Position numbers and translations under genes: made by a program
The notes under the pieces: generated by a model
What the model was told of the DNA's origin: nothing
The model's database searches: none
The model's input: only the letters and a program-made list of their open reading frames with translations
DNA from: Flammeovirga kamogawensis
Lineage (GTDB): Bacteria; Bacteroidota; Bacteroidia; Cytophagales; Flammeovirgaceae
Direction: 5' to 3'
Length of the DNA: 64,000 bases
NCBI RefSeq assembly: GCF_018736065.1
Contig: NZ_CP076128.1
Span: 620,001 to 684,000 of the forward strand
In this document: in pieces, positions 1-64,000 of the stretch
Layout: each line of letters opens with the position of its first letter
Numbering within the stretch: position 1 is the first letter of the stretch

Positions 1-1
1 T

Positions 2-142
2 CGTAGAAATGGAAATGCAATTACAAAATTTACTGAACCAAAAGATTTAGATCCATATCTAAAACAAATGGCATTAACGTCTCTACTTTTTTCTTTAACT
101 TTTGGTGTAGGACAGATTCTAGATTTGTTTATAAAGATCTGA
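2..142 (+). CDS. menA: C-terminal fragment, probable MenA (1,4-dihydroxy-2-naphthoate prenyltransferase)
   Basis: This reading frame is open from the window edge and stops with TGA at 140-142, giving the last 46 residues of a longer protein. The segment DLDPYLKQMALTSLLFSLTF followed by a hydrophobic end resembles, from memory, the last loop and final membrane helix of MenA proteins of Bacteroidota. MenA attaches the isoprenoid tail to 1,4-dihydroxy-2-naphthoate in menaquinone synthesis, in the inner membrane. A strong hairpin terminator follows. The catalytic aspartate-rich motifs lie outside the window, so the assignment rests on the C-terminus only; another UbiA-family member is possible. 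Confidence 0.5.
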   Translation, partial: RRNGNAITKFTEPKDLDPYLKQMALTSLLFSLTFGVGQILDLFIKI

Positions 143-180
143 TTTAAGTAATAATTATAGTTTGAGTTTACTCAACAAAA

Positions 181-221
181 AACACCCTTTGAAATTTTAA
201 ACTTCAAAGGGTGTTTTTTTT
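181..221. terminator. Bidirectional intrinsic terminator
   Basis: Perfect 13-bp inverted repeat AACACCCTTTGAA (181-193) and TTCAAAGGGTGTT (203-215) with a 9-nt loop. It is followed by a T run on the + strand and preceded by an A run, so it can end both the MenA-like gene and the converging OstA-like gene. Confidence 0.85.
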
Positions 222-1896
222 AGTTACCAGCCTCTAACTTTTCCTGAGGTCTATGCATCCATAAGGGTTGACCTTGATAATTCTTATTCAAAACTTGCTT
301 TCCATCAAATAGTATTTTAATCTCATTAGCTTGTTTCGTAGGATCTCTAGGCATATCGTCAGGCAAGTCCTCTCTTAAACGTACTCTTTCAAGTAATTCA
401 TCTTTTGGAGGTATCTCATCAAATCTATTTTTAAATCCAGGTAAATACATATCAGGTTTTTGAATTTTACTAGGAGGGAGTACAGTAGAGTCATGTTTCT
501 TATTGTACTCAATATTTTTTACTTCATTGTTACCTTCAAAGAATAATGTCATAGAAGGACAAGAAGATTTATTTAATGCATAAATATTTTTTTTGTCGTC
601 TGTAAGTTGGAAATACCTTGTCATACCATTTCCTTTAACATCAACTTTAAAGAGGCTATTGTTTTCAAAGTGAGCAATAATCTTTTTACCTTTTACTTGG
701 TTATAATCTTGAATTGTATCTTCCGAAATAATAAAACCATTTCGGTTTAGATAGAGTCTTTCAACACCTTTAGAGGTAATATCTGTTCTAATTACGTCTC
801 CAGTCATTTGAGATTTTTGTGCCCAAATTCTAGGATCTTGATAGAAGTAGATCATTGAATCATTGTAGAAATAAACCAATGAGTCACATCTAGATTTCAT
901 GTCTTTAGACCACATAGCTACATTATGATAGGCATATAATGTATTTTCCTGAGTAGTAGTGTCATTAATAGAATGAAGTGTATCTGCAGCTAGGTAATAC
1001 ATATCCATCCAATTTCCTTTTATAGGTTTACTCATTAAAGCATTACCATAAGCAAATGTAGAACTGTCAAACCTTACTACAACATCCGCATAAATTAAAG
1101 CAGTATCTTCTTTACTAAAGAAAATAACATTTCCAACAGCTTTACTATTACCAGTATTCTTATTTGTGTCAATTTTATCACCTACTAGAATGTATTTGTC
1201 ATTTTCAACAATGGCAGAACCTTCAAAATGAACTTTACCATTCTCGGTGTTGTATGTACCAGCATTTGCTATAACGTCACCATCTTTAGAGTTTATAACT
1301 GTTCTAGTATTAAAAGTAGAAATCTTTGTTTCTCTATCGTAGATTAATTTTTCTGTTACAAGGTGTTGTACTTTAACAGAATCATCCATAACTACATCTT
1401 TAATAAAGATAAGCTCTTTATTTTTTAAGTACCCCTCAACAGAAGTAAGCACCATAGTTTCTTGGTTTACTGTACCACCTGTTAAGTATTTGGCTTCTTT
1501 TGTTGAAGTATAGTAATATAATTTATCAGTAACTAAAGTGATATCCTCGTCAATTAATTTTACAATTCTACCAGTGATAATTACTTCACCTTTATTTTTT
1601 TTATAAATAAGCTTACTACCAGTAATCTTTGTTTTTTTATCAATAACAATTACATTACCCGTAGCAGTTACATCTTCAGTTTTTATATTTTGACGTGCCT
1701 CATCACAATAAATTGTTGTAGTTTTTTGCTTTAGAATTACACGCTTCTGAGGGCTGCTATAGAAAACCCTATAGCCAGAAATACCTTTAGAACGTGCGGC
1801 ACTAATTCTCACTTTGTCTTCAGTTTGACCAAAAGAGGTTAAACTACCGCAAAGTGAAATTATTAACAAAATGATTAAAAAAATATTTTTCTTCAT
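220..1896 (-). CDS. OstA/LptA-like lipopolysaccharide transport protein
   Basis: A 558-residue exported protein. I chose the ATG at 1896 because it gives a clean signal peptide (MKKNIFLIILLIISLCGSL, then FGQTEDK); the frame extends 10 codons further upstream without a better start. The N-terminal half has the repeated short beta-strand pattern of the OstA/LptA beta-jellyroll (TTIYCDEARQ, ATGNVIVID, and the later motifs AGTYNTENGKVHFEGSA and AVGNVIF). Proteins of this fold form the periplasmic LPS bridge. The acidic, proline-rich C-terminus (about 490-558) is unlike LptA. It is much longer than LptA (about 185 residues), and no LptD barrel domain is visible. It is divergent from tilS. Confidence 0.7.
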   Translation of the reverse strand: MKKNIFLIILLIISLCGSLTSFGQTEDKVRISAARSKGISGYRVFYSSPQKRVILKQKTTTIYCDEARQNIKTEDVTATGNVIVIDKKTKITGSKLIYKKNKGEVIITGRIVKLIDEDITLVTDKLYYYTSTKEAKYLTGGTVNQETMVLTSVEGYLKNKELIFIKDVVMDDSVKVQHLVTEKLIYDRETKISTFNTRTVINSKDGDVIANAGTYNTENGKVHFEGSAIVENDKYILVGDKIDTNKNTGNSKAVGNVIFFSKEDTALIYADVVVRFDSSTFAYGNALMSKPIKGNWMDMYYLAADTLHSINDTTTQENTLYAYHNVAMWSKDMKSRCDSLVYFYNDSMIYFYQDPRIWAQKSQMTGDVIRTDITSKGVERLYLNRNGFIISEDTIQDYNQVKGKKIIAHFENNSLFKVDVKGNGMTRYFQLTDDKKNIYALNKSSCPSMTLFFEGNNEVKNIEYNKKHDSTVLPPSKIQKPDMYLPGFKNRFDEIPPKDELLERVRLREDLPDDMPRDPTKQANEIKILFDGKQVLNKNYQGQPLWMHRPQEKLEAGN

Positions 1897-1946
1897 TGTA
1901 CTTTTACTACTTAATAGAGTTAGCAATTTTTATTGTTGCAAGCTTG

Positions 1947-1954
1947 CAAATTTA
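1947..1954 (-). promoter_or_regulatory. -7 promoter element for the OstA-like gene
   Basis: The minus strand reads TAAATTTG, an exact match to the Bacteroidota -7 consensus TAnnTTTG, about 50 bp before the chosen start. No good -33 TTG is visible at the usual distance. A perfect 14-bp palindrome TTGCAAGCTTGCAA (1936-1949) overlaps it and would lie around the transcription start. Confidence 0.4.
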
Positions 1955-2062
1955 TCTTAGTAGATCGTAAAATCCTTGTTTTTTGTGTTATTAATAACAT
2001 ATTATAAAGGATTAAATTGATTTTCAGCTAAAAATTTTGTGGTTTTAATAATAATCTCACAT

Positions 2063-3412
2063 ATGAATGACAATCCATTGGCCTTAGAGGACCAATTTTT
2101 AACTTATCTTAAATCAAAAGGTCTCGATATTAGTAATATTAAACTTTTGTTAGCCTTCAGTGGAGGCGTAGACTCTGTTGGTCTGGCTTTATTGTTATTA
2201 AAACATGATATCTACTTTGAGATTGCACATATGAATTTTCAACTCAGGGGTGAAGATAGTCACGGAGATGAGCAATTTGTAAAAGACTTTTCTTCTGAAA
2301 ATAATATAATTTGTCATATTAAAAAAGTTGATACTACTTTAGAAGTTCAGAAATCTGGCAAATCAACTCAAATGGTGGCTAGAGATTTAAGGTATGATTG
2401 GTTTAAGGAGTTGAAAAAGCAGTACAATTTAGATTATATTTCTACTGCACATCATAGGTCTGATAGTGTAGAAACAATTTTATTTAATTTAATTAAGGGT
2501 ACAGGAATAGAAGGTTTACATGGTATTCAATTTATTAGGAATACTATTATTCGACCTCTTTTATTTACATCAAAAGATCAGATAAAGAGGTACGTTGAAT
2601 ACAAGAAGCAAAATTGGAGAGAAGATAAATCGAATCAAATCAATAAATATGCTCGTAATTTAATTCGGAATAAGATAATTCCATTAATGAGAGAAATTAA
2701 TCCAGCTGTTGAAAAAAGCATTGATGTAACTTCAAATAAACTATCGAAAATAGAGAATGTATTTTTTTCGAATATAAATGAAATTACATCAAAGTATTGG
2801 AAAAAGAATGGGGATACAATCTTGATTGATTTTGAAAAATATAGTCATCTAGAGGATATAGATATTATTCTATTTTATCAACTAAAAAAATATAGGTTTG
2901 ATTTTGATACTGCACTTAACATTATTCAGTCTTATAATTTGAATAGTTTAAAGTTTTTTTCAATTGATAAAGACTACGTAATCTATACACACAATAATAC
3001 GTTGGTTTTAGAAAATAATAATGAGAAAGAACTAATTATTAGACAAAGTTTAAAAATTGATTTTAAAGAAGGGTTTTATTCATTTGATACAAATTCTTAT
3101 CAAACTTCTGTAGTTACAATTAATTCTATTTCATCTATAGAAAATGCATCAATTTATATTTCAGAAAAATATTTTCCAATAACGATTAGAGAAGTTAATA
3201 AAGGTGATAAAATTCGTCCTTTCGGAATGAAAAACGGTAGAAAAAAGGTTTTTGATTTACTCCAAGATGAAAATGTACCTAGTTATCTTCGAAAAAAGAC
3301 ATTAGTTATAGTATCTTGTAATGAGGAAATTTTGAGTGTAGTTGGAATTAGAAACTCAGAAGTGTTAAGAATTGAGAAATTTCCTGTTACTTTGATGAAG
3401 ATTTGCTTTTAA
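2063..3412 (+). CDS. tilS: tRNA(Ile)-lysidine synthase TilS
   Basis: TilS converts the wobble cytidine of the CAU anticodon of a minor tRNA(Ile) to lysidine, using ATP and lysine, so that the tRNA reads AUA. The 449-residue protein begins with an N-type ATP-pyrophosphatase domain carrying the PP-loop SGGVDS at residues 33-38 and the family segments AHMNFQLRGEDS and STAHHRSDSVET. The C-terminal domain motif IRPFGMKNGRKKV followed by LLQDENVPSYLRKK is typical of long TilS proteins. A GTG at 2039 would add 8 residues; the ATG at 2063 fits the family better. A palindrome TGTTATTAATAACA (1986-1999) lies upstream. The gene for the cNMP-binding protein follows 15 bp downstream. Confidence 0.93.
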   Translation: MNDNPLALEDQFLTYLKSKGLDISNIKLLLAFSGGVDSVGLALLLLKHDIYFEIAHMNFQLRGEDSHGDEQFVKDFSSENNIICHIKKVDTTLEVQKSGKSTQMVARDLRYDWFKELKKQYNLDYISTAHHRSDSVETILFNLIKGTGIEGLHGIQFIRNTIIRPLLFTSKDQIKRYVEYKKQNWREDKSNQINKYARNLIRNKIIPLMREINPAVEKSIDVTSNKLSKIENVFFSNINEITSKYWKKNGDTILIDFEKYSHLEDIDIILFYQLKKYRFDFDTALNIIQSYNLNSLKFFSIDKDYVIYTHNNTLVLENNNEKELIIRQSLKIDFKEGFYSFDTNSYQTSVVTINSISSIENASIYISEKYFPITIREVNKGDKIRPFGMKNGRKKVFDLLQDENVPSYLRKKTLVIVSCNEEILSVVGIRNSEVLRIEKFPVTLMKICF

Positions 3413-3427
3413 CACCGAAACAATAGT

Positions 3428-3949
3428 ATGCTAAATATTTTTAAGAAAACATATAATAACGAAGAGAGAACCCTTTTTAATTTTATGAGAAGAGGGGTGC
3501 TTTTTTCAAAATTAAATGATGAGGAAATGTCAAAATTTACACCTCACTTACATTTAAGGCATTATACTAAGGGCGAGGTGATTTTTTTTAGAGACGATCC
3601 CAGTCAAGCACTTTATTTAATTAATAGTGGGATAATTACTCTCAATATTGATATTGAAGACAAATTTGAGGATTTAGTCCACTTAAAAGCAACCGACACA
3701 TTTGGAGATAATGCAATTCTTGAAGGAACGAGTAGGCCATATAATGCAGTGTGTTTTTCAGACCATGCAGATGTATATGTAATTCCGAGTGCAGTGATTC
3801 ATGATATTTTTGAAGATGATATCAAAATACAAGCAAAGATGATGTCGAGTATGGCTGAAATTTATGACAGATTTACAGGACATTTATTTAGGGCATATAA
3901 GGAATCTTTCGGCTTTTTTGATTTAGGAAGGGCGTTTATGCCTTTTTAG
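3428..3949 (+). CDS. Stand-alone cyclic-nucleotide-binding-domain protein
   Basis: A 173-residue cytoplasmic protein with one cNMP-binding fold of the Crp/Fnr superfamily: FSKLNDEEMSKFTPHL, YTKGEVIFFRDDPSQALYLI, the turn TFGDNAILEGTSRPYNAVC, and VYVIPSAVIHDIF. The residues GDNAILEGTSRPY occupy the place of the phosphate-binding cassette but do not match the classical cAMP pattern (RxA is replaced by RPYNA), so the ligand is unknown. There is no helix-turn-helix domain, and the C-terminus after about residue 140 is short, so it probably does not bind DNA by itself. It follows tilS closely and is likely cotranscribed. The function is unknown. Confidence 0.75.
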   Translation: MLNIFKKTYNNEERTLFNFMRRGVLFSKLNDEEMSKFTPHLHLRHYTKGEVIFFRDDPSQALYLINSGIITLNIDIEDKFEDLVHLKATDTFGDNAILEGTSRPYNAVCFSDHADVYVIPSAVIHDIFEDDIKIQAKMMSSMAEIYDRFTGHLFRAYKESFGFFDLGRAFMPF

Positions 3950-3969
3950 TTGAATTTTATCATAAATAA

Positions 3970-3989
3970 AACATGACGAATGTCATGTT
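3970..3989. promoter_or_regulatory. FNR-geometry palindrome upstream of ctaA
   Basis: Perfect inverted repeat AACATGAC-N4-GTCATGTT. The core ATGAC-N4-GTCAT has the 5-4-5 geometry of Crp/Fnr-family operators. Its centre (3979.5) lies about 40 bp before the transcription start predicted from the -7 element at 4006-4013, the usual place for a class II activator, and no -33 TTG is present there. The same core occurs before the second coxC gene. Confidence 0.6.
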
Positions 3990-4005
3990 ATTTAGATGTT
4001 TTTTG

Positions 4006-4013
4006 TATTTTTG
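4006..4013 (+). promoter_or_regulatory. -7 promoter element of the ctaA operon
   Basis: TATTTTTG matches TAnnTTTG. The start codon of ctaA is 66 bp downstream. The position of a -33 element is taken by the palindrome at 3970-3989, which suggests an activator-dependent promoter. Confidence 0.45.
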
Positions 4014-4078
4014 TGGTTATTAACCTTGGTTGATATTTACACCTGTTATGATAAGGTAAATTCAACAAGCAAATTTCT

Positions 4079-5101
4079 ATGAAAAAAGAGAAGACAACAA
4101 ACAACGGAAACTTATATCGAAAATTCGGAGTAATTACTATTATTGCGGTTTTCTTCCTAATTTTAGTTGGTGGAGTAGTAAGAAGTACAGGAGCTGGTAT
4201 GGGATGTCCAGATTGGCCAAAATGCTTTGGAACTTGGGTGCCTCCAACAGACGTAAGTCAGCTACCAGCTGATTATAAAACTATATTTGCAGTTCAAGGT
4301 AGAGAGATTGCAGATTTTTCTGCATTTAAAACATGGGTGGAATACACTAACAGACTAGTTGGTGTTCTAATCGGTTTTCTGATTTTTTTGACTTTACTTT
4401 TTTCTTTACCCTTTAGAAAAACAGATCCAACAGTTACATCATTTTCTTTTTTAGCTTTTGTATTGGTTGGGTTTGAAGGTTGGTTAGGTAGTAAAGTTGT
4501 AAGTACAGATTTACATCCTGTATTAATAACAGCACATATGCTAGTAGCACTTGTGATTGTTGGTGTATTGATTTATGCAGTCGCAAGGTCTCATAAAAAA
4601 GATTTAAACTATCAAGACCCATCAAATCTAAATCAATTGAATAAGTGGATTGCAATAATCTTATCTTTATCATTTTTACAAATTGTTCTAGGTACTCAGG
4701 TAAGAGAAGCTATTGATATAATTGCTAAATCATTAGGAGAAGAACAAAGAAATTTGTGGATAGATGAATTAGGTGTCACTTTTTATATTCATAGATCTTT
4801 CTCAATAGTCGTTGGAATTATAAACATCCTGTTTGTACAACGAGTTATTAAAAATACAGCTCCAAAACATCCTGCTAGACTATGGTCCAAGGTGATGCTT
4901 GCATTAATTGGTATTGTAGTATTGTCAGGAGCAATAATGGGGCATTTTGGAATTCCAGCCGTTTTACAACCTGTACACTTGTTACTAGGTTCATTAATTG
5001 TTGGATGTCAATTCTACATTGCACTTTTAGTTAATCATTCAAGAGTACTAGGGAGTAATTCTAATAGTACTTTAAAATACCAACATCAAGCAACAACTTA
5101 A
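4079..5101 (+). CDS. ctaA: Heme A synthase (COX15/CtaA)
   Basis: CtaA oxidises the C8 methyl group of heme O to a formyl group, producing heme A for aa3-type and related oxidases, in the cytoplasmic membrane. The 340-residue protein has about eight hydrophobic helices. After the first helix comes STGAGMGCPDWPKCFG, which carries the two extracytoplasmic cysteines of the family. Candidate heme-ligand histidines sit in ITAHMLVALVIVG, YIHRSFSIVVGI and LQPVHLLLGSLIVG, and the segment EYTNRLVGVLIGFLIF is also typical. It is the first gene of the respiratory cluster. One base separates its stop from the ctaB start. Confidence 0.93.
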   Translation: MKKEKTTNNGNLYRKFGVITIIAVFFLILVGGVVRSTGAGMGCPDWPKCFGTWVPPTDVSQLPADYKTIFAVQGREIADFSAFKTWVEYTNRLVGVLIGFLIFLTLLFSLPFRKTDPTVTSFSFLAFVLVGFEGWLGSKVVSTDLHPVLITAHMLVALVIVGVLIYAVARSHKKDLNYQDPSNLNQLNKWIAIILSLSFLQIVLGTQVREAIDIIAKSLGEEQRNLWIDELGVTFYIHRSFSIVVGIINILFVQRVIKNTAPKHPARLWSKVMLALIGIVVLSGAIMGHFGIPAVLQPVHLLLGSLIVGCQFYIALLVNHSRVLGSNSNSTLKYQHQATT

Positions 5102-5102
5102 T

Positions 5103-6002
5103 ATGGTAGTAGCAGAATCTAAAGATATAATTGCAGACGTACCGCAAAGGAAAAGCAGAGTAAAAGATTTTTATGACCTACTAAAGGTTCGCTTAACTGG
5201 CGTTGTCGTTTTTTCTGGAATTTTTGGTTACTTATTAGGAACAACAGAAATATCAATAACTGCAATGATTGCATTGGCAGTTGGTAGTTTCTTAATAACA
5301 GGTTCCGCAAATACAATAAATCAGATTATCGAGAAAGAACACGATAAGTTGATGAAAAGAACAAAAAACAGACCTATTCCTTTAGGAATTATTTCTAGAA
5401 AGGAGGCCGGTATATACGCTTTTGTTCTTGCCGTTTTAGGAACAGTAATAATGCTATATTTCTTAAACGGGTTTGCTACGTTATTATCTTTAGCTTCTTT
5501 AGTTTTATATGGCTTTGTATATACCCCTTTAAAAAGAATAACACCATTGTCAGTTTTGGTAGGTGCTTTTCCAGGTGGTTTTCCTCCAATGATTGGTTGG
5601 GTAGCTGCAACTGGTTTTGTTGGTATGGAAGGACTCATATTATTTGCTTTGCAATTTATGTGGCAATTTCCTCACTTCTGGGCTATTGCTTGGGTTGCTG
5701 ATAAAGATTATAAAAATGCTGGTTTTAAAATGTTGCCATTTAATGGTGATAAAAATGTAAACACAGCAGTTCAAATATCAATTTATACTATGTTTTTAAT
5801 TCCAATAGGGTTTTTACCAACACAATTTGGGATGACAGGTATTACTTCTGGTATTATTGCATCCTTAGCAGGTGCAGCTTTTTTATATCAAACATTTGGG
5901 TTGATTAAGGAGAAGACGGATAAAGCAGCATTAAAAATAATGTTTACCTCTTTTATTTATTTACCAATTGTTCAAATTGTATACTTAATCGACAAGATCT
6001 AA
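5103..6002 (+). CDS. ctaB: Heme O synthase (protoheme IX farnesyltransferase)
   Basis: A UbiA-superfamily prenyltransferase that adds a farnesyl group to heme b, giving heme O, the substrate of CtaA. The 299-residue membrane protein shows the first aspartate-type motif region NTINQIIEKEHDKLMKRT followed by KNRPIP. Later come YTPLKR and the second motif region WAIAWVADKDYKNAGFKMLP, and the segments GAFPGGFPPMIGWVAATG and QFMWQFPHFWAIAW are characteristic of CyoE/CtaB. Pairing with ctaA gives the whole heme B to heme A route in two adjacent, translationally close genes. Confidence 0.93.
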   Translation: MVVAESKDIIADVPQRKSRVKDFYDLLKVRLTGVVVFSGIFGYLLGTTEISITAMIALAVGSFLITGSANTINQIIEKEHDKLMKRTKNRPIPLGIISRKEAGIYAFVLAVLGTVIMLYFLNGFATLLSLASLVLYGFVYTPLKRITPLSVLVGAFPGGFPPMIGWVAATGFVGMEGLILFALQFMWQFPHFWAIAWVADKDYKNAGFKMLPFNGDKNVNTAVQISIYTMFLIPIGFLPTQFGMTGITSGIIASLAGAAFLYQTFGLIKEKTDKAALKIMFTSFIYLPIVQIVYLIDKI

Positions 6003-6011
6003 TTTATTATT

Positions 6012-6581
6012 ATGTCAATAGCAGAAACTCCAAAAAGACCCGTAGGGATGCATCCTAAGAAATTTGCGATGTGGTTATTTATTGTAAGTGTGGTAATGAT
6101 ATTTGCTGCATTGACAAGTGCATATATTGTAAGACAAGCAGAGGGGAATTGGGCTTCATTCCAATTACCATCTATAATGTATTCTAGCACAATTGTTATA
6201 TTATTAAGTAGTGCAACTATGCATTGGGCATATTTAGGTGCAAAGAAAGATAATATGGCACAGTTGAAAAACGCACTGACTTTAACATCTGTTTTAGGTG
6301 TGGTTTTTCTAGTTCTTCAATTTATAGGATGGGAAGATCTTGTAGCAATGAATGTTTTCTTTGTTGGAAACCCTTCAGGTTCGTTTGTATATGTAATAAC
6401 AGGTCTTCATGGTCTGCACATTGTAAGTGGAATATTGTATTTATTCATTATGCTTTATGCTGCTTTTAAAAATCAGATAAATTCTGGTACAATTGTGAGA
6501 ATAGAAATGTGTGCAAATTTTTGGCACTTTTTAGGAGCATTATGGATATACCTGTTCATTTTCATGCTTATGAATCGCTAA
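6012..6581 (+). CDS. Cytochrome c oxidase subunit III (short paralogue)
   Basis: A 189-residue, five-helix COX3-family protein. The N-terminus MHPKKFAMWLFIVSVVMIFA, the internal GLHGLHIVSGILYLF and the final ANFWHFLGALWIYLFIF match heme-copper oxidase subunit III. Subunit III does not carry redox centres; it stabilises subunit I and its proton uptake. The gene starts 10 bp after ctaB, so it belongs to the ctaA-ctaB transcript. The next gene is a second, longer subunit III with its own upstream region. Confidence 0.88.
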   Translation: MSIAETPKRPVGMHPKKFAMWLFIVSVVMIFAALTSAYIVRQAEGNWASFQLPSIMYSSTIVILLSSATMHWAYLGAKKDNMAQLKNALTLTSVLGVVFLVLQFIGWEDLVAMNVFFVGNPSGSFVYVITGLHGLHIVSGILYLFIMLYAAFKNQINSGTIVRIEMCANFWHFLGALWIYLFIFMLMNR

Positions 6582-6583
6582 AC

Positions 6584-6597
6584 ATGACAATCGTCAT
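6584..6597. promoter_or_regulatory. FNR-geometry palindrome upstream of second coxC
   Basis: ATGAC-AATC-GTCAT, a perfect 5-4-5 inverted repeat with the same arms as the site before ctaA. It starts 3 bp after the first subunit III gene. Its centre (6590.5) is about 71 bp before the transcription start inferred from the -7-like element at 6650-6657, consistent with a class I activator position. Confidence 0.55.
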
Positions 6598-6605
6598 AAA
6601 AAAAT

Positions 6606-6619
6606 AACACAAATGTCAT
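6606..6619. promoter_or_regulatory. Degenerate second copy of the palindrome
   Basis: AACAC-AAAT-GTCAT matches the ATGAC-N4-GTCAT pattern at 8 of 10 positions. It is centred 22 bp (two helical turns) downstream of the perfect site, so both would face the same side of the DNA. Confidence 0.3.
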
Positions 6620-6626
6620 CAAATAG

Positions 6627-6657
6627 TTGTTTTTGTTAAGATTCAACTATTTATTTG
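6627..6657 (+). promoter_or_regulatory. Probable promoter of the second coxC
   Basis: TTG at 6627-6629, a 20-bp spacer, then TTTATTTG (6650-6657), one mismatch from TAnnTTTG. It lies 50 bp before the ATG. The three bases after the element (TGG) are the same as after the ctaA -7 element. Confidence 0.4.
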
Positions 6658-6706
6658 TGGAGAAATAAAATTCAAAAGACACTAAAAAAATAACATCCAA
6701 TCTTTT

Positions 6707-7462
6707 ATGTCATCAACTACAACTTTGACAAATCCTAAACTCTCTGAGTGGGACGGTGGACAAAGACCAATGAAAGCAACCTATGGAAAACTAATGATGT
6801 GGTTTTTCCTTGTTTCAGATGCTTTTACATTTGCGTCTTTATTAATAGCATACGGAGTAGTTCGTTTTATGCACCCTGCATATGAAGGAGCATATTCTCA
6901 ATTCGAATTTGCTACTAGCTCGGATAATTTTTATTGGCCAATACCAGAAAAAGTATTTAATGCTTTTCCTGGATTACACGGAGTAGATGCTCCATTAATG
7001 TTTGTTGGTTTAATGACATTTATCTTAATTCTTTCATCAGTAACTATGGTACTAGCTGTAGAAGCAGGCGAAAGAAAGTCTAAAGCTGAGGTTGAAAAAT
7101 GGATGCTATGGACAATTGTAGGAGGTGTAACTTTCTTAGGTTGTCAAGCTTGGGAATGGTCTCACTTTATACATGGTACAGACGAAGGTGTTATTAGAGA
7201 TGGTGTTCAGATTTTTGGAGCAAACTTACATGTCAACCAATACGGTCCTCAGTTGTTCGCAGATTTCTTCTTCTTTATTACAGGTTTCCACGGTGTTCAC
7301 GTAACAAGTGGTGTTATTATTAATATTGTAATTTTCTACAATGTTGTAATGGGTACTTATGAAGAGAGAGGATCTTATGAAATGATTGAGAAAGGTGGCT
7401 TATACTGGCACTTTGTCGATCTAGTATGGGTGTTTGTATTTACATTCTTCTACTTAGTCTAA
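6707..7462 (+). CDS. Cytochrome c oxidase subunit III (long paralogue)
   Basis: A 251-residue COX3-family membrane protein. It has the N-terminal segment RPMKATYGKLMMWFFLVSDA, the family motif QAWEWSHFIHG, the conserved FITGFHGVHVTSGVIINI, and ends with GLYWHFVDLVWVFVFTFFYL. The longer loop between helices (about 60-95) separates it from the 189-residue copy upstream. Two adjacent subunit III genes followed by subunit IV are, as I recall, a common arrangement in Bacteroidota. It is separated from the first copy by 125 bp holding palindromes and a probable promoter, so this half of the cluster may be controlled separately. Confidence 0.9.
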   Translation: MSSTTTLTNPKLSEWDGGQRPMKATYGKLMMWFFLVSDAFTFASLLIAYGVVRFMHPAYEGAYSQFEFATSSDNFYWPIPEKVFNAFPGLHGVDAPLMFVGLMTFILILSSVTMVLAVEAGERKSKAEVEKWMLWTIVGGVTFLGCQAWEWSHFIHGTDEGVIRDGVQIFGANLHVNQYGPQLFADFFFFITGFHGVHVTSGVIINIVIFYNVVMGTYEERGSYEMIEKGGLYWHFVDLVWVFVFTFFYLV

Positions 7463-7501
7463 CTCAATTTTTTAATTTCACTAACTACTAAAAATAGTAA
7501 G

Positions 7502-7840
7502 ATGGCACATCACGATGCAACACTTTCTCCAGAGGAGATTAAGAAAGCAAAAATGAAAACTGTGATTAAGGTTACAGCGATCTTAGCAGCAGTTACGATT
7601 ATAGAATTTATCTTCGCCTTTGCATGGCCTGACGGTTCAAGTCGTTTTATTCTGAACATATTATTTGTTGGAATGACTTTACTTAAAGCTGGGTATATTA
7701 TCATGGAATTTATGCACTTAGGCCATGAGGTCGGTCCATTAAAATTTGTGGTTTTATTCCCTATGTTATTTTTGGTTTGGCTACTTGTAGCTTTATTCCA
7801 AGAGGGTGGAGCAATACTTGATGCAATTCAGAATTGGTAG
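7502..7840 (+). CDS. Cytochrome c oxidase subunit IV (prokaryotic type)
   Basis: A 112-residue protein with three hydrophobic helices, starting with a short polar segment (MAHHDATLSPEEIKKAKM). Helix two contains FVGMTLLKAGYIIMEFMHLG, a pattern of bacterial COX4 (CyoD/CtaF-like) subunits. It is a small non-catalytic subunit that assists assembly of the oxidase. It starts 39 bp after coxC in the same direction. The hairpin at 7869-7912 follows. Confidence 0.8.
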   Translation: MAHHDATLSPEEIKKAKMKTVIKVTAILAAVTIIEFIFAFAWPDGSSRFILNILFVGMTLLKAGYIIMEFMHLGHEVGPLKFVVLFPMLFLVWLLVALFQEGGAILDAIQNW

Positions 7841-7868
7841 CAATCAATTTATTGAAATAAATAACAAT

Positions 7869-7912
7869 AATATGGTTTGATTTCTTCATTTTTGTAGGGA
7901 TCAAACCATATT
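7869..7912 (+). terminator. Large-loop hairpin between subunit IV and SCO genes
   Basis: Perfect 13-bp inverted repeat AATATGGTTTGAT (7869-7881) and ATCAAACCATATT (7900-7912) with an 18-nt loop. The following T tract is weak (TTTACTTT), so it may attenuate or protect an mRNA end rather than fully terminate. The loop contains ATTTTTGTAGGG, which resembles the ctaA -7 region. Confidence 0.5.
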
Positions 7913-7928
7913 TACTTTAAAAGAAAGA

Positions 7929-8600
7929 ATGAACAAACCTAATCTTAAAAAATGGGTATTCTTATTTACTCTAATTGGAATACCTTTAGTAATTTTTTTC
8001 TTCCTTAAAAACTTTGGAACGAATGAATATCAACTTGATAAACCTGAAGAACTTCAAGTGTATAGTTTAAAGTCTGTAAACTGTGAACCTAACGAAATAG
8101 ATGGTGTACATAGAATTCCAGAGTTTAACTTTTTAAATCAAGATAGTATTCAATTTTCGAATCAAGATTTAAAAGGAAAAATATACGTAGCAGATTTCTT
8201 TTTCACTTCTTGTCCTGATATATGTAAGGCAATGACATCTTCATTATTAAGAGTACAAGAAAGATTTAAAAATGAAGACAGGTTAAGATTGGTTTCTTTT
8301 AGTATAGACCCCAAATATGATACTCCTAGTGTATTAAGTAATTATGTTGAGAAACATAAAATAAATACTAAGCAGTGGAATTTGCTAACTGGAGATCAAG
8401 AAACTATTATGAATTTAGGCCAATGTGGCTTCTATATAACAGCAAAAGAAGAAGCATTGGGTCAGGATACTTCTCTATCACATAGTGATAAATTAATCCT
8501 TGTAGATACAGAAAATAGAATTAGAGGGTTTTATAGCGGTACAGATCAAGAAGATGTTAAACGCCTTCTTACAGAAATTTCTCTTTTATTAAAAGAATAA
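7929..8600 (+). CDS. SCO1/SenC/PrrC copper chaperone
   Basis: A 223-residue thioredoxin-fold protein anchored by an N-terminal helix (about 9-27). It carries the metal-binding pair CxxxC (C95 and C99 in TSCPDICK) and the partner histidine in LSHSDKLILVD (H185), all three ligands expected for copper. Family members deliver copper to the CuA site of oxidase subunit II or reduce its cysteines, on the outer face of the membrane. Its place after the oxidase subunit genes supports that role. The subunit II target gene is not in this window. Confidence 0.88.
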   Translation: MNKPNLKKWVFLFTLIGIPLVIFFFLKNFGTNEYQLDKPEELQVYSLKSVNCEPNEIDGVHRIPEFNFLNQDSIQFSNQDLKGKIYVADFFFTSCPDICKAMTSSLLRVQERFKNEDRLRLVSFSIDPKYDTPSVLSNYVEKHKINTKQWNLLTGDQETIMNLGQCGFYITAKEEALGQDTSLSHSDKLILVDTENRIRGFYSGTDQEDVKRLLTEISLLLKE

Positions 8601-8614
8601 CGGATTATATCTTT

Positions 8615-9202
8615 ATGGAAACTACTGACAAAAAACGAAATGATAAATTACCTTTAATAATTATTGGTATTGTATCTATTTTAATTCCGATAGTTGTAGC
8701 ACTTTTACTATTTATACCACAAACAGGTAAATTAGGAGATTTAGATGTTTCTTTTTTACCACGTTTAAACGCAGTTATTAACTTTTCTTCTGCAATAGCT
8801 CTAATTCTTGGTTACTATTTTGTAAAAAAGAAACAAATAGATATGCACAAGTTAATGATGACTGTAGCATTTGTTTTAGGAGGAATATTCTTAGTTTCTT
8901 ATGTAGTATACCATTTTCAAGGTGGACATACAGTCTTTGGTGATGTAAACCATGATGGCGTATTATCTGCTGTTGAAAAAGAAAACTTAGGATTAATGAG
9001 AACCTTCTATTTGGTTATTTTATTGTCTCATATTTTACTTTCAGCAGGAGTTGTGCCCTTGGTATTATTGGCAATATATTTTGCAATAACTGACCAAATA
9101 AATAAACATAAGAGAATAGTTAAATTTACATATCCCGTTTGGTTATATGTAGCAATAACAGGTGTAGTTGTTTACTTGATGATTAGTCCATATTATATCT
9201 AA
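8615..9202 (+). CDS. DUF420 (YozB-like) membrane protein with EF-hand-like loop
   Basis: A 195-residue protein with about five hydrophobic helices and the family segments LPRLNAVINFSSA, DMHKLMMTVAF, VSYVVYH and LSHILLSAGVVPLVLL. DUF420 genes commonly sit with cytochrome oxidase and SCO genes; the molecular role is not established. The loop between two helices contains DVNHDGVLSAVE (residues 110-121), which matches the 12-residue EF-hand calcium-binding loop at positions 1, 3, 5, 6, 8 and 12. It starts 14 bp after the SCO gene. Confidence 0.82.
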   Translation: METTDKKRNDKLPLIIIGIVSILIPIVVALLLFIPQTGKLGDLDVSFLPRLNAVINFSSAIALILGYYFVKKKQIDMHKLMMTVAFVLGGIFLVSYVVYHFQGGHTVFGDVNHDGVLSAVEKENLGLMRTFYLVILLSHILLSAGVVPLVLLAIYFAITDQINKHKRIVKFTYPVWLYVAITGVVVYLMISPYYI

Positions 9203-9206
9203 TATT

Positions 9207-9446
9207 ATGTATAAAAAAATAGTATTTCTGTCGATTGCATTTTTATTTTCAATACAAGGATTATATGCACAATGTGCAATGTGTAGGGCAACTGTAGAAA
9301 ATAATATCAGTTCCGGAGCAAGTAGTGTAGGAGCTGGTTTAAATACCGGAATTATTTACTTAATGACTATGCCTTATATATTAATAGCGGCTATAGTTTA
9401 TCTCTGGTATCGAAAGACTCAAAAAGAAAAAGCATCTTTAGCTTAA
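9207..9446 (+). CDS. Small exported CxxC membrane protein
   Basis: A 79-residue protein with a cleavable-looking signal peptide (to about residue 21, LYAQ), then QCAMCRATVENN with a CxxC pair (C23, C26), and a second hydrophobic helix (about 49-67) ending in YRKTQKEK. It starts 4 bp after DUF420 and is the last gene before a strong terminator, so it belongs to the respiratory operon. I recognise the general type (a short CxxC protein after SCO and DUF420 in Bacteroidota) but know no proven function. A role in copper or redox handling is only inferred. Confidence 0.7.
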   Translation: MYKKIVFLSIAFLFSIQGLYAQCAMCRATVENNISSGASSVGAGLNTGIIYLMTMPYILIAAIVYLWYRKTQKEKASLA

Positions 9447-9454
9447 ATAGTATA

Positions 9455-9492
9455 AAAAACTCCAATAAGATATTTCTTGTTGGAGTTTTTTT
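9455..9492 (+). terminator. Intrinsic terminator of the respiratory operon
   Basis: AAAAACTCCAA (9455-9465) pairs with TTGGAGTTTTT (9480-9490), with a run of seven Ts. It separates the operon from the histidine kinase gene. Confidence 0.88.
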
Positions 9493-9526
9493 GTAATTTT
9501 TGAGTTCTATAACTTCCTCTTTTTTT

Positions 9527-12500
9527 ATGAAAGTAAAATATATTTTTTTAGAACTGAAAAAGAGTAAAAATAAAGCTTTAATAGGGCTTTTCTTTACCTT
9601 TTTAACGGTTTCAATTTTTTTAATTAACGCAGGTTATTATTCATCCGATGAATATGATTCTTTTGTTCAAGATAGAATTGAACAAATATCTAAAAATGCA
9701 GATGATGTAATATTTGAAATTAAAGCAAATATTAAATCTGATAATGAGAATATTTTAGATTTTCAGGCTTTACTGAATGAGAGTATTTATCCTGTTTATA
9801 TTTATAAAAAAGGCGTATTAAGCTTTTGGTCTGATAATAACTTAAAACTTAAATATCTAGAAGATAAACTGTATAGTTACTTTGTTGAGGATGTAATTCA
9901 GAAGGATGATTCTTTTTATTATGTGAGAAAATCTAATATCATGGTTTATAATCAAGATTATGAGATTTTTGTGATCATTCCACTAGTTATTCAAAGGGAT
10001 AATGTTACTTCATTAATACCTAATTATGTAAATGAATTTGTCTTTGGTACAAAGGAAATGCCTAGACTAGCAAAATTTAATATAACCACCAACTATAAAT
10101 CAATTTACACAAAACTGAATAAGTTTTTATTTGCCTTAGATGTATCTCAAAATAGATCTGTTGAATTAATTCCATGGAGTTATTTTGTAATGTCTATTAT
10201 AATTGGCGTATTATTTTTGTTGTCAGCGTTAAGTACATTCGTTACCAATTACATTAATAGGGGATACTCTATTTTTCCAATGCTAACAATATTTATATTA
10301 GGTGTTATTTCTTTACATGCTATTGTCGCAGATGTTTTATCTAGTAATATCATAAAGTACGAGTATAATATTCTAGATAAAATAGATGACTCAGTACTAT
10401 CTCAATGGGATTCTTTGGGTATAATTTTCTTGGATATACTTTTTGCAATCTTAATATTCAGATGGTTAAGTAGGAACTTCACAAGTTTATTTTCAATTAA
10501 ATCTATCTACCTTTTAGATAAGAAATATAAGATTGCTATTAGTGTAGTCTTGATAGTGAGCTTTTTCTTTATTGTTGCTGGGTTCGAAGAAATATTTATT
10601 CATGTATCTGCAAAAGCTGGAGATTTATCTTTAAAATTTAGCCTTTTAGATATTACAGTTCCAGAAATATTTGCTCAAGTAATTATTATTTCAGGTTTTA
10701 TTTTGATGGGACTTATAGCTCATCTGTTTTTTAAATTGATATGTTGGGCATTAGATTTTTATAGTAAATCATTAGCAATGCTAATATCGATTGTAATCAT
10801 ATTTGGATTTCAATTAGGTTATGATACGTTTAATATTTTACTAATTAATATTATTGCCATTTTTGTTGGAATTACGCTTTTGTTAGATACTCCAAAGTAT
10901 TTATCGATAGGGAAATTTCCTGCCGTAATGTATTTAATGTCATTAATTGTATTCTTTTCTCTTCTCGGTGCATTTATTACTGAGAACCTTCAGATTCGAA
11001 ATGATGAAGTTTTTAAACAAAAATTCGCCTCTAAATTAACTGAAAATGATGCATTATTAAGAGCTTATTTGCAAGAAACAATAAATGGAGTTAAAAATGA
11101 TAATCAGATTATTGATGCAATGGCCTTTTTGAATAAAGGTAGAGCTGCCATTGCAACAAAATCAATAAAGAATGATTTAACGGAATGGTTCGGGAATCGT
11201 TTTGATGTTAAGATAAATATATCATTTGATAATGGACAAACGCTGAATAACGAGAACTCTTATCAGCAATTAAAAGATAATTTCTACGAGAAACAGAAGC
11301 CCAAATATGGTTTGAATTCAAAAATGAATTTACAGCAAGGTACTTTTAGTTATTTATGTGATATACCAATTGTTGATAGGTTCGAAAAGACAGATACATT
11401 AGGCTTTTGCTTAATTGCATTATATCCTAAATCCCTTACAGGAAAATCTTTTAAATCTACTATTCTAGATGAAGACTTTGATATAAACTTTAGGCAAGAA
11501 GAATACTCATATGCTATTTTCTATAGACAGGAATTAATTTTTAGTTCAGGTGATTATAATTATTCAAATAGTTTTTTAAAAGAGACATATTCAAAAGATA
11601 GAGAAAACTTAGTAAGTAGTGTAGAGTACAAAGGTTATGAACATTTAATGTTACCTGGTTCTAATAACAGAATTGTAGTCATTTCATCAAAAAGATTTGC
11701 ATTTATAGATTATTTTAAAAGTTTCTCAGCCTATTTTACGGTGCTTATTATATTGATATTTACCATTTTCAATATGGTAAATTATTACAGGAACCCAAAT
11801 GAATACCGTAGGTCATTTTCTACAAAAGTACAGCTATATTTAAATGCGGCTATCTTTCTGCCTCTTTTAATATTGGCGTTTGTTATGGGTTCTGTTATGG
11901 TAAACTCAACTAAGAATGACGTACAAAGACAATATTTAGAAAAAGGACAAACAGTAGCGAGTAATCTGTTTCAGGATAATGAAATAAATAAATTATATTC
12001 TAATGATGATAATCTAAAGTTAGATGTTCTTATTGATGAATTATCAAATGTAATGCAAGCAGATATTCGTTTTTATAATAGAAGAGGTAAACTAAAAGCA
12101 GCGTCAGATATCGAAATATTTGATGAGAACTTACTGAGTAAAGAGATTAATCCAAAGGCGTATATTGCAATAATGCAAAATAAGCAAACTAGATTAGTGT
12201 TAAAAGAACGTATAGGTAATCTAGAATACAATACATCATATATTGGTATAAAAGCATTTAATACAGGTAGAGTAATGGGGGTAGTAAGTATTCCTTTCTT
12301 TAAATCATTACATAAATTTGATGATAGATCTATTGAAGTAATTACTACAATTATGATGATTTTCTCAATTTTGTTTTTGACTTTACTTCCAATTGTACAT
12401 TATGCAGCATTATCATTGTTAAACCCTATTAAGCTGATTATTCCCGAATTAAATAGGATTACTTTAAGTAAAAAGAATGAACCAATTACATATACAGCAA

Positions 12501-13252
12501 ATGATGAATTTGGTCAGTTAGTTGGTGAGTATAATAAAATGCTTGCAAAATTAGAAGAATCAAAAAAAGAACTTGATAGATCACAAAGAGAAAGTGCTTG
12601 GAGAGATGTAGCAAAACAGGTAGCACATGAAATTAAAAATCCTCTAACACCAATGAAACTCTATTTACAACAATTGGAAAGAGTTGCAAAATCGGATGAA
12701 AATCCAAAGTTAATGAAAGCTACAAAGATGCTTATTAATCAGGTAGATACATTAAGTGGTATTGTAACATCTTTCTCGTCTTTTGCTACAATGCCTGTTC
12801 CTAAAAGAGAAACATTCAATATTTCAAAAGTGATTAGAGAAAATATTATGTTACTTTCTAGTAAAACTGATATTCATTTTTCTGATACACAAATTGGACA
12901 CGATGTAATGGTAGAAGGGGATGAGAAATTAACAGCAAGAATTTTAAATAATTTAATGCTTAATGGTATTCAAGCTGCCAAAGATGATGTTCCATCTAAA
13001 ATAATTGTTGATTTATATGAGAATGGCGAAAAAGCAATTGTAACCATTATAGATAATGGAATGGGTATACCTGAAGATGTTCAGAATAAAGTTTTTGTTC
13101 CTAACTTTACCACCAAAGAAACTGGCTCAGGAATTGGTTTAGCAGTAGCGAAAAGAGGTGTAGAACAAATGGGTGGAAGTATTTGGTTTGAAACTAAAGA
13201 GTTAGAGGGGTCTTCATTCTTTGTAGAATTTCTAATGACAGAAATAGAATAA
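9527..13252 (+). CDS. Very large multi-helix sensor histidine kinase (NtrY-like core)
   Basis: A 1241-residue membrane kinase. I chose ATG 9527 over an in-frame TTG at 9500. It has an N-terminal helix and an extracytoplasmic segment, a bundle of about eight to nine helices (roughly 220-480), a second extracytoplasmic region, a helix near 735-750, a helix near 780-800, a sensor segment, then a helix and HAMP-like linker. The kinase core follows: H-box VAHEIKNPLTPMKLY with H1034, N-box RILNNLMLNGIQAA, G1 DNGMGIP and G2 GSGIGLAVAKRG. The NPLTPMKLYLQQLER form is typical of NtrY-type kinases. No response regulator gene is adjacent. The signal sensed is unknown. Confidence 0.88.
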   Translation: MKVKYIFLELKKSKNKALIGLFFTFLTVSIFLINAGYYSSDEYDSFVQDRIEQISKNADDVIFEIKANIKSDNENILDFQALLNESIYPVYIYKKGVLSFWSDNNLKLKYLEDKLYSYFVEDVIQKDDSFYYVRKSNIMVYNQDYEIFVIIPLVIQRDNVTSLIPNYVNEFVFGTKEMPRLAKFNITTNYKSIYTKLNKFLFALDVSQNRSVELIPWSYFVMSIIIGVLFLLSALSTFVTNYINRGYSIFPMLTIFILGVISLHAIVADVLSSNIIKYEYNILDKIDDSVLSQWDSLGIIFLDILFAILIFRWLSRNFTSLFSIKSIYLLDKKYKIAISVVLIVSFFFIVAGFEEIFIHVSAKAGDLSLKFSLLDITVPEIFAQVIIISGFILMGLIAHLFFKLICWALDFYSKSLAMLISIVIIFGFQLGYDTFNILLINIIAIFVGITLLLDTPKYLSIGKFPAVMYLMSLIVFFSLLGAFITENLQIRNDEVFKQKFASKLTENDALLRAYLQETINGVKNDNQIIDAMAFLNKGRAAIATKSIKNDLTEWFGNRFDVKINISFDNGQTLNNENSYQQLKDNFYEKQKPKYGLNSKMNLQQGTFSYLCDIPIVDRFEKTDTLGFCLIALYPKSLTGKSFKSTILDEDFDINFRQEEYSYAIFYRQELIFSSGDYNYSNSFLKETYSKDRENLVSSVEYKGYEHLMLPGSNNRIVVISSKRFAFIDYFKSFSAYFTVLIILIFTIFNMVNYYRNPNEYRRSFSTKVQLYLNAAIFLPLLILAFVMGSVMVNSTKNDVQRQYLEKGQTVASNLFQDNEINKLYSNDDNLKLDVLIDELSNVMQADIRFYNRRGKLKAASDIEIFDENLLSKEINPKAYIAIMQNKQTRLVLKERIGNLEYNTSYIGIKAFNTGRVMGVVSIPFFKSLHKFDDRSIEVITTIMMIFSILFLTLLPIVHYAALSLLNPIKLIIPELNRITLSKKNEPITYTANDEFGQLVGEYNKMLAKLEESKKELDRSQRESAWRDVAKQVAHEIKNPLTPMKLYLQQLERVAKSDENPKLMKATKMLINQVDTLSGIVTSFSSFATMPVPKRETFNISKVIRENIMLLSSKTDIHFSDTQIGHDVMVEGDEKLTARILNNLMLNGIQAAKDDVPSKIIVDLYENGEKAIVTIIDNGMGIPEDVQNKVFVPNFTTKETGSGIGLAVAKRGVEQMGGSIWFETKELEGSSFFVEFLMTEIE

Positions 13253-13258
13253 ATAAAA

Positions 13259-13286
13259 AGGGTGATATACAAAAATATATCACCCT
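13259..13286. terminator. Bidirectional intrinsic terminator
   Basis: AGGGTGATATA (13259-13269) and TATATCACCCT (13276-13286) form an 11-bp stem with a 6-nt loop between the convergent kinase and purB genes. The better T tract is on the purB (minus) side. Confidence 0.8.
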
Positions 13287-13306
13287 AATTTATATAAAAT
13301 TACTGC

Positions 13307-14650
13307 TTATAAACCAGTGTAATTATAAGGAGTAATGACTTTCAATTCGGCTTTGATTTCATCAGAAACAGCTAAACCCTCAATAAACACTTGGATACTT
13401 GACTCTGTAATTTTTTCATTTTTACGAGTAAGATCTTTTAGCATTTCATATGGATTAGGAATACCTTCTCTTCTTAAAACTGTTTGAATTGCTTCTGCAA
13501 CTACTGCCCAGTTATCTTCTAAGTCAGCTTTCAATTGAGCATCATTCAATTCAAGTTTATTTAAACCTTTTTTCAATGACTGTAGAGCAATTAAAATATG
13601 TCCTAAAGGAACACCGATATTTCTTAATACAGTAGAATCAGTTAAGTCTCTCTGTAATCTTGAGATCGGTAATTTAGCAGATAAATGTTCTAATAAAGCA
13701 TTAGCAATACCCAAGTTACCTTCAGCATTTTCAAAATCAATAGGATTTACTTTATGAGGCATAGCAGATGAGCCAACTTCATTCTTATTAATTTTTTGCT
13801 TAAAATAACGCATTGATACATATTGCCAGATATCTCTTGACATATCAATCAAAATAGTATTTACTCTCTTAAAAGCATCAAACAATGCGGCAAGGTTATC
13901 ATAGTTTTCAATTTGAGTAGTAAATTGAGAACGATCTAATCCTAATACATTATTTACAAAATCGTTACCGAAATCTACCCATTTAATTTCAGGGTAAGCA
14001 ACGTGATGTGCGTTAAAGTTACCTGTAGCACCACCAAATTTTGCAGAATAAGGAATTTGTTTTAATGCATCCAATTGTTTTGTAGCTCTGTAGCTAAAAA
14101 CTTTGAATTCTTTTCCTAATCTAGAAGGAGAAGCAGGTTGACCGTGTGTTAACGCTAAGATTGGGAAATCAGCCCATTCAGCAGCTAAAGCATCAATCAT
14201 TCCAACAATTTCTTCTAACATTGGAAGAACTACTTCAACATTTGCATTTTTTAGAGATAAAGGAATTGCAGTGTTGTTTACATCTTGAGATGTAAGACCA
14301 AAGTGAACAAATTCTTTTTGTTCTTTAATTCCTAATTGATCAAATTTTTCTTTAATAAAATACTCAACAGACTTTACATCATGGTTAGTGACGCGTTCAA
14401 AGTCTTTTACTTTAACAGCATCTTCGTTTGTAAATTCTTGATAAATTTTACGGATAGATGGATAAAGCGACTTATCAAAGTCTTTTAGTTGAGGGAGTGG
14501 AGACTCACATAAAGCGATAAAGTATTCGATTTCAACCCAAACACGATATCTGATCAGAGCAAATTCTGAAAAATAGTTAGATAATGATGAAGTTTTACTT
14601 CTGTACCTACCATCAATTGGTGATACTGCTGTGAGTTCGTTTAGTTCCAT
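13307..14650 (-). CDS. purB: Adenylosuccinate lyase
   Basis: PurB cleaves fumarate from SAICAR and from adenylosuccinate in purine synthesis. The 447-residue cytoplasmic enzyme starts at the ATG giving MELNELTAVSPIDGRYRSKT, the usual N-terminus; an upstream in-frame start would add 12 residues unlike the family. The fumarase/aspartase superfamily signature is clear as VGSSAMPHKVNPIDFEN. Other conserved parts are TNHDVKSVEYFIKE, HFGLTSQDVNNTA (with the catalytic His region), LTHGQPASPSRLGKEF and GATGNFNAHHVAYP. It appears to be transcribed alone from the promoter at 14691-14722. Confidence 0.95.
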   Translation of the reverse strand: MELNELTAVSPIDGRYRSKTSSLSNYFSEFALIRYRVWVEIEYFIALCESPLPQLKDFDKSLYPSIRKIYQEFTNEDAVKVKDFERVTNHDVKSVEYFIKEKFDQLGIKEQKEFVHFGLTSQDVNNTAIPLSLKNANVEVVLPMLEEIVGMIDALAAEWADFPILALTHGQPASPSRLGKEFKVFSYRATKQLDALKQIPYSAKFGGATGNFNAHHVAYPEIKWVDFGNDFVNNVLGLDRSQFTTQIENYDNLAALFDAFKRVNTILIDMSRDIWQYVSMRYFKQKINKNEVGSSAMPHKVNPIDFENAEGNLGIANALLEHLSAKLPISRLQRDLTDSTVLRNIGVPLGHILIALQSLKKGLNKLELNDAQLKADLEDNWAVVAEAIQTVLRREGIPNPYEMLKDLTRKNEKITESSIQVFIEGLAVSDEIKAELKVITPYNYTGL

Positions 14651-14690
14651 TTTATAATTGGAATTTTTAAGTGAAAAACTAATCAAGTCG

Positions 14691-14722
14691 CAAATATAAC
14701 GTGCTGATTATCTAAACAAAAA
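14691..14722 (-). promoter_or_regulatory. purB promoter
   Basis: The minus strand carries TTTTTG (14722-14717), an 18-bp spacer and TATATTTG (14698-14691), matching both parts of the Bacteroidota consensus TTG-N17-23-TAnnTTTG. It would give a leader of about 35 nt before the chosen purB start. Confidence 0.65.
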
Positions 14723-14768
14723 TAAATAGTCAGATAGTATGTGAAAATATATAGATCATTTTTAAGAT

Positions 14769-15167
14769 TTATAAACTTTCCTCTTCTGCTTTATTGTCTT
14801 TACTAGGAGTAAGGTCAGTAGAAGACCAATTGATTAAATCGCCACATAGTGCAGATAAACCACCAACAAAACCACCAATTAATGCACTAACTATACCTAC
14901 AAAATCATTTGATGGCAAATGGAACATAACAGAAATACGACTACTTAATTCTGAACCAGTGTATAATTGAATTAGAGCAGCATATGTACCCCAAAGAAGT
15001 GCAATACTTATAAACCCCGTTAAAAAACTGTTTAAAAATTTATTTGTATCTCTAAATGCTCCAAAAACAAAACATGGAACTACAATAATCCACCATGGAA
15101 ACATTACCTGAAGTAAACTTGCAGTAATGAGTATTGCTGTTCCGTTTACAATAAAATTCTTATTCAT
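14769..15167 (-). CDS. Small multi-helix membrane protein of unknown function
   Basis: A 132-residue hydrophobic protein with about four membrane segments (near 7-24, 27-42, 46-64 and 86-108) and a polar, charged tail (DNKAEEESL). Its start overlaps the last 8 bp of the penicillin-acylase-family gene, which suggests translational coupling. I do not recognise the family. The GIVSALIGGFVGGLSALCGD segment is glycine rich, as in packed helix pairs. Its context gives no function beyond likely co-expression with the acylase. Confidence 0.6.
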   Translation of the reverse strand: MNKNFIVNGTAILITASLLQVMFPWWIIVVPCFVFGAFRDTNKFLNSFLTGFISIALLWGTYAALIQLYTGSELSSRISVMFHLPSNDFVGIVSALIGGFVGGLSALCGDLINWSSTDLTPSKDNKAEEESL

Positions 15168-17610
15168 TTAATTTTTGTATTTTTTCTACTTTCAATAATG
15201 AAGCAGGAGGATTATCATAATTTTTAAAATCATCAGTAGTATAGAAGTGTACTTTAAATAGTTTTCCTTCTTCAAAGTAAGGAACCATATTGTCGTAATA
15301 TGGACTGCCAGGGTTGCCAGATTGTCCACCAGGAATTGCTTGGTAACAAACAGGACCATCTTTAGTCATTTCAACTAGCATTCTATAACTTGGTCCATGT
15401 TTTTCTTTCATGGCATTTATGATTCCTTTGTAACCACCAGTTTTCAATTTATTTATTTCAAAACCAGGTAGCCTACCTAAATGGACAATTTTAGTATGTT
15501 TATAATTTGACCAATTTAAGGCTATATCAGCATTTTCTTCCTTCCATTTGTCCACTTTCTTAATTGACAAAACAAAGCTTTCATTAATTAAGTCATCTAT
15601 AGATTCTGATTTTGAAGTTTCTAATTCATCAAAGAAAGAAAAGTTTGGATTGTTCTTTAATAAGTAGAATGTATTTGCTCTTGATGGAATTGCATAAGAT
15701 TTTGTTGGGTGCTCGTGAAATTCATCCCAAACTAATTGCATGATCGTTTTTGCCCATTCTTCAAAATATATAGAATGTATTTCATCAGGGGAGTATTGAT
15801 AGTCCCAATTTCTTAAGAGGTTAAATACACTTTGTTCTTCATCATTCAGTGTTGTAAGATCAATGTGATTTAATAAAAATTGTAAGTTTTCTTCTGCAAA
15901 TAGACTGTAATTATCATTCATCATATTACCCAACTCGTTTACAGTTAGGTCTTTAGCACTATCTAGCAAATCATGAATTCTTCTATTTCTATAATACTCA
16001 TAATATTGTCCATAAGTGTAATAGGGGTAGTTTATCCCAGCAGGGTGCTCATTTGCAGAACTTACATAGCCAATTTTAGGGTCAACAATAGAGATGTTGT
16101 GTTCTTGTGGTATATAATTTTGCCATTTTGTATCCGAACGTGTACCATCAAGAACAAATTTCCCTTGTTCCTTCCATCTATTTGGAAAGCGTGCTTGAAT
16201 ATTCATTGCGATAGTATTTGTATTAGATATGAATGCAAAATTTAATGCAGGTCCAAAAAAGTATTTTAGAGCATTATTAAATTCAGTGTAATCTTTGGCT
16301 TTATTGATTTTGTAGATAGCTTTTAATTCTTTAGATGGGTCGTGACCACTCCATCTTAATGCGTAACCTTGTTTCTGATTAGTTTTTCCAAATGATTTAT
16401 CATAAACAACAGGTCCCCATTTAGTGTACCTCACAGTGTCCATTACAGGATCTTTTTCGCGTACTTTAATTTCTTCTATTCTTAACTCGGCTTTATCCCA
16501 GTAATTATCTATTAGGTAATGAGTTTGACTTTTATCTTGAAATAAAATTTTATACCAATCCCTATCATCTCTTCTTGCACTAGTTACACCCCATGCAATA
16601 TTTTGATTAGCTCCCGTAATAATACATGGAACTCCAGGGATTGACATGCCAAGTGTATTAGATTCTTGGGAAGTTAATTGTATTGAAAACCAGATAGATG
16701 GTAGTGATAGTGTTAAATGAGGGTCATTACAAAGTATTGAATTGCCAGTTTTTGTTTTAAGACCACTAATAGCCCAATTATTACTTCCATTATCAGGGTC
16801 TTCTTTTTCTATAGCGTGCTTTCTTAGACCGGATAACATCTTGTAACCAGTAGGTGCTTTAACTTTTAATGGTATTATATTCGACCAAATTGAATCGTTA
16901 TGAGCAATAGTCTCCTGAAAAGGTAAAATTTCTGGGAATAGTAAATCAAAATTCTTTTTACCAAGAAGTTGTAATGAATTTGAATTTTCAAAATCATTAT
17001 CCGGACCGCTTAAACTATATTGGATATATTTAAATACCAAACCAACTTTTAAAGGAGTCCAATGTTCGGGTTTATAGTTAAAAAATTTGTACTCAACAGG
17101 ATAGTCGGAGTAATTTAATTCATCAATATATGCATTTACACCAGCACAATAAGCATTAATCAAAGAGATCATTTTCTTATCGTTCTTTATAGTTTCTACA
17201 AATTGTTCTGCACCATATTGAAGACCTTGTCTTCTCATTCCTTTATCAAAATCAACTAATTTATCACCTAGAATTTCAGATAAACGGCCAGAAGCAACTT
17301 TAGAAATAAAATCCATTTGCCAAAGTCTATGCCTTGCAGTTATATATCCCTGTAAAAGATATAAGTCATGATCATTTTCTGCATAAACGTGAGGAACAAG
17401 AACTGAATCATAAAATACTGTACCATCAGAAATCATTGTAGGTAAAGTAAGTTTTTCAGGTAATTTTTCATCGCGAACCTCATTTTGCCAAAAGCCTTGG
17501 AAAGGATCTAAAAATCTACCTAATGGAGGTAAACTCTTAATATTTGAATCTAGAGCAACAATACAAAAAAATGTAAAAGCTGAAATAATACCTGCTATAG
17601 AGGATCTCAT
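15160..17610 (-). CDS. Penicillin-acylase-family Ntn hydrolase (peptidase S45)
   Basis: An 816-residue exported enzyme of the self-cleaving penicillin acylase family, which hydrolyses amide bonds of beta-lactams, N-acyl-homoserine lactones or other acylated compounds. An N-terminal hydrophobic segment (about 5-20) directs export. The alpha-chain part contains ENDHDLYLLQGYITARHRLW and SGRLSEILGD. The autoproteolysis site is seen in DNGSNNWAISG, where S276 would become the N-terminal catalytic serine of the beta chain, followed by NDPHLTLSLPSIWF. The C-terminal PGGQSGNPGSPYYDNM is also typical. Length and order fit a complete precursor. The substrate cannot be told from the sequence. Confidence 0.87.
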   Translation of the reverse strand: MRSSIAGIISAFTFFCIVALDSNIKSLPPLGRFLDPFQGFWQNEVRDEKLPEKLTLPTMISDGTVFYDSVLVPHVYAENDHDLYLLQGYITARHRLWQMDFISKVASGRLSEILGDKLVDFDKGMRRQGLQYGAEQFVETIKNDKKMISLINAYCAGVNAYIDELNYSDYPVEYKFFNYKPEHWTPLKVGLVFKYIQYSLSGPDNDFENSNSLQLLGKKNFDLLFPEILPFQETIAHNDSIWSNIIPLKVKAPTGYKMLSGLRKHAIEKEDPDNGSNNWAISGLKTKTGNSILCNDPHLTLSLPSIWFSIQLTSQESNTLGMSIPGVPCIITGANQNIAWGVTSARRDDRDWYKILFQDKSQTHYLIDNYWDKAELRIEEIKVREKDPVMDTVRYTKWGPVVYDKSFGKTNQKQGYALRWSGHDPSKELKAIYKINKAKDYTEFNNALKYFFGPALNFAFISNTNTIAMNIQARFPNRWKEQGKFVLDGTRSDTKWQNYIPQEHNISIVDPKIGYVSSANEHPAGINYPYYTYGQYYEYYRNRRIHDLLDSAKDLTVNELGNMMNDNYSLFAEENLQFLLNHIDLTTLNDEEQSVFNLLRNWDYQYSPDEIHSIYFEEWAKTIMQLVWDEFHEHPTKSYAIPSRANTFYLLKNNPNFSFFDELETSKSESIDDLINESFVLSIKKVDKWKEENADIALNWSNYKHTKIVHLGRLPGFEINKLKTGGYKGIINAMKEKHGPSYRMLVEMTKDGPVCYQAIPGGQSGNPGSPYYDNMVPYFEEGKLFKVHFYTTDDFKNYDNPPASLLKVEKIQKLNE

Positions 17611-17656
17611 GAACTGTATTTGTTATTTTAAATTTAGTCTTACAAAAATACATATT

Positions 17657-18298
17657 TTAGTTGTTACTAATACTAAAATCATTAATTACTTTAGATAACT
17701 GATTAGGTTTTTCGATAATGTATTCAGGCTTACTTTTATTTAATATTTTAGCCGAGTTATATCCCCATGTTACCGCAACAATTGGAACATTACTTTTTTT
17801 GCAAGCTTCAATGTCTCGAACTTCATCACCAATGTATAAAAGCTGATTAGTAGTTGCTCCTTTTATTTTATTTAATAGTGTATGTTTCTTAAACAAAGCA
17901 CTTGATTTATAAATATGTGCAACAAAAGGAGTCATATTATTATTCTCCAGAAAATGTTGTATTGTTTCGCGATTATTACTACTTAATATTTCAATTCTGT
18001 AACCTTTATTATGCAAAAAAATAATTTCACTTTTTATCTGGTTAAAGAGTTCAATTTTATGCATGTTTTTAACCATTTTTCTTTTTACATGAAAAACGAA
18101 AAGTGGGAGTTTCCACCATTTTAAATCAATTAATTTAATAATATCTTTTGCTCCCTTTTCCTTTAAGTCTTCTAAAGTAAATGCATTAATTTTTAGGTTA
18201 TAAAGAGGAGCTAATTCTTCTATAATTGACTTTACAACTTGTATTGAGTCGACAATAGTACCGTCAAAATCAAAAAGTAAAGTGATATTTTTTTTCAT
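17657..18298 (-). CDS. HAD-family hydrolase (phosphoglycolate-phosphatase-like)
   Basis: A 213-residue cytoplasmic phosphatase of the haloacid dehalogenase superfamily. Motif I is LLFDFDGTIVDS (nucleophile D10, acid D12), motif II is the serine of ILSSNN, and motif IV is YIGDEVRDIEACKKS with the acidic metal-binding residues. The helical cap lies between about residues 16 and 85. It resembles Gph/PpaX-type enzymes, but the substrate is not predictable. It lies 46 bp upstream of the acylase gene on the same strand and diverges from the FecCD gene with only 49 bp between starts. Confidence 0.8.
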   Translation of the reverse strand: MKKNITLLFDFDGTIVDSIQVVKSIIEELAPLYNLKINAFTLEDLKEKGAKDIIKLIDLKWWKLPLFVFHVKRKMVKNMHKIELFNQIKSEIIFLHNKGYRIEILSSNNRETIQHFLENNNMTPFVAHIYKSSALFKKHTLLNKIKGATTNQLLYIGDEVRDIEACKKSNVPIVAVTWGYNSAKILNKSKPEYIIEKPNQLSKVINDFSISNN

Positions 18299-18347
18299 TA
18301 TGATAAATCTTATTTAATTATTTTAATCAAATATGTAAGTTCGTGTT

Positions 18348-19382
18348 ATGAATTTGAAAGTAATTGATCTAAAAGTAAAGATTCTACTCTTATGGGTTGC
18401 CATTATTCCATTGTTTATTCTCAATGTAAGTGTTGGGTCAACCCAAATTTCAATTTCTGATATATTTAGTGCATTGTTTCATTCAGAAATAATAGACGAA
18501 GGTGTATATAATATTCTTTGGTTAATTAGAATTCCCAAAGCAATAGTTTCAATTTTGGCAGGAATAGGTTTAGCAGTTAGTGGATTATTAATGCAAGCAT
18601 TATTTAGAAATCCTATGGCAGGACCTTCTGTTCTGGGTATAAACTCTGGAGCTTCTCTTGGAGTGGCACTAATTTCACTTTCCTCAGGAATAGGATTAGG
18701 CGTTAATTCAATATCTTATTTACAAAATTTAGGTGCTTGGTTAACTGTAATAGCATCTTCTGCTGGAGCTGGTTTAGTTATGTTCTTAATATTAATTGTT
18801 GCTCATAAAGTAAAAGATAATGTAGCACTATTAATTGTTGGTATAATGGTAGGCGCATTGGCATCATCTTTAGTAGGAATAGCTCAATACTTTAGTCACC
18901 CAGATCAATTACAAGAGTATATTTTATGGACATTTGGAAGCCTAGGTGGTATTGTTTACGATCAAATTTTGATTTTATCAATTTTGACTTTCCTGGGAAT
19001 ATTGGTCAGTATTTATCTTTGTAAATCAATGAATTTGATGCTTTTAGGTGAACAATATGCTAAAAGTATGGGATTGTCAGTGTCAAAATTTAGGCTTTTG
19101 ACAATATTTTCTGCGAGTATTTTAGCAGGTAGTATTACAGGCTTTTGTGGTCCAATAGGTTTTGTTGGGATCGCAGCACCCCATATTGCTAGAGTTATTT
19201 CTAAAACATCAGATCACTTTAAATTATTACCGCTAAGTGCGGTAGTTGGTGCTGGAGGATTATTAATTTGTGACATTATATCACATATAAACAGTTCTGG
19301 TGTTGTTTTGCCAATCAATTCTATCACTTCTTTAATTGGAGCTCCAATTGTGATATTAGCCATGTTAAAAGGACGAAAATAA
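18348..19382 (+). CDS. FecCD-family ABC transporter permease
   Basis: A 344-residue inner-membrane permease of the BtuC/FecCD/HmuU family, which imports iron-siderophore, heme or cobalamin. Family segments are IRIPKAIVSILAGIGLAVSG, MQALFRNPMAGPSVLGINSG, LWTFGSLGG, the coupling-helix region LGEQYAKSMGLSVSKFR, and GFCGPIGFVGIAAPHIARVI. About ten hydrophobic helices are visible. Its stop and the start of the ATPase gene overlap (TAATG), so the two are coupled. No binding protein is adjacent. The substrate is uncertain, with heme, siderophore and cobalamin all possible. Confidence 0.88.
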   Translation: MNLKVIDLKVKILLLWVAIIPLFILNVSVGSTQISISDIFSALFHSEIIDEGVYNILWLIRIPKAIVSILAGIGLAVSGLLMQALFRNPMAGPSVLGINSGASLGVALISLSSGIGLGVNSISYLQNLGAWLTVIASSAGAGLVMFLILIVAHKVKDNVALLIVGIMVGALASSLVGIAQYFSHPDQLQEYILWTFGSLGGIVYDQILILSILTFLGILVSIYLCKSMNLMLLGEQYAKSMGLSVSKFRLLTIFSASILAGSITGFCGPIGFVGIAAPHIARVISKTSDHFKLLPLSAVVGAGGLLICDIISHINSSGVVLPINSITSLIGAPIVILAMLKGRK

Positions 19383-20434
19383 TGGGAAATGATATTGTTC
19401 TTAAAAGTACAAGCTTAAAGACAGGTTATTACAATAAAAATAAAGTAAAAACTGTAATTGGTGATTTTAAGAATTTAACCTTAGAAAAAGGAGATTTTAT
19501 TGCTCTTTTAGGACCGAATGGTGTTGGTAAATCTACATTACTAAAAACATTATCTGGAGAACTTTTGCCTATTAGTGGTAGCATAATAATAGATAATAGA
19601 AATATTTTAGATTATTCTAATATTGAAAAATCTAAAGTGTTAAGTTTCGTTTTTTCAAATGTTCAAATTGTAGGAAACTTATCTGTTAAAGAAACAGTAA
19701 TGATGGGGCGTTATCCCTACGTGAATTGGTGGGGTAAGTTATCTCCAAAAGATGATGCGTTAGTTATTCAAGCACTTGAAGATGTGGGAGCTATACATCT
19801 TATTGAAAGAAAAATAACTCAGTTAAGTGACGGGGAACGACAGAAAGTAATGATTGCACGAGCAATAGCTCAAGATACCCCATTAATATTGCTTGATGAA
19901 CCAACGGCACATTTAGATTTAATTAATAGAATTGAAATATTTCAATTATTGAAAAGGATAGCACGCAAACATCAAAAGTCAATACTATTATCAACTCATG
20001 AAGTAGAGATGTCCTTACAAATAGCTGATAAAATGTGGATACTTGAAAATGGTAAGTGTACTATAGGTACACCAGATGCAATTATTTCTGAAGGTGAAAT
20101 TGAACGGGTATTTAGTAATAAGAACATTGGTTTTGATACTAATCAAGGTACTTTTAATTATTGTGCAGACAAAACGTTATTCTCTTATAATATTTCAATT
20201 GATTCTAACGTTGAAATAACTGAAGAAACAAGATTAAGAATCTCTTGGGTTGAGAAAAAATTCTTATCTGAGGGATGTGTTAGATCGGATACACCAGACT
20301 TTATTATTCATCTTATTTTAGATAACAATAGTAAAAATTTGGTATGGGATATTTCTTATTTAAACACAAATAAGAGGTGTGAAATGGATGGTCTTGATCT
20401 TTTTAAGACGATTCTTAAACTATATACACGATAA
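19382..20434 (+). CDS. ABC transporter ATPase (FhuC/HmuV/BtuD type) with C-terminal extension
   Basis: The ATPase partner of the preceding permease, 350 residues. Walker A is GPNGVGKST (44-52), the Q-loop region is SFVFSNVQ, the signature is LSDGE (148-152), Walker B is LILLDEP (168-174) and the switch histidine is in LLSTHEVEMSL. Standard FhuC-like subunits are about 255-265 residues. Here about 100 more follow (from about 245), with a pattern of alternating strands (LRISWVEKKFL, PDFIIHLILDN, LVWDISYL) and a helix at the end. I do not recognise this extension. The stop codon lies inside the left arm of the terminator hairpin. Confidence 0.85.
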   Translation: MGNDIVLKSTSLKTGYYNKNKVKTVIGDFKNLTLEKGDFIALLGPNGVGKSTLLKTLSGELLPISGSIIIDNRNILDYSNIEKSKVLSFVFSNVQIVGNLSVKETVMMGRYPYVNWWGKLSPKDDALVIQALEDVGAIHLIERKITQLSDGERQKVMIARAIAQDTPLILLDEPTAHLDLINRIEIFQLLKRIARKHQKSILLSTHEVEMSLQIADKMWILENGKCTIGTPDAIISEGEIERVFSNKNIGFDTNQGTFNYCADKTLFSYNISIDSNVEITEETRLRISWVEKKFLSEGCVRSDTPDFIIHLILDNNSKNLVWDISYLNTNKRCEMDGLDLFKTILKLYTR

Positions 20435-20466
20435 GTTGTGATATTTGGATTTTATCGTGTATTTTT
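20424..20466 (+). terminator. Intrinsic terminator overlapping the ATPase stop
   Basis: ATACACGATAA (20424-20434) pairs with TTATCGTGTAT (20452-20462) and is followed by Ts. The TAA stop of the ATPase gene is the last part of the left arm, so ribosomes finishing translation would cover the hairpin. Confidence 0.75.
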
Positions 20467-20508
20467 CTGATAGATAAACTCTAAACTTTTTAATCATTTA
20501 CTATTCTA

Positions 20509-23199
20509 ATGATCAGTAAAAGAAATTTTTTTAATAAACTACTTGCATTATCCTTACTTCTTATCTCATTTGGACTACATGCTCAAGATAATGTAAAAGG
20601 TGTGGTGGTTGATGAAGATCAGCAACCAATATCTTTAGCCGATGTGTATATAGATGGCATAAAGAAGACTACAACAAACTATGACGGTGAGTTTATAGTT
20701 GAAAATGTTAAAGTTTCAAGTTTACGTAATCTTAATGTAATTAAAAGAGGTTACAAGATGCAAACTTGGGCTAAGGATGGTAAAAACTCTATTAAGGTAT
20801 TACTTTCTTATGCTCCAGTATTTATAAATGGTACTGCTTTAAAAGGAGGGAAGCCAATAAGAAATACCTACATTAAAATAAGTGGACAAAAGTTTCAGGC
20901 TTCTAAAACAAACTCTAAAGGTAAGTTTCAGTTAAAAGTTGATAGAAACTTTAAAGTAAAAGCAAGTACTGTATTTCTTGTAGATGGTGACCCTGTAAAG
21001 TCACAATATTATAACTACAATAAGTCTGCAAATGTTGTTGTTATTAATATGCCTGGCCCAGTTACTTCTGTAAAAGAGGTTGTTGCCAAACAAACTACAG
21101 AAACAACAAAAACGAATTCAACAAACCAAAAGAAAATTTCTCAACCGAGTCAAGTTGTAATAGACGAAGATGAGATAACAATAGACCCAATACTGGTTGT
21201 TGTTGTTTATGATGATGATATTTCACCAGCTGATAGTCTAGATGTAACTATCAATGAAAAACACTTCTTGACTGATGTTAATGGAGAATTTGAAGTATAT
21301 GCTGATTCAATAGACGCAAATAATTTTGTAATTGATGATTATAAAATCATTAAAACAAAATATGATTATCAAGATAATTACATGTTTGTGTATATCAGTA
21401 ATGGCGATGACGATCAAAGAAATAAAGGTGCAAATATTGAATACACAGAAAATTTCCAAACCGTATTTAATACTTTGGAGGCTGAAAAGCAGATTTTACA
21501 AGAGACGGGTGTTTCTTTAAGAAAAGAGATTCAGAAAATTTCTGAGAAACTAGATAAAGACGCAAATGCTAAAAATAAAAAAGCGTTGGAGTCTTATTTA
21601 GAAAGGTTGACCACTTCTTTAATTGAAAATGAACTTGCTTACGAAGATGCTCAATACAAGACAAATCAAATGATGTCTCGTATGAGAACTCAAATTGATC
21701 AGCAAGAAACAGCAATTGAACAAATTGAAGAAGAAAAAGAAGAGGTTGAAACAGAAAGAATGTTGTATTTTATTATTGCAACAATCTCATTGTTTTTAAT
21801 TTTCATCTTCTATAAAAACTCTCAAAAATTAAAAGAACAAAGAGATGACCTTCAGGAAATTACAGAGCGTTTAGAACAAGCAAAAGACGATGTAGTCAAA
21901 TCGCATGAAGAAATGCTATCTGTAAAAGATATTGGTCAGAAATTTACTGCTACTTTGGATTTTGAAACGCATATGTTGGATTTACAAGAAAGCGTTTCCG
22001 AATTACTTCCTGCAGATACATTTGGAATAGGAGTATATAATACTTTAGAAAGAAGATTAGAATTTAGAAATCAAATTTCTGATTCTGGGTTAGATACTTA
22101 TTTCTCTGAATCAATTGATAATGCTTATAGCTTAGCTGCATGGTGTTTTAATAATGAAGTTGAGTTAATAATTAATGATTACGACTCGGAGAATACTTTA
22201 TATATACCTCAAACAAAAGAGAAATCATTATCCGTAAATAAATCATTGATTTATATGCCATTAATGGTAGAAGCTAAAGTAGTTGGTATTATTACAATGC
22301 AGACTAAAGAGGTAAATAAATATAAGGATGTAAATATTTCTATTTTGAAATCGTTAGCTTCTTATGCATCTATTGCGGTATCAAATTACATTGCATATAA
22401 GGAATTAAAAGAGAAAAATAAGAGTATTACGGATAGTATGCGCTATGCAAAAACAATTCAAAATGCTATTCTTCCTTCTAATTCATTACTTAAAGATAAT
22501 TTTGAGGATTATTTCTTATTGTACCGTTCTAAAGAGATTGTTTCAGGAGACTTTTATTGGTTTAAAAGAACAGAAATCAACGGTGTTGTTAAGAAATTTG
22601 TAGCAGTTGTAGATTGTACAGGACATGGTGTTCCGGGTGCATTCATGTCTATGATTGGTAATGCTTTGTTAAACGATATAGTTAATGTTAAAGGAGTTTC
22701 TGACACTGTAGATATTCTTAATGCATTAAACGAGGGTGTTAAAGAGTCACTTCAACAAGAGAATTCTTTAAACGATGATGGAATGGATATCGCATTAATT
22801 TGTATTGAAGATGGAGCAAATGAAAATGAAAAATTAATTCAATTTTCAGGAGCAAAACGTCCTTTATACATCTTTAGAAACGAAACATCTACCCTTGAAG
22901 TTGTTTCAGGTGCATCTAAATCAGTTGGTTACACAAACCGTAAGAAGAAAGAATTCAATTCTCGAGATATTAAATTGTTTAAGGGTGATATTGTCTACTT
23001 ATGTAGCGATGGTTACGTTGATCAGAATAATCAGAACCGAGAAAAAATAGGTACTTTAAGATTGAAAGCATTGTTAGAACAGAATGCGATTTCTACAATG
23101 GATCAGCAAAAAGAAGTCTTAGAGGCAGAATTAGAGCAACATCAAATTGGTGGTGTTGAACAACGAGATGATATTACAATAATTGGATTGAAAGTCTAA
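20509..23199 (+). CDS. Membrane SpoIIE-type PP2C phosphatase with exported N-terminal domains and GAF
   Basis: An 896-residue protein. It has a signal peptide (to about residue 25, LHAQ), a carboxypeptidase-regulatory-like domain (DNVKGVVVDEDQQPISLADV), a second similar repeat (about 105-180), a linker and third strand-rich segment (about 215-300), a coiled coil (about 310-415), a membrane helix (about 420-437), a GAF domain (about 485-630), the helix KNKSITDSMRYAKTIQNAIL, and a C-terminal SpoIIE/PP2C domain. Metal-binding residues are seen in GDFYWF, VVDCTGHGVPGAFMSMIGN and QRDDITIIGLKV. Such phosphatases usually dephosphorylate anti-anti-sigma factors, but no such partner is in the window. 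Confidence 0.85.
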   Translation: MISKRNFFNKLLALSLLLISFGLHAQDNVKGVVVDEDQQPISLADVYIDGIKKTTTNYDGEFIVENVKVSSLRNLNVIKRGYKMQTWAKDGKNSIKVLLSYAPVFINGTALKGGKPIRNTYIKISGQKFQASKTNSKGKFQLKVDRNFKVKASTVFLVDGDPVKSQYYNYNKSANVVVINMPGPVTSVKEVVAKQTTETTKTNSTNQKKISQPSQVVIDEDEITIDPILVVVVYDDDISPADSLDVTINEKHFLTDVNGEFEVYADSIDANNFVIDDYKIIKTKYDYQDNYMFVYISNGDDDQRNKGANIEYTENFQTVFNTLEAEKQILQETGVSLRKEIQKISEKLDKDANAKNKKALESYLERLTTSLIENELAYEDAQYKTNQMMSRMRTQIDQQETAIEQIEEEKEEVETERMLYFIIATISLFLIFIFYKNSQKLKEQRDDLQEITERLEQAKDDVVKSHEEMLSVKDIGQKFTATLDFETHMLDLQESVSELLPADTFGIGVYNTLERRLEFRNQISDSGLDTYFSESIDNAYSLAAWCFNNEVELIINDYDSENTLYIPQTKEKSLSVNKSLIYMPLMVEAKVVGIITMQTKEVNKYKDVNISILKSLASYASIAVSNYIAYKELKEKNKSITDSMRYAKTIQNAILPSNSLLKDNFEDYFLLYRSKEIVSGDFYWFKRTEINGVVKKFVAVVDCTGHGVPGAFMSMIGNALLNDIVNVKGVSDTVDILNALNEGVKESLQQENSLNDDGMDIALICIEDGANENEKLIQFSGAKRPLYIFRNETSTLEVVSGASKSVGYTNRKKKEFNSRDIKLFKGDIVYLCSDGYVDQNNQNREKIGTLRLKALLEQNAISTMDQQKEVLEAELEQHQIGGVEQRDDITIIGLKV

Positions 23200-23220
23200 T
23201 ATTGTTGTTTTATATAAATT

Positions 23221-23260
23221 AAATAGGCTATCTCATTAAGTATGGGATAGCCTATTTTTT
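23221..23260 (+). terminator. Intrinsic terminator after the SpoIIE gene
   Basis: AAATAGGCTATC (23221-23232) and GATAGCCTATTT (23246-23257), with further imperfect pairing inside, followed by a T run. Confidence 0.85.
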
Positions 23261-23297
23261 ATATGGTTAGTTTCTTTGTAACTCTAATAAATAATTC

Positions 23298-24407
23298 TTA
23301 ATTCTTCTCTTTTTTATAAGGGCCAGATTTTAAAATTCTATCTTTCTTATCAAATACCCAGTCAAGAGGAGCGACTTTCCAATTAAACCTTCTGACAATA
23401 TTAAAACGATACTGTCCCATCCAATAGAGGCTCATATTTTTCTCACTTGTGGTAATATTATAGGATTCTAAAACAAAGGATCCTCCGACATAAGTTTTTT
23501 CTGAATTATAGCCAAGAGCAACTTTTGAGTTGATTTTGATACCACCTTTCCATGCAGTCTCATTAACTTTACCTTTTTGTGTTTCATAATACGAGTGACC
23601 AAACGTAGCACCATAACCAAGAGCAGCAGCTGCCGTTATAAAAAAACGTTTAAAAAGGATTAATGATTGAGCATAACCAGCAGTAATACCCATACTTCCG
23701 TACCATCCTTCTACAATATTTGATGAAAGTAAATATTCATTTCGAATATATTCTGGTATCAGAGAAGAGTCTGCTTTAATTCTTACAAAATTAATGTAAG
23801 GACCATAAATCAAAGAACCAGCAGTTTTCTTCTGCACTTCTGTTTGAGCAAATGCAGCTCTAAAAGAGAATTTTTCGTGATTATGAATTTTTAATACAGA
23901 AACACCAACAGTGTGAATTTTCATATCTCCTCTTAACTCTATTGGTTCGGTGTTATTTGGAGGATTATCTCTATTAAGTTCACTAATGTAAAACCCTTTA
24001 TAGAATTGTAAGCCTAAATCAAAAGCATATTTCCTACCATAAACATAAGACCTCATATCAAGCTTTTGCGTCTCTCCAAATTTGTCATTATCGTTATTAA
24101 TTGCAGGTAAATTAAGGCCAATATTGATACCTAAACCTTTATAGTTGAATCCAAATCCAACATTTAAATTGCCATTTGGTGTATATGTAAGGTTTTCATT
24201 ACCTTGTTCATCTGCATTTACAATTAGTTCATTGAATTTATAAACAGTATATAGTCTTAAATGCAGTTGTTCATTGTAAGAAATATAATATGTTGTATCA
24301 TGATCTGTTGGGTGATTATCATAGAATTCCTGAGCCAATGATGAATTAGAACTACCCAAAAACAAAAGGAAACTAGAAATTAGGGCGAAAACGAATATAT
24401 TCTTCAA
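23298..24407 (-). CDS. DUF4421-type outer-membrane protein, copy A
   Basis: A 369-residue exported protein starting at TTG (24407-24405); no ATG in frame lies near it, and the TTG gives the signal peptide MKNIFVFALISSFLLFLGSS ending at LAQ. The body has the pattern DTTYYISYNEQLHLRLYTVY, then PNGNLNVGFGFNYKGLGINI and SYVYGRKYAFDLGLQFYKGF, typical of the DUF4421 family as I recall it, with alternating aromatic strands suggesting a beta-barrel. The function is unknown. It is clearly paralogous to the neighbouring gene upstream (copy B), so the pair arose by tandem duplication. Confidence 0.65.
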   Translation of the reverse strand: MKNIFVFALISSFLLFLGSSNSSLAQEFYDNHPTDHDTTYYISYNEQLHLRLYTVYKFNELIVNADEQGNENLTYTPNGNLNVGFGFNYKGLGINIGLNLPAINNDNDKFGETQKLDMRSYVYGRKYAFDLGLQFYKGFYISELNRDNPPNNTEPIELRGDMKIHTVGVSVLKIHNHEKFSFRAAFAQTEVQKKTAGSLIYGPYINFVRIKADSSLIPEYIRNEYLLSSNIVEGWYGSMGITAGYAQSLILFKRFFITAAAALGYGATFGHSYYETQKGKVNETAWKGGIKINSKVALGYNSEKTYVGGSFVLESYNITTSEKNMSLYWMGQYRFNIVRRFNWKVAPLDWVFDKKDRILKSGPYKKEKN

Positions 24408-24522
24408 TAGAATTTGGAGTCATGATGAAAAGAAGATCTTTTAAATTGTATACAAATTTAAATCAATCAGCTTTGACCTCAAAATGAAAGAGATGTTATA
24501 TTTAACAAATTTTTAAAAATCA

Positions 24523-25611
24523 TTACTTAAATCCAGGTGTTCTATCCATTATCCAATCAAAAGGACTAATTTTCCAATCAAACCTGCGGACAATATTAAA
24601 CCTAAATTGTCCCATCATGTATAGTTTTAAGTAATCATCAGGGGTGTTTATGTTATAACTTTCTAAAACTATAGAAAGCCCAACGTATGTTTTATCATTA
24701 TTATAACCAATAGCACTACGAGCGTTAACTTTAATCCCTCCACCAATAGTTACTTCTGTTGTATTGCCTTCAATATTTTCCATTGTAGAATTACCAATTG
24801 CCAAACCATAACCAAAAGCTGCAGATCCTGTTATGAAAAATTGTTTGAAAAGAACAATTGAAAAAGCATATCCACCGGAAAAACCAGTACTTGTGTACCA
24901 TCCATCTTTAACATTTGATATTAATCCATGTTCTCCATCTTGGATAAGTGCAGAATCAGCTGAAAAATGAAGTACATTTAAATAAGGGCCGTAAATAGGT
25001 GAACCTGCAGTTTTTTTCTGAACTTCTGTCTGTGAAAAAGCGGCTCTAAAAGAGAATTTTTCATAATTATGAATTTTGAAAGCAGTAAAGCCAATTGTAT
25101 TAACTTGCATGTCGCCTCTAATTTCTTGAGGTGGGGTAGTATCTGGAAATGGAGGGATGTTTTTTATTGTGTTTTTTAGATAAAAACCTTGATAAAACTG
25201 TAAGCCGAAATCAATAGCATATTTACGTCCATACATATAAGAACGCATGTCTAGTTTCGTGGTTTTACCATAAATATCATCGTCGTTATTAATTGCGGGT
25301 AGATTAAGGCCGATATTAATTCCTAATCCTCTATAAGTAAAACCAAAGCCAACATTTAAATTCCCATTAGGAGAATAAATTATATTATTGGAGCGGTCAT
25401 TCTTATCTTGGATTAAGAGGTCGTTAAATTTATAGACATTATAAAGACGAATATGTAAATCATCATTATAAGAGGTGTAATAAGTAGAATCATAATCTAA
25501 TTTGGCTTTTTGATCCTGACCAAAACAAGTAGGGTGATTTAAATTAGGAAGTATAATAAATATAAAGATATGCCAAACTAAAGCTTTAAACTTAATCAAA
25601 ATCCAACCCAA
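24523..25611 (-). CDS. DUF4421-type outer-membrane protein, copy B
   Basis: A 362-residue paralogue of copy A, with the same ordered motifs (NGNLNVGFGFTYRGLGINIG, SYMYGRKYAIDFGLQFYQGF, SFRAAFSQTEVQKKTAGSPI). No ATG is available; starts are TTG at 25611 or TTG at 25599. The second gives a better signal peptide, beginning IKFKALVWHIFIFIIL. Both starts overlap or abut the stop of the dnaX tau frame (25592-25594), so translation may be coupled to tau. The function is unknown. It probably sits in one transcript with dnaX and copy A. Confidence 0.6.
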   Translation of the reverse strand: MGWILIKFKALVWHIFIFIILPNLNHPTCFGQDQKAKLDYDSTYYTSYNDDLHIRLYNVYKFNDLLIQDKNDRSNNIIYSPNGNLNVGFGFTYRGLGINIGLNLPAINNDDDIYGKTTKLDMRSYMYGRKYAIDFGLQFYQGFYLKNTIKNIPPFPDTTPPQEIRGDMQVNTIGFTAFKIHNYEKFSFRAAFSQTEVQKKTAGSPIYGPYLNVLHFSADSALIQDGEHGLISNVKDGWYTSTGFSGGYAFSIVLFKQFFITGSAAFGYGLAIGNSTMENIEGNTTEVTIGGGIKVNARSAIGYNNDKTYVGLSIVLESYNINTPDDYLKLYMMGQFRFNIVRRFDWKISPFDWIMDRTPGFK

Positions 25612-27447
25612 GTTTTTGCCTTAATGTTTTTAATGCAGGGTACTTTTCTTGTAGATAATTAAATTTATCTTGAGCAGAATACATTTTTTTAGGTTCATTA
25701 GAATTTTCTAGCTGAACTATACGAGTAGAGATCTCGATTGTTTCATTTTTTAAATCAGTACGTAATTGTCTAAGTAAATCTGAACGGACAATTGCTAAAT
25801 GGTCATTTTGGATAGAGTTAGTAATATCTACAATTACGTTTAATTGGGAATCTAAAGAAATGGTAGCTTCATTTAAAAGAATGCTAGCAAATTTACTTTT
25901 CCCATTAGAACTGTAGTTATCAGCAAAAGATTTCCATACTTTTTGAGCAGATTCTAAAGTGAAAGATTGACCAATGGATTTTGAAACTTTCTTTTTTGAG
26001 GAACCTCCAAAATTATTAGGAGGAGGTGGAGGCATATTTGCAGCAGGAGTATTTTGATGTTGATTTGCTGCAAGAATATTTGATTTAGTCTCATTTGCCT
26101 TAATATCTTTAGCCTTTCTAGAGAGTCCACTTTTGAGTTGTTCTAGATTGCCCGATATTTTAGTTGTAGGCTGTATTTGGATTTTATTTGCTTCTGCTTG
26201 TAGTTCTTCTAAAACAGAAATAGGAGACGATGTATTATCTTTTGAAGTTTTACTCTCTTGCTTAGGAGAGCTTTTTGTTTCTAAAGATTTCTGTTTAGCC
26301 TTTAGTTCAGCTAATCTTTTTTTTTTATTTCTATTTGAGCAAGACGAATTGCTTTGTTGATATGCGACATTTTCATTAATGTCAACTCAACATGCAATCT
26401 TTGATTTTTACTCTCTTTATATCTTAAATCACACTCACTACCTAAATTTAAGGCAGTCATAATAAAAGATTGTGGTACTTCTTTCGCTTGCTGATTATAT
26501 CGTTGTTTTACAGTGTCAGAAACATCTAGTAAATCTAATGTAACTGCATCTTTACAAACCAAGATATTTCTGAAATGCTCCGAAAGGCCAATTATGAAAT
26601 TATGACCATCAAAACCTTTTCTTAAAATTTCATCAAAAAGAAGTAATGCTTGAGATGCATTACCTTTATTAATAAAGTCGGTAAGCTTAAAGTAATAATC
26701 GTAATCAAGAATATGTAGATTATCAACAGTTGTTTGATAATCAATTGATTTGTTATTAGAAAATGTACCAATCATATCAAACATAGATAAAGCATCACGC
26801 ATACCTCCGTCTGCCTTTTGAGCAATTAGATGCAAAGCATCATCATCTGTTTGAATTCCTTCTTGCTCAGCAATATCTTTCAATTGCTTAACAATATCTT
26901 TTACCGTGATTCTATTAAAATCAAAGATTTGACATCGAGAAAGAATTGTAGGTAAGATTTTATGTTTTTCTGTAGTTGCTAAAATAAAAATAGCATAAGC
27001 AGGTGGTTCTTCTAATGTTTTTAAGAAAGCATTAAAAGCTGCAGTAGAAAGCATGTGTACCTCATCAATAATATAAACTTTCTTTTTGCCTGGTTGAGGG
27101 GCATAACGTACTTGTTCAATAAGGTTACGAATATCTTCTACGGAGTTATTAGAAGCAGCATCAAGTTCAACAATGTTTAAAGAAGCATTATTGTTAAAAC
27201 TTGTACAAGAATTACAAGAATTACATGGGTTTCCGTCTTCTGTAGGAGTGTCGCAGTTAATGGTTTTTGCCAAAATACGAGCGTTTGTTGTTTTACCAAC
27301 ACCTCTTGGTCCACAAAATAAAAAAGCCTGTGCTAAATGATTACTCATTACAGCATTCTTTAATGTATTTGTGATATGTTCTTGACCAACAACGGATTGG
27401 AATGTATTCGGACGGTATTTACGTGCCGAAACAACAAAATTCTCCAT
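25592..27447 (-). CDS. dnaX: DNA polymerase III subunits gamma/tau, read through an A10 frameshift
   Basis: DnaX is the clamp-loader ATPase. The zero frame (27447-26311, 378 residues) has Walker A GPRGVGKTT (46-54), four zinc cysteines (C65, C75, C78, C81), YIIDEVHMLS and ILATTEKHKILPTILSRCQ, and ends in KKKD and TAG directly after ten As (complement of 26317-26326). The -1 frame is open from the A run to a TAA at 25594-25592. It reads through a charged linker (KRLAELKAKQKSL) and the proline-rich PPPPPNNFGG to a C-terminal domain ending LRQKLGLDFD. One added A, or a -1 slip, gives a 618-residue tau. This may be programmed recoding or a miscounted homopolymer. Confidence 0.85.
26311..27447 (-). 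CDS. dnaX: Short (gamma-like) product of dnaX, zero frame
   Basis: The unshifted product, 378 residues: the AAA+ ATPase domain, zinc module and the collar domain (RKGFDGHNFIIGLSEHFRNI), ending two codons after the A10 run. This is the region kept in E. coli gamma. In E. coli the zero frame makes tau and a slip makes gamma; here the arrangement is reversed. Whether this short form is made in the cell cannot be decided from sequence. Confidence 0.55.
   Translation of the reverse strand: MENFVVSARKYRPNTFQSVVGQEHITNTLKNAVMSNHLAQAFLFCGPRGVGKTTNARILAKTINCDTPTEDGNPCNSCNSCTSFNNNASLNIVELDAASNNSVEDIRNLIEQVRYAPQPGKKKVYIIDEVHMLSTAAFNAFLKTLEEPPAYAIFILATTEKHKILPTILSRCQIFDFNRITVKDIVKQLKDIAEQEGIQTDDDALHLIAQKADGGMRDALSMFDMIGTFSNNKSIDYQTTVDNLHILDYDYYFKLTDFINKGNASQALLLFDEILRKGFDGHNFIIGLSEHFRNILVCKDAVTLDLLDVSDTVKQRYNQQAKEVPQSFIMTALNLGSECDLRYKESKNQRLHVELTLMKMSHINKAIRLAQIEIKKKD
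26317..26326 (-). promoter_or_regulatory. A10 slippery sequence in dnaX
   Basis: The coding strand reads ATA AAA AAA AAA GAT TAG. It contains in-frame A-AAA-AAA heptamers suitable for -1 ribosomal slippage and a long enough A run for RNA polymerase slippage. A weak hairpin (AAAGATT with AATCTTT, enclosing AGC with GCT) follows or overlaps it. No Shine-Dalgarno-like stimulator is seen upstream. Confidence 0.5.
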
Positions 27448-27645
27448 AAACTCTATTTACAGTTTGATATAATCTACAACAAAGTTAAAAAATCTTAGCA
27501 CGTTTGAAATGATTAGAGCATATTTCTTTTCAAATGAAGTATAATAATTCTATGAAAATTCTATAAATCAATGTGTTAAGTGCAATATTAATGGTATTAT
27601 TTTAATAAGATTTATAATTATATAAAATTTACTAATTTTTTTTCG
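27448..27645. other. AT-rich intergenic region upstream of dnaX
   Basis: First part of the 489-bp gap between divergent dnaX and App1 genes. Apart from the dnaX -7 element at 27480-27487 I see only AT-rich sequence without repeats or open frames. Confidence 0.5.
27480..27487 (-). promoter_or_regulatory. -7 promoter element of dnaX
   Basis: The minus strand reads TAACTTTG, a match to TAnnTTTG, 33 bp before the dnaX ATG. No TTG is found at the -33 distance. Confidence 0.35.
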
Positions 27646-27653
27646 TAAATTTG
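27646..27653 (+). promoter_or_regulatory. -7 promoter element of the intergenic transcript
   Basis: TAAATTTG is an exact TAnnTTTG match. It is followed by AAACATGACGAA, the same 12 bases as the left half of the palindrome before ctaA. No clear -33 TTG is visible. Confidence 0.35.
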
Positions 27654-27657
27654 AAAC

Positions 27658-27870
27658 ATGACGAAGGAGTTCTTTTCACTAGAATTAAACTAGTCATATC
27701 AAAACAGACATCTGATATCGAATATATATACTAAGCTAAATCAAGCTTCCGACTAAAGAAATTTGAAATTAGACTACACTGATCAAACTAATAAGATTAA
27801 TAATCTAATTACAAATACAAACTTTCAACTAATCATAAAGATCGATGCTTTTAAGTATCGATCTTTTTTT
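27658..27870 (+). ncRNA. Putative small RNA or leader between dnaX and the App1 gene
   Basis: About 210 nt from a predicted start just after a -7 element to a strong intrinsic terminator, with no gene inside. The only reading frame from the 5' end is an 11-codon ORF (27658-27693, MTKEFFSLELN). Small internal repeats such as ACTAG with CTAGT and AAGCT with AGCTT could pair. The terminator lies 66 bp before the App1 start, so this could be a free small RNA or an attenuated leader of that gene. I do not recognise a known RNA family. Confidence 0.35.
27837..27870 (+). terminator. Strong intrinsic terminator without an upstream gene
   Basis: AAAGATCGAT (27837-27846) and ATCGATCTTT (27857-27866), with further CTT/AAG pairing in the loop, then seven Ts. 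There is no + strand protein gene for more than 4 kb upstream, so it must end an RNA that begins in this intergenic region. Confidence 0.8.
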
Positions 27871-27936
27871 ATCTCCAATTTTCAGTTAACTTAAATTCTA
27901 TAATTCCTTTTTGAATACTTAATCAGTAGATAAATT

Positions 27937-28971
27937 TTGAGTAAATCGACCATCTTATTACCTCTAATAGGTTTTGAAAGCAAAAATATTCTATCAATAG
28001 AAGGGCAGTTATTGACGTTTAAAACTGGGCTTTTAGATCTTTCTAGAAAAGCAGAAGGATTTAGAAGACATGTATCAAGGCTGTGGAAGTTATATAACCA
28101 TAATCATAGTGATGAGAAAGTAATTTATGCAAATATTGATAATCAAACTTTTCCAATTGCATTAGATTCAAAAGGATATTTTAGAGTAGAGTATAAGTTA
28201 ACAAGAGATTTTACTGATAAAGAATTAAATAAAAAACTTCGATTTTATCACGACAAGAAGTTAAAAGATGAAATAAAGCTGCCAGATATTTCAAAGAATG
28301 GCATTGTAAACGTATCTCCAGATGCTAAGTTTATGGTAATTTCTGATGTTGATGACACAATCTTAATTACACATGCTACTTCATTCTTAAAAAGAATACC
28401 TCAAACAATAGTAAAACATGCTTTTAAAAGAAAAGAGGTAAAATTGATGAGTAAATTTTACCATGAGATGTACACTCAAGGTGCGAGGTTTTTTTATGTG
28501 TCAAATAGTGAGATGAACCTTTTTTGGGTGATTAAACATTTTATTGAGACAAGAAAATTTCCTAAAGGACCAATTTATTTACGTTACCATAAAAATTGGA
28601 AAGACTTTTTACCAACAAATTCAGATCAAGGAATTGGTTTAGGAAAATCGCAACACAAGATAGATAGAATATCTTACCTAATTGATAAGTTTGACACTAA
28701 GCAGTTCTTATTAATAGGGGATAGTGGGCAAAGAGATCCTTATACCTATCAAGCAATCGCTGAAAAATACCCAGATAATATCTGTGGTATAATGATCAGA
28801 GATGTATCTAAAGGCAAAAGAGATGATGCAATGAAAGTTGTTAAGGAATCACTTAAAGAAATTAAAGTTCCTTTTCATGTTTTTCATGATCCAAAAGAAG
28901 CAATTAGAATTGAAAGAAGAATCTATCAAGCATTTTTTAAAAGACAATCGGAACAAGTTAAAACACTATAG
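27937..28971 (+). CDS. App1-family (DUF2183) phosphatase
   Basis: A 344-residue cytoplasmic protein. The catalytic segment KFMVISDVDDTIL holds a DxDxT motif (D137, D139, T141), as in the App1 family of Mg-dependent phosphatidate phosphatases related to HAD enzymes. Downstream, FFYVSNSEMNLFWVIKHFI, GKSQHKIDRISYLIDKF and LLIGDSGQRDPYTYQAIAEKYP are also typical of App1. The N-terminal 130 residues look like a separate small domain. The start is TTG at 27937; a stop codon lies just upstream in frame and no ATG follows soon. It ends 14 bp inside the convergent phosphopantetheinyl transferase gene. Confidence 0.82.
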   Translation: MSKSTILLPLIGFESKNILSIEGQLLTFKTGLLDLSRKAEGFRRHVSRLWKLYNHNHSDEKVIYANIDNQTFPIALDSKGYFRVEYKLTRDFTDKELNKKLRFYHDKKLKDEIKLPDISKNGIVNVSPDAKFMVISDVDDTILITHATSFLKRIPQTIVKHAFKRKEVKLMSKFYHEMYTQGARFFYVSNSEMNLFWVIKHFIETRKFPKGPIYLRYHKNWKDFLPTNSDQGIGLGKSQHKIDRISYLIDKFDTKQFLLIGDSGQRDPYTYQAIAEKYPDNICGIMIRDVSKGKRDDAMKVVKESLKEIKVPFHVFHDPKEAIRIERRIYQAFFKRQSEQVKTL

Positions 28972-29590
28972 ACACAATAAACGAATCAAATTGTATTGAC
29001 TTACTTTGAAAACTTCTAAAATTGCTATTCAACTCTTTGATCTTAATTCCTGTAATTTCATTGTTTAAGAACTGCGTTTCGATTTGCGATTTAAATTCAA
29101 TATTTAGTTTCCCAAAAGCTTTATAAACAGCTTCTTTAAGTGTCCAAATAATTGTAGAATTTGTTGGGTTGTCGTTTTTATTATGAGCAAAATTCAATTC
29201 ATTTTCATTGGCAAACCGAGGTAAAAGCTTTAAGACTTTTGGTTGTATACCTTCAATATCTATACCTATATCATCTACCTCTAAATTAATAAAAGCTGCA
29301 GCTATATTTTTAGAATGCGAAATAGAAATAGGATAGGGTTGGTTTATTAAAAATGGTTTTCCATTTTCCTTTTTTCTGATGCCATGATATACAATATCTA
29401 ATTCATTAAGAAGATAATTTAGGGCAACTCTACCACCAATACTTTGTTTACGTACTTTCTCATTGCTTATATGTTTAAAGTTATCTTTTGTTTCTTTAGA
29501 AAGCATATATAACTCGTCTTCATCCTCAGTAATTTCCCAAAGGCACCAAACTAATGTATCCGTATAGTATTCAATTTTTAATAAAGGCAT
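28958..29590 (-). CDS. 4'-phosphopantetheinyl transferase (Sfp-like)
   Basis: A 210-residue enzyme that moves 4'-phosphopantetheine from CoA to a serine of a carrier protein. The start ATG at 29590 gives MPLLKIEYYTDTLVWCLWEI; the frame is open 56 codons further upstream, but that part is low-complexity and would overlap the promoter. Motifs are GKPFLINQPYPISISHS (about 77-93), DIGIDIEGI with the Mg-binding acids (107-115) and WTLKEAVYKAFGK (149-161). No polyketide, peptide or carrier-protein genes are nearby, so it probably serves cellular acyl carrier protein or a distant cluster. It is divergent from the WD40 gene. Confidence 0.85.
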   Translation of the reverse strand: MPLLKIEYYTDTLVWCLWEITEDEDELYMLSKETKDNFKHISNEKVRKQSIGGRVALNYLLNELDIVYHGIRKKENGKPFLINQPYPISISHSKNIAAAFINLEVDDIGIDIEGIQPKVLKLLPRFANENELNFAHNKNDNPTNSTIIWTLKEAVYKAFGKLNIEFKSQIETQFLNNEITGIKIKELNSNFRSFQSKSIQFDSFIVSIVF

Positions 29591-29593
29591 AAA

Positions 29594-29626
29594 CAAAGAT
29601 AGTAATTTCAAGTTTACAGCTATCAA
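29594..29626 (-). promoter_or_regulatory. Promoter of the phosphopantetheinyl transferase gene
   Basis: The minus strand shows TTG (29626-29624), a 22-bp spacer and TATCTTTG (29601-29594), matching TTG-N17-23-TAnnTTTG. The ATG starts only 3 bases after the -7 element, so the transcript would be almost or fully leaderless. Confidence 0.45.
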
Positions 29627-29726
29627 GGCGTTTTTATAAAAGTTAGTTGGTATATTTCGAAAAATTTTGAGGTGCAAGTTTAAAATTAGTATTGGTAGAT
29701 CATCAAAATTATTAAAACTTAAAATT

Positions 29727-30638
29727 ATGCAAAGACTAGAAGTAGAGAAAATTTCCAATTTTGGAGGTCATACTGAAGGTTTATATAGTGTGGTTCACTT
29801 TAACGATAACGGTAAATTTTATACTGCAGGAGCAGATGGTTTTGTAGTAGAATGGAATATTGCACAAGCAGATCAAGGTAGGTTAGTTGCTAAAGTGCCA
29901 AATACCGTTTATGCTCTTTGTCCATTAATTGAAGAAAATCAATTAGTTGTTGGGCAAAATACGGATGGAATTCATTTACTTGATTTAACGTCAGGTAAAG
30001 AAATAAAATCTTTAAAATTAACAGACCAAGCTGTCTTTTCTATAAAAAGATTTAAAAATGAGCTATTTATTGGTACCGGCGATGGATGGTTAATTGTTGT
30101 GGCAATAGACCAATGGGCAGTTACTAAAAAAGTAAAAGTGTCTGAGAAATCTGTAAGGTCTGTTGCTATTGACCCTAAAAAAGAAATTGTATGGACGGGA
30201 AGTAGCGATCATTTAATTAAAGGTTATGCAATTGATACCCTTTCTGAAGTAAGAGAACTTCTAGGGCATGAAAACTCTGTGTTTGCTTTAACTGTAACAC
30301 CTGATGCACAATTTTTAGTTAGTGGCGGGAGAGATGCTCATATGAGAATTTGGAACCTTGATGGTTTTATAGAAACTCAAAAAGATATTGTAGCTCATAT
30401 GTATACAATTAATGATATTGTATTTAGAGCAGATGGGAAGTATTTTGTGACATGTAGTAAAGACAAATCAATAAAAGTATGGAGAACCGAAGATTTTAGA
30501 TTATTAAAAGTAATTGATAAAGCAAGACATGCCGGACATGGAACTTCTATTAATAGGTTAGCATGGATTGGTGAAGATATTATTATATCTGTATCTGATG
30601 ATCATTCAGCTGCAGCATGGAAAGTTGCAGGTCTTTAA
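29727..30638 (+). CDS. Cytoplasmic WD40-repeat protein
   Basis: A 303-residue protein made of one seven-bladed beta-propeller. Repeats can be followed through GHTEGLYSVVHFNDNGKFYT, AVDPKK-like and GSSDHLIKGY segments, GHENSVFALTVTPDAQFLVS with GGRDAHMRIWNL, and AHMYTINDIVFRADGKYFVT with CSKDKSIKVW. I chose the ATG at 29727 (MQRLEVEKISNFGGHTEG); the frame extends 20 codons upstream with no family-like sequence. There is no signal peptide. WD40 proteins act as scaffolds; the partner is unknown. It may share a control region with the divergent phosphopantetheinyl transferase gene. Confidence 0.82.
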   Translation: MQRLEVEKISNFGGHTEGLYSVVHFNDNGKFYTAGADGFVVEWNIAQADQGRLVAKVPNTVYALCPLIEENQLVVGQNTDGIHLLDLTSGKEIKSLKLTDQAVFSIKRFKNELFIGTGDGWLIVVAIDQWAVTKKVKVSEKSVRSVAIDPKKEIVWTGSSDHLIKGYAIDTLSEVRELLGHENSVFALTVTPDAQFLVSGGRDAHMRIWNLDGFIETQKDIVAHMYTINDIVFRADGKYFVTCSKDKSIKVWRTEDFRLLKVIDKARHAGHGTSINRLAWIGEDIIISVSDDHSAAAWKVAGL

Positions 30639-30656
30639 GTATAATAATTATAGATT

Positions 30657-30700
30657 AAACGGGCTTAAATTTTCAATAAATTTAAGCCCGTTTTGTTTTT
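30657..30700. terminator. Bidirectional intrinsic terminator
   Basis: Perfect 14-bp inverted repeat AAACGGGCTTAAAT (30657-30670) and ATTTAAGCCCGTTT (30680-30693), with T-rich sequence after it, between the convergent WD40 and TonB receptor genes. Confidence 0.85.
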
Positions 30701-32685
30701 TAGAAATCTAAATTCATTTTAATACCCGCTCTCAACCATCTGCCAGGTTGTTGAATATTACCAATATCATAATATTGGACGTCAAAGATATTGCTTCCTT
30801 CTCCGTAGAAATACAAGTTTTTCCAAGTGTAGCTTATTCTTAGATCAACTGTGGTAAAAGGATCATAACTGACTTCTTGTCCATTTCCATTGGGATCATA
30901 TGCTGTAAAAGAACCATTTCTATCTTGATAAACTACTTGCCAATCAGCTTTTAGATTTTTTAAAAATAAACCATGTGATATTCCTAAAGTAGCTTTATGT
31001 TTCAAATAATCAAGTACATAATTAGATATATACTCACTAGAACCTTTATCAGCAGTTAAGTATAAATAAGAGAACCGAATATTTTTTAAGAAAACCTCTT
31101 TATGGAGCATTTGTGTCAGATCAAAGCCAGCATTTAGTGTAACGCCAGTAGTGGTTAACTCTGTTAAATTTTGAGCTTGCCATAAACTATCAGGATGTTC
31201 TTTTACCCAATCAATAATATCAGTTCCCCAACGCCTAAAAACAGATGCACTACCTGAAATACCATTTTTATCGTATTTAGCACCTAATTCTAGTGTAACG
31301 GCTCTTTCTTCTTTAAGTGAGTCATTTCCTACATTTGTTGGTCCATCATAATATAAATCTGTATACGTAGGAATACGCATTGCAGTATTTACAGTGGTAA
31401 ATAGTCTCCAAGAGTTAGATAATGCATAAGAAACATCAGCACCAGGAAATATATCAAAACCTTTTCCATTTTCTTCTAACTGCGTATTGTAATTAAACAT
31501 TAAACCTACAGAGGCCGTAAATTTGCCAAGAATAACGTTGTGTTCTAAGAATAAACTGTAATTATATCTTTCTTTTCCATTTGTGTAAGCTGTATTTTCT
31601 ACACCTTCAATTGCAACGGGATTATCTAGTGGAGTTCCCAATACATTACTAATTATTCCTTCATATCTAGCATCTAACCCAATAGCAGTTTTACCAAATT
31701 TTGATGGTATAACGGCATTTACATTTGCTCCAGCAGCATCCATTCTATGGTAATTATGATTCTGATACCATGACGCAGGGTTTTCTCTAAATAACTCGAA
31801 CCTATCGTAAGTTCTATTCCAATATATCATTGGTGTAATTTTAATCTTACCATTATTAGTAAAACGTAAAGAACCATGGTATAACTGATTTCTTTCATAT
31901 TGATTAGGGTAAGCAGGCGTATAAAAAGAATTAGCACCAAACCCTTTATCAGAATATCCTGCTGTAAGATCAAATGTGCCACCTTTCACATCATAGCTAC
32001 CATGATAATAAGCTGTGACATCTTCAAAATCTGTATTATCTGTATATCCATCACTTTTTTTATAAGATGTAGTGATAAGATGTCTTGTTTTCTCTGAAGC
32101 CAAATTGACTCTACCTGTATACTTCTGTAGATTATAATCACCATACATGGCGTGTGCGTAAATATTATTTTGATCCAATGGTTTAGTTTGAACGTTTACA
32201 GCTCCTGTAAATGCATTTGCACCAAATACCCTAGACGCAGGTCCTTCTAAAACCTCTACACCATAAGCTGCTTCCATATCAACAGGCAGGAATAGATTAA
32301 GATGTCCTGTTTGTGGGTTATTCATATTAACACCGTTCAACATCACTAATGATTGATCAAAAGAACCACCTCTGATGTTTAAGTCACCTTGAACACCTAA
32401 AGGGCCTCGAGATCTCATATCAACACCAGCAACATAACCTAATACTTGATCTAAGCTTTGTACTGGCATTTCCTGAAGCTTTTCGCTATCAATATAAGTA
32501 ACAATTCTAGCTTGTTCTGAGTAGAGTTGAGGTACACGACCCGAATTAACAGAGATTTCTTCTAAATAATATTCTGTAATTTTTGATGTATCAGTTTCTA
32601 TTTTTGTTTGTCCGAAAATAGAGTACGTGAGTAAGAAGAGTACAATTGTAAAGAAATGTCTCTTTCGAAGTAGATTATTTTTCAT
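30700..32685 (-). CDS. TonB-dependent outer-membrane receptor (BtuB-like)
   Basis: A 661-residue receptor with a signal peptide (to about residue 25, IFGQ). It has a plug domain (about 45-155: VTYIDSEKLQEMPVQSLDQV, RGPLGVQGDLNIRGGSFDQS, EVLEGPASRVFGANAFTGAV) and a 22-strand-type barrel ending in an aromatic residue (GIKMNLDF). It takes up a ligand across the outer membrane with energy from TonB. It is most like the BtuB/cobalamin or small-siderophore group. No CarboxypepD-like N-terminal extension or SusD partner is present. Its start overlaps the small RWSRK-motif protein gene by 11 bp. No cobalamin riboswitch is seen upstream. Confidence 0.88.
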   Translation of the reverse strand: MKNNLLRKRHFFTIVLFLLTYSIFGQTKIETDTSKITEYYLEEISVNSGRVPQLYSEQARIVTYIDSEKLQEMPVQSLDQVLGYVAGVDMRSRGPLGVQGDLNIRGGSFDQSLVMLNGVNMNNPQTGHLNLFLPVDMEAAYGVEVLEGPASRVFGANAFTGAVNVQTKPLDQNNIYAHAMYGDYNLQKYTGRVNLASEKTRHLITTSYKKSDGYTDNTDFEDVTAYYHGSYDVKGGTFDLTAGYSDKGFGANSFYTPAYPNQYERNQLYHGSLRFTNNGKIKITPMIYWNRTYDRFELFRENPASWYQNHNYHRMDAAGANVNAVIPSKFGKTAIGLDARYEGIISNVLGTPLDNPVAIEGVENTAYTNGKERYNYSLFLEHNVILGKFTASVGLMFNYNTQLEENGKGFDIFPGADVSYALSNSWRLFTTVNTAMRIPTYTDLYYDGPTNVGNDSLKEERAVTLELGAKYDKNGISGSASVFRRWGTDIIDWVKEHPDSLWQAQNLTELTTTGVTLNAGFDLTQMLHKEVFLKNIRFSYLYLTADKGSSEYISNYVLDYLKHKATLGISHGLFLKNLKADWQVVYQDRNGSFTAYDPNGNGQEVSYDPFTTVDLRISYTWKNLYFYGEGSNIFDVQYYDIGNIQQPGRWLRAGIKMNLDF

Positions 32686-33070
32686 AATAAAGATAAGGCA
32701 TAGGTTTACAATGTCGATATTTTTCGACGCTTGTAAAACATAAAAAATGGAGGTGAGAATTTGAAAAAAAGAGTTGAGAGAAGTAGGTTCTAAGTAGCTG
32801 ATTATAACAATGGAAATTTGCTAGAAACGTACTTAAGGCTTCTTCATCTATATTTTTTGTACTTGTTGCTATTTCTTGAGGTTCAATGAGGAGACTAATC
32901 TCATCAAATTCATCTTCGTTTACTACGTTAAATTTAGTTTTAAAAGATAAAACCTCTTGAACAGGTATACTAAAATGTAAGTCAATATCAAGCATACAGA
33001 TTTTGATCTCTTTACTAAGAGAATTAAATACCGAATAGGCTTTTCTCGACCACCTTTTAAAGAAAAACAT
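32675..33070 (-). CDS. Small protein with RWSRK motif upstream of the TonB receptor
   Basis: A 131-residue protein. I chose the ATG at 33070; a TTG three codons earlier is the alternative. The N-terminus FKRWSRKAYSVFNSLSKEIK is a pattern I remember from short proteins found just upstream of vitamin B12-type TonB receptors in Bacteroidota. The middle is acidic (NVVNEDEFDEISLLIEPQEI), and the C-terminus is aromatic, with CFTSVEKYRHCKPMPYLYYE carrying a cysteine and two histidines near the end. No signal peptide is evident. The overlap with the receptor gene argues for coupled synthesis. The function is unknown. Confidence 0.55.
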   Translation of the reverse strand: MFFFKRWSRKAYSVFNSLSKEIKICMLDIDLHFSIPVQEVLSFKTKFNVVNEDEFDEISLLIEPQEIATSTKNIDEEALSTFLANFHCYNQLLRTYFSQLFFSNSHLHFLCFTSVEKYRHCKPMPYLYYEK

Positions 33071-33172
33071 TTTGTTCAAATTTGATTATAGTTCAAAGTA
33101 AGCGTTTCTATTTATAAATATTAGAAATTGCCTGTTAGCTAATAACAAAAATTAACAACTTGTTTTGAAAAT

Positions 33173-33203
33173 AAAAAAAAGCAGACCAATAACTGATCTG
33201 CTT
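33173..33203 (-). terminator. Intrinsic terminator of the exported protein gene
   Basis: TCTGCTT (33203-33197) pairs with AAGCAGA on the minus strand, followed by eight Ts (complement of the A run 33173-33180). It ends the gene at 33230-33640. Confidence 0.7.
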
Positions 33204-33229
33204 CTTTTGGTACTTATTTCCTTAGTGAT

Positions 33230-33640
33230 TTACTTGTAATACTTTTTTAAACAATTAGATACAAAGTTCTTAATGGAAATTCTAGCACCCGGAATATATT
33301 GTATAGTTTCTTTACCTTCTATAAAACTAGTTTGCACAGTTTGTAATTCAATACTTTTAAATTCTACTCCATCGTTGTGTTGCATTAGGTTCTGAATTTC
33401 AGATACCAAACAGTTGATATCGCCCAACTGAGGTTTTTCAATAAACATTTCTTGGTTCATTGAAAGGTGACCTAATGTCTGTGCTTCTTCTATTCCAGAA
33501 TTAGCAATTAATCCCGCAATATGTTGAGTAGCTGTTGCTTTTAATTGAGCAAAAGAGTTTGAAATAAGCGCAGTTTGTGACTGAGCTTGAACTTGCATTC
33601 CTAAAAGGGTAAATAACGAAATTAATATTAGGCGTCTCAT
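33230..33640 (-). CDS. Small exported protein of unknown function
   Basis: A 136-residue protein with a signal peptide (MRRLILISLFTLLGMQVQAQ). The mature part is helical at first (QTALISNSFAQLKATATQHI), with a later region of short strands. Two cysteines (in INCLVSEIQ and SNCLKKYY) could form a disulfide in the periplasm. I recognise no family. It has its own terminator, and a TATTTTTG -7-like element lies on the minus strand at 33693-33686, about 46 bp before the start, so it is probably a single-gene unit. Confidence 0.55.
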   Translation of the reverse strand: MRRLILISLFTLLGMQVQAQSQTALISNSFAQLKATATQHIAGLIANSGIEEAQTLGHLSMNQEMFIEKPQLGDINCLVSEIQNLMQHNDGVEFKSIELQTVQTSFIEGKETIQYIPGARISIKNFVSNCLKKYYK

Positions 33641-33810
33641 GATGTAGGTTTGTAAATAGATTTTTGTTTTCTAGTTTCAATACTTCAAAAATAATAAATT
33701 AGTATGTTAAATTTACATTGAGTTCTAACTTATTTATATTCTTTTACTTTAATTTAAACAATTAGGTAATCAAGGTCATTAAATAGTTTAAATATAAATT
33801 AATTTCAAAA

Positions 33811-34506
33811 ATGATAGTAGTCACAGGTGGTTCAAAAGGTATTGGTAGAGCAATAATTAATAAGTTTGCAGGTATTGGTAAAAACGTAGTTGTTTGTGCT
33901 AGAAAATTAGCAGATTTAGAAAGTTTAAAGTGCGAAGTAGAGGAAGTTTACAATGTAACTGTTCATATTTTTCAGGCAGATGTTTCAAATAAAGAAGAAT
34001 GCCTAAGTTTTATTAATTATGTGAATGGTTTAGATGAAGATATTGAGATACTTGTAAATAATGCAGGTGTTTTTGTTCCTGGTTCAATTCATAATGAAGA
34101 TGAGGGAGCTTTTGAAATGATGATGCAGACAAATATGTATTCTACTTACTACATAACTAGAGGTCTGATAAACAAAATGATTGAAAAGAAAGAAGGATAT
34201 ATATTTAATATCGCTTCTGTAGCTTCTTTTGTTGCATATGCAAATGGCGGGTCTTATGCTATTTCTAAGCATGCTATGTTAGGCTTCTCGAGGTCTCTAA
34301 GAGAAGAAATGAAGCCTTATAACGTAAAAGTTACTTCTGTAATGCCAGGCGCTACTTATACAAATAGCTGGGCAGGGGTAGACCTTCCTGAAGAAAGATT
34401 CATTAAATCTCAAGATATTGCAGATTTAGTATTCTCTGCATATAACTTATCAAATAGTGCTGTGGTTGAAGATATAATTGTAAGACCACAATTAGGAGAT
34501 ATTTAA
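33811..34506 (+). CDS. Short-chain dehydrogenase/reductase
   Basis: A 231-residue NAD(P)-dependent oxidoreductase of the classical SDR family. The dinucleotide-binding motif is TGGSKGIG (5-12), the structural motif is NNAG (83-86), the catalytic serine lies in NIASVASF, and the active-site pair is Y149 and K153 (YAISK). The shape and ending PGATYTNSW resemble 3-oxoacyl-ACP-reductase-like members, but the substrate is unknown. It starts 170 bp from the divergent exported-protein gene and ends at a strong bidirectional terminator. Confidence 0.88.
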   Translation: MIVVTGGSKGIGRAIINKFAGIGKNVVVCARKLADLESLKCEVEEVYNVTVHIFQADVSNKEECLSFINYVNGLDEDIEILVNNAGVFVPGSIHNEDEGAFEMMMQTNMYSTYYITRGLINKMIEKKEGYIFNIASVASFVAYANGGSYAISKHAMLGFSRSLREEMKPYNVKVTSVMPGATYTNSWAGVDLPEERFIKSQDIADLVFSAYNLSNSAVVEDIIVRPQLGDI

Positions 34507-34513
34507 TAAAAAG

Positions 34514-34551
34514 AATTATGAGTTTAGCAAACTAGCTAAACTCATAATTTT
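34514..34551. terminator. Bidirectional intrinsic terminator
   Basis: Perfect 15-bp stem AATTATGAGTTTAGC (34514-34528) with GCTAAACTCATAATT (34535-34549), 6-nt loop, T/A runs at both ends, between convergent genes. Confidence 0.87.
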
Positions 34552-34556
34552 GTTAT

Positions 34557-35132
34557 CTATTTAATCCCAAATGGAGTTTCACATTCAACAATAAAATGCA
34601 TTCCTAAAGGAGCAATTCTTATTTCTTCTTCTGATTCATCAACCTCAATAAGCCTTTTCATATAAAGGTTTTCAATTATTATTTCTATATCAATTCCAGA
34701 ACAATTAAGTACTTCTAAAGCCCATTGTTCTACCGCTTTGAGTTTTATCCAAACTCTGGACGTTTCATATTCAATAAAGGAGTGCTTTTTTAAGTGATGT
34801 AATAATTCAACTTCTTCAAGCGATGCATCACGTAGTATTTTAACTAATGTAAGATGTTGTTTGCAAGGGTTTTGATAGGTGACAGCATTGGCTAGTAAAA
34901 TAGCCCACCTTTGCTGTTGCTTTTTTAGGCTTTCTAAAGCACTATCAGTAATAAAAGCATGAATTGTTTTTAAAGGTACTTTTCTAACGGAAATATTATT
35001 CTCTACCAAGAACTTTCTTGCCATTGTAATTATGGTATGAGAATTTATTTGTTGCCAATTATCAAATGATTTTGCGTTGGAATTACGCTCTGCAACATGT
35101 TCAAGAAATTTATAGTTGTCGGCTATACTCAT
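34557..35132 (-). CDS. Uncharacterised protein with Abi-alpha/DUF4393-like C-terminal half
   Basis: A 191-residue cytoplasmic protein. The segment KKQQQRWAILLANAVTY followed by HLTLVKILRDASLEEVELLH resembles the pattern W-x2-LLANA then F-x2-IL-x2-LS-x2-E of DUF4393 (Abi-alpha) proteins. That match is from memory and weak. The rest is helical with no membrane segment. The gene begins 14 bp after the stop of the Ate/Bpt-like gene, so both are probably made from one transcript. DUF4393 proteins are sometimes linked to abortive infection; nothing else here supports a defence role. Confidence 0.45.
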   Translation of the reverse strand: MSIADNYKFLEHVAERNSNAKSFDNWQQINSHTIITMARKFLVENNISVRKVPLKTIHAFITDSALESLKKQQQRWAILLANAVTYQNPCKQHLTLVKILRDASLEEVELLHHLKKHSFIEYETSRVWIKLKAVEQWALEVLNCSGIDIEIIIENLYMKRLIEVDESEEEIRIAPLGMHFIVECETPFGIK

Positions 35133-35146
35133 ATTTAACCTAATGC

Positions 35147-36514
35147 TTATTTGTCTTCTGACATCAATTCATGCCAATCTTCTTCTTTGCGACAAATATA
35201 ATCACTGATTTTTAATATGGCCATTTCAGGCGTACATAATCCAAAAGGCGACACCCATCTATTCTGATTATATCTAAAAGTTAACGGGTGGAAAAAAAAC
35301 TTTTGTTTGTCATCATCCCAAAAAGGCATAATCATCCATTCAGAACCATTTTTTTTACATGATAACCATTTAGAATTGGGGTATCTAGAAGCATTCCCCA
35401 TTTCTTCAATAGTTTCAAACTCTATATTAGAATTATTAATTACGTCTTTTAATTCTTGTATTGTATGATTCAGACGAGTTTCTACAAGTTGAACCTGACC
35501 AAAATATGCATTTATAAAATTAGCTATTTCTATAGGGTCATTACTTTTTAATAGATCAGCCATTCCATTTTTCAATTTAAAAAGATGAGGCTTAACCAAA
35601 TACTGATCTTCATCAGGTAAATAGATTACCGTCATTTGATGAAATTGTCCAATTGGATAGGATATATATATAGGTGCTTCTACAGCTTGCGTATAATCAA
35701 ACATATTATGCCATAAGCTTCCAAAGAAATTTTCTTCTTCTTTTACATAGCCAACTACTACAGCTGTTTTATTAATTTCTTTAACACCTTGTTGTAACTT
35801 ATGTAAGGTAATTGATCTTTTTGTACTCTTTAAGTCTATTGAATCCCAAAATTTCCATTTGCCTTGCCAATCAAAATATTCAACATTTGGTAATCTTAAT
35901 TTATAATCAAAGCAAGAGGGTTGATCTAAAGTATAGCCTGGGTAGTAGTAATTCATGCCATTAGATTGAGCCCATTTCATTTCAATAAGCATTGATATAA
36001 AACCTAAGCCATCACTTTTAAACTGCTCATCATAAATAGCCATTAAACTTGAAATAGCATTTTCTCCTACATCAAAATAAGAGACTGCTGCCAGTTGATT
36101 ATCATACCAAAAACTTATTTGCCAAGTACTATATGGAAGCGTGTCAAGATCTTGGTCAGATTCTACCCCAAAGTACTCAATAAGTACTTTATCATCTTCA
36201 TTAAAGCGTTTTTTTCTGTATTCAGTAAATAACTTTTTATGAGCTTTTGTTATTTTGAGAGGGCAAATTTCAACGATGAACTTCTTTTCAGTCTGGTTAA
36301 TTTTTTTTCGTTGAGATTTGGTAAACATATTCGGAGTAAGCGCACAACGAAGAGGGAGAACGCCTTGCATTTTCTCTTCAAAAAACATCATTTCATATGA
36401 TGCCATATTTTGGGCATGTCTAAAATATCCCTTAGCTAAAAGCTCATCAATTTTTTGTGGTGCTAAATTTTCATCATTCGGAGAAATTACACCAAAAGCT
36501 AAATCATAATACAT
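35147..36514 (-). CDS. Ate1/Bpt-like aminoacyl-tRNA-protein transferase family protein with extra C-terminal domain
   Basis: A 455-residue cytoplasmic protein. Residues 1-240 follow the arginyl/leucyl-tRNA-protein transferase plan: GYFRHAQNMASYE, VLPLRCALTPNMFTKSQRKK, then the GNAT-like part YSTWQISFWYDNQLAAVSYF, SLMAIYDEQFKSDGLGFISM and NYYYPGYTLDQPSCFDYKLR. Such enzymes add arginine or leucine to protein N-termini for degradation. The N-terminal cysteine motif (CPxCxxC type) of Bpt/Ate is missing. Residues 245-455 form an additional region (SYPIGQFHQMTVIYLPDEDQ; NASRYPNSKWLSCKKNGSEW) that I do not recognise. Likely cotranscribed with the 191-residue gene that follows. Confidence 0.62.
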   Translation of the reverse strand: MYYDLAFGVISPNDENLAPQKIDELLAKGYFRHAQNMASYEMMFFEEKMQGVLPLRCALTPNMFTKSQRKKINQTEKKFIVEICPLKITKAHKKLFTEYRKKRFNEDDKVLIEYFGVESDQDLDTLPYSTWQISFWYDNQLAAVSYFDVGENAISSLMAIYDEQFKSDGLGFISMLIEMKWAQSNGMNYYYPGYTLDQPSCFDYKLRLPNVEYFDWQGKWKFWDSIDLKSTKRSITLHKLQQGVKEINKTAVVVGYVKEEENFFGSLWHNMFDYTQAVEAPIYISYPIGQFHQMTVIYLPDEDQYLVKPHLFKLKNGMADLLKSNDPIEIANFINAYFGQVQLVETRLNHTIQELKDVINNSNIEFETIEEMGNASRYPNSKWLSCKKNGSEWMIMPFWDDDKQKFFFHPLTFRYNQNRWVSPFGLCTPEMAILKISDYICRKEEDWHELMSEDK

Positions 36515-36564
36515 TGTAAGAATTAAACTGAAAAAACACAGAAAATGTTCCCAATTAAAAAAAG

Positions 36565-36603
36565 TAATAAAAAAGGTGATCGTTCAAATCACCTTTTTTA
36601 TTA
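36565..36603. terminator. Intrinsic terminator of pyrE
   Basis: TAATAAAAAAGGTGAT (36565-36580) pairs perfectly with ATCACCTTTTTTATTA (36588-36603), 7-nt loop. It lies directly downstream of pyrE on the minus strand; the A/T arms supply the U tract. Confidence 0.85.
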
Positions 36604-36620
36604 CATCATTTTGTAATGTA

Positions 36621-37256
36621 TTATTTTCCCCATTCAGATGGAGAAGTACGCCATGATTTTAGAGATTCTAAATCATTTGCTTGTATGTAGTCTTTTTCTA
36701 ATGCTAATTCTAACATTGCATTGTAGTTAGATAAAGTAACAAGAGGAATACCAGCTTCTTTAAAATTATTCACAGATAAATCAAATCCGTAAGTAAATAT
36801 TGCTAACATACCCATTACCTCAATACCAGCTTCTTTTAATGCCTCTGCAGCTTTAAGAGAACTACCGCCAGTAGAAATTAAATCTTCTACAACAACAACT
36901 TTAGCACCTGATTTTAGTTCACCTTCAATCATATTCGTCATACCATGACCTTTTGGCTTAGAACGAACATAGGCAAAAGGAATTCCTAAAGCATCTGCAA
37001 TTAATGCTCCTTGAGGAATACCCGCTGTTGCTACACCAACAATTGCTTCTACGCCTTCAAATTGCTCTTGAATTTTTGCGCATAATGCATGTTTGATATA
37101 CGTTCTTGCTTGAGGGTGTGATAGCGACAACCTGTTGTCACAGTAGATTGGAGACTTCCATCCCGATGCCCAAGTGAAAGGGTCGTTTGGACGAATTTTG
37201 ATGGCATTGATTTCCAATAAAAGTGAAGCTACCTTCTTTGCAATTGTATTTTCCAT
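36621..37256 (-). CDS. pyrE: Orotate phosphoribosyltransferase
   Basis: PyrE joins orotate to PRPP, giving orotidine 5'-monophosphate in pyrimidine synthesis. The 211-residue protein has the phosphoribosyltransferase PRPP-binding signature VVVEDLISTGGSS (120-132), the N-terminal FTWASGWKSPIYCDNRLSL typical of bacterial OPRT, and AYVRSKPKGHG with the flexible loop. It is a single-gene unit with a strong terminator, divergent from recQ across a symmetrical -7 region. The pyrD gene, acting one step earlier, lies 2 kb away on the same strand. Confidence 0.94.
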   Translation of the reverse strand: MENTIAKKVASLLLEINAIKIRPNDPFTWASGWKSPIYCDNRLSLSHPQARTYIKHALCAKIQEQFEGVEAIVGVATAGIPQGALIADALGIPFAYVRSKPKGHGMTNMIEGELKSGAKVVVVEDLISTGGSSLKAAEALKEAGIEVMGMLAIFTYGFDLSVNNFKEAGIPLVTLSNYNAMLELALEKDYIQANDLESLKSWRTSPSEWGK

Positions 37257-37308
37257 TGTTATTGCTGATGTTGTAAGTATAGTTAAAACAGTAAAATCAC
37301 TGTTCTAT

Positions 37309-37326
37309 TTATTTTTGCAAAAATAA
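37309..37326. promoter_or_regulatory. Back-to-back -7 elements for pyrE and recQ
   Basis: The perfect 18-bp palindrome TTATTTTTGCAAAAATAA contains TATTTTTG on the + strand (37310-37317, towards recQ) and TATTTTTG on the minus strand (37325-37318, towards pyrE). Both match TAnnTTTG, so the two promoters would compete for the same DNA. No -33 TTG is found at the usual distance on either side. Confidence 0.4.
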
Positions 37327-37391
37327 GACAGAAATTGATAAAATAAATTTCTGATATTTGATTTCTGAAAAAATATTTGTCAATACTTGAT

Positions 37392-39305
37392 ATGAGAGAA
37401 GGATTCTTACAAATTTTAAAGAAATTTTGGGGGTATGATCAGTTTAGACCGCTACAAGAAGAGATAATTGAAAATGCTTTTGTAGGTAAAGATACACTCG
37501 CTTTGTTGCCAACGGGAGGTGGAAAATCAATTTGTTTCCAAGTTCCTGGTGTTGCAAGAAAAGGGGTGTGTATTGTGATCACACCTTTGATTGCTTTAAT
37601 GAAAGATCAAGTACAACAATTAAATGAAAGGGGTATTCCTGCCAAGGCATTATATTCTGGGTTAAATTTTAGAGAAATAGATATTCTTTTGGAGAATGTT
37701 GTACAAGGTGCGGTTAAATTTCTTTATGTATCTCCTGAAAGAATAAAAACGACAATTTTTCAGGAAAGATTAAAAAGAATGGCAGTTGGGTTATTAGTTG
37801 TTGATGAAGCACACTGTATTTCTCAATGGGGATTTGATTTTAGACCTCAATATTTAAAAATAGGTGAAATAAGAGAGCTTATTCCACAGGTGCCTTGTAT
37901 TGCATTAACAGCAACTGCAACACTCAAAACCCAAGAAGATATTATAGAGTACTTAAAATTTAATAAAAACTACAAAGTATTTAAAGGAAGTTTTAATAGG
38001 CCTAATTTATCATTTTCTGTCTTTCAAGAAGAAGATAGCCAACATAAAATGATGCAGATTCTTAATAATGTAAAAGGTAGTGCAATTGTTTATGTTAGAA
38101 CAAGGAAAATGGCTATGCAGGTGGCTCAATTACTACAAACAAATGGAATTTCTTCAGATTTTTACCATGGAGGTTTACCAACGGATCAGAGGGGTGTTAA
38201 ACAAACAGCATGGATTAATAACAATATACGTGTAATAGTAGCTACTAATGCTTTTGGGATGGGTATTGATAAGCCAGATGTTAGGTCCGTTGTTAACATA
38301 GGGTCTCCAGAGAGTATAGAGGCATTTTATCAAGAAGCTGGCAGGGGTGGACGTGATGGTAAAAAAGCTTACAGTGTATTATTGGTAAAGACAGATCAAA
38401 AAAGAAAGATTTTAGAATGGGTTGAAGAAAGGCATCCAAATGAAAAACTTCTAAGAAGAGTCTATTCCTGTTTAGGAAATATGTATCGTTTAGCTGTAGG
38501 TAGCGGAGAGATGGCTTCATTTCCTTTTTACATTAAACCTTTTATTAAAAAGTATGATTTACCTCCAACAGAAACATATTATGCATTAAGGCGACTTGAA
38601 GAACAAGAGGTTTTGATTTTTAATGAAAGTGTTTTTCATGACCCTGCAGTTATGATAAAATCGACTTCAGAAGATTTTTATGCATATCTAATTCGTCATC
38701 CTCATTTTGAGTTAATGATGAAAGGAATGCTCAGAATGTATGGTGGTGAAATGTTCAATTCTTTTGTGAAAATTGAAGAAAAGGATATTGCATTTACAAA
38801 TGGAATTCCCTTAGATCGTGTGCACTCTATGTTGTCTGAATTAGATAAAGTAGATATTATTAGTTACCAACCTAAGAAAGATAAACCTCAAATCACCTTT
38901 ATTTTACCTAGGTATTTACCAGAAAAATTACCAATAAATAAAAAACTACTTTCACAAAGAAAGAGTCATGATTATGCAAGAGCAAAAGCAATGATTCATT
39001 TTATAGAGAATAAAAATACATGTAGAAGTATTAGTATTCGTGAATATTTTGGTGACTATAGTGGAGAAAATTGTGGAGTATGTGACAATTGTTTATCGAA
39101 AAAGAAATTGAATACTTGGAAGAAAGATGTTTTACCATTTAAAGAACAAATCTTGAATCTTTTAAAAACAGACGAGTTCTCTCTTCATGAATTAGAGTTA
39201 GTGTTAAAACCTGTTGATTTAAAGGGTTTTACTCGTTCTTTGTCTGATTTATTTGAAAGAAAAATGGTTAAATGGAGTGCTTCAAAAAAAATAATTATTG
39301 CATAA
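37392..39305 (+). CDS. recQ: RecQ-family ATP-dependent DNA helicase
   Basis: A 637-residue 3'-to-5' helicase of superfamily 2. It shows FRPLQEEII (motif 0), LLPTGGGKS (Walker A, about 37-46), VVDEAHCISQWG (motif II), ALTATAT (motif III), ATNAFGMGIDKPDVR (motif V) and QEAGRGGRDG (motif VI). The zinc-binding part has CRSISIREYFGDYSGENCGV and CDNCL. A short winged-helix-like tail ends the protein; a complete HRDC domain is not obvious. I prefer the ATG at 37392 (MREGFLQILKKFWGYDQFRP); a TTG 15 bp upstream would add five residues. Followed by a terminator. Confidence 0.92.
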   Translation: MREGFLQILKKFWGYDQFRPLQEEIIENAFVGKDTLALLPTGGGKSICFQVPGVARKGVCIVITPLIALMKDQVQQLNERGIPAKALYSGLNFREIDILLENVVQGAVKFLYVSPERIKTTIFQERLKRMAVGLLVVDEAHCISQWGFDFRPQYLKIGEIRELIPQVPCIALTATATLKTQEDIIEYLKFNKNYKVFKGSFNRPNLSFSVFQEEDSQHKMMQILNNVKGSAIVYVRTRKMAMQVAQLLQTNGISSDFYHGGLPTDQRGVKQTAWINNNIRVIVATNAFGMGIDKPDVRSVVNIGSPESIEAFYQEAGRGGRDGKKAYSVLLVKTDQKRKILEWVEERHPNEKLLRRVYSCLGNMYRLAVGSGEMASFPFYIKPFIKKYDLPPTETYYALRRLEEQEVLIFNESVFHDPAVMIKSTSEDFYAYLIRHPHFELMMKGMLRMYGGEMFNSFVKIEEKDIAFTNGIPLDRVHSMLSELDKVDIISYQPKKDKPQITFILPRYLPEKLPINKKLLSQRKSHDYARAKAMIHFIENKNTCRSISIREYFGDYSGENCGVCDNCLSKKKLNTWKKDVLPFKEQILNLLKTDEFSLHELELVLKPVDLKGFTRSLSDLFERKMVKWSASKKIIIA

Positions 39306-39308
39306 AAA

Positions 39309-39337
39309 GAAAACACTCAAATTCTTGAGTGTTTTCT
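39309..39337 (+). terminator. Intrinsic terminator of recQ
   Basis: GAAAACACTCAA (39309-39320) with TTGAGTGTTTTC (39325-39336), 4-nt loop. The downstream T tract is short. Confidence 0.75.
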
Positions 39338-39411
39338 CCTAGATATTTTCATTAACTACAACAATCTTTGCATTTATATACGAATAAATGTAAATAAAGG
39401 TTGTACTGAAA

Positions 39412-40455
39412 TTATAACTGTTTCTTAAGAACAGCTTTGTTTATTTCTTTAACTAAAGCAGGACCTTCATAAATAAAACCAGTATAAACTTGGACTAATT
39501 TTGCTCCTGCTTCAAGTTTTTCAATAGCATCTTCGGCAGTATGAATACCTCCAACACCAATTATATCTAATGTTTTTCCAGATTTTTCGTATAAATAACG
39601 GATAACTTCTGTAGATCTTTTTCTAACAGGTACACCACTTAAGCCACCCATTCCAATGCTTTCTACTTTGTTTTTTGGTGTAGTTAAACCTTCTCTACTA
39701 ATTGTGGTATTTGTAGCAATAACACCGTCAATTTTTGTTTCTTGAACCACCTCGATGATATCATCTAGTTGATCATCAGTTAAATCTGGAGCAATTTTTA
39801 ATAAAATAGGTTTAGGTGTAGCCTTTTCACTATTTAATTTTTTTAATGTACTTAATAGCTCCTTTAAAGGCTCTTTATCTTGTAATGCTCTTAGATTTGG
39901 TGTATTGGGAGAAGAAATATTTACAGTGAAATAATCAACATGGTCAAATAAGGCATGAAAACCTTTTTCATAATCTAAGACTGCTTCTTCGTTTGGTGTA
40001 ACTTTATTTTTACCAATATTACCACCTACAATTACTTTTGATGTTCTTTTTTTTAAGCGTTCAACTGCTGCTTCAACACCTTCATTATTAAAGCCCATTC
40101 TGTTGATTAGCCCTTGATCAGGTGGTAATCTAAAAATTCTAGGTTTTTCATTGCCAGGTTGTCCAACAGGAGTTAGTGTACCAATTTCGATGAATCCGAA
40201 GCCAAAGCAAGCAAATTCATCAATCATTTTTGCATCCTTATCAAATCCAGCTGCTAATCCAACAGGAGAGGGGAATTTAATTCCAAATACTTCTCGTTCT
40301 AATTTAGGATCATTTACTTGGTAAATACCTTTTGCAATACCCTTTGCAAATGGTAAAGAGAAAGCTGTTTTTAAATAATTTACTGCAAAATGATGAATTT
40401 TTTCAGGATCAACCTGAAATAAAAACGGCCTAACAACAGATTTGTAGAAACTCAT
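39412..40455 (-). CDS. pyrD: Dihydroorotate dehydrogenase (quinone), class 2
   Basis: PyrD oxidises dihydroorotate to orotate, passing electrons to menaquinone; it is bound to the inner membrane by its N-terminal helix region. The 347-residue protein begins [20 protein letters not shown], typical of class 2, followed by [52 protein letters not shown] and [18 protein letters not shown] with the catalytic serine. [12 protein letters not shown] and the C-terminal FMN-binding [20 protein letters not shown] are clear. Its leader is predicted to form a 9-bp hairpin. Confidence 0.94.
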
Positions 40456-40484
40456 TACACCACACGGTTATAGTTTATCAAAGA

Positions 40485-40507
40485 ATACAAACAACAAATG
40501 TTTGTAT
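40485..40507 (-). promoter_or_regulatory. Hairpin in the pyrD leader
   Basis: ATACAAACA (40485-40493) and TGTTTGTAT (40499-40507) form a 9-bp inverted repeat with a 5-nt spacer, between the predicted pyrD promoter and its ATG. It has no T tract, so it is not a terminator. It may affect stability or translation of the mRNA. Confidence 0.35.
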
Positions 40508-40516
40508 AAAACGGTG

Positions 40517-40524
40517 CAAATGTA
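40517..40524 (-). promoter_or_regulatory. -7 promoter element of pyrD
   Basis: The minus strand reads TACATTTG, an exact TAnnTTTG match, 61 bp upstream of the start codon. No clear -33 TTG. Confidence 0.4.
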
Positions 40525-40756
40525 GTTAGAAATAGTATATAAGTGAAGTTTACTTTCTATAATTATTATTTAAAAGTGAATTAACAGAGCTTAAGTTGAT
40601 TTATATTCTCTCTTACTTATAAGGCTGTATCAATTAAAAAGTCGTAAAACATTGAGTTAATTACTTTAATTTATAGTCATATCTATATGCTTGTGAATGA
40701 AACTTTGTTCGTTGATTGCAATTAGCGACATTTGTGCGTTCAAAAAATGAAATAAC
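40525..40756. other. Rest of the pyrD-queA intergenic region
   Basis: This is the larger part of a 301-bp gap between divergent genes. It is AT rich; I see no convincing promoter for queA, no riboswitch-like structure and only a 17-codon ORF (40697-40750) that I do not regard as a gene. Confidence 0.5.
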
Positions 40757-41986
40757 ATGGATAAGGATATTCAATTACCACAAATAGATTTAAATAATTA
40801 TCAGTATGATTTGCCTACTGGGAGGATTGCAAAACACCCACATTCTCCAAGAGATGAATCTAAATTAATGCTTTATAAGAATGGAAACATCTCGCATAAA
40901 GTTTTTAAAGATATTGTAGGTGAGTTAGATGCTGATTATACGCTATTTTTTAATAATACTAAGGTACTTCCTGCTCGTTTGTATTTTCAGAAAGAGACAG
41001 GAGCAAATATTGAGGTTTTTCTTTTAAACCCAATCAAACCAACTCGAGATATTTCTGCTGCAATGTTAGCAGAAAGTGGAACAGTTTGGGAATGTGCAAT
41101 TGGAAATTATAAAAGATGGAAAGATCAATCTTTAGTTTCTGCAGTAAATGTTGAAGGTGAGATTGTGAAGTTAACAGTATCTCATGATGATAGAACTAAG
41201 CGATTTGTGAAATTTGAATGGGATAATCCTTCATTGAAATTTGTGGACATTATAAGTGCAGCAGGTAATACACCATTACCTCCATATATAAAAAGAGCAG
41301 CTACTGAAGAAGATAAGGATACTTACCAGACGGTGTATTCTAAGAATGAAGGTGCAGTTGCAGCGCCTACAGCAGGACTCCATTTTACAAAAGATGTTCT
41401 TGCTAAGTTAGCCGCAAAGGGGGTTAAAGAAGAAGAGGTTACGCTACATGTAAGTGCAGGTACTTTTAAACCTATCTCTGCAGATATAGTAACAGATCAC
41501 GAAATGCACAATGAACAAGTGATTGTTACACAAGAAAATATAAAAGCTTTAATTGATGCCAAGAAAGTAGCCTGTGTGGGTACTACATCAATGAGAACTT
41601 TAGAAAGTACGTATTGGTTTGGTGTACGTTTAATTCATGAAGGTGATACAGCAACATTTGATATTCATAAATTAGAAGCATATCAAAAGGTAGCAGAACA
41701 TTCGTCTTTACCTAGTAGACAAGAGTCTTTTAGAGCAGTTCTAGATTATATGATTAAAAAAGATATTTCTACTTTAAGTGGAGAAACGTCTATTTTTATT
41801 ATGCCTGGTTATCAATTTAGAGTAATTGATGCTTTAGTTACGAATTTCCATTTACCATCTACCACCTTAGTACTTTTAATAGCGGCTTTTATTGGCGAAG
41901 ACTGGAGAAAGGTTTATAATCAAGCACTTGATAATGAATATAGATTTTTAAGTTATGGAGATTCATCTCTATTATTTAGAAATTAA
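40757..41986 (+). CDS. queA: S-adenosylmethionine:tRNA ribosyltransferase-isomerase QueA
   Basis: QueA transfers the ribosyl part of S-adenosylmethionine to preQ1 in tRNA, making epoxyqueuosine. The 409-residue protein shows YDLPTGRIAKHPHSPRDESK, LFFNNTKVLPARLYFQKETG, NTPLPPYIKR, the catalytic-region block VAAPTAGLHFTKDVL, TLHVSAGTFKPI, HEMHNEQ, and TNFHLPSTTLVLLIAAFIG. It is about 50 residues longer than E. coli QueA, mostly from insertions in the middle (about 100-160 and 285-330), as in other Bacteroidota members I recall. It is separated from the next gene by a terminator. Confidence 0.93.
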   Translation: MDKDIQLPQIDLNNYQYDLPTGRIAKHPHSPRDESKLMLYKNGNISHKVFKDIVGELDADYTLFFNNTKVLPARLYFQKETGANIEVFLLNPIKPTRDISAAMLAESGTVWECAIGNYKRWKDQSLVSAVNVEGEIVKLTVSHDDRTKRFVKFEWDNPSLKFVDIISAAGNTPLPPYIKRAATEEDKDTYQTVYSKNEGAVAAPTAGLHFTKDVLAKLAAKGVKEEEVTLHVSAGTFKPISADIVTDHEMHNEQVIVTQENIKALIDAKKVACVGTTSMRTLESTYWFGVRLIHEGDTATFDIHKLEAYQKVAEHSSLPSRQESFRAVLDYMIKKDISTLSGETSIFIMPGYQFRVIDALVTNFHLPSTTLVLLIAAFIGEDWRKVYNQALDNEYRFLSYGDSSLLFRN

Positions 41987-41996
41987 AAATACATAT

Positions 41997-42030
41997 AGCC
42001 TCTTAGAAATTAATTTTAAGAGGCTTTTTT
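41997..42030 (+). terminator. Intrinsic terminator of queA
   Basis: AGCCTCTTA (41997-42005) pairs with TAAGAGGCT (42017-42025), followed by six Ts. It lies just 13 bp before the start of the next gene. Confidence 0.85.
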
Positions 42031-42042
42031 ATACCAATTACA

Positions 42043-42852
42043 ATGAAATCTACTTTTCCGAATAGAATTGTTTGTTTAACTGATGAAGTAACTGAATGGC
42101 TTTATTTATTAGAAGAGCAACATAGAATTGTTGGGATATCAGCTTTTGCAGAACGACCAATAGAAGCTAAAAAAGAAAAACCTATGGTTTGTGGTTTTAC
42201 AGGTGCGAATTACAAAAAAATACTAGCTACTAATCCAGATTTAATTATTGGATTTTCTGATCTTCAAGCTGATATTGCTTCTAGACTAATTAAAGAAGGA
42301 ATTCCTACAATTATCACAAACCAACGTTCTATAGATGAGATATTATCAACACTTTTGATGGTTGCTCGTATTGTTGGTGCTGAAGAAAAAGGACTTGCAC
42401 TAATTACAAAAATGGAGCAGGAAATTGAAAGTGCTAAGCAATTTTCAAAATCACTTAAAATTAAACCAAAAGTATATTTTGAGGAATGGGACGAACCTTT
42501 GATTTCTGGTATTAAGTGGGTTTCCGAACTTATTAAAATTGCAGGTGGAATTGATGTTTTTGATAATTTATCGAACTCACATTCTGCAAGTGGAAGGATA
42601 ATAAAATCTTTTGATCAAGTAGTTGATTTGAATCCTGATATAGGTTTGTTTTGTTGGTGTGGTAAGAAGTTTAAAAAAGAGCAACTTCTTAGTAGAAAAA
42701 ACGTTAATAAAATTAGCTTTTATTCATCAAATGAAATTCACGAAATAGACCCTTTATATATTTTACAACCAGGTCCTGCAAGTATAATGGAAGGGTTGCC
42801 TCATCTTAGAAAAATAATAGAAAATTGGAGTAATACATCAATAGTTGACTAA
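42043..42852 (+). CDS. BtuF-like cobalamin/iron-complex binding protein without signal peptide
   Basis: A 269-residue protein of the class III periplasmic binding protein fold used by BtuF and FhuD: RIVCLTDEVTEWLYLLEEQH, KILATNPDLIIGFSDLQADI, the bridging helix region (about 120-140), and FEEWDEPLISGIKWVSELIK followed by IAGG. ABC importers use such proteins to hand substrate to FecCD permeases. The N-terminus (MKSTFPNRIVCLTDE) has no export signal and no lipobox, and there is no alternative upstream start because the queA terminator is 13 bp away. It therefore appears cytoplasmic. Substrate unknown, cobalamin most likely. Confidence 0.75.
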   Translation: MKSTFPNRIVCLTDEVTEWLYLLEEQHRIVGISAFAERPIEAKKEKPMVCGFTGANYKKILATNPDLIIGFSDLQADIASRLIKEGIPTIITNQRSIDEILSTLLMVARIVGAEEKGLALITKMEQEIESAKQFSKSLKIKPKVYFEEWDEPLISGIKWVSELIKIAGGIDVFDNLSNSHSASGRIIKSFDQVVDLNPDIGLFCWCGKKFKKEQLLSRKNVNKISFYSSNEIHEIDPLYILQPGPASIMEGLPHLRKIIENWSNTSIVD

Positions 42853-42879
42853 GGAGAGTAGAATTATTATATAAATCAA

Positions 42880-42887
42880 TAACTTTG
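42880..42887 (+). promoter_or_regulatory. -7 promoter element of pflA
   Basis: TAACTTTG matches TAnnTTTG, 35 bp before the ATG. A TTG is present upstream only at an unusual spacing of 32 bp. Confidence 0.3.
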
Positions 42888-42922
42888 TAACGAAAACGAG
42901 AAAAGATAAATTATATACAATC

Positions 42923-43702
42923 ATGAGCACATTTCCACAGCAAGATTCATCAGATTTAAACGACAAAGACCCTGAACAATTAAGAATACATTCAATCGAA
43001 ACTTTTGGTACACATGATGGACCTGGAATACGGTTTATTGTGTTTGTTCAAGGATGTCAATTTAGGTGTTTATATTGCCATAATCCTGATACTTTTGACG
43101 TGAAAGGCGGCAAATTTATTTCTTTAGAGGAAATAGAAAAGCGTGTGATTCGTCAAAAACCTTATTTTGGAGATGAAGGAGGAATAACAATTTCAGGTGG
43201 TGAGCCATTATTGCATAGAAAAAAGTTGATTACTTTATTTAAACGATTAAAAGAAAAAGGGATAAATACATGCCTTGATTCTAATGGACGTTTAGTGAAT
43301 AAAGAAGTAGAAGAATTATTAGATTATACAGATTTATTAATGCTTGATGTGAAGCATATTAATGACGATTGGCATCATAAATTAACAACTGTTTCTAATT
43401 CTGCTACATTGAAATTAGCAGATTTGAGAGAGAAGCAAGGGAAGAAGATGTGGATTAGATATGTTTTAGTTCCAGGGTGGTCAGATCAAGAAGAATACCT
43501 TCATGAATTAGGTCAACACTTTAAGGATTTTAAAACAATTGAAAAAATTGAGATTCAGCCTTATCATAAATTGGGTGTTCACAAGTGGGAAGCATTAAAC
43601 ATGCAGTATGGATTAGAAGGAGTGAACCCTCCGACAGCTGAAGAGATTGAAAAAGCGAAAAATATATTTTCGCAGTATTTTAAAGAAGTTCATGTTAATT
43701 AA
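42923..43702 (+). CDS. pflA: Pyruvate formate-lyase activating enzyme
   Basis: A radical-SAM enzyme that places a glycyl radical on pyruvate formate-lyase, needed for anaerobic cleavage of pyruvate to formate and acetyl-CoA. The 259-residue protein has the SAM-cluster motif CQFRCLYC (C45, C49, C52) in the PflA context ETFGTHDGPGIRFIVFVQG and HNPDTFD, then GGITISGGEPLLH, CLDSNGRL, LLMLDVKHIND and RYVLVPGWSD. All are close to the PflA type rather than to other glycyl-radical activases. No pflB or formate transporter gene is next to it. Its stop overlaps that of the convergent NUDIX gene. Confidence 0.88.
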   Translation: MSTFPQQDSSDLNDKDPEQLRIHSIETFGTHDGPGIRFIVFVQGCQFRCLYCHNPDTFDVKGGKFISLEEIEKRVIRQKPYFGDEGGITISGGEPLLHRKKLITLFKRLKEKGINTCLDSNGRLVNKEVEELLDYTDLLMLDVKHINDDWHHKLTTVSNSATLKLADLREKQGKKMWIRYVLVPGWSDQEEYLHELGQHFKDFKTIEKIEIQPYHKLGVHKWEALNMQYGLEGVNPPTAEEIEKAKNIFSQYFKEVHVN

Positions 43703-44223
43703 GAACTGAGACTTTTCTTAATATAGGTAGATACAATCGTTTTTATGGATGAAAGTCCAATTTCGGTTGTATCTATTTTTTTTAAAGGAATAAATTCTAC
43801 TTCAGAAACGTCATCATTAGCTTGTAAAGTAGCAAAGGTTCTAACTTTACATTCAAAAGTTAAATCAACTGTATAATAGTCTATATCTTTAAAAGTATAA
43901 GTATTTGGAAAACTACCAAAAAAGTTTAATTCAGTAATTTCAAGATTCAATTCTTCTTTGATTTCTCTTACTAGAGCATCTTCAGCCTTTTCATTTATAT
44001 CAATAAAACCACCGGGTAAATCTAGTGTGTTTTTAAAAGGATCAAACTTTCTTCTTGTTAGAAGTAAATTGCCATTTTCATCAGTTATTAACCCTGCCAC
44101 TGCACCAGAAGAATTGATATAAAAATCAAAATTGCAATTTCCACAAACAAAGTGTTTTTTTTCAAAAGCTATATTTTTATCTCCACATTGTGGGCAGTAC
44201 TTGAATTTATTAAGAACGTGCAT
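43699..44223 (-). CDS. NUDIX hydrolase with N-terminal zinc ribbon
   Basis: A 174-residue protein. The first 32 residues form a zinc ribbon (C10, C13, C27, C30: YCPQCGDKN and CGNCNF). The NUDIX box GGFIDINEKAEDALVREIKE continuing EL follows the G-x5-E-x7-REUxEE pattern, with U a hydrophobic residue. Members cleave nucleoside diphosphates linked to another group, such as NADH or ADP-ribose; the NADH pyrophosphatase NudC also has a zinc ribbon, but this protein is shorter. Its start overlaps the previous gene's stop by one base (TAATG), so it is probably coupled. Confidence 0.85.
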   Translation of the reverse strand: MHVLNKFKYCPQCGDKNIAFEKKHFVCGNCNFDFYINSSGAVAGLITDENGNLLLTRRKFDPFKNTLDLPGGFIDINEKAEDALVREIKEELNLEITELNFFGSFPNTYTFKDIDYYTVDLTFECKVRTFATLQANDDVSEVEFIPLKKIDTTEIGLSSIKTIVSTYIKKSLSS

Positions 44224-45311
44224 TAAAATAATAATTTAAGTGTTCTTAATAATGCGATACAAAAAGTAATTCCAATAAAGAATAACGCAAATGTTATCCA
44301 TCCTGGATGAGCTAAAATAGTAAAGAGTACTTGTGTATTTTCTCTTTCTTGTAATACATCTTCTTCTGCTAATTTTAAATTGGGTAATTTACTATCAACA
44401 ATGTGCAATGATAACTTATTAAGAAGTTGATTCTCGATAGCTCCTTCAAGGCCATAAATAATTATGTTCTTATCATATTGTCTTGCAAGAGTTATATAAT
44501 TTGAGAGTTCATCCCAAGTTAAAACCCTATTATTATCTTCTTTTGATAATGGCTTTTTAGCATTAGCAGAACCAATAATTAATTGATTAAAACCCGATTG
44601 ATACGCTTTAATTTGAGCAAGTGTATGTGGAGTATCTTCTTGATAATAATTAAAAATTGATAATATTTCTTGGTCATTCAGCATGTCGAAAGTACCAGAA
44701 ATCTGTTTCCAAGTATCAACATTTACTTCTTTTGCATCTATCTGGTATGGAGAGATTATACTAAAAACCTTATACCCAGCCTGAGTGGCTACAGACCTTA
44801 ATCTTACATAGTTTAATTCTCCATTATGCTGAACTGATCCACTTATTAGGCGTTTTAAAATTACTTTACTTACAGAAATAGGACCATTGTCAACTATTCT
44901 GCTATCTGTACTATAGGGAGAAAGACTTAATGTAAGTGATTGCCAATGTAGTCTATTTTTAGTACTCCAAGCATTAAATTTATTGAAGCGGTCTAATACA
45001 CGAGCACCATTATGTGCATTTGGCCAATAATGTTCACCCTTTGGTAGTAATAACCAAGCATGACAAGCGATACCATTCTTTTTAAAAATCTTTAAAGCAG
45101 AGATTCTGTCTTCACTAAAGTCTGTAATACCCACATATAATTGAGCATTTAATTCTTTAAGTTTAGAAATTGTAGCAGTATCTTTTGCAATATCAAGGAG
45201 TTTAAATCCTTGTACTTCAGTCATGAAGTTTATTTGTATGTTTTTTTCTGCTTGTGCGATATTAGAAAAAATCACAAGCAATAAAAATAATAATCCTCTA
45301 CGTAAGTTCAT
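44223..45311 (-). CDS. Exported protein with C-terminal membrane anchor, unknown function
   Basis: A 362-residue protein with a signal peptide (to about residue 21, AQAE) and one hydrophobic helix near the end (about 334-355), so a large periplasmic domain is held in the membrane. The domain shows repeated patterns of strand followed by helix (QLYVGITDFSEDRISALKIF, ACHAWLLLPKGEHYW, WQSLTLSLSPYSTDSRIV, YKVFSIISPYQI, NIIIYGLEGAI), which suggests a TIM-barrel, perhaps glycosidase-like. No catalytic motif is recognised. It stands between a small envelope protein and the NUDIX gene in one strand-consistent cluster. Confidence 0.55.
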   Translation of the reverse strand: MNLRRGLLFLLLVIFSNIAQAEKNIQINFMTEVQGFKLLDIAKDTATISKLKELNAQLYVGITDFSEDRISALKIFKKNGIACHAWLLLPKGEHYWPNAHNGARVLDRFNKFNAWSTKNRLHWQSLTLSLSPYSTDSRIVDNGPISVSKVILKRLISGSVQHNGELNYVRLRSVATQAGYKVFSIISPYQIDAKEVNVDTWKQISGTFDMLNDQEILSIFNYYQEDTPHTLAQIKAYQSGFNQLIIGSANAKKPLSKEDNNRVLTWDELSNYITLARQYDKNIIIYGLEGAIENQLLNKLSLHIVDSKLPNLKLAEEDVLQERENTQVLFTILAHPGWITFALFFIGITFCIALLRTLKLLF

Positions 45312-45366
45312 AAGGGGGATAGAATTAATGTTCTGACTAGTAACTTACTTACCAATTACCAAAAGA

Positions 45367-45873
45367 TCAAGGTAATTTTCGAATAGTTAAGTCTAATACC
45401 TGTGCTTGACTATTTTTTCCAAGTTTGTAATTTTTCCAGAAGAAAGGACGCATAGCTATTGCAAGTGCCCAAAAAACAGCGCCTTGTACAAGCTGTGCAT
45501 CTTTATGTTTGATGTTACTATTTCCATTAGAATCAAGTTGTCCTCTTTGGACAGCACCAGAAACTAAAAATCCAGTACCAATAAATCCAAATCCACCAAA
45601 AAGTACTCTAGGGAAGACTCTAGCAAATTTAATAGTTTCTACTTCAGATAAAGGAATTTCTGTGCCTGACTTATATAAAATGAAAGAGGAATCTTTAAGT
45701 GCATATACGTTATCTTTATAGACCGTTTTTTCATCTTTCATTTTAAAGATAATTTGATCTCCCTCATAAATTTTTTTTCTATTTCTACCAAAATTATCAA
45801 CAGCAATAAATTTTTGTGCAAATAGTGGAGCAGAAGTAGAAAAAAGTAAAAGTATAAAAAGTAATTTTTTCAT
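45367..45873 (-). CDS. Exported small membrane-associated protein
   Basis: A 168-residue protein with a signal peptide (MKKLLFILLLFSTSAPLFAQ). After a strand-rich region (about 20-85: NFGRNRKKIYEGDQIIFKMK, KTVYKDNVYALKDSSFILY) come two hydrophobic stretches (about 90-106 and 130-143). I know similar short proteins next to porin genes in Bacteroidota, but no function. It starts 20 bp after the porin gene and lies in the same transcript. Confidence 0.5.
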   Translation of the reverse strand: MKKLLFILLLFSTSAPLFAQKFIAVDNFGRNRKKIYEGDQIIFKMKDEKTVYKDNVYALKDSSFILYKSGTEIPLSEVETIKFARVFPRVLFGGFGFIGTGFLVSGAVQRGQLDSNGNSNIKHKDAQLVQGAVFWALAIAMRPFFWKNYKLGKNSQAQVLDLTIRKLP

Positions 45874-45893
45874 AATAATATGTCAATCTAGGT

Positions 45894-47915
45894 TTATTCA
45901 AACATTAGCCAACGAACACCATAAGAAATACCAAATCCAGGTCCCATATAACCAGGAGAGGCCCAATAACCTGTAGTAGGATCTACAGCATTTAAAATAT
46001 CTGATATTCTAACAAATGCCATACATCTTCTCATTTTGAAATCAATAAAGACATCAAAATTAAAATAACCTTCAGTTTTGTAATCGTCTTGTAAATGGAA
46101 TTGTTGTGAAACAGGGTTAAACGCATAACCGTAAAAAGCAGATGTATAATGCGTATCAATACCTGCGTAGATACTGATCATACCATCTCTAAATTCTCTA
46201 ACATAAGAAACCTCATAAGAGCCAAATACATCAGGTGTAGGCATTACATCTTGATGAGAGTTTTGGGTGTAGACAACTTCTGCAATTTGCTGAATATTAC
46301 CAGTTCTAACTTTAAATTTAGTACCGAATCTATTATATGCAATTGATTGATCGTACTGTTGAGGTCTTGCGTACTTATCGTAATAAATATAATCTATTAT
46401 ATTATTTACTTCTCCAAATATTTCAATATTACCTTTTTCACCTAAAGGTAATTGAGGAGCAATGTGTATTTGTTGCTTTTTAACAGGATCTTTTTTGTCA
46501 TTCCATGACATAAATACAGTAGAGAAATATTGAGTCATCATTGGAGCGAGCGTTTGCTCTACAATAAAGCCACCTTTAAGGTATTTACCTGTTACATCTG
46601 CAGTTAAATTATAAGCATTCTGATTTAGTAATTCAAATTCTCCATGTCCAGTTAATGCCCCTAATTTTTTAGGTAATAAAAGTTCTACATCACCACCAAC
46701 AAATAATTGATTGTCAATTTTTACAGGGACAAAATCATTAGAATTCTGTTGCTGATATTTATAATATCTATACCTCATAAAACCTGACCAAAAGGTAGGG
46801 CCAAGCCTACTTTTTACACCGATTTTATTATCTATGTATTGTTCTTTTATACTTGTATATGGTAATTCACCATAACTATAATCTGTTACTAATGGGGGAA
46901 CATAATTTGGATCATTTTCAGCTCCAGGAGGTAAATTATTAATTGCTTCTACTGTATAGTCATTATATTGATCATAATATAATTTGTTAGTAGAAATAGT
47001 TCCAACGGAGTTTGCATACTGATATCGATATGAATTCCTTGTGAACTCATGAAAAACTTGCAGCTTTGCAGTATCAACAAGTGCATATTGATGATATAAA
47101 TGGTAATTATAATTCCATTTAAATGAACTAACACCATCTTGGAAATAATTTGTTAATTGACCTCTTCCTAGTTTAAATAAATCTTCAATAGGAGTTTCAT
47201 CAGTAACAAGTGATGGCATTGCTAGTCCTCCAGATTCGGGACCTTCATGAAAGTACTGATAAAAACTTGCTAATAACTTATACCTATTATTTTTACTTTC
47301 ATAGCGAGTGTTAAATCCTAAACTAGTATGAACTTGACCGTTATATGAATTACTTATTTTATCTCTACCAACAACATAAGGTTCACTATATCTTTGAAAT
47401 AGGAGACCTGCAGCCCAATAAGGGTTAATGTTTCTACCTATTTTACCTCCAATTTTACCTCTGTTATCTTGTCCAACTACACCATTAAAATCTGTGACAG
47501 GAATATATGCAGAATAATATTCCCATGTATCTAAATCTTGAGCATAGGGGTCGAAAGCTGTAATCCCAACATCTTGACCTAAATTTCCAGTAGGCTGTTC
47601 CCAATAACTATGTAATGCACTAGCGTTATTTCCTAGCGTTTGATAACGAAACCCATTTTGTCCGTATACTTCATACCTGTGTAGGTGTGTATAAGAAGAG
47701 TCCATTACATGTTCTTCAAAATGGATTTTATACCAATCATCTTGATTGATGTACCAAGTAGTCTGTGGACCTTTAAGCCAAGAACTATCTTGCTCTAAGG
47801 TTACACCTTCTTTATTTGGCTCTTGTTTCTCTTTTTTCTTTTCATCATCATCCTGTGCAAAGGAATAATTTGAGATAAATAATAAAGAGAATAATATATA
47901 AATTACTTTTTTCAA
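45894..47915 (-). CDS. Putative outer-membrane porin (Porin_10-like)
   Basis: A 673-residue exported beta-barrel protein. The start is TTG (47915-47913), giving a signal peptide of KKVIYILFSLLFISNYSFAQ type; no ATG is available. An acidic low-complexity stretch (DDDEKKKEKQEPNKEG) follows, then TTWYINQDDWYKIHFEEHV, NASALHSYWEQPTGNLGQDV and a long series of alternating aromatic strands, ending with GFGISYGVRWLMFE. The pattern fits the family named putative porin in Bacteroidota genomes. The substrate is unknown. It is the first gene of a cluster with two further envelope proteins and a NUDIX hydrolase. Confidence 0.72.
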   Translation of the reverse strand: MKKVIYILFSLLFISNYSFAQDDDEKKKEKQEPNKEGVTLEQDSSWLKGPQTTWYINQDDWYKIHFEEHVMDSSYTHLHRYEVYGQNGFRYQTLGNNASALHSYWEQPTGNLGQDVGITAFDPYAQDLDTWEYYSAYIPVTDFNGVVGQDNRGKIGGKIGRNINPYWAAGLLFQRYSEPYVVGRDKISNSYNGQVHTSLGFNTRYESKNNRYKLLASFYQYFHEGPESGGLAMPSLVTDETPIEDLFKLGRGQLTNYFQDGVSSFKWNYNYHLYHQYALVDTAKLQVFHEFTRNSYRYQYANSVGTISTNKLYYDQYNDYTVEAINNLPPGAENDPNYVPPLVTDYSYGELPYTSIKEQYIDNKIGVKSRLGPTFWSGFMRYRYYKYQQQNSNDFVPVKIDNQLFVGGDVELLLPKKLGALTGHGEFELLNQNAYNLTADVTGKYLKGGFIVEQTLAPMMTQYFSTVFMSWNDKKDPVKKQQIHIAPQLPLGEKGNIEIFGEVNNIIDYIYYDKYARPQQYDQSIAYNRFGTKFKVRTGNIQQIAEVVYTQNSHQDVMPTPDVFGSYEVSYVREFRDGMISIYAGIDTHYTSAFYGYAFNPVSQQFHLQDDYKTEGYFNFDVFIDFKMRRCMAFVRISDILNAVDPTTGYWASPGYMGPGFGISYGVRWLMFE

Positions 47916-48042
47916 GGTTAGATCTAGATCGTAGATAAAAATAATCGAGTTATTTTATTAAAGGTATTTGTTCAAAGTTAAATCTTAATTACTACTAAAT
48001 GTAATCTTTCATAAAAAAAGATAAACAGATACGTGTATAAGT

Positions 48043-48498
48043 CTATTTTAACCACTCATACATGTCATAATGCTCTTTTGTCATCCCCATTGCTTTATAC
48101 GTTTTTTGAGCTCTATCATTATTTTTCTCAACATATAAACGTAAACCTCTTAAATCCTCAGAAGCATCAACTTCATTTTTTACAAATTCATACATATCTC
48201 TAAATATGCCTTGTCTTCTATATTCTTCAATAACAAAGAGAGAGTGAATCCATAAAACATTACCACAACGCCAGTCAGACCATTCATATAAGTTGAGCAT
48301 AGAAGCAATACATTTACCATTGTCTTCTACTATGACATACCTTCCTACGTTTTGGTTGTCAAATATATGTTGAACACCTTTAGTAACAGTAGCAAGATCT
48401 AACTTATAATCTTCTGTTTCTAAAGCCATTTTCACTTGAAAATCAGCAATTGTATTTACATAACTGCTGTCTGCTATTTTTATAGTATATTTTCCCAT
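48043..48498 (-). CDS. GNAT-family N-acetyltransferase
   Basis: A 151-residue acetyltransferase that uses acetyl-CoA. Motif A is VIEEYRRQGIFRDMYEFV (Q/R-x2-G-x-G/A type), preceded by the strand NVLWIHSLFV. Motif B includes LRLYVEKNNDRAQKTYKAMG, as in many small-molecule or N-terminal acetyltransferases. The substrate is unknown. It starts 8 bp after the YihY gene and should be on one transcript with it. Confidence 0.82.
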   Translation of the reverse strand: MGKYTIKIADSSYVNTIADFQVKMALETEDYKLDLATVTKGVQHIFDNQNVGRYVIVEDNGKCIASMLNLYEWSDWRCGNVLWIHSLFVIEEYRRQGIFRDMYEFVKNEVDASEDLRGLRLYVEKNNDRAQKTYKAMGMTKEHYDMYEWLK

Positions 48499-48506
48499 TA
48501 TGTTTT

Positions 48507-49361
48507 TTATTTTTCAGTTTCTATTCCATTTCCATGTTCTTGAGAATAAGCATAAGTAAATTCAGCTCCATAGAAGAGTACTTGTACCGAATAAAAAGTC
48601 CATGCCATAACAATAATAATTGGAGAACCAGCTCCCCAAGATGCTGCAGAATGAAAATGAACTAAATAGTATCTAATCCCATATTGACCTAATTGGAATA
48701 AAATAGTGGTAACTAAACCACCGATGTAAGCATCTTTACTTTTAATTTTTACGTCTGGAATAAATTTATAAATACCAGAGAATAAAAAGAATGAAATGAT
48801 AAGAGTAGAAAAGAACCTAACAATTGATATTAAATCAATGTATGTTGTAGGTAGCCAATCTTGAATAAATGTAGAAGCAAAACTAATCATAGAATCTACA
48901 GCTACAAGTAATATGAATATAACTGCTAGTGCGATCATCATACCGAAAGCAACAAGCCTATCGATAACTATTTTCTTTATTTTTTGAGTTTTTGGAGGTA
49001 CTTTCCAAAACTTATTTAGGGCTAATTTTAAAGTATGAAAGGATAATGTTGATGTAAAAATCAGAGTTCCTATACTTATAATAGTAGATACAGTATTGTC
49101 TATTTTTAAAGCAGTTAAACTATTTATCATTGTATTTAACTGTTGAGCAACTACATCACCAGCAATTAATTCTAATTCCTCAACCATATCTTCTTTGATC
49201 TTATTTTCATCGAAGAAAGCACTAAGCCATGTAAAAAGAAGGTTTAATGCAGCAGGTAAAGAAACAATTGTATAATAAGCTAAAGATGCACCATATATAT
49301 AGGCATGATCTAGGTTAAATTCCTTCCAAGCCATTGAAGAAAGTTTGAACACTTTTTTCAA
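48507..49361 (-). CDS. YihY/BrkB (UPF0761) family membrane protein
   Basis: A 284-residue protein with about six membrane helices. Family segments are YIYGASLAYYTIVSLPAALN, LTFTSTLSF-like helix LIFTSTLSFHTLKLALNKFW, FLFSGIYKFIPDVKIKSKDA and GGLVTTILFQLGQYGIRYYL, then GAGSPIIIVMAWTFYSVQVL. YihY/BrkB proteins were once called ribonuclease BN; their real role is not settled. The start is TTG at 49361, with an ATG at residue 9 as alternative. It is divergent from the WD40-caspase gene. Confidence 0.83.
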   Translation of the reverse strand: MKKVFKLSSMAWKEFNLDHAYIYGASLAYYTIVSLPAALNLLFTWLSAFFDENKIKEDMVEELELIAGDVVAQQLNTMINSLTALKIDNTVSTIISIGTLIFTSTLSFHTLKLALNKFWKVPPKTQKIKKIVIDRLVAFGMMIALAVIFILLVAVDSMISFASTFIQDWLPTTYIDLISIVRFFSTLIISFFLFSGIYKFIPDVKIKSKDAYIGGLVTTILFQLGQYGIRYYLVHFHSAASWGAGSPIIIVMAWTFYSVQVLFYGAEFTYAYSQEHGNGIETEK

Positions 49362-49569
49362 GCCATTGATGATATTGTTTAGTATTTTATTAATCTTTCT
49401 CTAGTTTAAAAAGTTGTGAAAATCTATTAATTATTTCAGTACAAATAAGTTAGGCGATTTTTTACCGAAAAATAATAATTATCTGCCGTAAAAATACACT
49501 TTTAATTAAATATGAACGAGATATCCTTTATTTTGCATCATATTATATAAAACTTTTTTTTTGAACTTT

Positions 49570-52479
49570 ATGAAAAAGAAACAACTGTTTACTTTTTGCA
49601 TTCTATTACTCCATTCTTTATTCTTATCAAATTTTTTGTTTGCTCAAGAATCTTCAATGAACCTTGTTATTGATCCTCAAGGGCATTCTGGTATGGTTCG
49701 AAAGGTTATTTTTACAGCAGAGAATAAAAAAATTGTATCTGTATCTGAAGATAAGACAATCCGAATTTGGGATGTTAAATCAAATACTCTACTTAAAACT
49801 CTATGGGGACAGCATAGAAAAGGAAAAGAGGGTAGGTACAACGCTTTAGCTTTATCTCCGGATAATAGACTGATGGCAGTAGGTGGTTATTTACCTAATA
49901 ATGAAATCAGAATTATAAATCTAAATACAGGAAAACAAATAGCTTCATTAATTGGCCATGAGAATATTGTTTCCGATTTAAAATTTTCTGCTGATGGTAT
50001 GTGGCTAGGCTCATCTAGTGCAGATCAAAGTGTTAGGATATGGTATATTCCTACATTAAAGAATGAAGTATTTGAAGAAGAACCTTTTGAGAAACTCTTA
50101 ATCCCTGAACATACAGATATTGTTTATAATATAGATTTCTCTTCTGATGGTACTCGACTAGTAACATGTTCTTTTGATGGAACAGTGAGATTATACTCTA
50201 TGGCTGTTTCTATGAGCAATGCTCGAATTGTAAAAGTCTGGGAAACAACGGAAAGATTTACCAATGTAGATATTTCATCTGATAATAAATATGTAGTGGC
50301 CGGGCAATCAAAAGGTAAAGTTTATATTTGGAATACGAATGGTAGTGAAATTACTACCTTAAATGATACAAAAGGTTTTATTTCTAGTTTAGCATTCTCT
50401 GATGATGACCGTAAATTAATGATAACTGATTCTAAAGGGGATCTTTTTTTATATGATACTGATGTTTGGTTAAAAAGTAGAGATACAGGTATTTCTGAAG
50501 GTAGTTTTTCAACAGCATCTTTTGCGAATGGTAGCTCAAATTACTGTGTAACATCAAGTGGTAATGATGGTGTAATAAAAATTTGGGATTTAAAAACTGG
50601 GCAAACAATTAGAGAATTTCAAGGTGTAGGTTTACCAAATCAAAGAATTGGTGTACAAGAGGGTTTATCAGTGGCATTGTCAATTTCTGAGAAAACTAGA
50701 CAACCTTATAATAAAGTATTCAATTTTGATAGTCTTGATATGGTTTTATCTGTAGATAATCAACAAGGGTTTTCTATGCCTGTAATCAAAAATGAGTCTT
50801 TATCTTTAATTAAAAAATCTGATTACATTTTACAAGCTGGTTTAACAACAATCAAAAATGATAAAAACCGAGATAAATCAATTGAAGTTTATTGTATTGG
50901 TATTAATAACGATATCATAATTGGTAGTGGAGTATCATTAAAAAGGTATAACAGTGAAGGTGTTTTACTAAAAGAATATATAACTACATCGTCATCTAAA
51001 AATGCTGTAAATGTTTCAAAAGATGGTAGATTTTTGATCTCATCATCTGCAAATCAAATTACAGAATTATGGAATTATGAGACAGGTGAATTATTAGCGT
51101 CTCTATTTGTGAGTACAACTAATGATTGGGTTTGTTGGTCTCCAAAAGGCTATTATCAAGCATCTGCGGGCGGAGAAAAATATATTGGTTGGTTAAAAAA
51201 TAATGGTATTGGCCAATTGGCTACATTTTATAAAGTGAGTTTTGCCAGAGATACCTACCATAAGCCAGAGATTTTGAAATCAATAATTGCTAACGGTACA
51301 ATAGAGGGGTTATTTGAAGAACAAAATGAAGAAGTTTTTGATGATATAATTTATGAGCAACCTGTAGTTGAGTGGATTTCGCCTACTATGAATTTGTTTT
51401 TAGATACAGCTCATGTTGTAAATGTAATGGCAAACATAACGTCTAAAACACCACTTGATGTTCTTAAAATTTTAGTGAATGGACGTCCGGCTTACATATC
51501 GCCTAAAGAGAACTTAAAAACAGAAAGTGATGGTTTTTTATATGTAATTGACGAACAAGTTAAGATTACAAGTCAAACTGCTAATATTCAAATTTTTGCT
51601 GCAAATAGTTCATCTAACTTTACCTCTGATACTCGATCGGTATCTTTAGGAAGAGAACGTAAAAAATCTAAAATGGATTTAGATTTTGATTTAGATGAAA
51701 TGTTTAATTCAGTGGAGAATCAAAGAAGTTTAAAGCCGAATATTTATCTATTATCAATTGGAGTTTCTGAATATAAAGATAACACCTTGAACTTAACATA
51801 TGCTGATAAAGATGCTATAGCAGTGTCGGATTTATATCAGAAGCAACAAGAGGGAGAGGTGTTTAATAAAGTGAATGTAAAACAGCTGACAAATGATAAA
51901 GCAGTTAAAGGAGAAATACTTTCTGGATTTGAGTGGTTGGCTAAAAATGCACGTTCTAACGATTTAGCAATTGTTTTTATAGCTTCTCATGGGTTAAATA
52001 AGAACAACAATTTCTATATTATTCCTCATGATGTTGACCTTAACAATGTGAATGAGACAGCAGTAAGTTGGTCAGATTGTTCTCAGTTAATGGCAACTTT
52101 ACCGTCTCAAGTATTATTATATGTAGATGCTTGTAATAGTGGTCAATTAGGTTCCGATATTAGTCATTCTGACAATACTGAAAGTATTCGTAAGTTATCT
52201 TCTGATGAAAATGGTGTTGTAGTAATGTCTGCATCAACAGGTAAAGAAAGTTCTTTAGAAAGCCCTGTTTGGGGGCATGGAGCATTCACTTCTGCAATTT
52301 TAGAAGGTGTATTAGAGGGGAAGGCAGACTACTCTGGGGATAACGTAATTACTTTAAGAGAACTTGATTTATTTGTCGCTACAAAAGTAGAACAATTAAC
52401 GAAAGGAAAACAACATCCAACAACTCAAAAACCAAGTACAATAAGTACTATGACAGTTGGAGAAAAAGTAATGAAATAA
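49570..52479 (+). CDS. Exported WD40-caspase (peptidase C14-like) protein
   Basis: A 969-residue protein starting at ATG 49570 (a TTG nine bases earlier is less likely). A signal peptide (to about residue 26, LFAQ) leads to a beta-propeller with WD40 repeats (about 40-370: TAENKKIVSVSEDKTIRIWD, GHENIVSDLKFSADGMWLGS, NDGVIKIWDLKTGQTI). A second propeller-like part follows (370-560), then an Ig-like segment (about 605-700) and a caspase-like domain (about 730-960). The catalytic pair is seen: H807 in FIASHGLNK and C855 in YVDACNSGQ. It is predicted to act outside the cytoplasm as a cysteine protease; its target is unknown. Confidence 0.83.
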   Translation: MKKKQLFTFCILLLHSLFLSNFLFAQESSMNLVIDPQGHSGMVRKVIFTAENKKIVSVSEDKTIRIWDVKSNTLLKTLWGQHRKGKEGRYNALALSPDNRLMAVGGYLPNNEIRIINLNTGKQIASLIGHENIVSDLKFSADGMWLGSSSADQSVRIWYIPTLKNEVFEEEPFEKLLIPEHTDIVYNIDFSSDGTRLVTCSFDGTVRLYSMAVSMSNARIVKVWETTERFTNVDISSDNKYVVAGQSKGKVYIWNTNGSEITTLNDTKGFISSLAFSDDDRKLMITDSKGDLFLYDTDVWLKSRDTGISEGSFSTASFANGSSNYCVTSSGNDGVIKIWDLKTGQTIREFQGVGLPNQRIGVQEGLSVALSISEKTRQPYNKVFNFDSLDMVLSVDNQQGFSMPVIKNESLSLIKKSDYILQAGLTTIKNDKNRDKSIEVYCIGINNDIIIGSGVSLKRYNSEGVLLKEYITTSSSKNAVNVSKDGRFLISSSANQITELWNYETGELLASLFVSTTNDWVCWSPKGYYQASAGGEKYIGWLKNNGIGQLATFYKVSFARDTYHKPEILKSIIANGTIEGLFEEQNEEVFDDIIYEQPVVEWISPTMNLFLDTAHVVNVMANITSKTPLDVLKILVNGRPAYISPKENLKTESDGFLYVIDEQVKITSQTANIQIFAANSSSNFTSDTRSVSLGRERKKSKMDLDFDLDEMFNSVENQRSLKPNIYLLSIGVSEYKDNTLNLTYADKDAIAVSDLYQKQQEGEVFNKVNVKQLTNDKAVKGEILSGFEWLAKNARSNDLAIVFIASHGLNKNNNFYIIPHDVDLNNVNETAVSWSDCSQLMATLPSQVLLYVDACNSGQLGSDISHSDNTESIRKLSSDENGVVVMSASTGKESSLESPVWGHGAFTSAILEGVLEGKADYSGDNVITLRELDLFVATKVEQLTKGKQHPTTQKPSTISTMTVGEKVMK

Positions 52480-52484
52480 ATTTT

Positions 52485-54647
52485 TTAAAAGCTGATACTG
52501 ATACCTGGGCCAACCATCCAGAAAAAAGTTTCAGCTTTTAGGAAATACCCGAAACCAACATAAAGGGGCAGAGATAATTTTCTGCCTGGCCGTTGCAGAG
52601 GATGAACACTTGCTAATGCCACTATTCCAAGATCTCGGTCAATATCTTCGTTATCACTTAAGTTAAATGCATTAAGTGCTATAGAACCAACACCAACCCT
52701 GTAGGGTCTTACTCTACCAATTGTCCCTGGTTTGAAGAACTTAAATTGAGCAATTGCTGAGATACTAATACCACTAATTCCTGAAGAGATATCATCTTCG
52801 TTTGCTTTTTTTACAAGTAAACCTGCAGGAAAAGATAAATCGACATCAAATTGTGATTTCCTTGCAGCATATATTTCAATCTTTTTAGTTTTTACTTGTT
52901 CAGAATATTTGTCTTTCTGATGCGATATATAAATTTCTAACTTTGTCCAATCTTCAAACCTATGTGTTTTTATTCCTAGATATTTATTTAAAGTAATAAG
53001 AGGATCTGTACAATTGTTTTTCTCGTAGTTATGATATCTTGGTGAACTTTGACCAGGACAAATCACAATATTTTCATCTTTAGCTATTTCAACCAACTGC
53101 CCTTGTGGTCCAATCACTCTTACATCTAAAGTAATGTATTGTTTACCGTAAAGTTGTTGATCATCAATCCAATCAGGGTTAAAACGTAAAATTACGTCTG
53201 TCATAGCCTTAAAATAGAAGATGGGTTTGTCTATATCCGACACAACTTTTGGCGAAGCACCATAATCTACTGTTACAAAGTCAAAACTACGAGGTGATTG
53301 CTTTTCTTTAATTTTTAGTGCAATCCCAGTATCAGTATCGCCATTAAAAACTTTTAATTCTTTTCTATTTATATTAATTGGTATTGTAATCTGCATACTC
53401 TGCATATCCTTTGTGGTATTTACAGAGTCAATACTTATTGCTCGTAGGCCATCAAACATGAATCTTGCATGTTGCATTTGATCTCCTTCAAACTTAACTG
53501 ATACGGTTTCACCAGGGTAAACACCTAAATCAGAAGTCCAGTTTTTTCCAGCGTGAAGAACTTGTGTACTAGTTATTTTGGTTTCGGAAATAATATTAAA
53601 GTTTGTCATGAATGCAGGAGTGTCCCCATCTTTTATATAAAGATACCCTTGCTTTGGTGAGTGATAGTCATATACACGTAATCGACATGTTGTATAGCCA
53701 CTACTTAAATTATTTTCAGTAAAGATTTCAGCAATTAAGTTGCCGCCAATTTCTTCTTGGTCTTCGATTCTATAAGTTTTATTAAGTAGTAATTTTCTGT
53801 TTTGTTGAAGTTGAATTTTAATATCTTCTGCGTGATTATCTTCATTAAAGATAATTTCATTTTTATCAGTGGCTAAAAAGGTTAATCGAGATTCTTTAAC
53901 TGTAAACCTTAAATTTAAAGGCAGGGTTTTGTAAGAAGGGGACCCCATTAAGAAATTAGGAGCATATGTTTCAATAGAAATTTCAGTTGAAAAAGTATTT
54001 ATTGATTTAGGTAGTATACCTAAAAAGTATTTATTTTCCCTTTCAGATAATCTCCAGGAAATATTCTTTTGTTCGTGCCAAATATTATCTACTCTCAGAT
54101 TTTTAGGGAGATTACAAAGGAGTTCATATTCTTTTTCTTCTCCGATATATAGTTCTCTTATTGCACTCCCTTTTTTATCAGATAGTTCTATTTCAGTATT
54201 AGTATAGGGTAGAAGTTTTTGCTCATACGGAAGTTCTTTGCCATCTGTAGTCCATAATGCAAATACTATTGAAGGTTTTAAGCTTGTATTTTGACGGTTA
54301 AATTGTACAACAAATTTATAAACATTGTCATCAACTTGTAATGGATTATCTACAACAGTAAGCTCAGAAGTAGGTATAACCTTCAAGTCTACAATGCTTT
54401 CGGCATTTTTTAGATAAACTCTAAATTCAAATTTCTCATCTACCTTTTCAAATTTAAATGGCAGAGTTTTCTCATTCCTGTGTCTTCGGTTTTCAATTAT
54501 TCCATGTGTGGATAGATAATTCACAGTTGTATCACTATGTACCTCGATATCTTTAATGAAATAATTGGCTTTTTGAGCGTAGCTAAATTCATTATTTAAG
54601 ACTAGTATAAGAAGAGTTAGAAAAAAAAAGTAAATAAATTTATTCAT
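52485..54647 (-). CDS. Large exported outer-membrane-like protein, unknown
   Basis: A 720-residue protein with a signal peptide (to about residue 24, SYAQ). Most of it (25-560) is strand rich with several immunoglobulin-like segments (FEFRVYLKNAESIVDLKVIP, GETVSVKFEGDQM). The last 120 residues (QFDVDLSFPAGLLVKKANED, PYRVGVGSIALNAFNLSD, LSLPLYVGFGYFL, ending GPGISISF) look like an eight-strand outer-membrane barrel with an aromatic final residue. I do not know the family. It converges on the WD40-caspase gene with 5 bp between the two stops and no terminator, so the two transcripts are likely to overlap. Confidence 0.6.
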   Translation of the reverse strand: MNKFIYFFFLTLLILVLNNEFSYAQKANYFIKDIEVHSDTTVNYLSTHGIIENRRHRNEKTLPFKFEKVDEKFEFRVYLKNAESIVDLKVIPTSELTVVDNPLQVDDNVYKFVVQFNRQNTSLKPSIVFALWTTDGKELPYEQKLLPYTNTEIELSDKKGSAIRELYIGEEKEYELLCNLPKNLRVDNIWHEQKNISWRLSERENKYFLGILPKSINTFSTEISIETYAPNFLMGSPSYKTLPLNLRFTVKESRLTFLATDKNEIIFNEDNHAEDIKIQLQQNRKLLLNKTYRIEDQEEIGGNLIAEIFTENNLSSGYTTCRLRVYDYHSPKQGYLYIKDGDTPAFMTNFNIISETKITSTQVLHAGKNWTSDLGVYPGETVSVKFEGDQMQHARFMFDGLRAISIDSVNTTKDMQSMQITIPININRKELKVFNGDTDTGIALKIKEKQSPRSFDFVTVDYGASPKVVSDIDKPIFYFKAMTDVILRFNPDWIDDQQLYGKQYITLDVRVIGPQGQLVEIAKDENIVICPGQSSPRYHNYEKNNCTDPLITLNKYLGIKTHRFEDWTKLEIYISHQKDKYSEQVKTKKIEIYAARKSQFDVDLSFPAGLLVKKANEDDISSGISGISISAIAQFKFFKPGTIGRVRPYRVGVGSIALNAFNLSDNEDIDRDLGIVALASVHPLQRPGRKLSLPLYVGFGYFLKAETFFWMVGPGISISF

Positions 54648-55040
54648 GTATTATATGTTCTGAAACAAAGATACATTTAAGAAGAACTTTTTCAGAAATT
54701 AAAACCAATAAAATACTTTAAAAAAGACCTTAATCCTTAAAAATGAATTACATATTATTTAAACGTGTTATTTAGAAGATTAAGAAGTTTTAATATACTT
54801 ATTTTCTTATAAAATATGATCTAAATCAACCAAAACTTGAAAGATTAATATTAACTTTCTTTTTAATTGATTATTAAAGTAGAAGACTATTTATTCCCCG
54901 TTTATTTTTATTTTTTTTGAGTAAAATCACATAAATGATAATAAAAGTTAAACAAAATTACTTCTATTACGTAATGATTATAATTAATCAATTAATATTA
55001 CAATAAATTTCAACAAACGAGTTCCCTATTAAATTCAGAC
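54648..55040. other. AT-rich intergenic region
   Basis: 393 bp between the divergent large outer-membrane-like gene and the MBL hydrolase gene. It is strongly AT rich. I see long T and A tracts and a short palindrome (TTACGTAA near 54967), but no clear consensus promoter, terminator or small gene. Confidence 0.5.
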
Positions 55041-55934
55041 ATGAGTAAAGTAAAATCAATAGATTTACATTTTTTAAATAAAGAAGATGCAATAGCTTCT
55101 TATCTAGTGGAAACGTCAGAAGGTCCAATTTTAATTGAAACAGGTCCGCATTCAACATTTTCGATTCTAAAAAAAGCATTAGCAGATAAAGGTTATAATC
55201 CAGAAGATATTAAACATGTTTTTATAACTCATATACATTTAGACCATGCAGGAGCAGCTTGGAAATTTGCTGAACATGGTGCTAAAATCTATTTACATCC
55301 ATTTGGGGAGCGACATATGGCAGATCCTTCTAAATTGATGTCTTCAGCAAAAATGATTTATAAAGATGATATGGATAGACTTTGGGGACGAATGGAAGCA
55401 ATTCCAAAAGAATGTTTGTGTCCAATTGCTCATGAAGATGAAGTTGTAATAGGAGATACTGTTATAAAAGCATGGCATACACCTGGTCATGCAAATCATC
55501 ATATTGCTTGGCAAATAGGTGAAGGTCTTTTTACTGGAGATGTTGCTGGAGTGAAAATTAATAATGGTCCAGTTGTAGCACCTTGCCCTCCTCCAGATAT
55601 TAATTTAGAGAAATGGCAATCTTCAATTGATCTAATTAGAAAAATTTCTCCTGCTGTTTTATACTTAACTCATTTTGGAGCCGTTACTGATATAGATAAA
55701 CATCTTATTGCTTTAGAAAAAGACTTATATCAAATCGCTCAAATAGTAAAAAAATATACAGATGATGGTTTAGATGTACCAGAAATGGAAAAAAGATTCA
55801 TAGCTTATGTTAATCAAGAATTATCAAATTATGGATTAGATCAAAATGCCCTAGAACAATACGATGCCGCGAACCCGCCTTTTATGGGCGTTGCAGGTTT
55901 GGTCCGATATTGGAAGAAGAAAAACGAACTATAA
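55041..55934 (+). CDS. Metallo-beta-lactamase-fold hydrolase
   Basis: A 297-residue cytoplasmic hydrolase. The metal-binding motif HIHLDH (H64, H66, D68, H69) is complete, and later ligands are visible in HTPGHANHHIAW, LFTGDVAG and LTHFGAV. It resembles the glyoxalase-II-like branch that takes thioesters or similar compounds. The C-terminal 70 residues are helical and may give specificity. The substrate is unknown. It starts a two-gene unit with the CaCA exchanger 22 bp downstream. Confidence 0.85.
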   Translation: MSKVKSIDLHFLNKEDAIASYLVETSEGPILIETGPHSTFSILKKALADKGYNPEDIKHVFITHIHLDHAGAAWKFAEHGAKIYLHPFGERHMADPSKLMSSAKMIYKDDMDRLWGRMEAIPKECLCPIAHEDEVVIGDTVIKAWHTPGHANHHIAWQIGEGLFTGDVAGVKINNGPVVAPCPPPDINLEKWQSSIDLIRKISPAVLYLTHFGAVTDIDKHLIALEKDLYQIAQIVKKYTDDGLDVPEMEKRFIAYVNQELSNYGLDQNALEQYDAANPPFMGVAGLVRYWKKKNEL

Positions 55935-55956
55935 ACTTTAATAAGTTAAACATATA

Positions 55957-57129
55957 ATGGAGATACTTTCAGGTCTAGTTATAATTTTTATCGCATGTAT
56001 TATTATATGGAAAGCATGTGATGGTTTTGAAGATGCCTCTGGCTATTTGGGGCGTAATATGAAAGGTGGTGTTAAAGGAGCCACTATTGATGCTATTGGT
56101 AGCTCAATGCCAGAACTATTTACAACTTTTTTCTTTTTAGTATTAGCAGGAGACGCTAAAGGATTTGCAAGTGGAATAGGTACTACATCAGGTAGTGCAA
56201 TTTTTAATATCATGATTATACCTGCAGCTGTAATTATGAGTGTTATTGTAGTGAATAGAAAAGTTCAATTTATAAATATTAATCCAAAAGTAATTTTAAG
56301 AGATGGTATTGCTTTAATGCTTGCTATTTTATGCCTTATCATTTTTGTTTCTGAAAAAGAATTAGATTGGTATCATGGTGTATTCTTAATGAGTTTGTAT
56401 GTTGTTTATGTTTTGTCTTTATTTTTTATAAAAATGGACTCTGAAGGAGACCATGAAGATGAATATGAATATGAAGCAGGAGATGGTGGAAGATTAGCCG
56501 CTTTTTTTAAGTTGGATCTATCTCACGCTATACTTGGTAATAATACAATGAACTCTAAAAGAGCTTGGGTATTATTAATTTTAGCAACATCAATTGTAGG
56601 TGCATCTTGTCATCTTTTAGTTACAGGTTGTGAACTTCTAGGTGATGGCTTAAATTGGAATACTTATGTAGTTGCTTTAATTTTTGCTGCTGCTGCAACA
56701 TCTGTTCCTGATACAATTATTTCTGTAAAGAGTGCGAATAACGGTGCCTATAATGATGCCATTTCAAATGCATTAGGAAGTAATATTTTTGATATTTGTT
56801 TTGCTCTAGGTATGCCTTTAACAATTTATACTTTGTTTTATGATAAAACAATTATAATGTCTGGCGGTGCTGAAGAAATGAATTTCATTGGTCAGTTTAG
56901 AATTTTATTATTGATATTAACTTTCTTAGCTACTGTTATTTTCTACGTTGGAGCCAAACGCAAAAAACTTGGAGCAAAGAGTGGATACTTTTTAATGCTC
57001 TTATATGTTGCGTTTATAGTTTATACATTAGCATATACATACAATGCTCCATGGTTACAAGGTATGCAAGAGACATTGATTAATATAAATGATCATTTAA
57101 TTCATTTGAATCCATTCCATAAGATGTAG
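55957..57129 (+). CDS. Sodium/calcium exchanger (CaCA family)
   Basis: A 390-residue inner-membrane antiporter. The two alpha-repeats that form the ion pathway are seen as AIGSSMPELFTTFFFLVLAG followed by GTTSGSAIFNIMIIPA, and AAAATSVPDTIISVKSANNG followed by ALGSNIFDICFALG. About ten helices are visible. A loop between the halves is very acidic (EGDHEDEYEYEAGDGG, about 170-185), as in regulatory loops of such exchangers. It is followed by an intrinsic terminator. Confidence 0.87.
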   Translation: MEILSGLVIIFIACIIIWKACDGFEDASGYLGRNMKGGVKGATIDAIGSSMPELFTTFFFLVLAGDAKGFASGIGTTSGSAIFNIMIIPAAVIMSVIVVNRKVQFININPKVILRDGIALMLAILCLIIFVSEKELDWYHGVFLMSLYVVYVLSLFFIKMDSEGDHEDEYEYEAGDGGRLAAFFKLDLSHAILGNNTMNSKRAWVLLILATSIVGASCHLLVTGCELLGDGLNWNTYVVALIFAAAATSVPDTIISVKSANNGAYNDAISNALGSNIFDICFALGMPLTIYTLFYDKTIIMSGGAEEMNFIGQFRILLLILTFLATVIFYVGAKRKKLGAKSGYFLMLLYVAFIVYTLAYTYNAPWLQGMQETLININDHLIHLNPFHKM

Positions 57130-57143
57130 TGTGATGATTTTGA

Positions 57144-57187
57144 CACAAAAAAGGCCACTTAATATTTTTAAGTAGCCTTTTTTTGTG
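57144..57187. terminator. Intrinsic terminator, probably bidirectional
   Basis: A long stem, CACAAAAAAGGC then CACTTAA against TTAAGT-A-GCC and TTTTTTTGTG, with one mismatch. It sits between the convergent exchanger and DUF2059-like genes, and has T runs on both strands. Confidence 0.8.
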
Positions 57188-57197
57188 CCTGGATATT

Positions 57198-58010
57198 TTA
57201 TAAATTCTTATGGTTCTCTAAGTCTTTATTCATCTTATCAAAAGCATAATCAAGTGCATTTGAAGATAACTGAATAGAGTAAGTACCTATATCTGAAGAC
57301 CAAAGTTCTGTGTGCCTTCTTAAGGTATAATTATTTACATTTCTATAAGTAAATAATAAGTCTTTTAATAAATCATTTTTTAATAAGTAACTAAAGTTAT
57401 GATCAAAAATCATATTAATTTGAGAATTAACTTCTTCTTCTGAAGTTTTTAGTTCAATAATTTCAGAAGAATTAAGACCAACATGTACTCCGTAAATGCT
57501 ATTTTTCATAAGTGAAATCATTGAGCCACCTATATTGAGATCTTGATAAAGCATTACACAAAGTTCTAATTTATCATCATCTACAGTTTTAATATCAAAT
57601 TGTTTTTCAAATTTAGCTTTCTCAATTTGTTGATTGGTAGTGTAGACTTTATTATCAAAATTAATCATTTCTTGAACCTCAGGAGAACTATAAAAATTGA
57701 TAACATCAGTAAGTGTATCTATACTTAAATGTTCTTTTATATATTCTTTATAATAGAATTGAGCTCTTTTAGAAGATAAACTTCTTTTAATTGCTTCTTT
57801 TAATGATGTTAGTTCCGCAGAATTATCCATCATAATAGTTTTCTCATCAAGTTGTGCCTGAATGATATTATCTATATCTAAAGTCAAGGCGTTTAGATTC
57901 ATAAGTTGAGTATATTGATCAACTTTTTCATCTATGTTGGTCTGTGCATAAGATGTACTAAAAAATAGTACACATGCAGTGAATAGAGTGTAGCGATAAA
58001 ACAATAACAT
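57198..58010 (-). CDS. Exported DUF2059-like protein
   Basis: A 270-residue protein with a signal peptide (to about residue 22, SYAQ) and an otherwise helical, soluble body. The segment FYYKEYIKEHLSIDTLTDVI continuing NFYSSPEVQEM resembles DUF2059, which is usually shorter; the second half (about 130-270) repeats a similar helical style. I know no function. It follows the MBOAT gene by 51 bp on the same strand and may be cotranscribed with it. Confidence 0.5.
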   Translation of the reverse strand: MLLFYRYTLFTACVLFFSTSYAQTNIDEKVDQYTQLMNLNALTLDIDNIIQAQLDEKTIMMDNSAELTSLKEAIKRSLSSKRAQFYYKEYIKEHLSIDTLTDVINFYSSPEVQEMINFDNKVYTTNQQIEKAKFEKQFDIKTVDDDKLELCVMLYQDLNIGGSMISLMKNSIYGVHVGLNSSEIIELKTSEEEVNSQINMIFDHNFSYLLKNDLLKDLLFTYRNVNNYTLRRHTELWSSDIGTYSIQLSSNALDYAFDKMNKDLENHKNL

Positions 58011-58061
58011 TTGTAAGGGTAATTTATAGTATTTAGTCAGTAACTAATTTACTATAATATT

Positions 58062-59567
58062 TTAAAATTGAAAATAAATAAATGGTTGAATATCAGATGA
58101 TCTACTTTGAAATAGCATAAAACCAATAAAGAATAGGAATGCTGCTTTAGCAAAGTCAGGCATACAAATAAACTCCATTGATAATTGATCTTTCCATTTT
58201 TGAGGCATCCAATGTAAAAAGTAGCCAAGCCCCATAATTAAAAATACATTTTTGTAGGCTATCAACACATCAATAGCGATAGATAAGTCCATGTTTGTCA
58301 TAATTTGAGTAATCATACTTTGAGCATGTTGCATATCATCAGCTCTAAAGTATATCCACGCGTAGCACACAAAGTGAAAGGTAATAATTCCTCCAATAAC
58401 TTTTGCATAAATGGAGCTAGAATATTTTTTATTAGTTATTTCAAGCCATAGTTTATGAAAAGCAAGTGCTACACCATGCAGCATTCCCCAAATAATAAAT
58501 CGAATGTTTGCACCATGCCATAGACCGCCTAATAGCATGGTAATAATTAAATTGATGTAGGTTCTAACTTTACCCTTTTTGTTACCTCCAAGAGGTATAT
58601 ATAAGTAATCACGAAGAAAAGAAGACAAAGAAATATGCCACCTTCTCCAAAAATCTGTAATGTCTGTAGCTTTATAAGGAGAGTTGAAGTTTAGTGGTAA
58701 TCTAAAACCTAAAAGAACGGCAACCCCAATTGCAATATCTGTATAACCAGAAAAGTCGCAATAGATTTGAATAGCGTAACCATAGGCAGCCATTAGATTT
58801 TCAAAACCAGAGTATGACCATGGTGATTCAAATATTCTATCAACAAAGTTTATAGAAATATAATCGGAGATTAATATCTTTTTTACTAGCCCAGAAGCGA
58901 TTAAAAATAAAGCGTGTCCATATTCACTTTCAGTAACTTTATAAGGATTGTGTATTTGAGGTATAAACTCTGATGCTCTAACAATAGGACCTGCAACAAG
59001 TTGAGGGAAGAAGCTAACAAAAAGTGCAAAATCCCAAATTGAATTTACAGGTTTAATATCACCTCTATAAATATCTACAGAATAACTAATTGTTTGAAAA
59101 GTGTAAAATGATATTCCAATAGGTAAAAAGATATTTGTAGTGTCCATAGCTGTACCAAATACATTATTTAAAAATACAGCTAGAAAATTTTCTGGTTCTA
59201 AATTAAGTGAGAACAATGTATTTATACCTTCTGTAAAGAAAAAGGTATACTTAAAGTAAGCTAGGAGAGATAGATTTATGAATGCACTAAGAAAAACAAG
59301 TTGTTTCCTTTTTCTTTTTTCTGTGGATGCAAAAATAGCAGCACCAATGTAGTAATCTACAACAGTAGAAAAAAGTAATAACACAAAATAGAAACCACTT
59401 GACATGTAATAAAAATATAGACTAGCAAGAAGCAATAGGGTGTTTCTTGCTGTTATGTTTTTATAAACAAATTGATATATGATGATGATAGCTCCAAATA
59501 ATACCCAAAATATAGCTTGAGTAAATAATAGAGGACTATTTTCCGAATATGTAACTAATTCGAGCAT
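58062..59567 (-). CDS. MBOAT-family O-acyltransferase (AlgI/DltB-like)
   Basis: A 501-residue membrane enzyme with about eleven helices. The MBOAT core is seen in YSVDIYRGDIKPVNSIWDFA, FFPQLVAGPIVRASEFIPQI, YCDFSGYTDIAIGVAVLLGF, TDFWRRWHISLSSFLRDYLY continuing IPLGGNKKG, and LLGGLWHGANIRFIIWG with the catalytic histidine. These proteins carry acyl groups across the membrane to acetylate cell-surface polysaccharides. The usual AlgJ/AlgX-like partner gene is not next to it; the adjacent gene codes for a DUF2059-like exported protein. Confidence 0.88.
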   Translation of the reverse strand: MLELVTYSENSPLLFTQAIFWVLFGAIIIIYQFVYKNITARNTLLLLASLYFYYMSSGFYFVLLLFSTVVDYYIGAAIFASTEKRKRKQLVFLSAFINLSLLAYFKYTFFFTEGINTLFSLNLEPENFLAVFLNNVFGTAMDTTNIFLPIGISFYTFQTISYSVDIYRGDIKPVNSIWDFALFVSFFPQLVAGPIVRASEFIPQIHNPYKVTESEYGHALFLIASGLVKKILISDYISINFVDRIFESPWSYSGFENLMAAYGYAIQIYCDFSGYTDIAIGVAVLLGFRLPLNFNSPYKATDITDFWRRWHISLSSFLRDYLYIPLGGNKKGKVRTYINLIITMLLGGLWHGANIRFIIWGMLHGVALAFHKLWLEITNKKYSSSIYAKVIGGIITFHFVCYAWIYFRADDMQHAQSMITQIMTNMDLSIAIDVLIAYKNVFLIMGLGYFLHWMPQKWKDQLSMEFICMPDFAKAAFLFFIGFMLFQSRSSDIQPFIYFQF

Positions 59568-59820
59568 TGTTCTAGTATAGAGTTTTTGATCAAAAAAAAC
59601 TTGTAGTATCGTTAAACTACAATTGAAAAGTGATCGTATTCAATTACGAATTTAAACCCTTTGCATGAAATACTGATACATTTTATTGTTTAATTTTAGT
59701 AGGAAAACGTTTCTAAGTAAAATTGAGATAGATATATTAAAATATGTACTATTGATTTTTACTTTCCACTTTTCTTCATTTATCTTCATGTATCTTTTAA
59801 ATATGAAATAATAAGTCAGA

Positions 59821-61227
59821 ATGGCTAAAAAAATAAAGACAGCATACTTTTGCCAGAACTGTGGTTTTGAATCTCCAAAATGGCAAGGTAAATGTCCAAC
59901 CTGTAACGAGTGGAATACATTTGTAGAAGAATTACTGAAAGAAGATACTCCTAAAAAGGGAGATTGGAAAATGAGTAAAGAAGCTGTCAAAACTGGTGCG
60001 TATGTAAATGCTAGTATTGAAACTTCTAAGCCTGTAAGAATTAATGAGGTTAAGTTTGAAAAAGAAGCAAGAATAATCACCCTAGATGAAGAATTAAACA
60101 GAGTTTTAGGTGGAGGTATTGTACCAGGTTCAGCGGTAATGATTGGTGGAGAACCAGGTATTGGTAAATCAACATTAATGCTACAGATTGCTTTATCACT
60201 TAAAGATAAACAAGTATTATATGTGTCTGGAGAGGAAAGTGGACAGCAAATAAGACAAAGAGCAGAGCGATTACCGTATTCTTCTGAAGATACTTTTGTG
60301 CTAACTGAAACAGATACTTCTAAAATTTTTGCTCATGTAGAGAAAATGGTTCCAGATGTAATGGTAATTGATTCGATTCAAACATTAGTGTCTCCATTTT
60401 TAGAAGCTGCTGCTGGTAGTGTTTCTCAAGTTAAAGAATGTGCAGCAGAGCTTATTCGTTTTGCAAAAGATACTGGTACACCTGTTTTAATGATTGGTCA
60501 CATTACGAAAGAAGGAAGTTTAGCAGGACCAAAAGTTTTGGAGCATATGGTGGATACTGTTCTTCAATTTGAAGGAGATCGACACATGACTTACAGAATT
60601 TTAAGAACTCAAAAAAATAGGTTTGGGTCTACTTCAGAATTAGGTATTTATGAGATGATTGCTTCAGGACTACGCCAAGTAAGTAATCCTTCAGAAATTC
60701 TTTTATCTCAAAGAGACGACGGATTGAGTGGAATTGCTATAGGTACAGTTATGGAAGGTAATAGACCTTTATTAGTTGAGATTCAATCTTTAGTAACACC
60801 ATCAGTATATGGTAACCCACAACGTAGCCCTACAGGTTTTGATGCTAAAAAAATGAACATGCTTTTAGCTGTTCTTGAAAAAAGATCAGGCTATAAATTA
60901 AACTTTTCTGATGTCTTTTTAAATGTCGCAGGGGGGCTAAGAGTAGAAGATCCAGCAATTGATTTAGCTGTAGTTGTTTCACTAATATCTTCTTTTGAGG
61001 ATATTTCAATTGAATCTACCACTTGTTTTGCTGCAGAAGTTGGACTTGGGGGAGAAATAAGAGCAGTTTCTAGAATTGAAAATAGAATTGTTGAAGCTGA
61101 AAAACTTGGTTTTAAAGAGATGTTTGTCTCAAAATATAATATCAAAGGGTTAGATTTAAAGAAGATTAAAATGAAAGTGATTCCTGTAGGTACTGTTGCA
61201 GAAGTTGCTGAAAAACTATTTACATAA
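59821..61227 (+). CDS. radA: DNA repair protein RadA
   Basis: RadA (Sms) is a RecA-like helicase that extends branches during recombination. The 468-residue protein starts with a zinc finger (C11, C14, C25, C28 in FCQNCGFESPKWQGKCPTC), then a RecA-like ATPase with Walker A GGEPGIGKST (109-118), VLYVSGEESGQQIRQRAERL, VMVIDSIQTL (Walker B), and the RadA-specific KNRFG motif in TQKNRFGSTSELG. A Lon-protease-like C-terminal domain (about 300-468, FSDVFLNVAGGLRVEDPAID) completes the family plan. The PorE-like gene begins 5 bp after its stop. Confidence 0.95.
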   Translation: MAKKIKTAYFCQNCGFESPKWQGKCPTCNEWNTFVEELLKEDTPKKGDWKMSKEAVKTGAYVNASIETSKPVRINEVKFEKEARIITLDEELNRVLGGGIVPGSAVMIGGEPGIGKSTLMLQIALSLKDKQVLYVSGEESGQQIRQRAERLPYSSEDTFVLTETDTSKIFAHVEKMVPDVMVIDSIQTLVSPFLEAAAGSVSQVKECAAELIRFAKDTGTPVLMIGHITKEGSLAGPKVLEHMVDTVLQFEGDRHMTYRILRTQKNRFGSTSELGIYEMIASGLRQVSNPSEILLSQRDDGLSGIAIGTVMEGNRPLLVEIQSLVTPSVYGNPQRSPTGFDAKKMNMLLAVLEKRSGYKLNFSDVFLNVAGGLRVEDPAIDLAVVVSLISSFEDISIESTTCFAAEVGLGGEIRAVSRIENRIVEAEKLGFKEMFVSKYNIKGLDLKKIKMKVIPVGTVAEVAEKLFT

Positions 61228-61232
61228 AATAT

Positions 61233-63134
61233 ATGAATCATTATTATGTTTCACTTCTCATATTTTGCTTAGTTTCAATTACTAGTTTTGGACAGTCGTC
61301 AAAAGCTAAAAAATTATATGAAAAAGGAGAAAAAGCAGTATCAGAAAGACAATTTCCTGATGCTAAAGAATATTTAAATAAATCAATAAAAGCAGATCCA
61401 TCGTTTGGGGATAGTTATTACTTGTTGGCGTATTTAAACATCTTAGAACGTGATTATCAAAGATCAAGGGAACTGTATGCTGAATTAATGAAATGCTGTG
61501 CAAATAACGCTAAATATATGCTTGCACACCTGTCTTTAGCAGAGTACGAATGGTCTCAAGGAAACTATGATTTAGCAGAAAAATATGCTACTTCATTTTT
61601 AAAATTTAACCCTTCTAAACGTCAATATAGTCAGATTTCTACTGCAAATAAGATTATCGCATCTTGTAAATATGCTCGTATAAATATTGAAAATAAATTA
61701 CCGTTTAATCCTACAACTTTAGGGAGTACTGTAAATAGTAGAGAGCAACAATATTTTCCGGCTATTACAGCAAATGGGACTGTTTTATATTTTACTGCAA
61801 GAGATAGAAAAACAGATGAAAATATCTATCAAACTACATTAGTTGATGGTGAATGGGCTACTCCAGAGGAAGTTAGAGAATTGAATACTAAATATAACGA
61901 AGGAACTTGTTCAATATCAGCTGATGGTTCAATTATGATTTTTACATCTTGTGAATCAACTAGAGATCGACAAGGTTATGGCAGTTGTGATTTGTTTTTA
62001 TCAAAAAAAATAGGTGAGCATTGGACAAAACCTGAAAATTTGGGGCCAAACGTAAACAGTAGAAATTGGGAATCTCAGCCTTCTTTATCTGCTGATGGTA
62101 GAACATTATATTTTGTTTCTGATAGAAAAGGTGGTGTCGGTAAAAAAGACATTTGGGTAAGTAAGTTAGGAAGTAATGGTGACTGGAATCCTGCCCAAAA
62201 TTTGGGAGAAAATATTAACTCTTATGATGATGACTTATCACCATATATTCACTCAAATGGAACTACATTGTATTTTTCTTCAGAGGGTCAAGTTGGCTAT
62301 GGTGGTTTAGATCTTTTTAAGGTGGAATTTATAAATGGACAGTGGACTACACCTAAAAATTTAGGCTTTCCTATTAATGATCATGCTGATCAGGTTTCTT
62401 TAATAGTTTCTTCAGATGGATCAAAAGGGTATTTCTCAAAAGAATTTACTATCAATGGCAACGAAAGAACAAGTGAAATTGTATCTTTTGATGTACCTAA
62501 AGATATTCAGCCAAGTGCTTTAAGTAGCTATTTGGAGGGAGTTGTTTATAATGCGATTACTAAGAAACCATTAAAATCAGAGATTGAGCTTAAGAAATTA
62601 GAAAGTGATATAACAGAATCTAAAGTGTTTTCTGATGAAGAAACAGGTAAATACCTTATTGTTTTAAATCAAGAAGAAGAATATGCTTTGTATGTATCAA
62701 GACCAGGCTACCTTTTTCAAAGTTTAACTTTTGATATGCATAATGTTGGTGTTGAGGGAAAAACATTAGATATCTTTTTACAAAGAGTAGAACATGGTAT
62801 AAATATCACACTTAATAATATATTTTTCGATTCTAATAAGTTTGATTTAGAGGATAAGTCGAATGTAGAGCTACAACGCATTATAGAGTTTATGCAAAAT
62901 AACCCTACATTGAAAGTAGAAATTAGCGGCCATACTGATAATATTGGTACTGATAAATACAATGTTGATTTATCACAGAAAAGGGCAGAAGCTGTTGTTA
63001 ATTACTTAATTGATAAGGGCGTTCCTAAGAGTAATCTTGTTGCAAAAGGATATGGAAAATCTAAACCAGTTGCATCAAACGATACTGAATTAGGAAGACA
63101 AAAAAATAGAAGAATTGAATTTGAGATTCTTTAA
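61233..63134 (+). CDS. OmpA-family protein with TPR, beta-propeller and regulatory domains (PorE-like)
   Basis: A 633-residue exported protein. It has a signal peptide (to about residue 20, TSFGQ), TPR-like helices (21-140: KKLYEKGEKAVSERQFPDAK), a PD40-type beta-propeller (about 160-420: SISADGSIMIFTSCES, PSLSADGRTLYFVSDRKGGV), a carboxypeptidase-regulatory-like domain (about 430-520) and an OmpA C-terminal peptidoglycan-binding domain (FDSNKFDLEDKSNVELQRII, ISGHTDNIGTDKYNVDLSQK). This order is that of PorE of the type IX secretion system, a periplasmic protein binding peptidoglycan. PorE has a lipobox; here no suitable cysteine follows the signal peptide, so it is at best PorE-like. Confidence 0.8.
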   Translation: MNHYYVSLLIFCLVSITSFGQSSKAKKLYEKGEKAVSERQFPDAKEYLNKSIKADPSFGDSYYLLAYLNILERDYQRSRELYAELMKCCANNAKYMLAHLSLAEYEWSQGNYDLAEKYATSFLKFNPSKRQYSQISTANKIIASCKYARINIENKLPFNPTTLGSTVNSREQQYFPAITANGTVLYFTARDRKTDENIYQTTLVDGEWATPEEVRELNTKYNEGTCSISADGSIMIFTSCESTRDRQGYGSCDLFLSKKIGEHWTKPENLGPNVNSRNWESQPSLSADGRTLYFVSDRKGGVGKKDIWVSKLGSNGDWNPAQNLGENINSYDDDLSPYIHSNGTTLYFSSEGQVGYGGLDLFKVEFINGQWTTPKNLGFPINDHADQVSLIVSSDGSKGYFSKEFTINGNERTSEIVSFDVPKDIQPSALSSYLEGVVYNAITKKPLKSEIELKKLESDITESKVFSDEETGKYLIVLNQEEEYALYVSRPGYLFQSLTFDMHNVGVEGKTLDIFLQRVEHGINITLNNIFFDSNKFDLEDKSNVELQRIIEFMQNNPTLKVEISGHTDNIGTDKYNVDLSQKRAEAVVNYLIDKGVPKSNLVAKGYGKSKPVASNDTELGRQKNRRIEFEIL

Positions 63135-64000
63135 TGATGTTTACCTTTTATTGAGTTGTAATTAGCGATGCTGTTTTGTAGTACTTTTTCTATTCTTTTT
63201 CGTAGTTTTCTTGGTTTTAAGACTGTTACAGAATCTCCAAAACCTAAAATAATTCGTTCTAATTCATAATTTACGTTTACGATAATTTTAATTATAGCAT
63301 TTCCATTATTATCAATTGAAATTACTTCTTGAGTATGATGTAAAGGTTTAGTTAATACATATGGAGTACTTTTATTATTGATTTTTAGATTAATCTCTTC
63401 ATTTTCTTGATTTGATATGACTGTTACACCAATTGTATTGTTGTAATATTTATCTCCATTAAAGTTATTTGTATCATATTTTCTTGTTAAGTTATTTACT
63501 AAACTATGTATTCTGTCTAGGGCAAGAGTAATAATATTATTATTATGATCACTGCCTACAACAAACCATCTATTGTTATATTCTTTTAATATGAAAGGTG
63601 TGAAATCAATCTTATTAGAGTTCTCTGACGAAAATGATTGATAGTAAATGAATAAACATTTTTTTTGAAGAATGGATTGATATAGGGGGTCTAAATACTT
63701 TAAACCCTTCAAATTTTCATTTTTATCAAGGTGTATGATTGCATCTTGTTTTGTTTTTTCAATATACACTTTATCTTCTAAACGTTGAAAAATCCCACTT
63801 AATTCAGAGAACAATGAGAAATCCTTAAATTGTTTAAGTACTTCGATTGACTCTGATAAAATATACATGTCATTTTTTGATAATGGAATATTTGTTATTG
63901 TATAGTTGTCATTTTTATAGCGATAAAATTTTTTATTATAAACAATAATTGGAGCATTATATCCTAATTTGTCACTTCTCATTATCTGGATATCTAATTG
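63131..64000 (-). CDS. WYL-domain transcriptional regulator, 5' end outside window
   Basis: The frame has no stop before the window edge, and at least 289 residues are seen. An internal ATG lies at 63982, but upstream codons (QLDIQI before MRSDKLGYNAPI) are open and fit the end of an N-terminal winged-helix domain, so the gene likely begins outside. The WYL-type domain (about 110-190 from that ATG) includes LYQSILQKKCLFIYYQSF, FTPFILKEYNNRWFVVGSDH and ITLALDRIHSL. The C-terminal extension shows FGDSVTVLKPRKLRKRIEKV. WYL regulators usually bind a small ligand or nucleic acid. Its stop overlaps that of the convergent PorE-like gene by 4 bp. Confidence 0.72.
   Translation of the reverse strand, partial: QLDIQIMRSDKLGYNAPIIVYNKKFYRYKNDNYTITNIPLSKNDMYILSESIEVLKQFKDFSLFSELSGIFQRLEDKVYIEKTKQDAIIHLDKNENLKGLKYLDPLYQSILQKKCLFIYYQSFSSENSNKIDFTPFILKEYNNRWFVVGSDHNNNIITLALDRIHSLVNNLTRKYDTNNFNGDKYYNNTIGVTVISNQENEEINLKINNKSTPYVLTKPLHHTQEVISIDNNGNAIIKIIVNVNYELERIILGFGDSVTVLKPRKLRKRIEKVLQNSIANYNSIKGKHH

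Follow-up and report, generated by a model that had tools for sequence, protein, structure and literature searches.

The marine bacterium Flammeovirga kamogawensis carries a dnaX gene, which encodes the clamp loader of the DNA replication machine, in the 64,000-nt stretch of DNA analysed here (contig NZ_CP076128.1; hereafter the window). This gene raises the question of how its longer subunit could be made: the zero frame encodes gamma and ends directly behind a run of ten As, and tau lies in the -1 frame. Based on the anatomy of the locus and on a survey of relatives across the phylum, we consider it very likely that these ten As form a programmed recoding site that has been conserved, a reading drawn from sequence comparison, and we give a probability of roughly 0.75 to the fuller proposal that it is such a site and that transcription, not the ribosome, does the recoding.

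Anatomy of the dnaX locus

The gene lies on the minus strand. Its zero-frame ORF (26311..27447, 378 aa) starts with the ATG at 27447 and encodes a gamma-like clamp-loader ATPase, as judged from the ORF itself and from its matches to the NCBIfam families NF011531 (E 3e-212, positions 1-365 of 614) and TIGR02397 (E 1.9e-130) and to Pfam domains. The minus-strand sequence spanning the run, GTCTTGCTCAAATAGAAATAAAAAAAAAAGATTAGC (26345..26310), contains the ten As at 26317..26326 in the phase xxA AAA AAA AAA, a predicted site of slippage or shifting. The zero-frame codons read ATA AAA AAA AAA GAT TAG; the frame thus ends at GAT-TAG straight after the run (26326..26317, then 26313..26311), just as the preliminary description had reported, and the third frame is closed by a TGA at 26307..26309. 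The -1 frame is open to 25592 (25592..26326) and comprises 244 residues, the three lysines of the run included. We assign it to a linker and the tau C-terminal domain from the ORF, from its match to positions 391-613 of the 614 of NF011531 (E 4.5e-19), which represent the tau part of the DnaX family, and from its dN/dS; the same description had already called this C-terminus tau-like. All 49 extensions scanned, which come from both arrangements and include that of the window (alignment A2), match NF011531, while the extension of the window has no match in Pfam at E 0.001, nor at 0.1. It is under purifying selection, with dN/dS values of 0.067 against the nearest relative (L081-L085) and 0.040 for L088-L089. 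The roles of the two frames are reversed with respect to Escherichia coli and Thermus, gamma being in the zero frame and tau in -1, and from the zero-frame stop at 26311 we infer that tau would depend on recoding; on both points the earlier reading holds.

The predicted structure of the extension (mean pLDDT 75.4, pTM 0.47) has no Foldseek match at E <= 0.001. In the structural comparison, residues 119-205 align best with DnaA domain I (4tps_B; Z 9.1, rmsd 2.5, 80 aligned residues), followed by the mitochondrial ribosome assembly chain 8csp_a (Z 9.0) and DciA (8a3v_C, Z 8.2). These best matches (DnaA domain I, ribosome-assembly proteins and DciA) lie within about 1 Z unit of each other, and no solved tau entry is among the matches listed, so that the comparison speaks neither for nor against tau domain V. 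As general background, tau domain V is similar to DnaA domain I and to DciA. A profile search of solved structures with the tau extension returned nothing useful.

Long homopolymers are scarce in the window, which has three runs of at least nine As or Ts. These give 4 matches to A9, whereas dinucleotide shuffles average 19.9. The whole genome (6.97 Mb) contains 29 overlapping matches to A10, which correspond to 26 runs of at least ten; besides the one in dnaX, 7 such runs sit well inside a long ORF.

Run length and reading frame across the phylum

Relatives of the gene were located by tblastn in three samples: 80 of at least 592 confirmed relatives, 85 of the 377 genomes that matched among 390 searched, and 95 of the 146 that matched among 148 searched. 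The choice within these sets was made manually, with preference for a single genome per genus and, beyond the class, for those with short ORFs; the proportions given below are therefore not population estimates. Twenty-one weak matches that are not dnaX (L082-L084, L093-L110) were excluded, and two short loci (L165, L285) were left out of the 264.

Among the resulting 249 non-redundant dnaX genes, 210 have 9-11 As at the gamma/tau boundary (A10 in 178, A9 in 20, A11 in 12), and the run occurs in all three codon phases. Eight As are found in one gene and seven in 15; in the 39 genes lacking a run of at least nine, the longest stretch of As was simply taken as the "run", and the frame label is unreliable. 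Of the 72 genes with more than 50% GC in their gamma part, 46 keep the run, and elsewhere in the 210 genes only 4 A runs of at least nine occur in 370,001 nt. Tau is in the zero frame in 86 of the run-bearing genes, in -1 in 122 and in +1 in 2; in other words, it lies in the zero frame or one added A away in 208 of 210, and in the frame needing one A fewer in the remaining 2. Run length is independent of this frame, since A10 is present in 72 of the 86 tau-zero genes and in 105 of the 122 tau-minus-one genes. Closer to the window, every one of the nine distinct Flammeovirga genomes (G000-G008) shows A10 in an identical phase and tau in -1. Ten As and tau in -1 are also found in the seven other family genera that were readable. 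This is the comparison of run length in relatives that the preliminary description had called for, and it agrees with the arrangement in the window. The readings for the family genera, like those for all but the first of the one-A comparisons below, passed a narrow motif filter that missed 42 dnaX loci of 285, and later 20 of 264.

The frames that do not lead to tau are closed early. In 199 of the 210 genes both reach a stop within 10 codons, compared with 24.9% of 27,242 control positions. Where tau is in the zero frame, the +1 frame stops within this distance in 78 of 86 genes (43.5% of controls), and where tau is shifted, the corresponding figures for the third frame are 121 of 124 genes and 52% of controls.

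On a FastTree phylogeny of the gamma part only, the frame of tau has changed at least 26 times, or 23 times when branches with support under 80 are collapsed; 200 shuffles of the labels gave a mean of 66 changes and a minimum of 55. Eight changes lead to clades of at least two genomes with support of at least 80. Single genomes account for 16 of the 26, and some of these may reflect a homopolymer miscall. In several cases a single A separates genes with near-identical flanks: L062 (A10, tau in the zero frame) and L069 (A9, shifted); L120, L124 and L128 (A10) and L121 (A11); L261 (A10) and L260 (A9); and L265 (A10) and L271 (A9).

Proposed polymerase slippage and the alternatives

Under the reading that we prefer, RNA polymerase would slip on the ten As and generate mRNAs with 9, 10, 11, 12 or other numbers of As. 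Transcripts carrying 10 or 13 As are predicted to end at the TAG and those with 9 or 12 at the TGA, in either case within a few codons, and would give gamma; messages with 11, 14 or 8 As would continue in the -1 frame, also open to a ribosomal shift by -1, and would give tau. Both clamp-loader subunits would thus come from one gene, and it would matter little which of the two is templated, which would explain why relatives share the run but differ in whether tau is in the zero frame or in -1. That slippage, a mechanism which the preliminary description had brought up, is the likeliest route is suggested by the run length and by the stops in both other frames; its occurrence, its rate and the production of both proteins are presumed. 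We think it somewhat more probable than the contrary that the phylum maintains a frame-tolerant cassette, in which selection preserves how long the A run is and that either of the other frames has a stop, and the templated subunit drifts, with at least 23 switches.

It is unlikely that the tau frame is reached by the ribosome rather than RNA polymerase, through a -1 shift on A_AAA_AAA of the kind that occurs in E. coli dnaX. Ten consecutive As contain this heptamer in any phase, and UUU is the sole lysine tRNA (8 copies) among the 89 tRNA genes found, a condition that accompanies ribosomal shifting in E. coli. The list of 89 has no Ala or Ile tRNAs and is therefore incomplete, which slightly lowers the odds of this alternative; the single lysine anticodon is compatible with ribosomal shifting and does not help to separate it from slippage. 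Short heptamers replace the run at the same boundary in some relatives (A_AAA_AAG in L125, G_GGA_AAG in L054 and L058, A7 in Pontibacter), where the ribosome is the likelier agent, and a dnaX from Chlorobium is named as a ribosomal candidate in the discussion of the gene in PMC5009743. The strong excess of tau in -1 over +1 would also suit the ribosome, but it equally fits a polymerase that mostly adds an A. Moreover, the runs cluster at 9-11 As, although seven would be enough for the ribosome, and the +1 frame of tau-zero genes has its early stop even though a -1 ribosomal shift in these genes would never enter it. As for RNA structure, the window alone shows some folding downstream of the run (z -2.43 over 91 nt, -0.82 over 60 nt), but the consensus in three Flammeovirga has 3 pairs, none compensatory, and no general downstream stem-loop was found in the 210 genes (z < -2 in 10.5%, against 10.0% of controls). 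Immediately upstream of the run, where hairpins are reported to stimulate slippage (PMC5009743), they are commoner than in controls (20.5% against 9.1%), a modest difference that ignores kinship among the genes; the upstream fold of the window itself is weak (z -0.69).

The other explanations are far less probable than ribosomal shifting. Ten-nucleotide homopolymers are error-prone in some technologies, and many of the frame changes on the tree are confined to single genomes, so one might suppose a sequencing or assembly error hiding a true run of 11 As and one intact ORF. We reject this as very improbable, given the nine Flammeovirga assemblies, the seven further genera of the family, the tau-minus-one genes throughout the wider survey, the well-supported changes leading to whole clades and the early stop in the third frame of shifted genes. 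The preliminary description had held that accurate reads with 9 or 11 As would change the picture, 11 restoring an intact gene; the answer here is an indirect one, from the Flammeovirga assemblies and the seven further genera, all of which have ten As and tau in -1. Just as improbable is a dnaX split in two, with gamma and a free C-terminal protein started within the -1 frame. An ATG at 26035 would indeed yield 147 aa (25592..26035, from the ORF list), but the extension has no methionine at all in four of the nine Flammeovirga (L088, L089, L091, L092), the segment before this ATG also evolves under purifying selection, with a dN/dS of 0.17 relative to its nearest relative, and the extension is continuous with gamma in the 86 tau-zero genes of the survey. 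Because the internal ATG is not conserved, the 147-aa ORF is probably no independent gene, and a separate C-terminal gene was set aside, ATG starts alone being considered. Gene decay, in which a recent frameshift in tau is rescued by chance slippage as in insect endosymbionts, is the most improbable of all. The dnaX of Blochmannia does have a poly-A frameshift of that kind (PMC3017870), but here the arrangement is common to the family and to distant clades and is kept under selection, so that it is not a sporadic frameshift, and the genome (7 Mb, rated 100% complete) is not reduced.

In this genus and in 124 of the 210 run-bearing genes, that of the window included, tau would be reached only if messages or ribosomes deviate from the template, and a gene caller that looks for a single ORF would annotate a shortened gamma followed by a stray ORF. 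If the frame-tolerant cassette is real, the switching would itself be a natural read-out of N and N+1 As occurring at about the same frequency among the messages. Genes with swapped frames, sometimes a single A apart between close relatives, form natural pairs in which to study how precisely the gamma:tau ratio has to be kept, and equally how slippage of RNA polymerase is tuned.

Comparison with known recoding systems

In E. coli, as in the window, a change of frame at an A-rich site gives two subunits from one dnaX gene, but according to the accounts in PMC5009743 and PMC3711429 it is tau that is templated there, and the site is A_AAA_AAG, flanked by a Shine-Dalgarno-like element upstream and a stem-loop downstream. 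The window has no zero-frame A_AAA_AAG, only A_AAA_AAA within its ten As, and tau would be the shifted product. The likeness to Thermus thermophilus (Larsen et al. 2000, as summarised in PMC1088944 and PMC5009743) is closer, since that dnaX also has at least nine As with stops in both other frames and makes tau and gamma from one gene; the direction is opposite, with tau templated and slippage leading to gamma in Thermus, and gamma templated and slippage proposed to lead to tau here. In Shigella flexneri mxiE, as described in PMC1088944, a longer product likewise requires slippage on a homopolymer, but the gene is unrelated and the run consists of Us. The poly-A frameshifts of Blochmannia and Buchnera belong to the insect endosymbionts, to which the preliminary description had alluded; what they have in common with the window is a poly-A frameshift in dnaX that is open to rescue by slippage. 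This parallel is weaker than it seems: the endosymbiont cases appear in PMC3017870 as sporadic indels in reduced genomes and are not reported there as a conserved cassette with both stops, whereas the run studied here is kept across much of the phylum, GC-rich genes included, with stops in both other frames.

The closest precedent is the two-ORF dnaX arrangement of Antonov et al. 2013 (PMC3711429), with gamma in the zero frame, tau in -1 and a poly-A run of about 7-10 at the junction, for which recoding was considered necessary for tau and transcriptional slippage was proposed. Ten As stand at the junction in nine of the 17 genes of that study, which treats them as one arrangement in 12 genera; Flammeovirga is not named in its passages on dnaX. 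Atkins et al. 2016 (PMC5009743) discuss the reversed dnaX and note that one nucleotide suffices to reverse the roles. The reversed arrangement pointed out in the preliminary description is therefore not new, and the gene in the window belongs to a known kind, which the conservation of its homologues matches: 122 of the 249 genes have tau in -1 behind 9-11 As. What our analysis adds to the arrangement as described in 2013 is that the site has been followed across 249 genes, in which the templated frame has repeatedly switched back and forth.

The dnaX gene and its -1 extension

The preliminary description of dnaX, namely the ends of its two reading frames, the run of ten As (A10) and the 244-residue -1 frame, proved correct in content and coordinates, and both parts of the gene match the NCBIfam DnaX model NF011531 (614 positions). 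On the minus strand, the zero frame extends from 27447 to 26311 and encodes 378 amino acids (gamma, the short clamp-loader product), with ATA AAA AAA AAA GAT TAG as terminal codons. The A10 run lies at 26326..26317, and from it the -1 frame is open to 25592, providing 244 residues, including three run lysines, of the long product tau. The zero-frame product covers the first 365 positions of the model (E 3e-212) and the -1 product positions 391-613 (E 4.5e-19). Among the matches listed, Flammeovirga sp. OC4 and F. pacifica are the closest named relatives; the genome itself (G000) comprises 6.97 Mb in 4 contigs.

We infer from sequence comparison that the -1 frame encodes a translated part of DnaX. 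For the window gene against L085, its nearest relative, dN/dS was 0.014 for gamma and 0.067 for the extension, the tau part beyond the run; the corresponding values for L088 and L089 are 0.008 and 0.040. More distant pairs gave 0.16-0.27 (4/7 computable), values that are less reliable near synonymous saturation. Moreover, all 49 extensions scanned, both arrangements included, match NF011531. A free C-terminal protein is unlikely, because the first in-frame ATG of the window extension (26035) is unconserved and the extensions of four of the nine Flammeovirga genomes lack methionine entirely. The next ORF downstream (24523-25611, minus strand, TTG start by mechanical call) shares 20 bases with the end of the tau frame, an overlap that would point to coupling with ribosomes reading tau.

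Distribution of the run and switching of the templated frame

In 9/9 distinct Flammeovirga genomes (two of them also sampled as L001 and L002), the run is exactly A10, its phase is identical and tau lies in -1. A10 with tau in -1 also occurs in the seven other genera of the family (L111, L116, L160-L164); the family search covered 18 genomes, one of which gave no match and another a locus (L165) too short for reading. The nine Flammeovirga genomes and seven further genera make a sequencing artefact very unlikely as the source of A10. Runs of at least ten As are scarce, with 26 in all of G000. Outside dnaX, 14 overlap no ORF of at least 60 aa, three lie at ORF first codons, one falls early in a 93-aa ORF, and seven are inside long ORFs. 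These seven ORFs, with an internal run of ten A or T at the centre of 4-kb loci L340, L348, L349, L350, L351, L357 and L360, could also yield slippage products.

The wider survey combined 80 related loci (from at least 592 relatives), genome searches and hand-picked regions; 262 of 264 dnaX genes were readable and 249 were non-redundant. A run of 9-11 As marks the gamma/tau boundary in 210/249 genes (A10, 178; A9, 20; A11, 12), proportions that are not population estimates since the sample was partly hand-chosen. The run is kept in 46 of the 72 genes whose gamma part exceeds 50% GC, and elsewhere in the same 210 genes runs of at least nine As number only four in 370,001 nt. It occupies all three codon phases across the survey, and the frame that carries tau beyond it is the zero frame in 86 genes, -1 in 122 and +1 in two. 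Run length is independent of this frame (A10 in 72/86 tau-zero versus 105/122 tau-minus-one genes). Shorter runs comprise one of eight As and fifteen of seven. Eleven of the latter, named Pontibacter (L003, L004, L008, L009, L011-L013, L015, L018, L020, L026), have tau in the zero frame and an immediate -1 stop, which looks as if a ribosomal A_AAA_AAA site had taken the place of slippage.

When the frame state of the 210 genes was mapped on a FastTree phylogeny of the gamma part, at least 26 changes were required (23 with branches below 80 collapsed), versus a mean of 66 and a minimum of 55 in 200 label shuffles. Ten changes head clades of at least two genomes, eight with support of at least 80; the other sixteen are single genomes and may include miscalls. 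One-A differences between near-identical flanks were found in a Siphonobacter pair (L062, A10, tau zero; L069, A9, tau -1), between L120, L124 and L128 (A10, tau zero) and L121 (A11, tau +1), and between L261 (A10) and L260 (A9) and L265 (A10) and L271 (A9).

Polymerase slippage and ribosomal shifting

A stop lies no more than ten codons past the run in each of the two non-tau frames in 199/210 genes, compared with 24.9% of 27,242 same-gene control positions, and the farther of the two stops lies at a median of three codons. In tau-zero genes, such stops close the -1 frame in 84/86 (controls, 48.5%) and the +1 frame in 78/86 (43.5%); of the 124 shifted genes, 121 have the third frame, used by neither gamma nor tau, closed in this way (52%). 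Exceptions with stops more than 15 codons past the run are L037, L139, L161, L201, L232 and L264. Run and stops would form a device with three outlets, one per frame. This guarding of both other frames fits mRNAs of several lengths, whereas a pure -1 ribosomal shift requires a stop in only one.

Slippage, in which RNA polymerase adds or drops As in the mRNA, is our preferred mechanism on these sequence patterns, since run lengths cluster at 9-11, both other frames are guarded, no general downstream stem-loop was detected (z below -2 in 10.5% of genes versus 10.0% of controls) and hairpins directly upstream of the run are in modest excess (20.5% versus 9.1%). Slippage on nine As or Ts has been reported as efficient in vivo (PMC5009743; see also PMC1088944). 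Tau in the frame needing one A fewer is nearly absent (2/210), which fits insertion-biased slippage and, equally, a -1 ribosomal shift. Ribosomal shifting, the less preferred explanation, is also consistent with UUU being the only lysine species among the 89 tRNA genes found in G000, an incomplete list, and with ordinary shift heptamers at the same boundary in relatives: A_AAA_AAG in L125 (genome G373), and G_GGA_AAG followed by TAG in L054 and L058 (Arcicella and a Cytophagales MAG). These three loci lack a long A run; their gamma is in the zero frame, and the -1 frame has no stop in the sequence shown, beyond which L058 soon ends. Their boundaries are, as judged from these motifs, putative ribosomal-type shift sites with reversed roles. 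Given such heptamers, slippage and ribosomal shifting seem to replace one another among relatives. L120, L124, L128 and L121, from one genus, carry a strong hairpin immediately downstream of the run (z -3.5 to -4.8), atypical of most other surveyed genes. Contig C1 of G000 also holds six same-anticodon tRNA tandem arrays (147158-147901, 2650536-2650936, 2688744-2689445, 3600823-3601721, 4194455-4195213 and 731351-732014), containing 8 Val, 4 Phe, 7 Glu, 8 Lys with one Leu, 7 Asp and 6 Met.

Relation to known systems

Titles and abstract openings of open-licence PubMed Central papers on dnaX and hairpin-driven slippage yielded no description of how frequently the templated frame switches; this repeated switching may be new, though it follows from earlier proposals. 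The window dnaX is of a kind already described by Antonov et al. 2013 (PMC3711429), who reported the same arrangement as a novel dnaX type in 17 genes from 12 genera, nine with ten As, and proposed slippage. Atkins et al. 2016 (PMC5009743) also discussed this type and noted that a single nucleotide can reverse the roles. The clearest upstream hairpin is that of Rufibacter, where three of four loci (L006, L007, L025) have a 10-bp hairpin abutting A10; the upstream 40-nt piece folds at -16.5 kcal/mol and resembles a terminator hairpin. A hairpin abutting the run is reported to stimulate slippage in a Roseiflexus IS element (PMC5009743), and Rufibacter dnaX, in which the hairpin likewise adjoins the run, would be a good natural case of hairpin-stimulated slippage.
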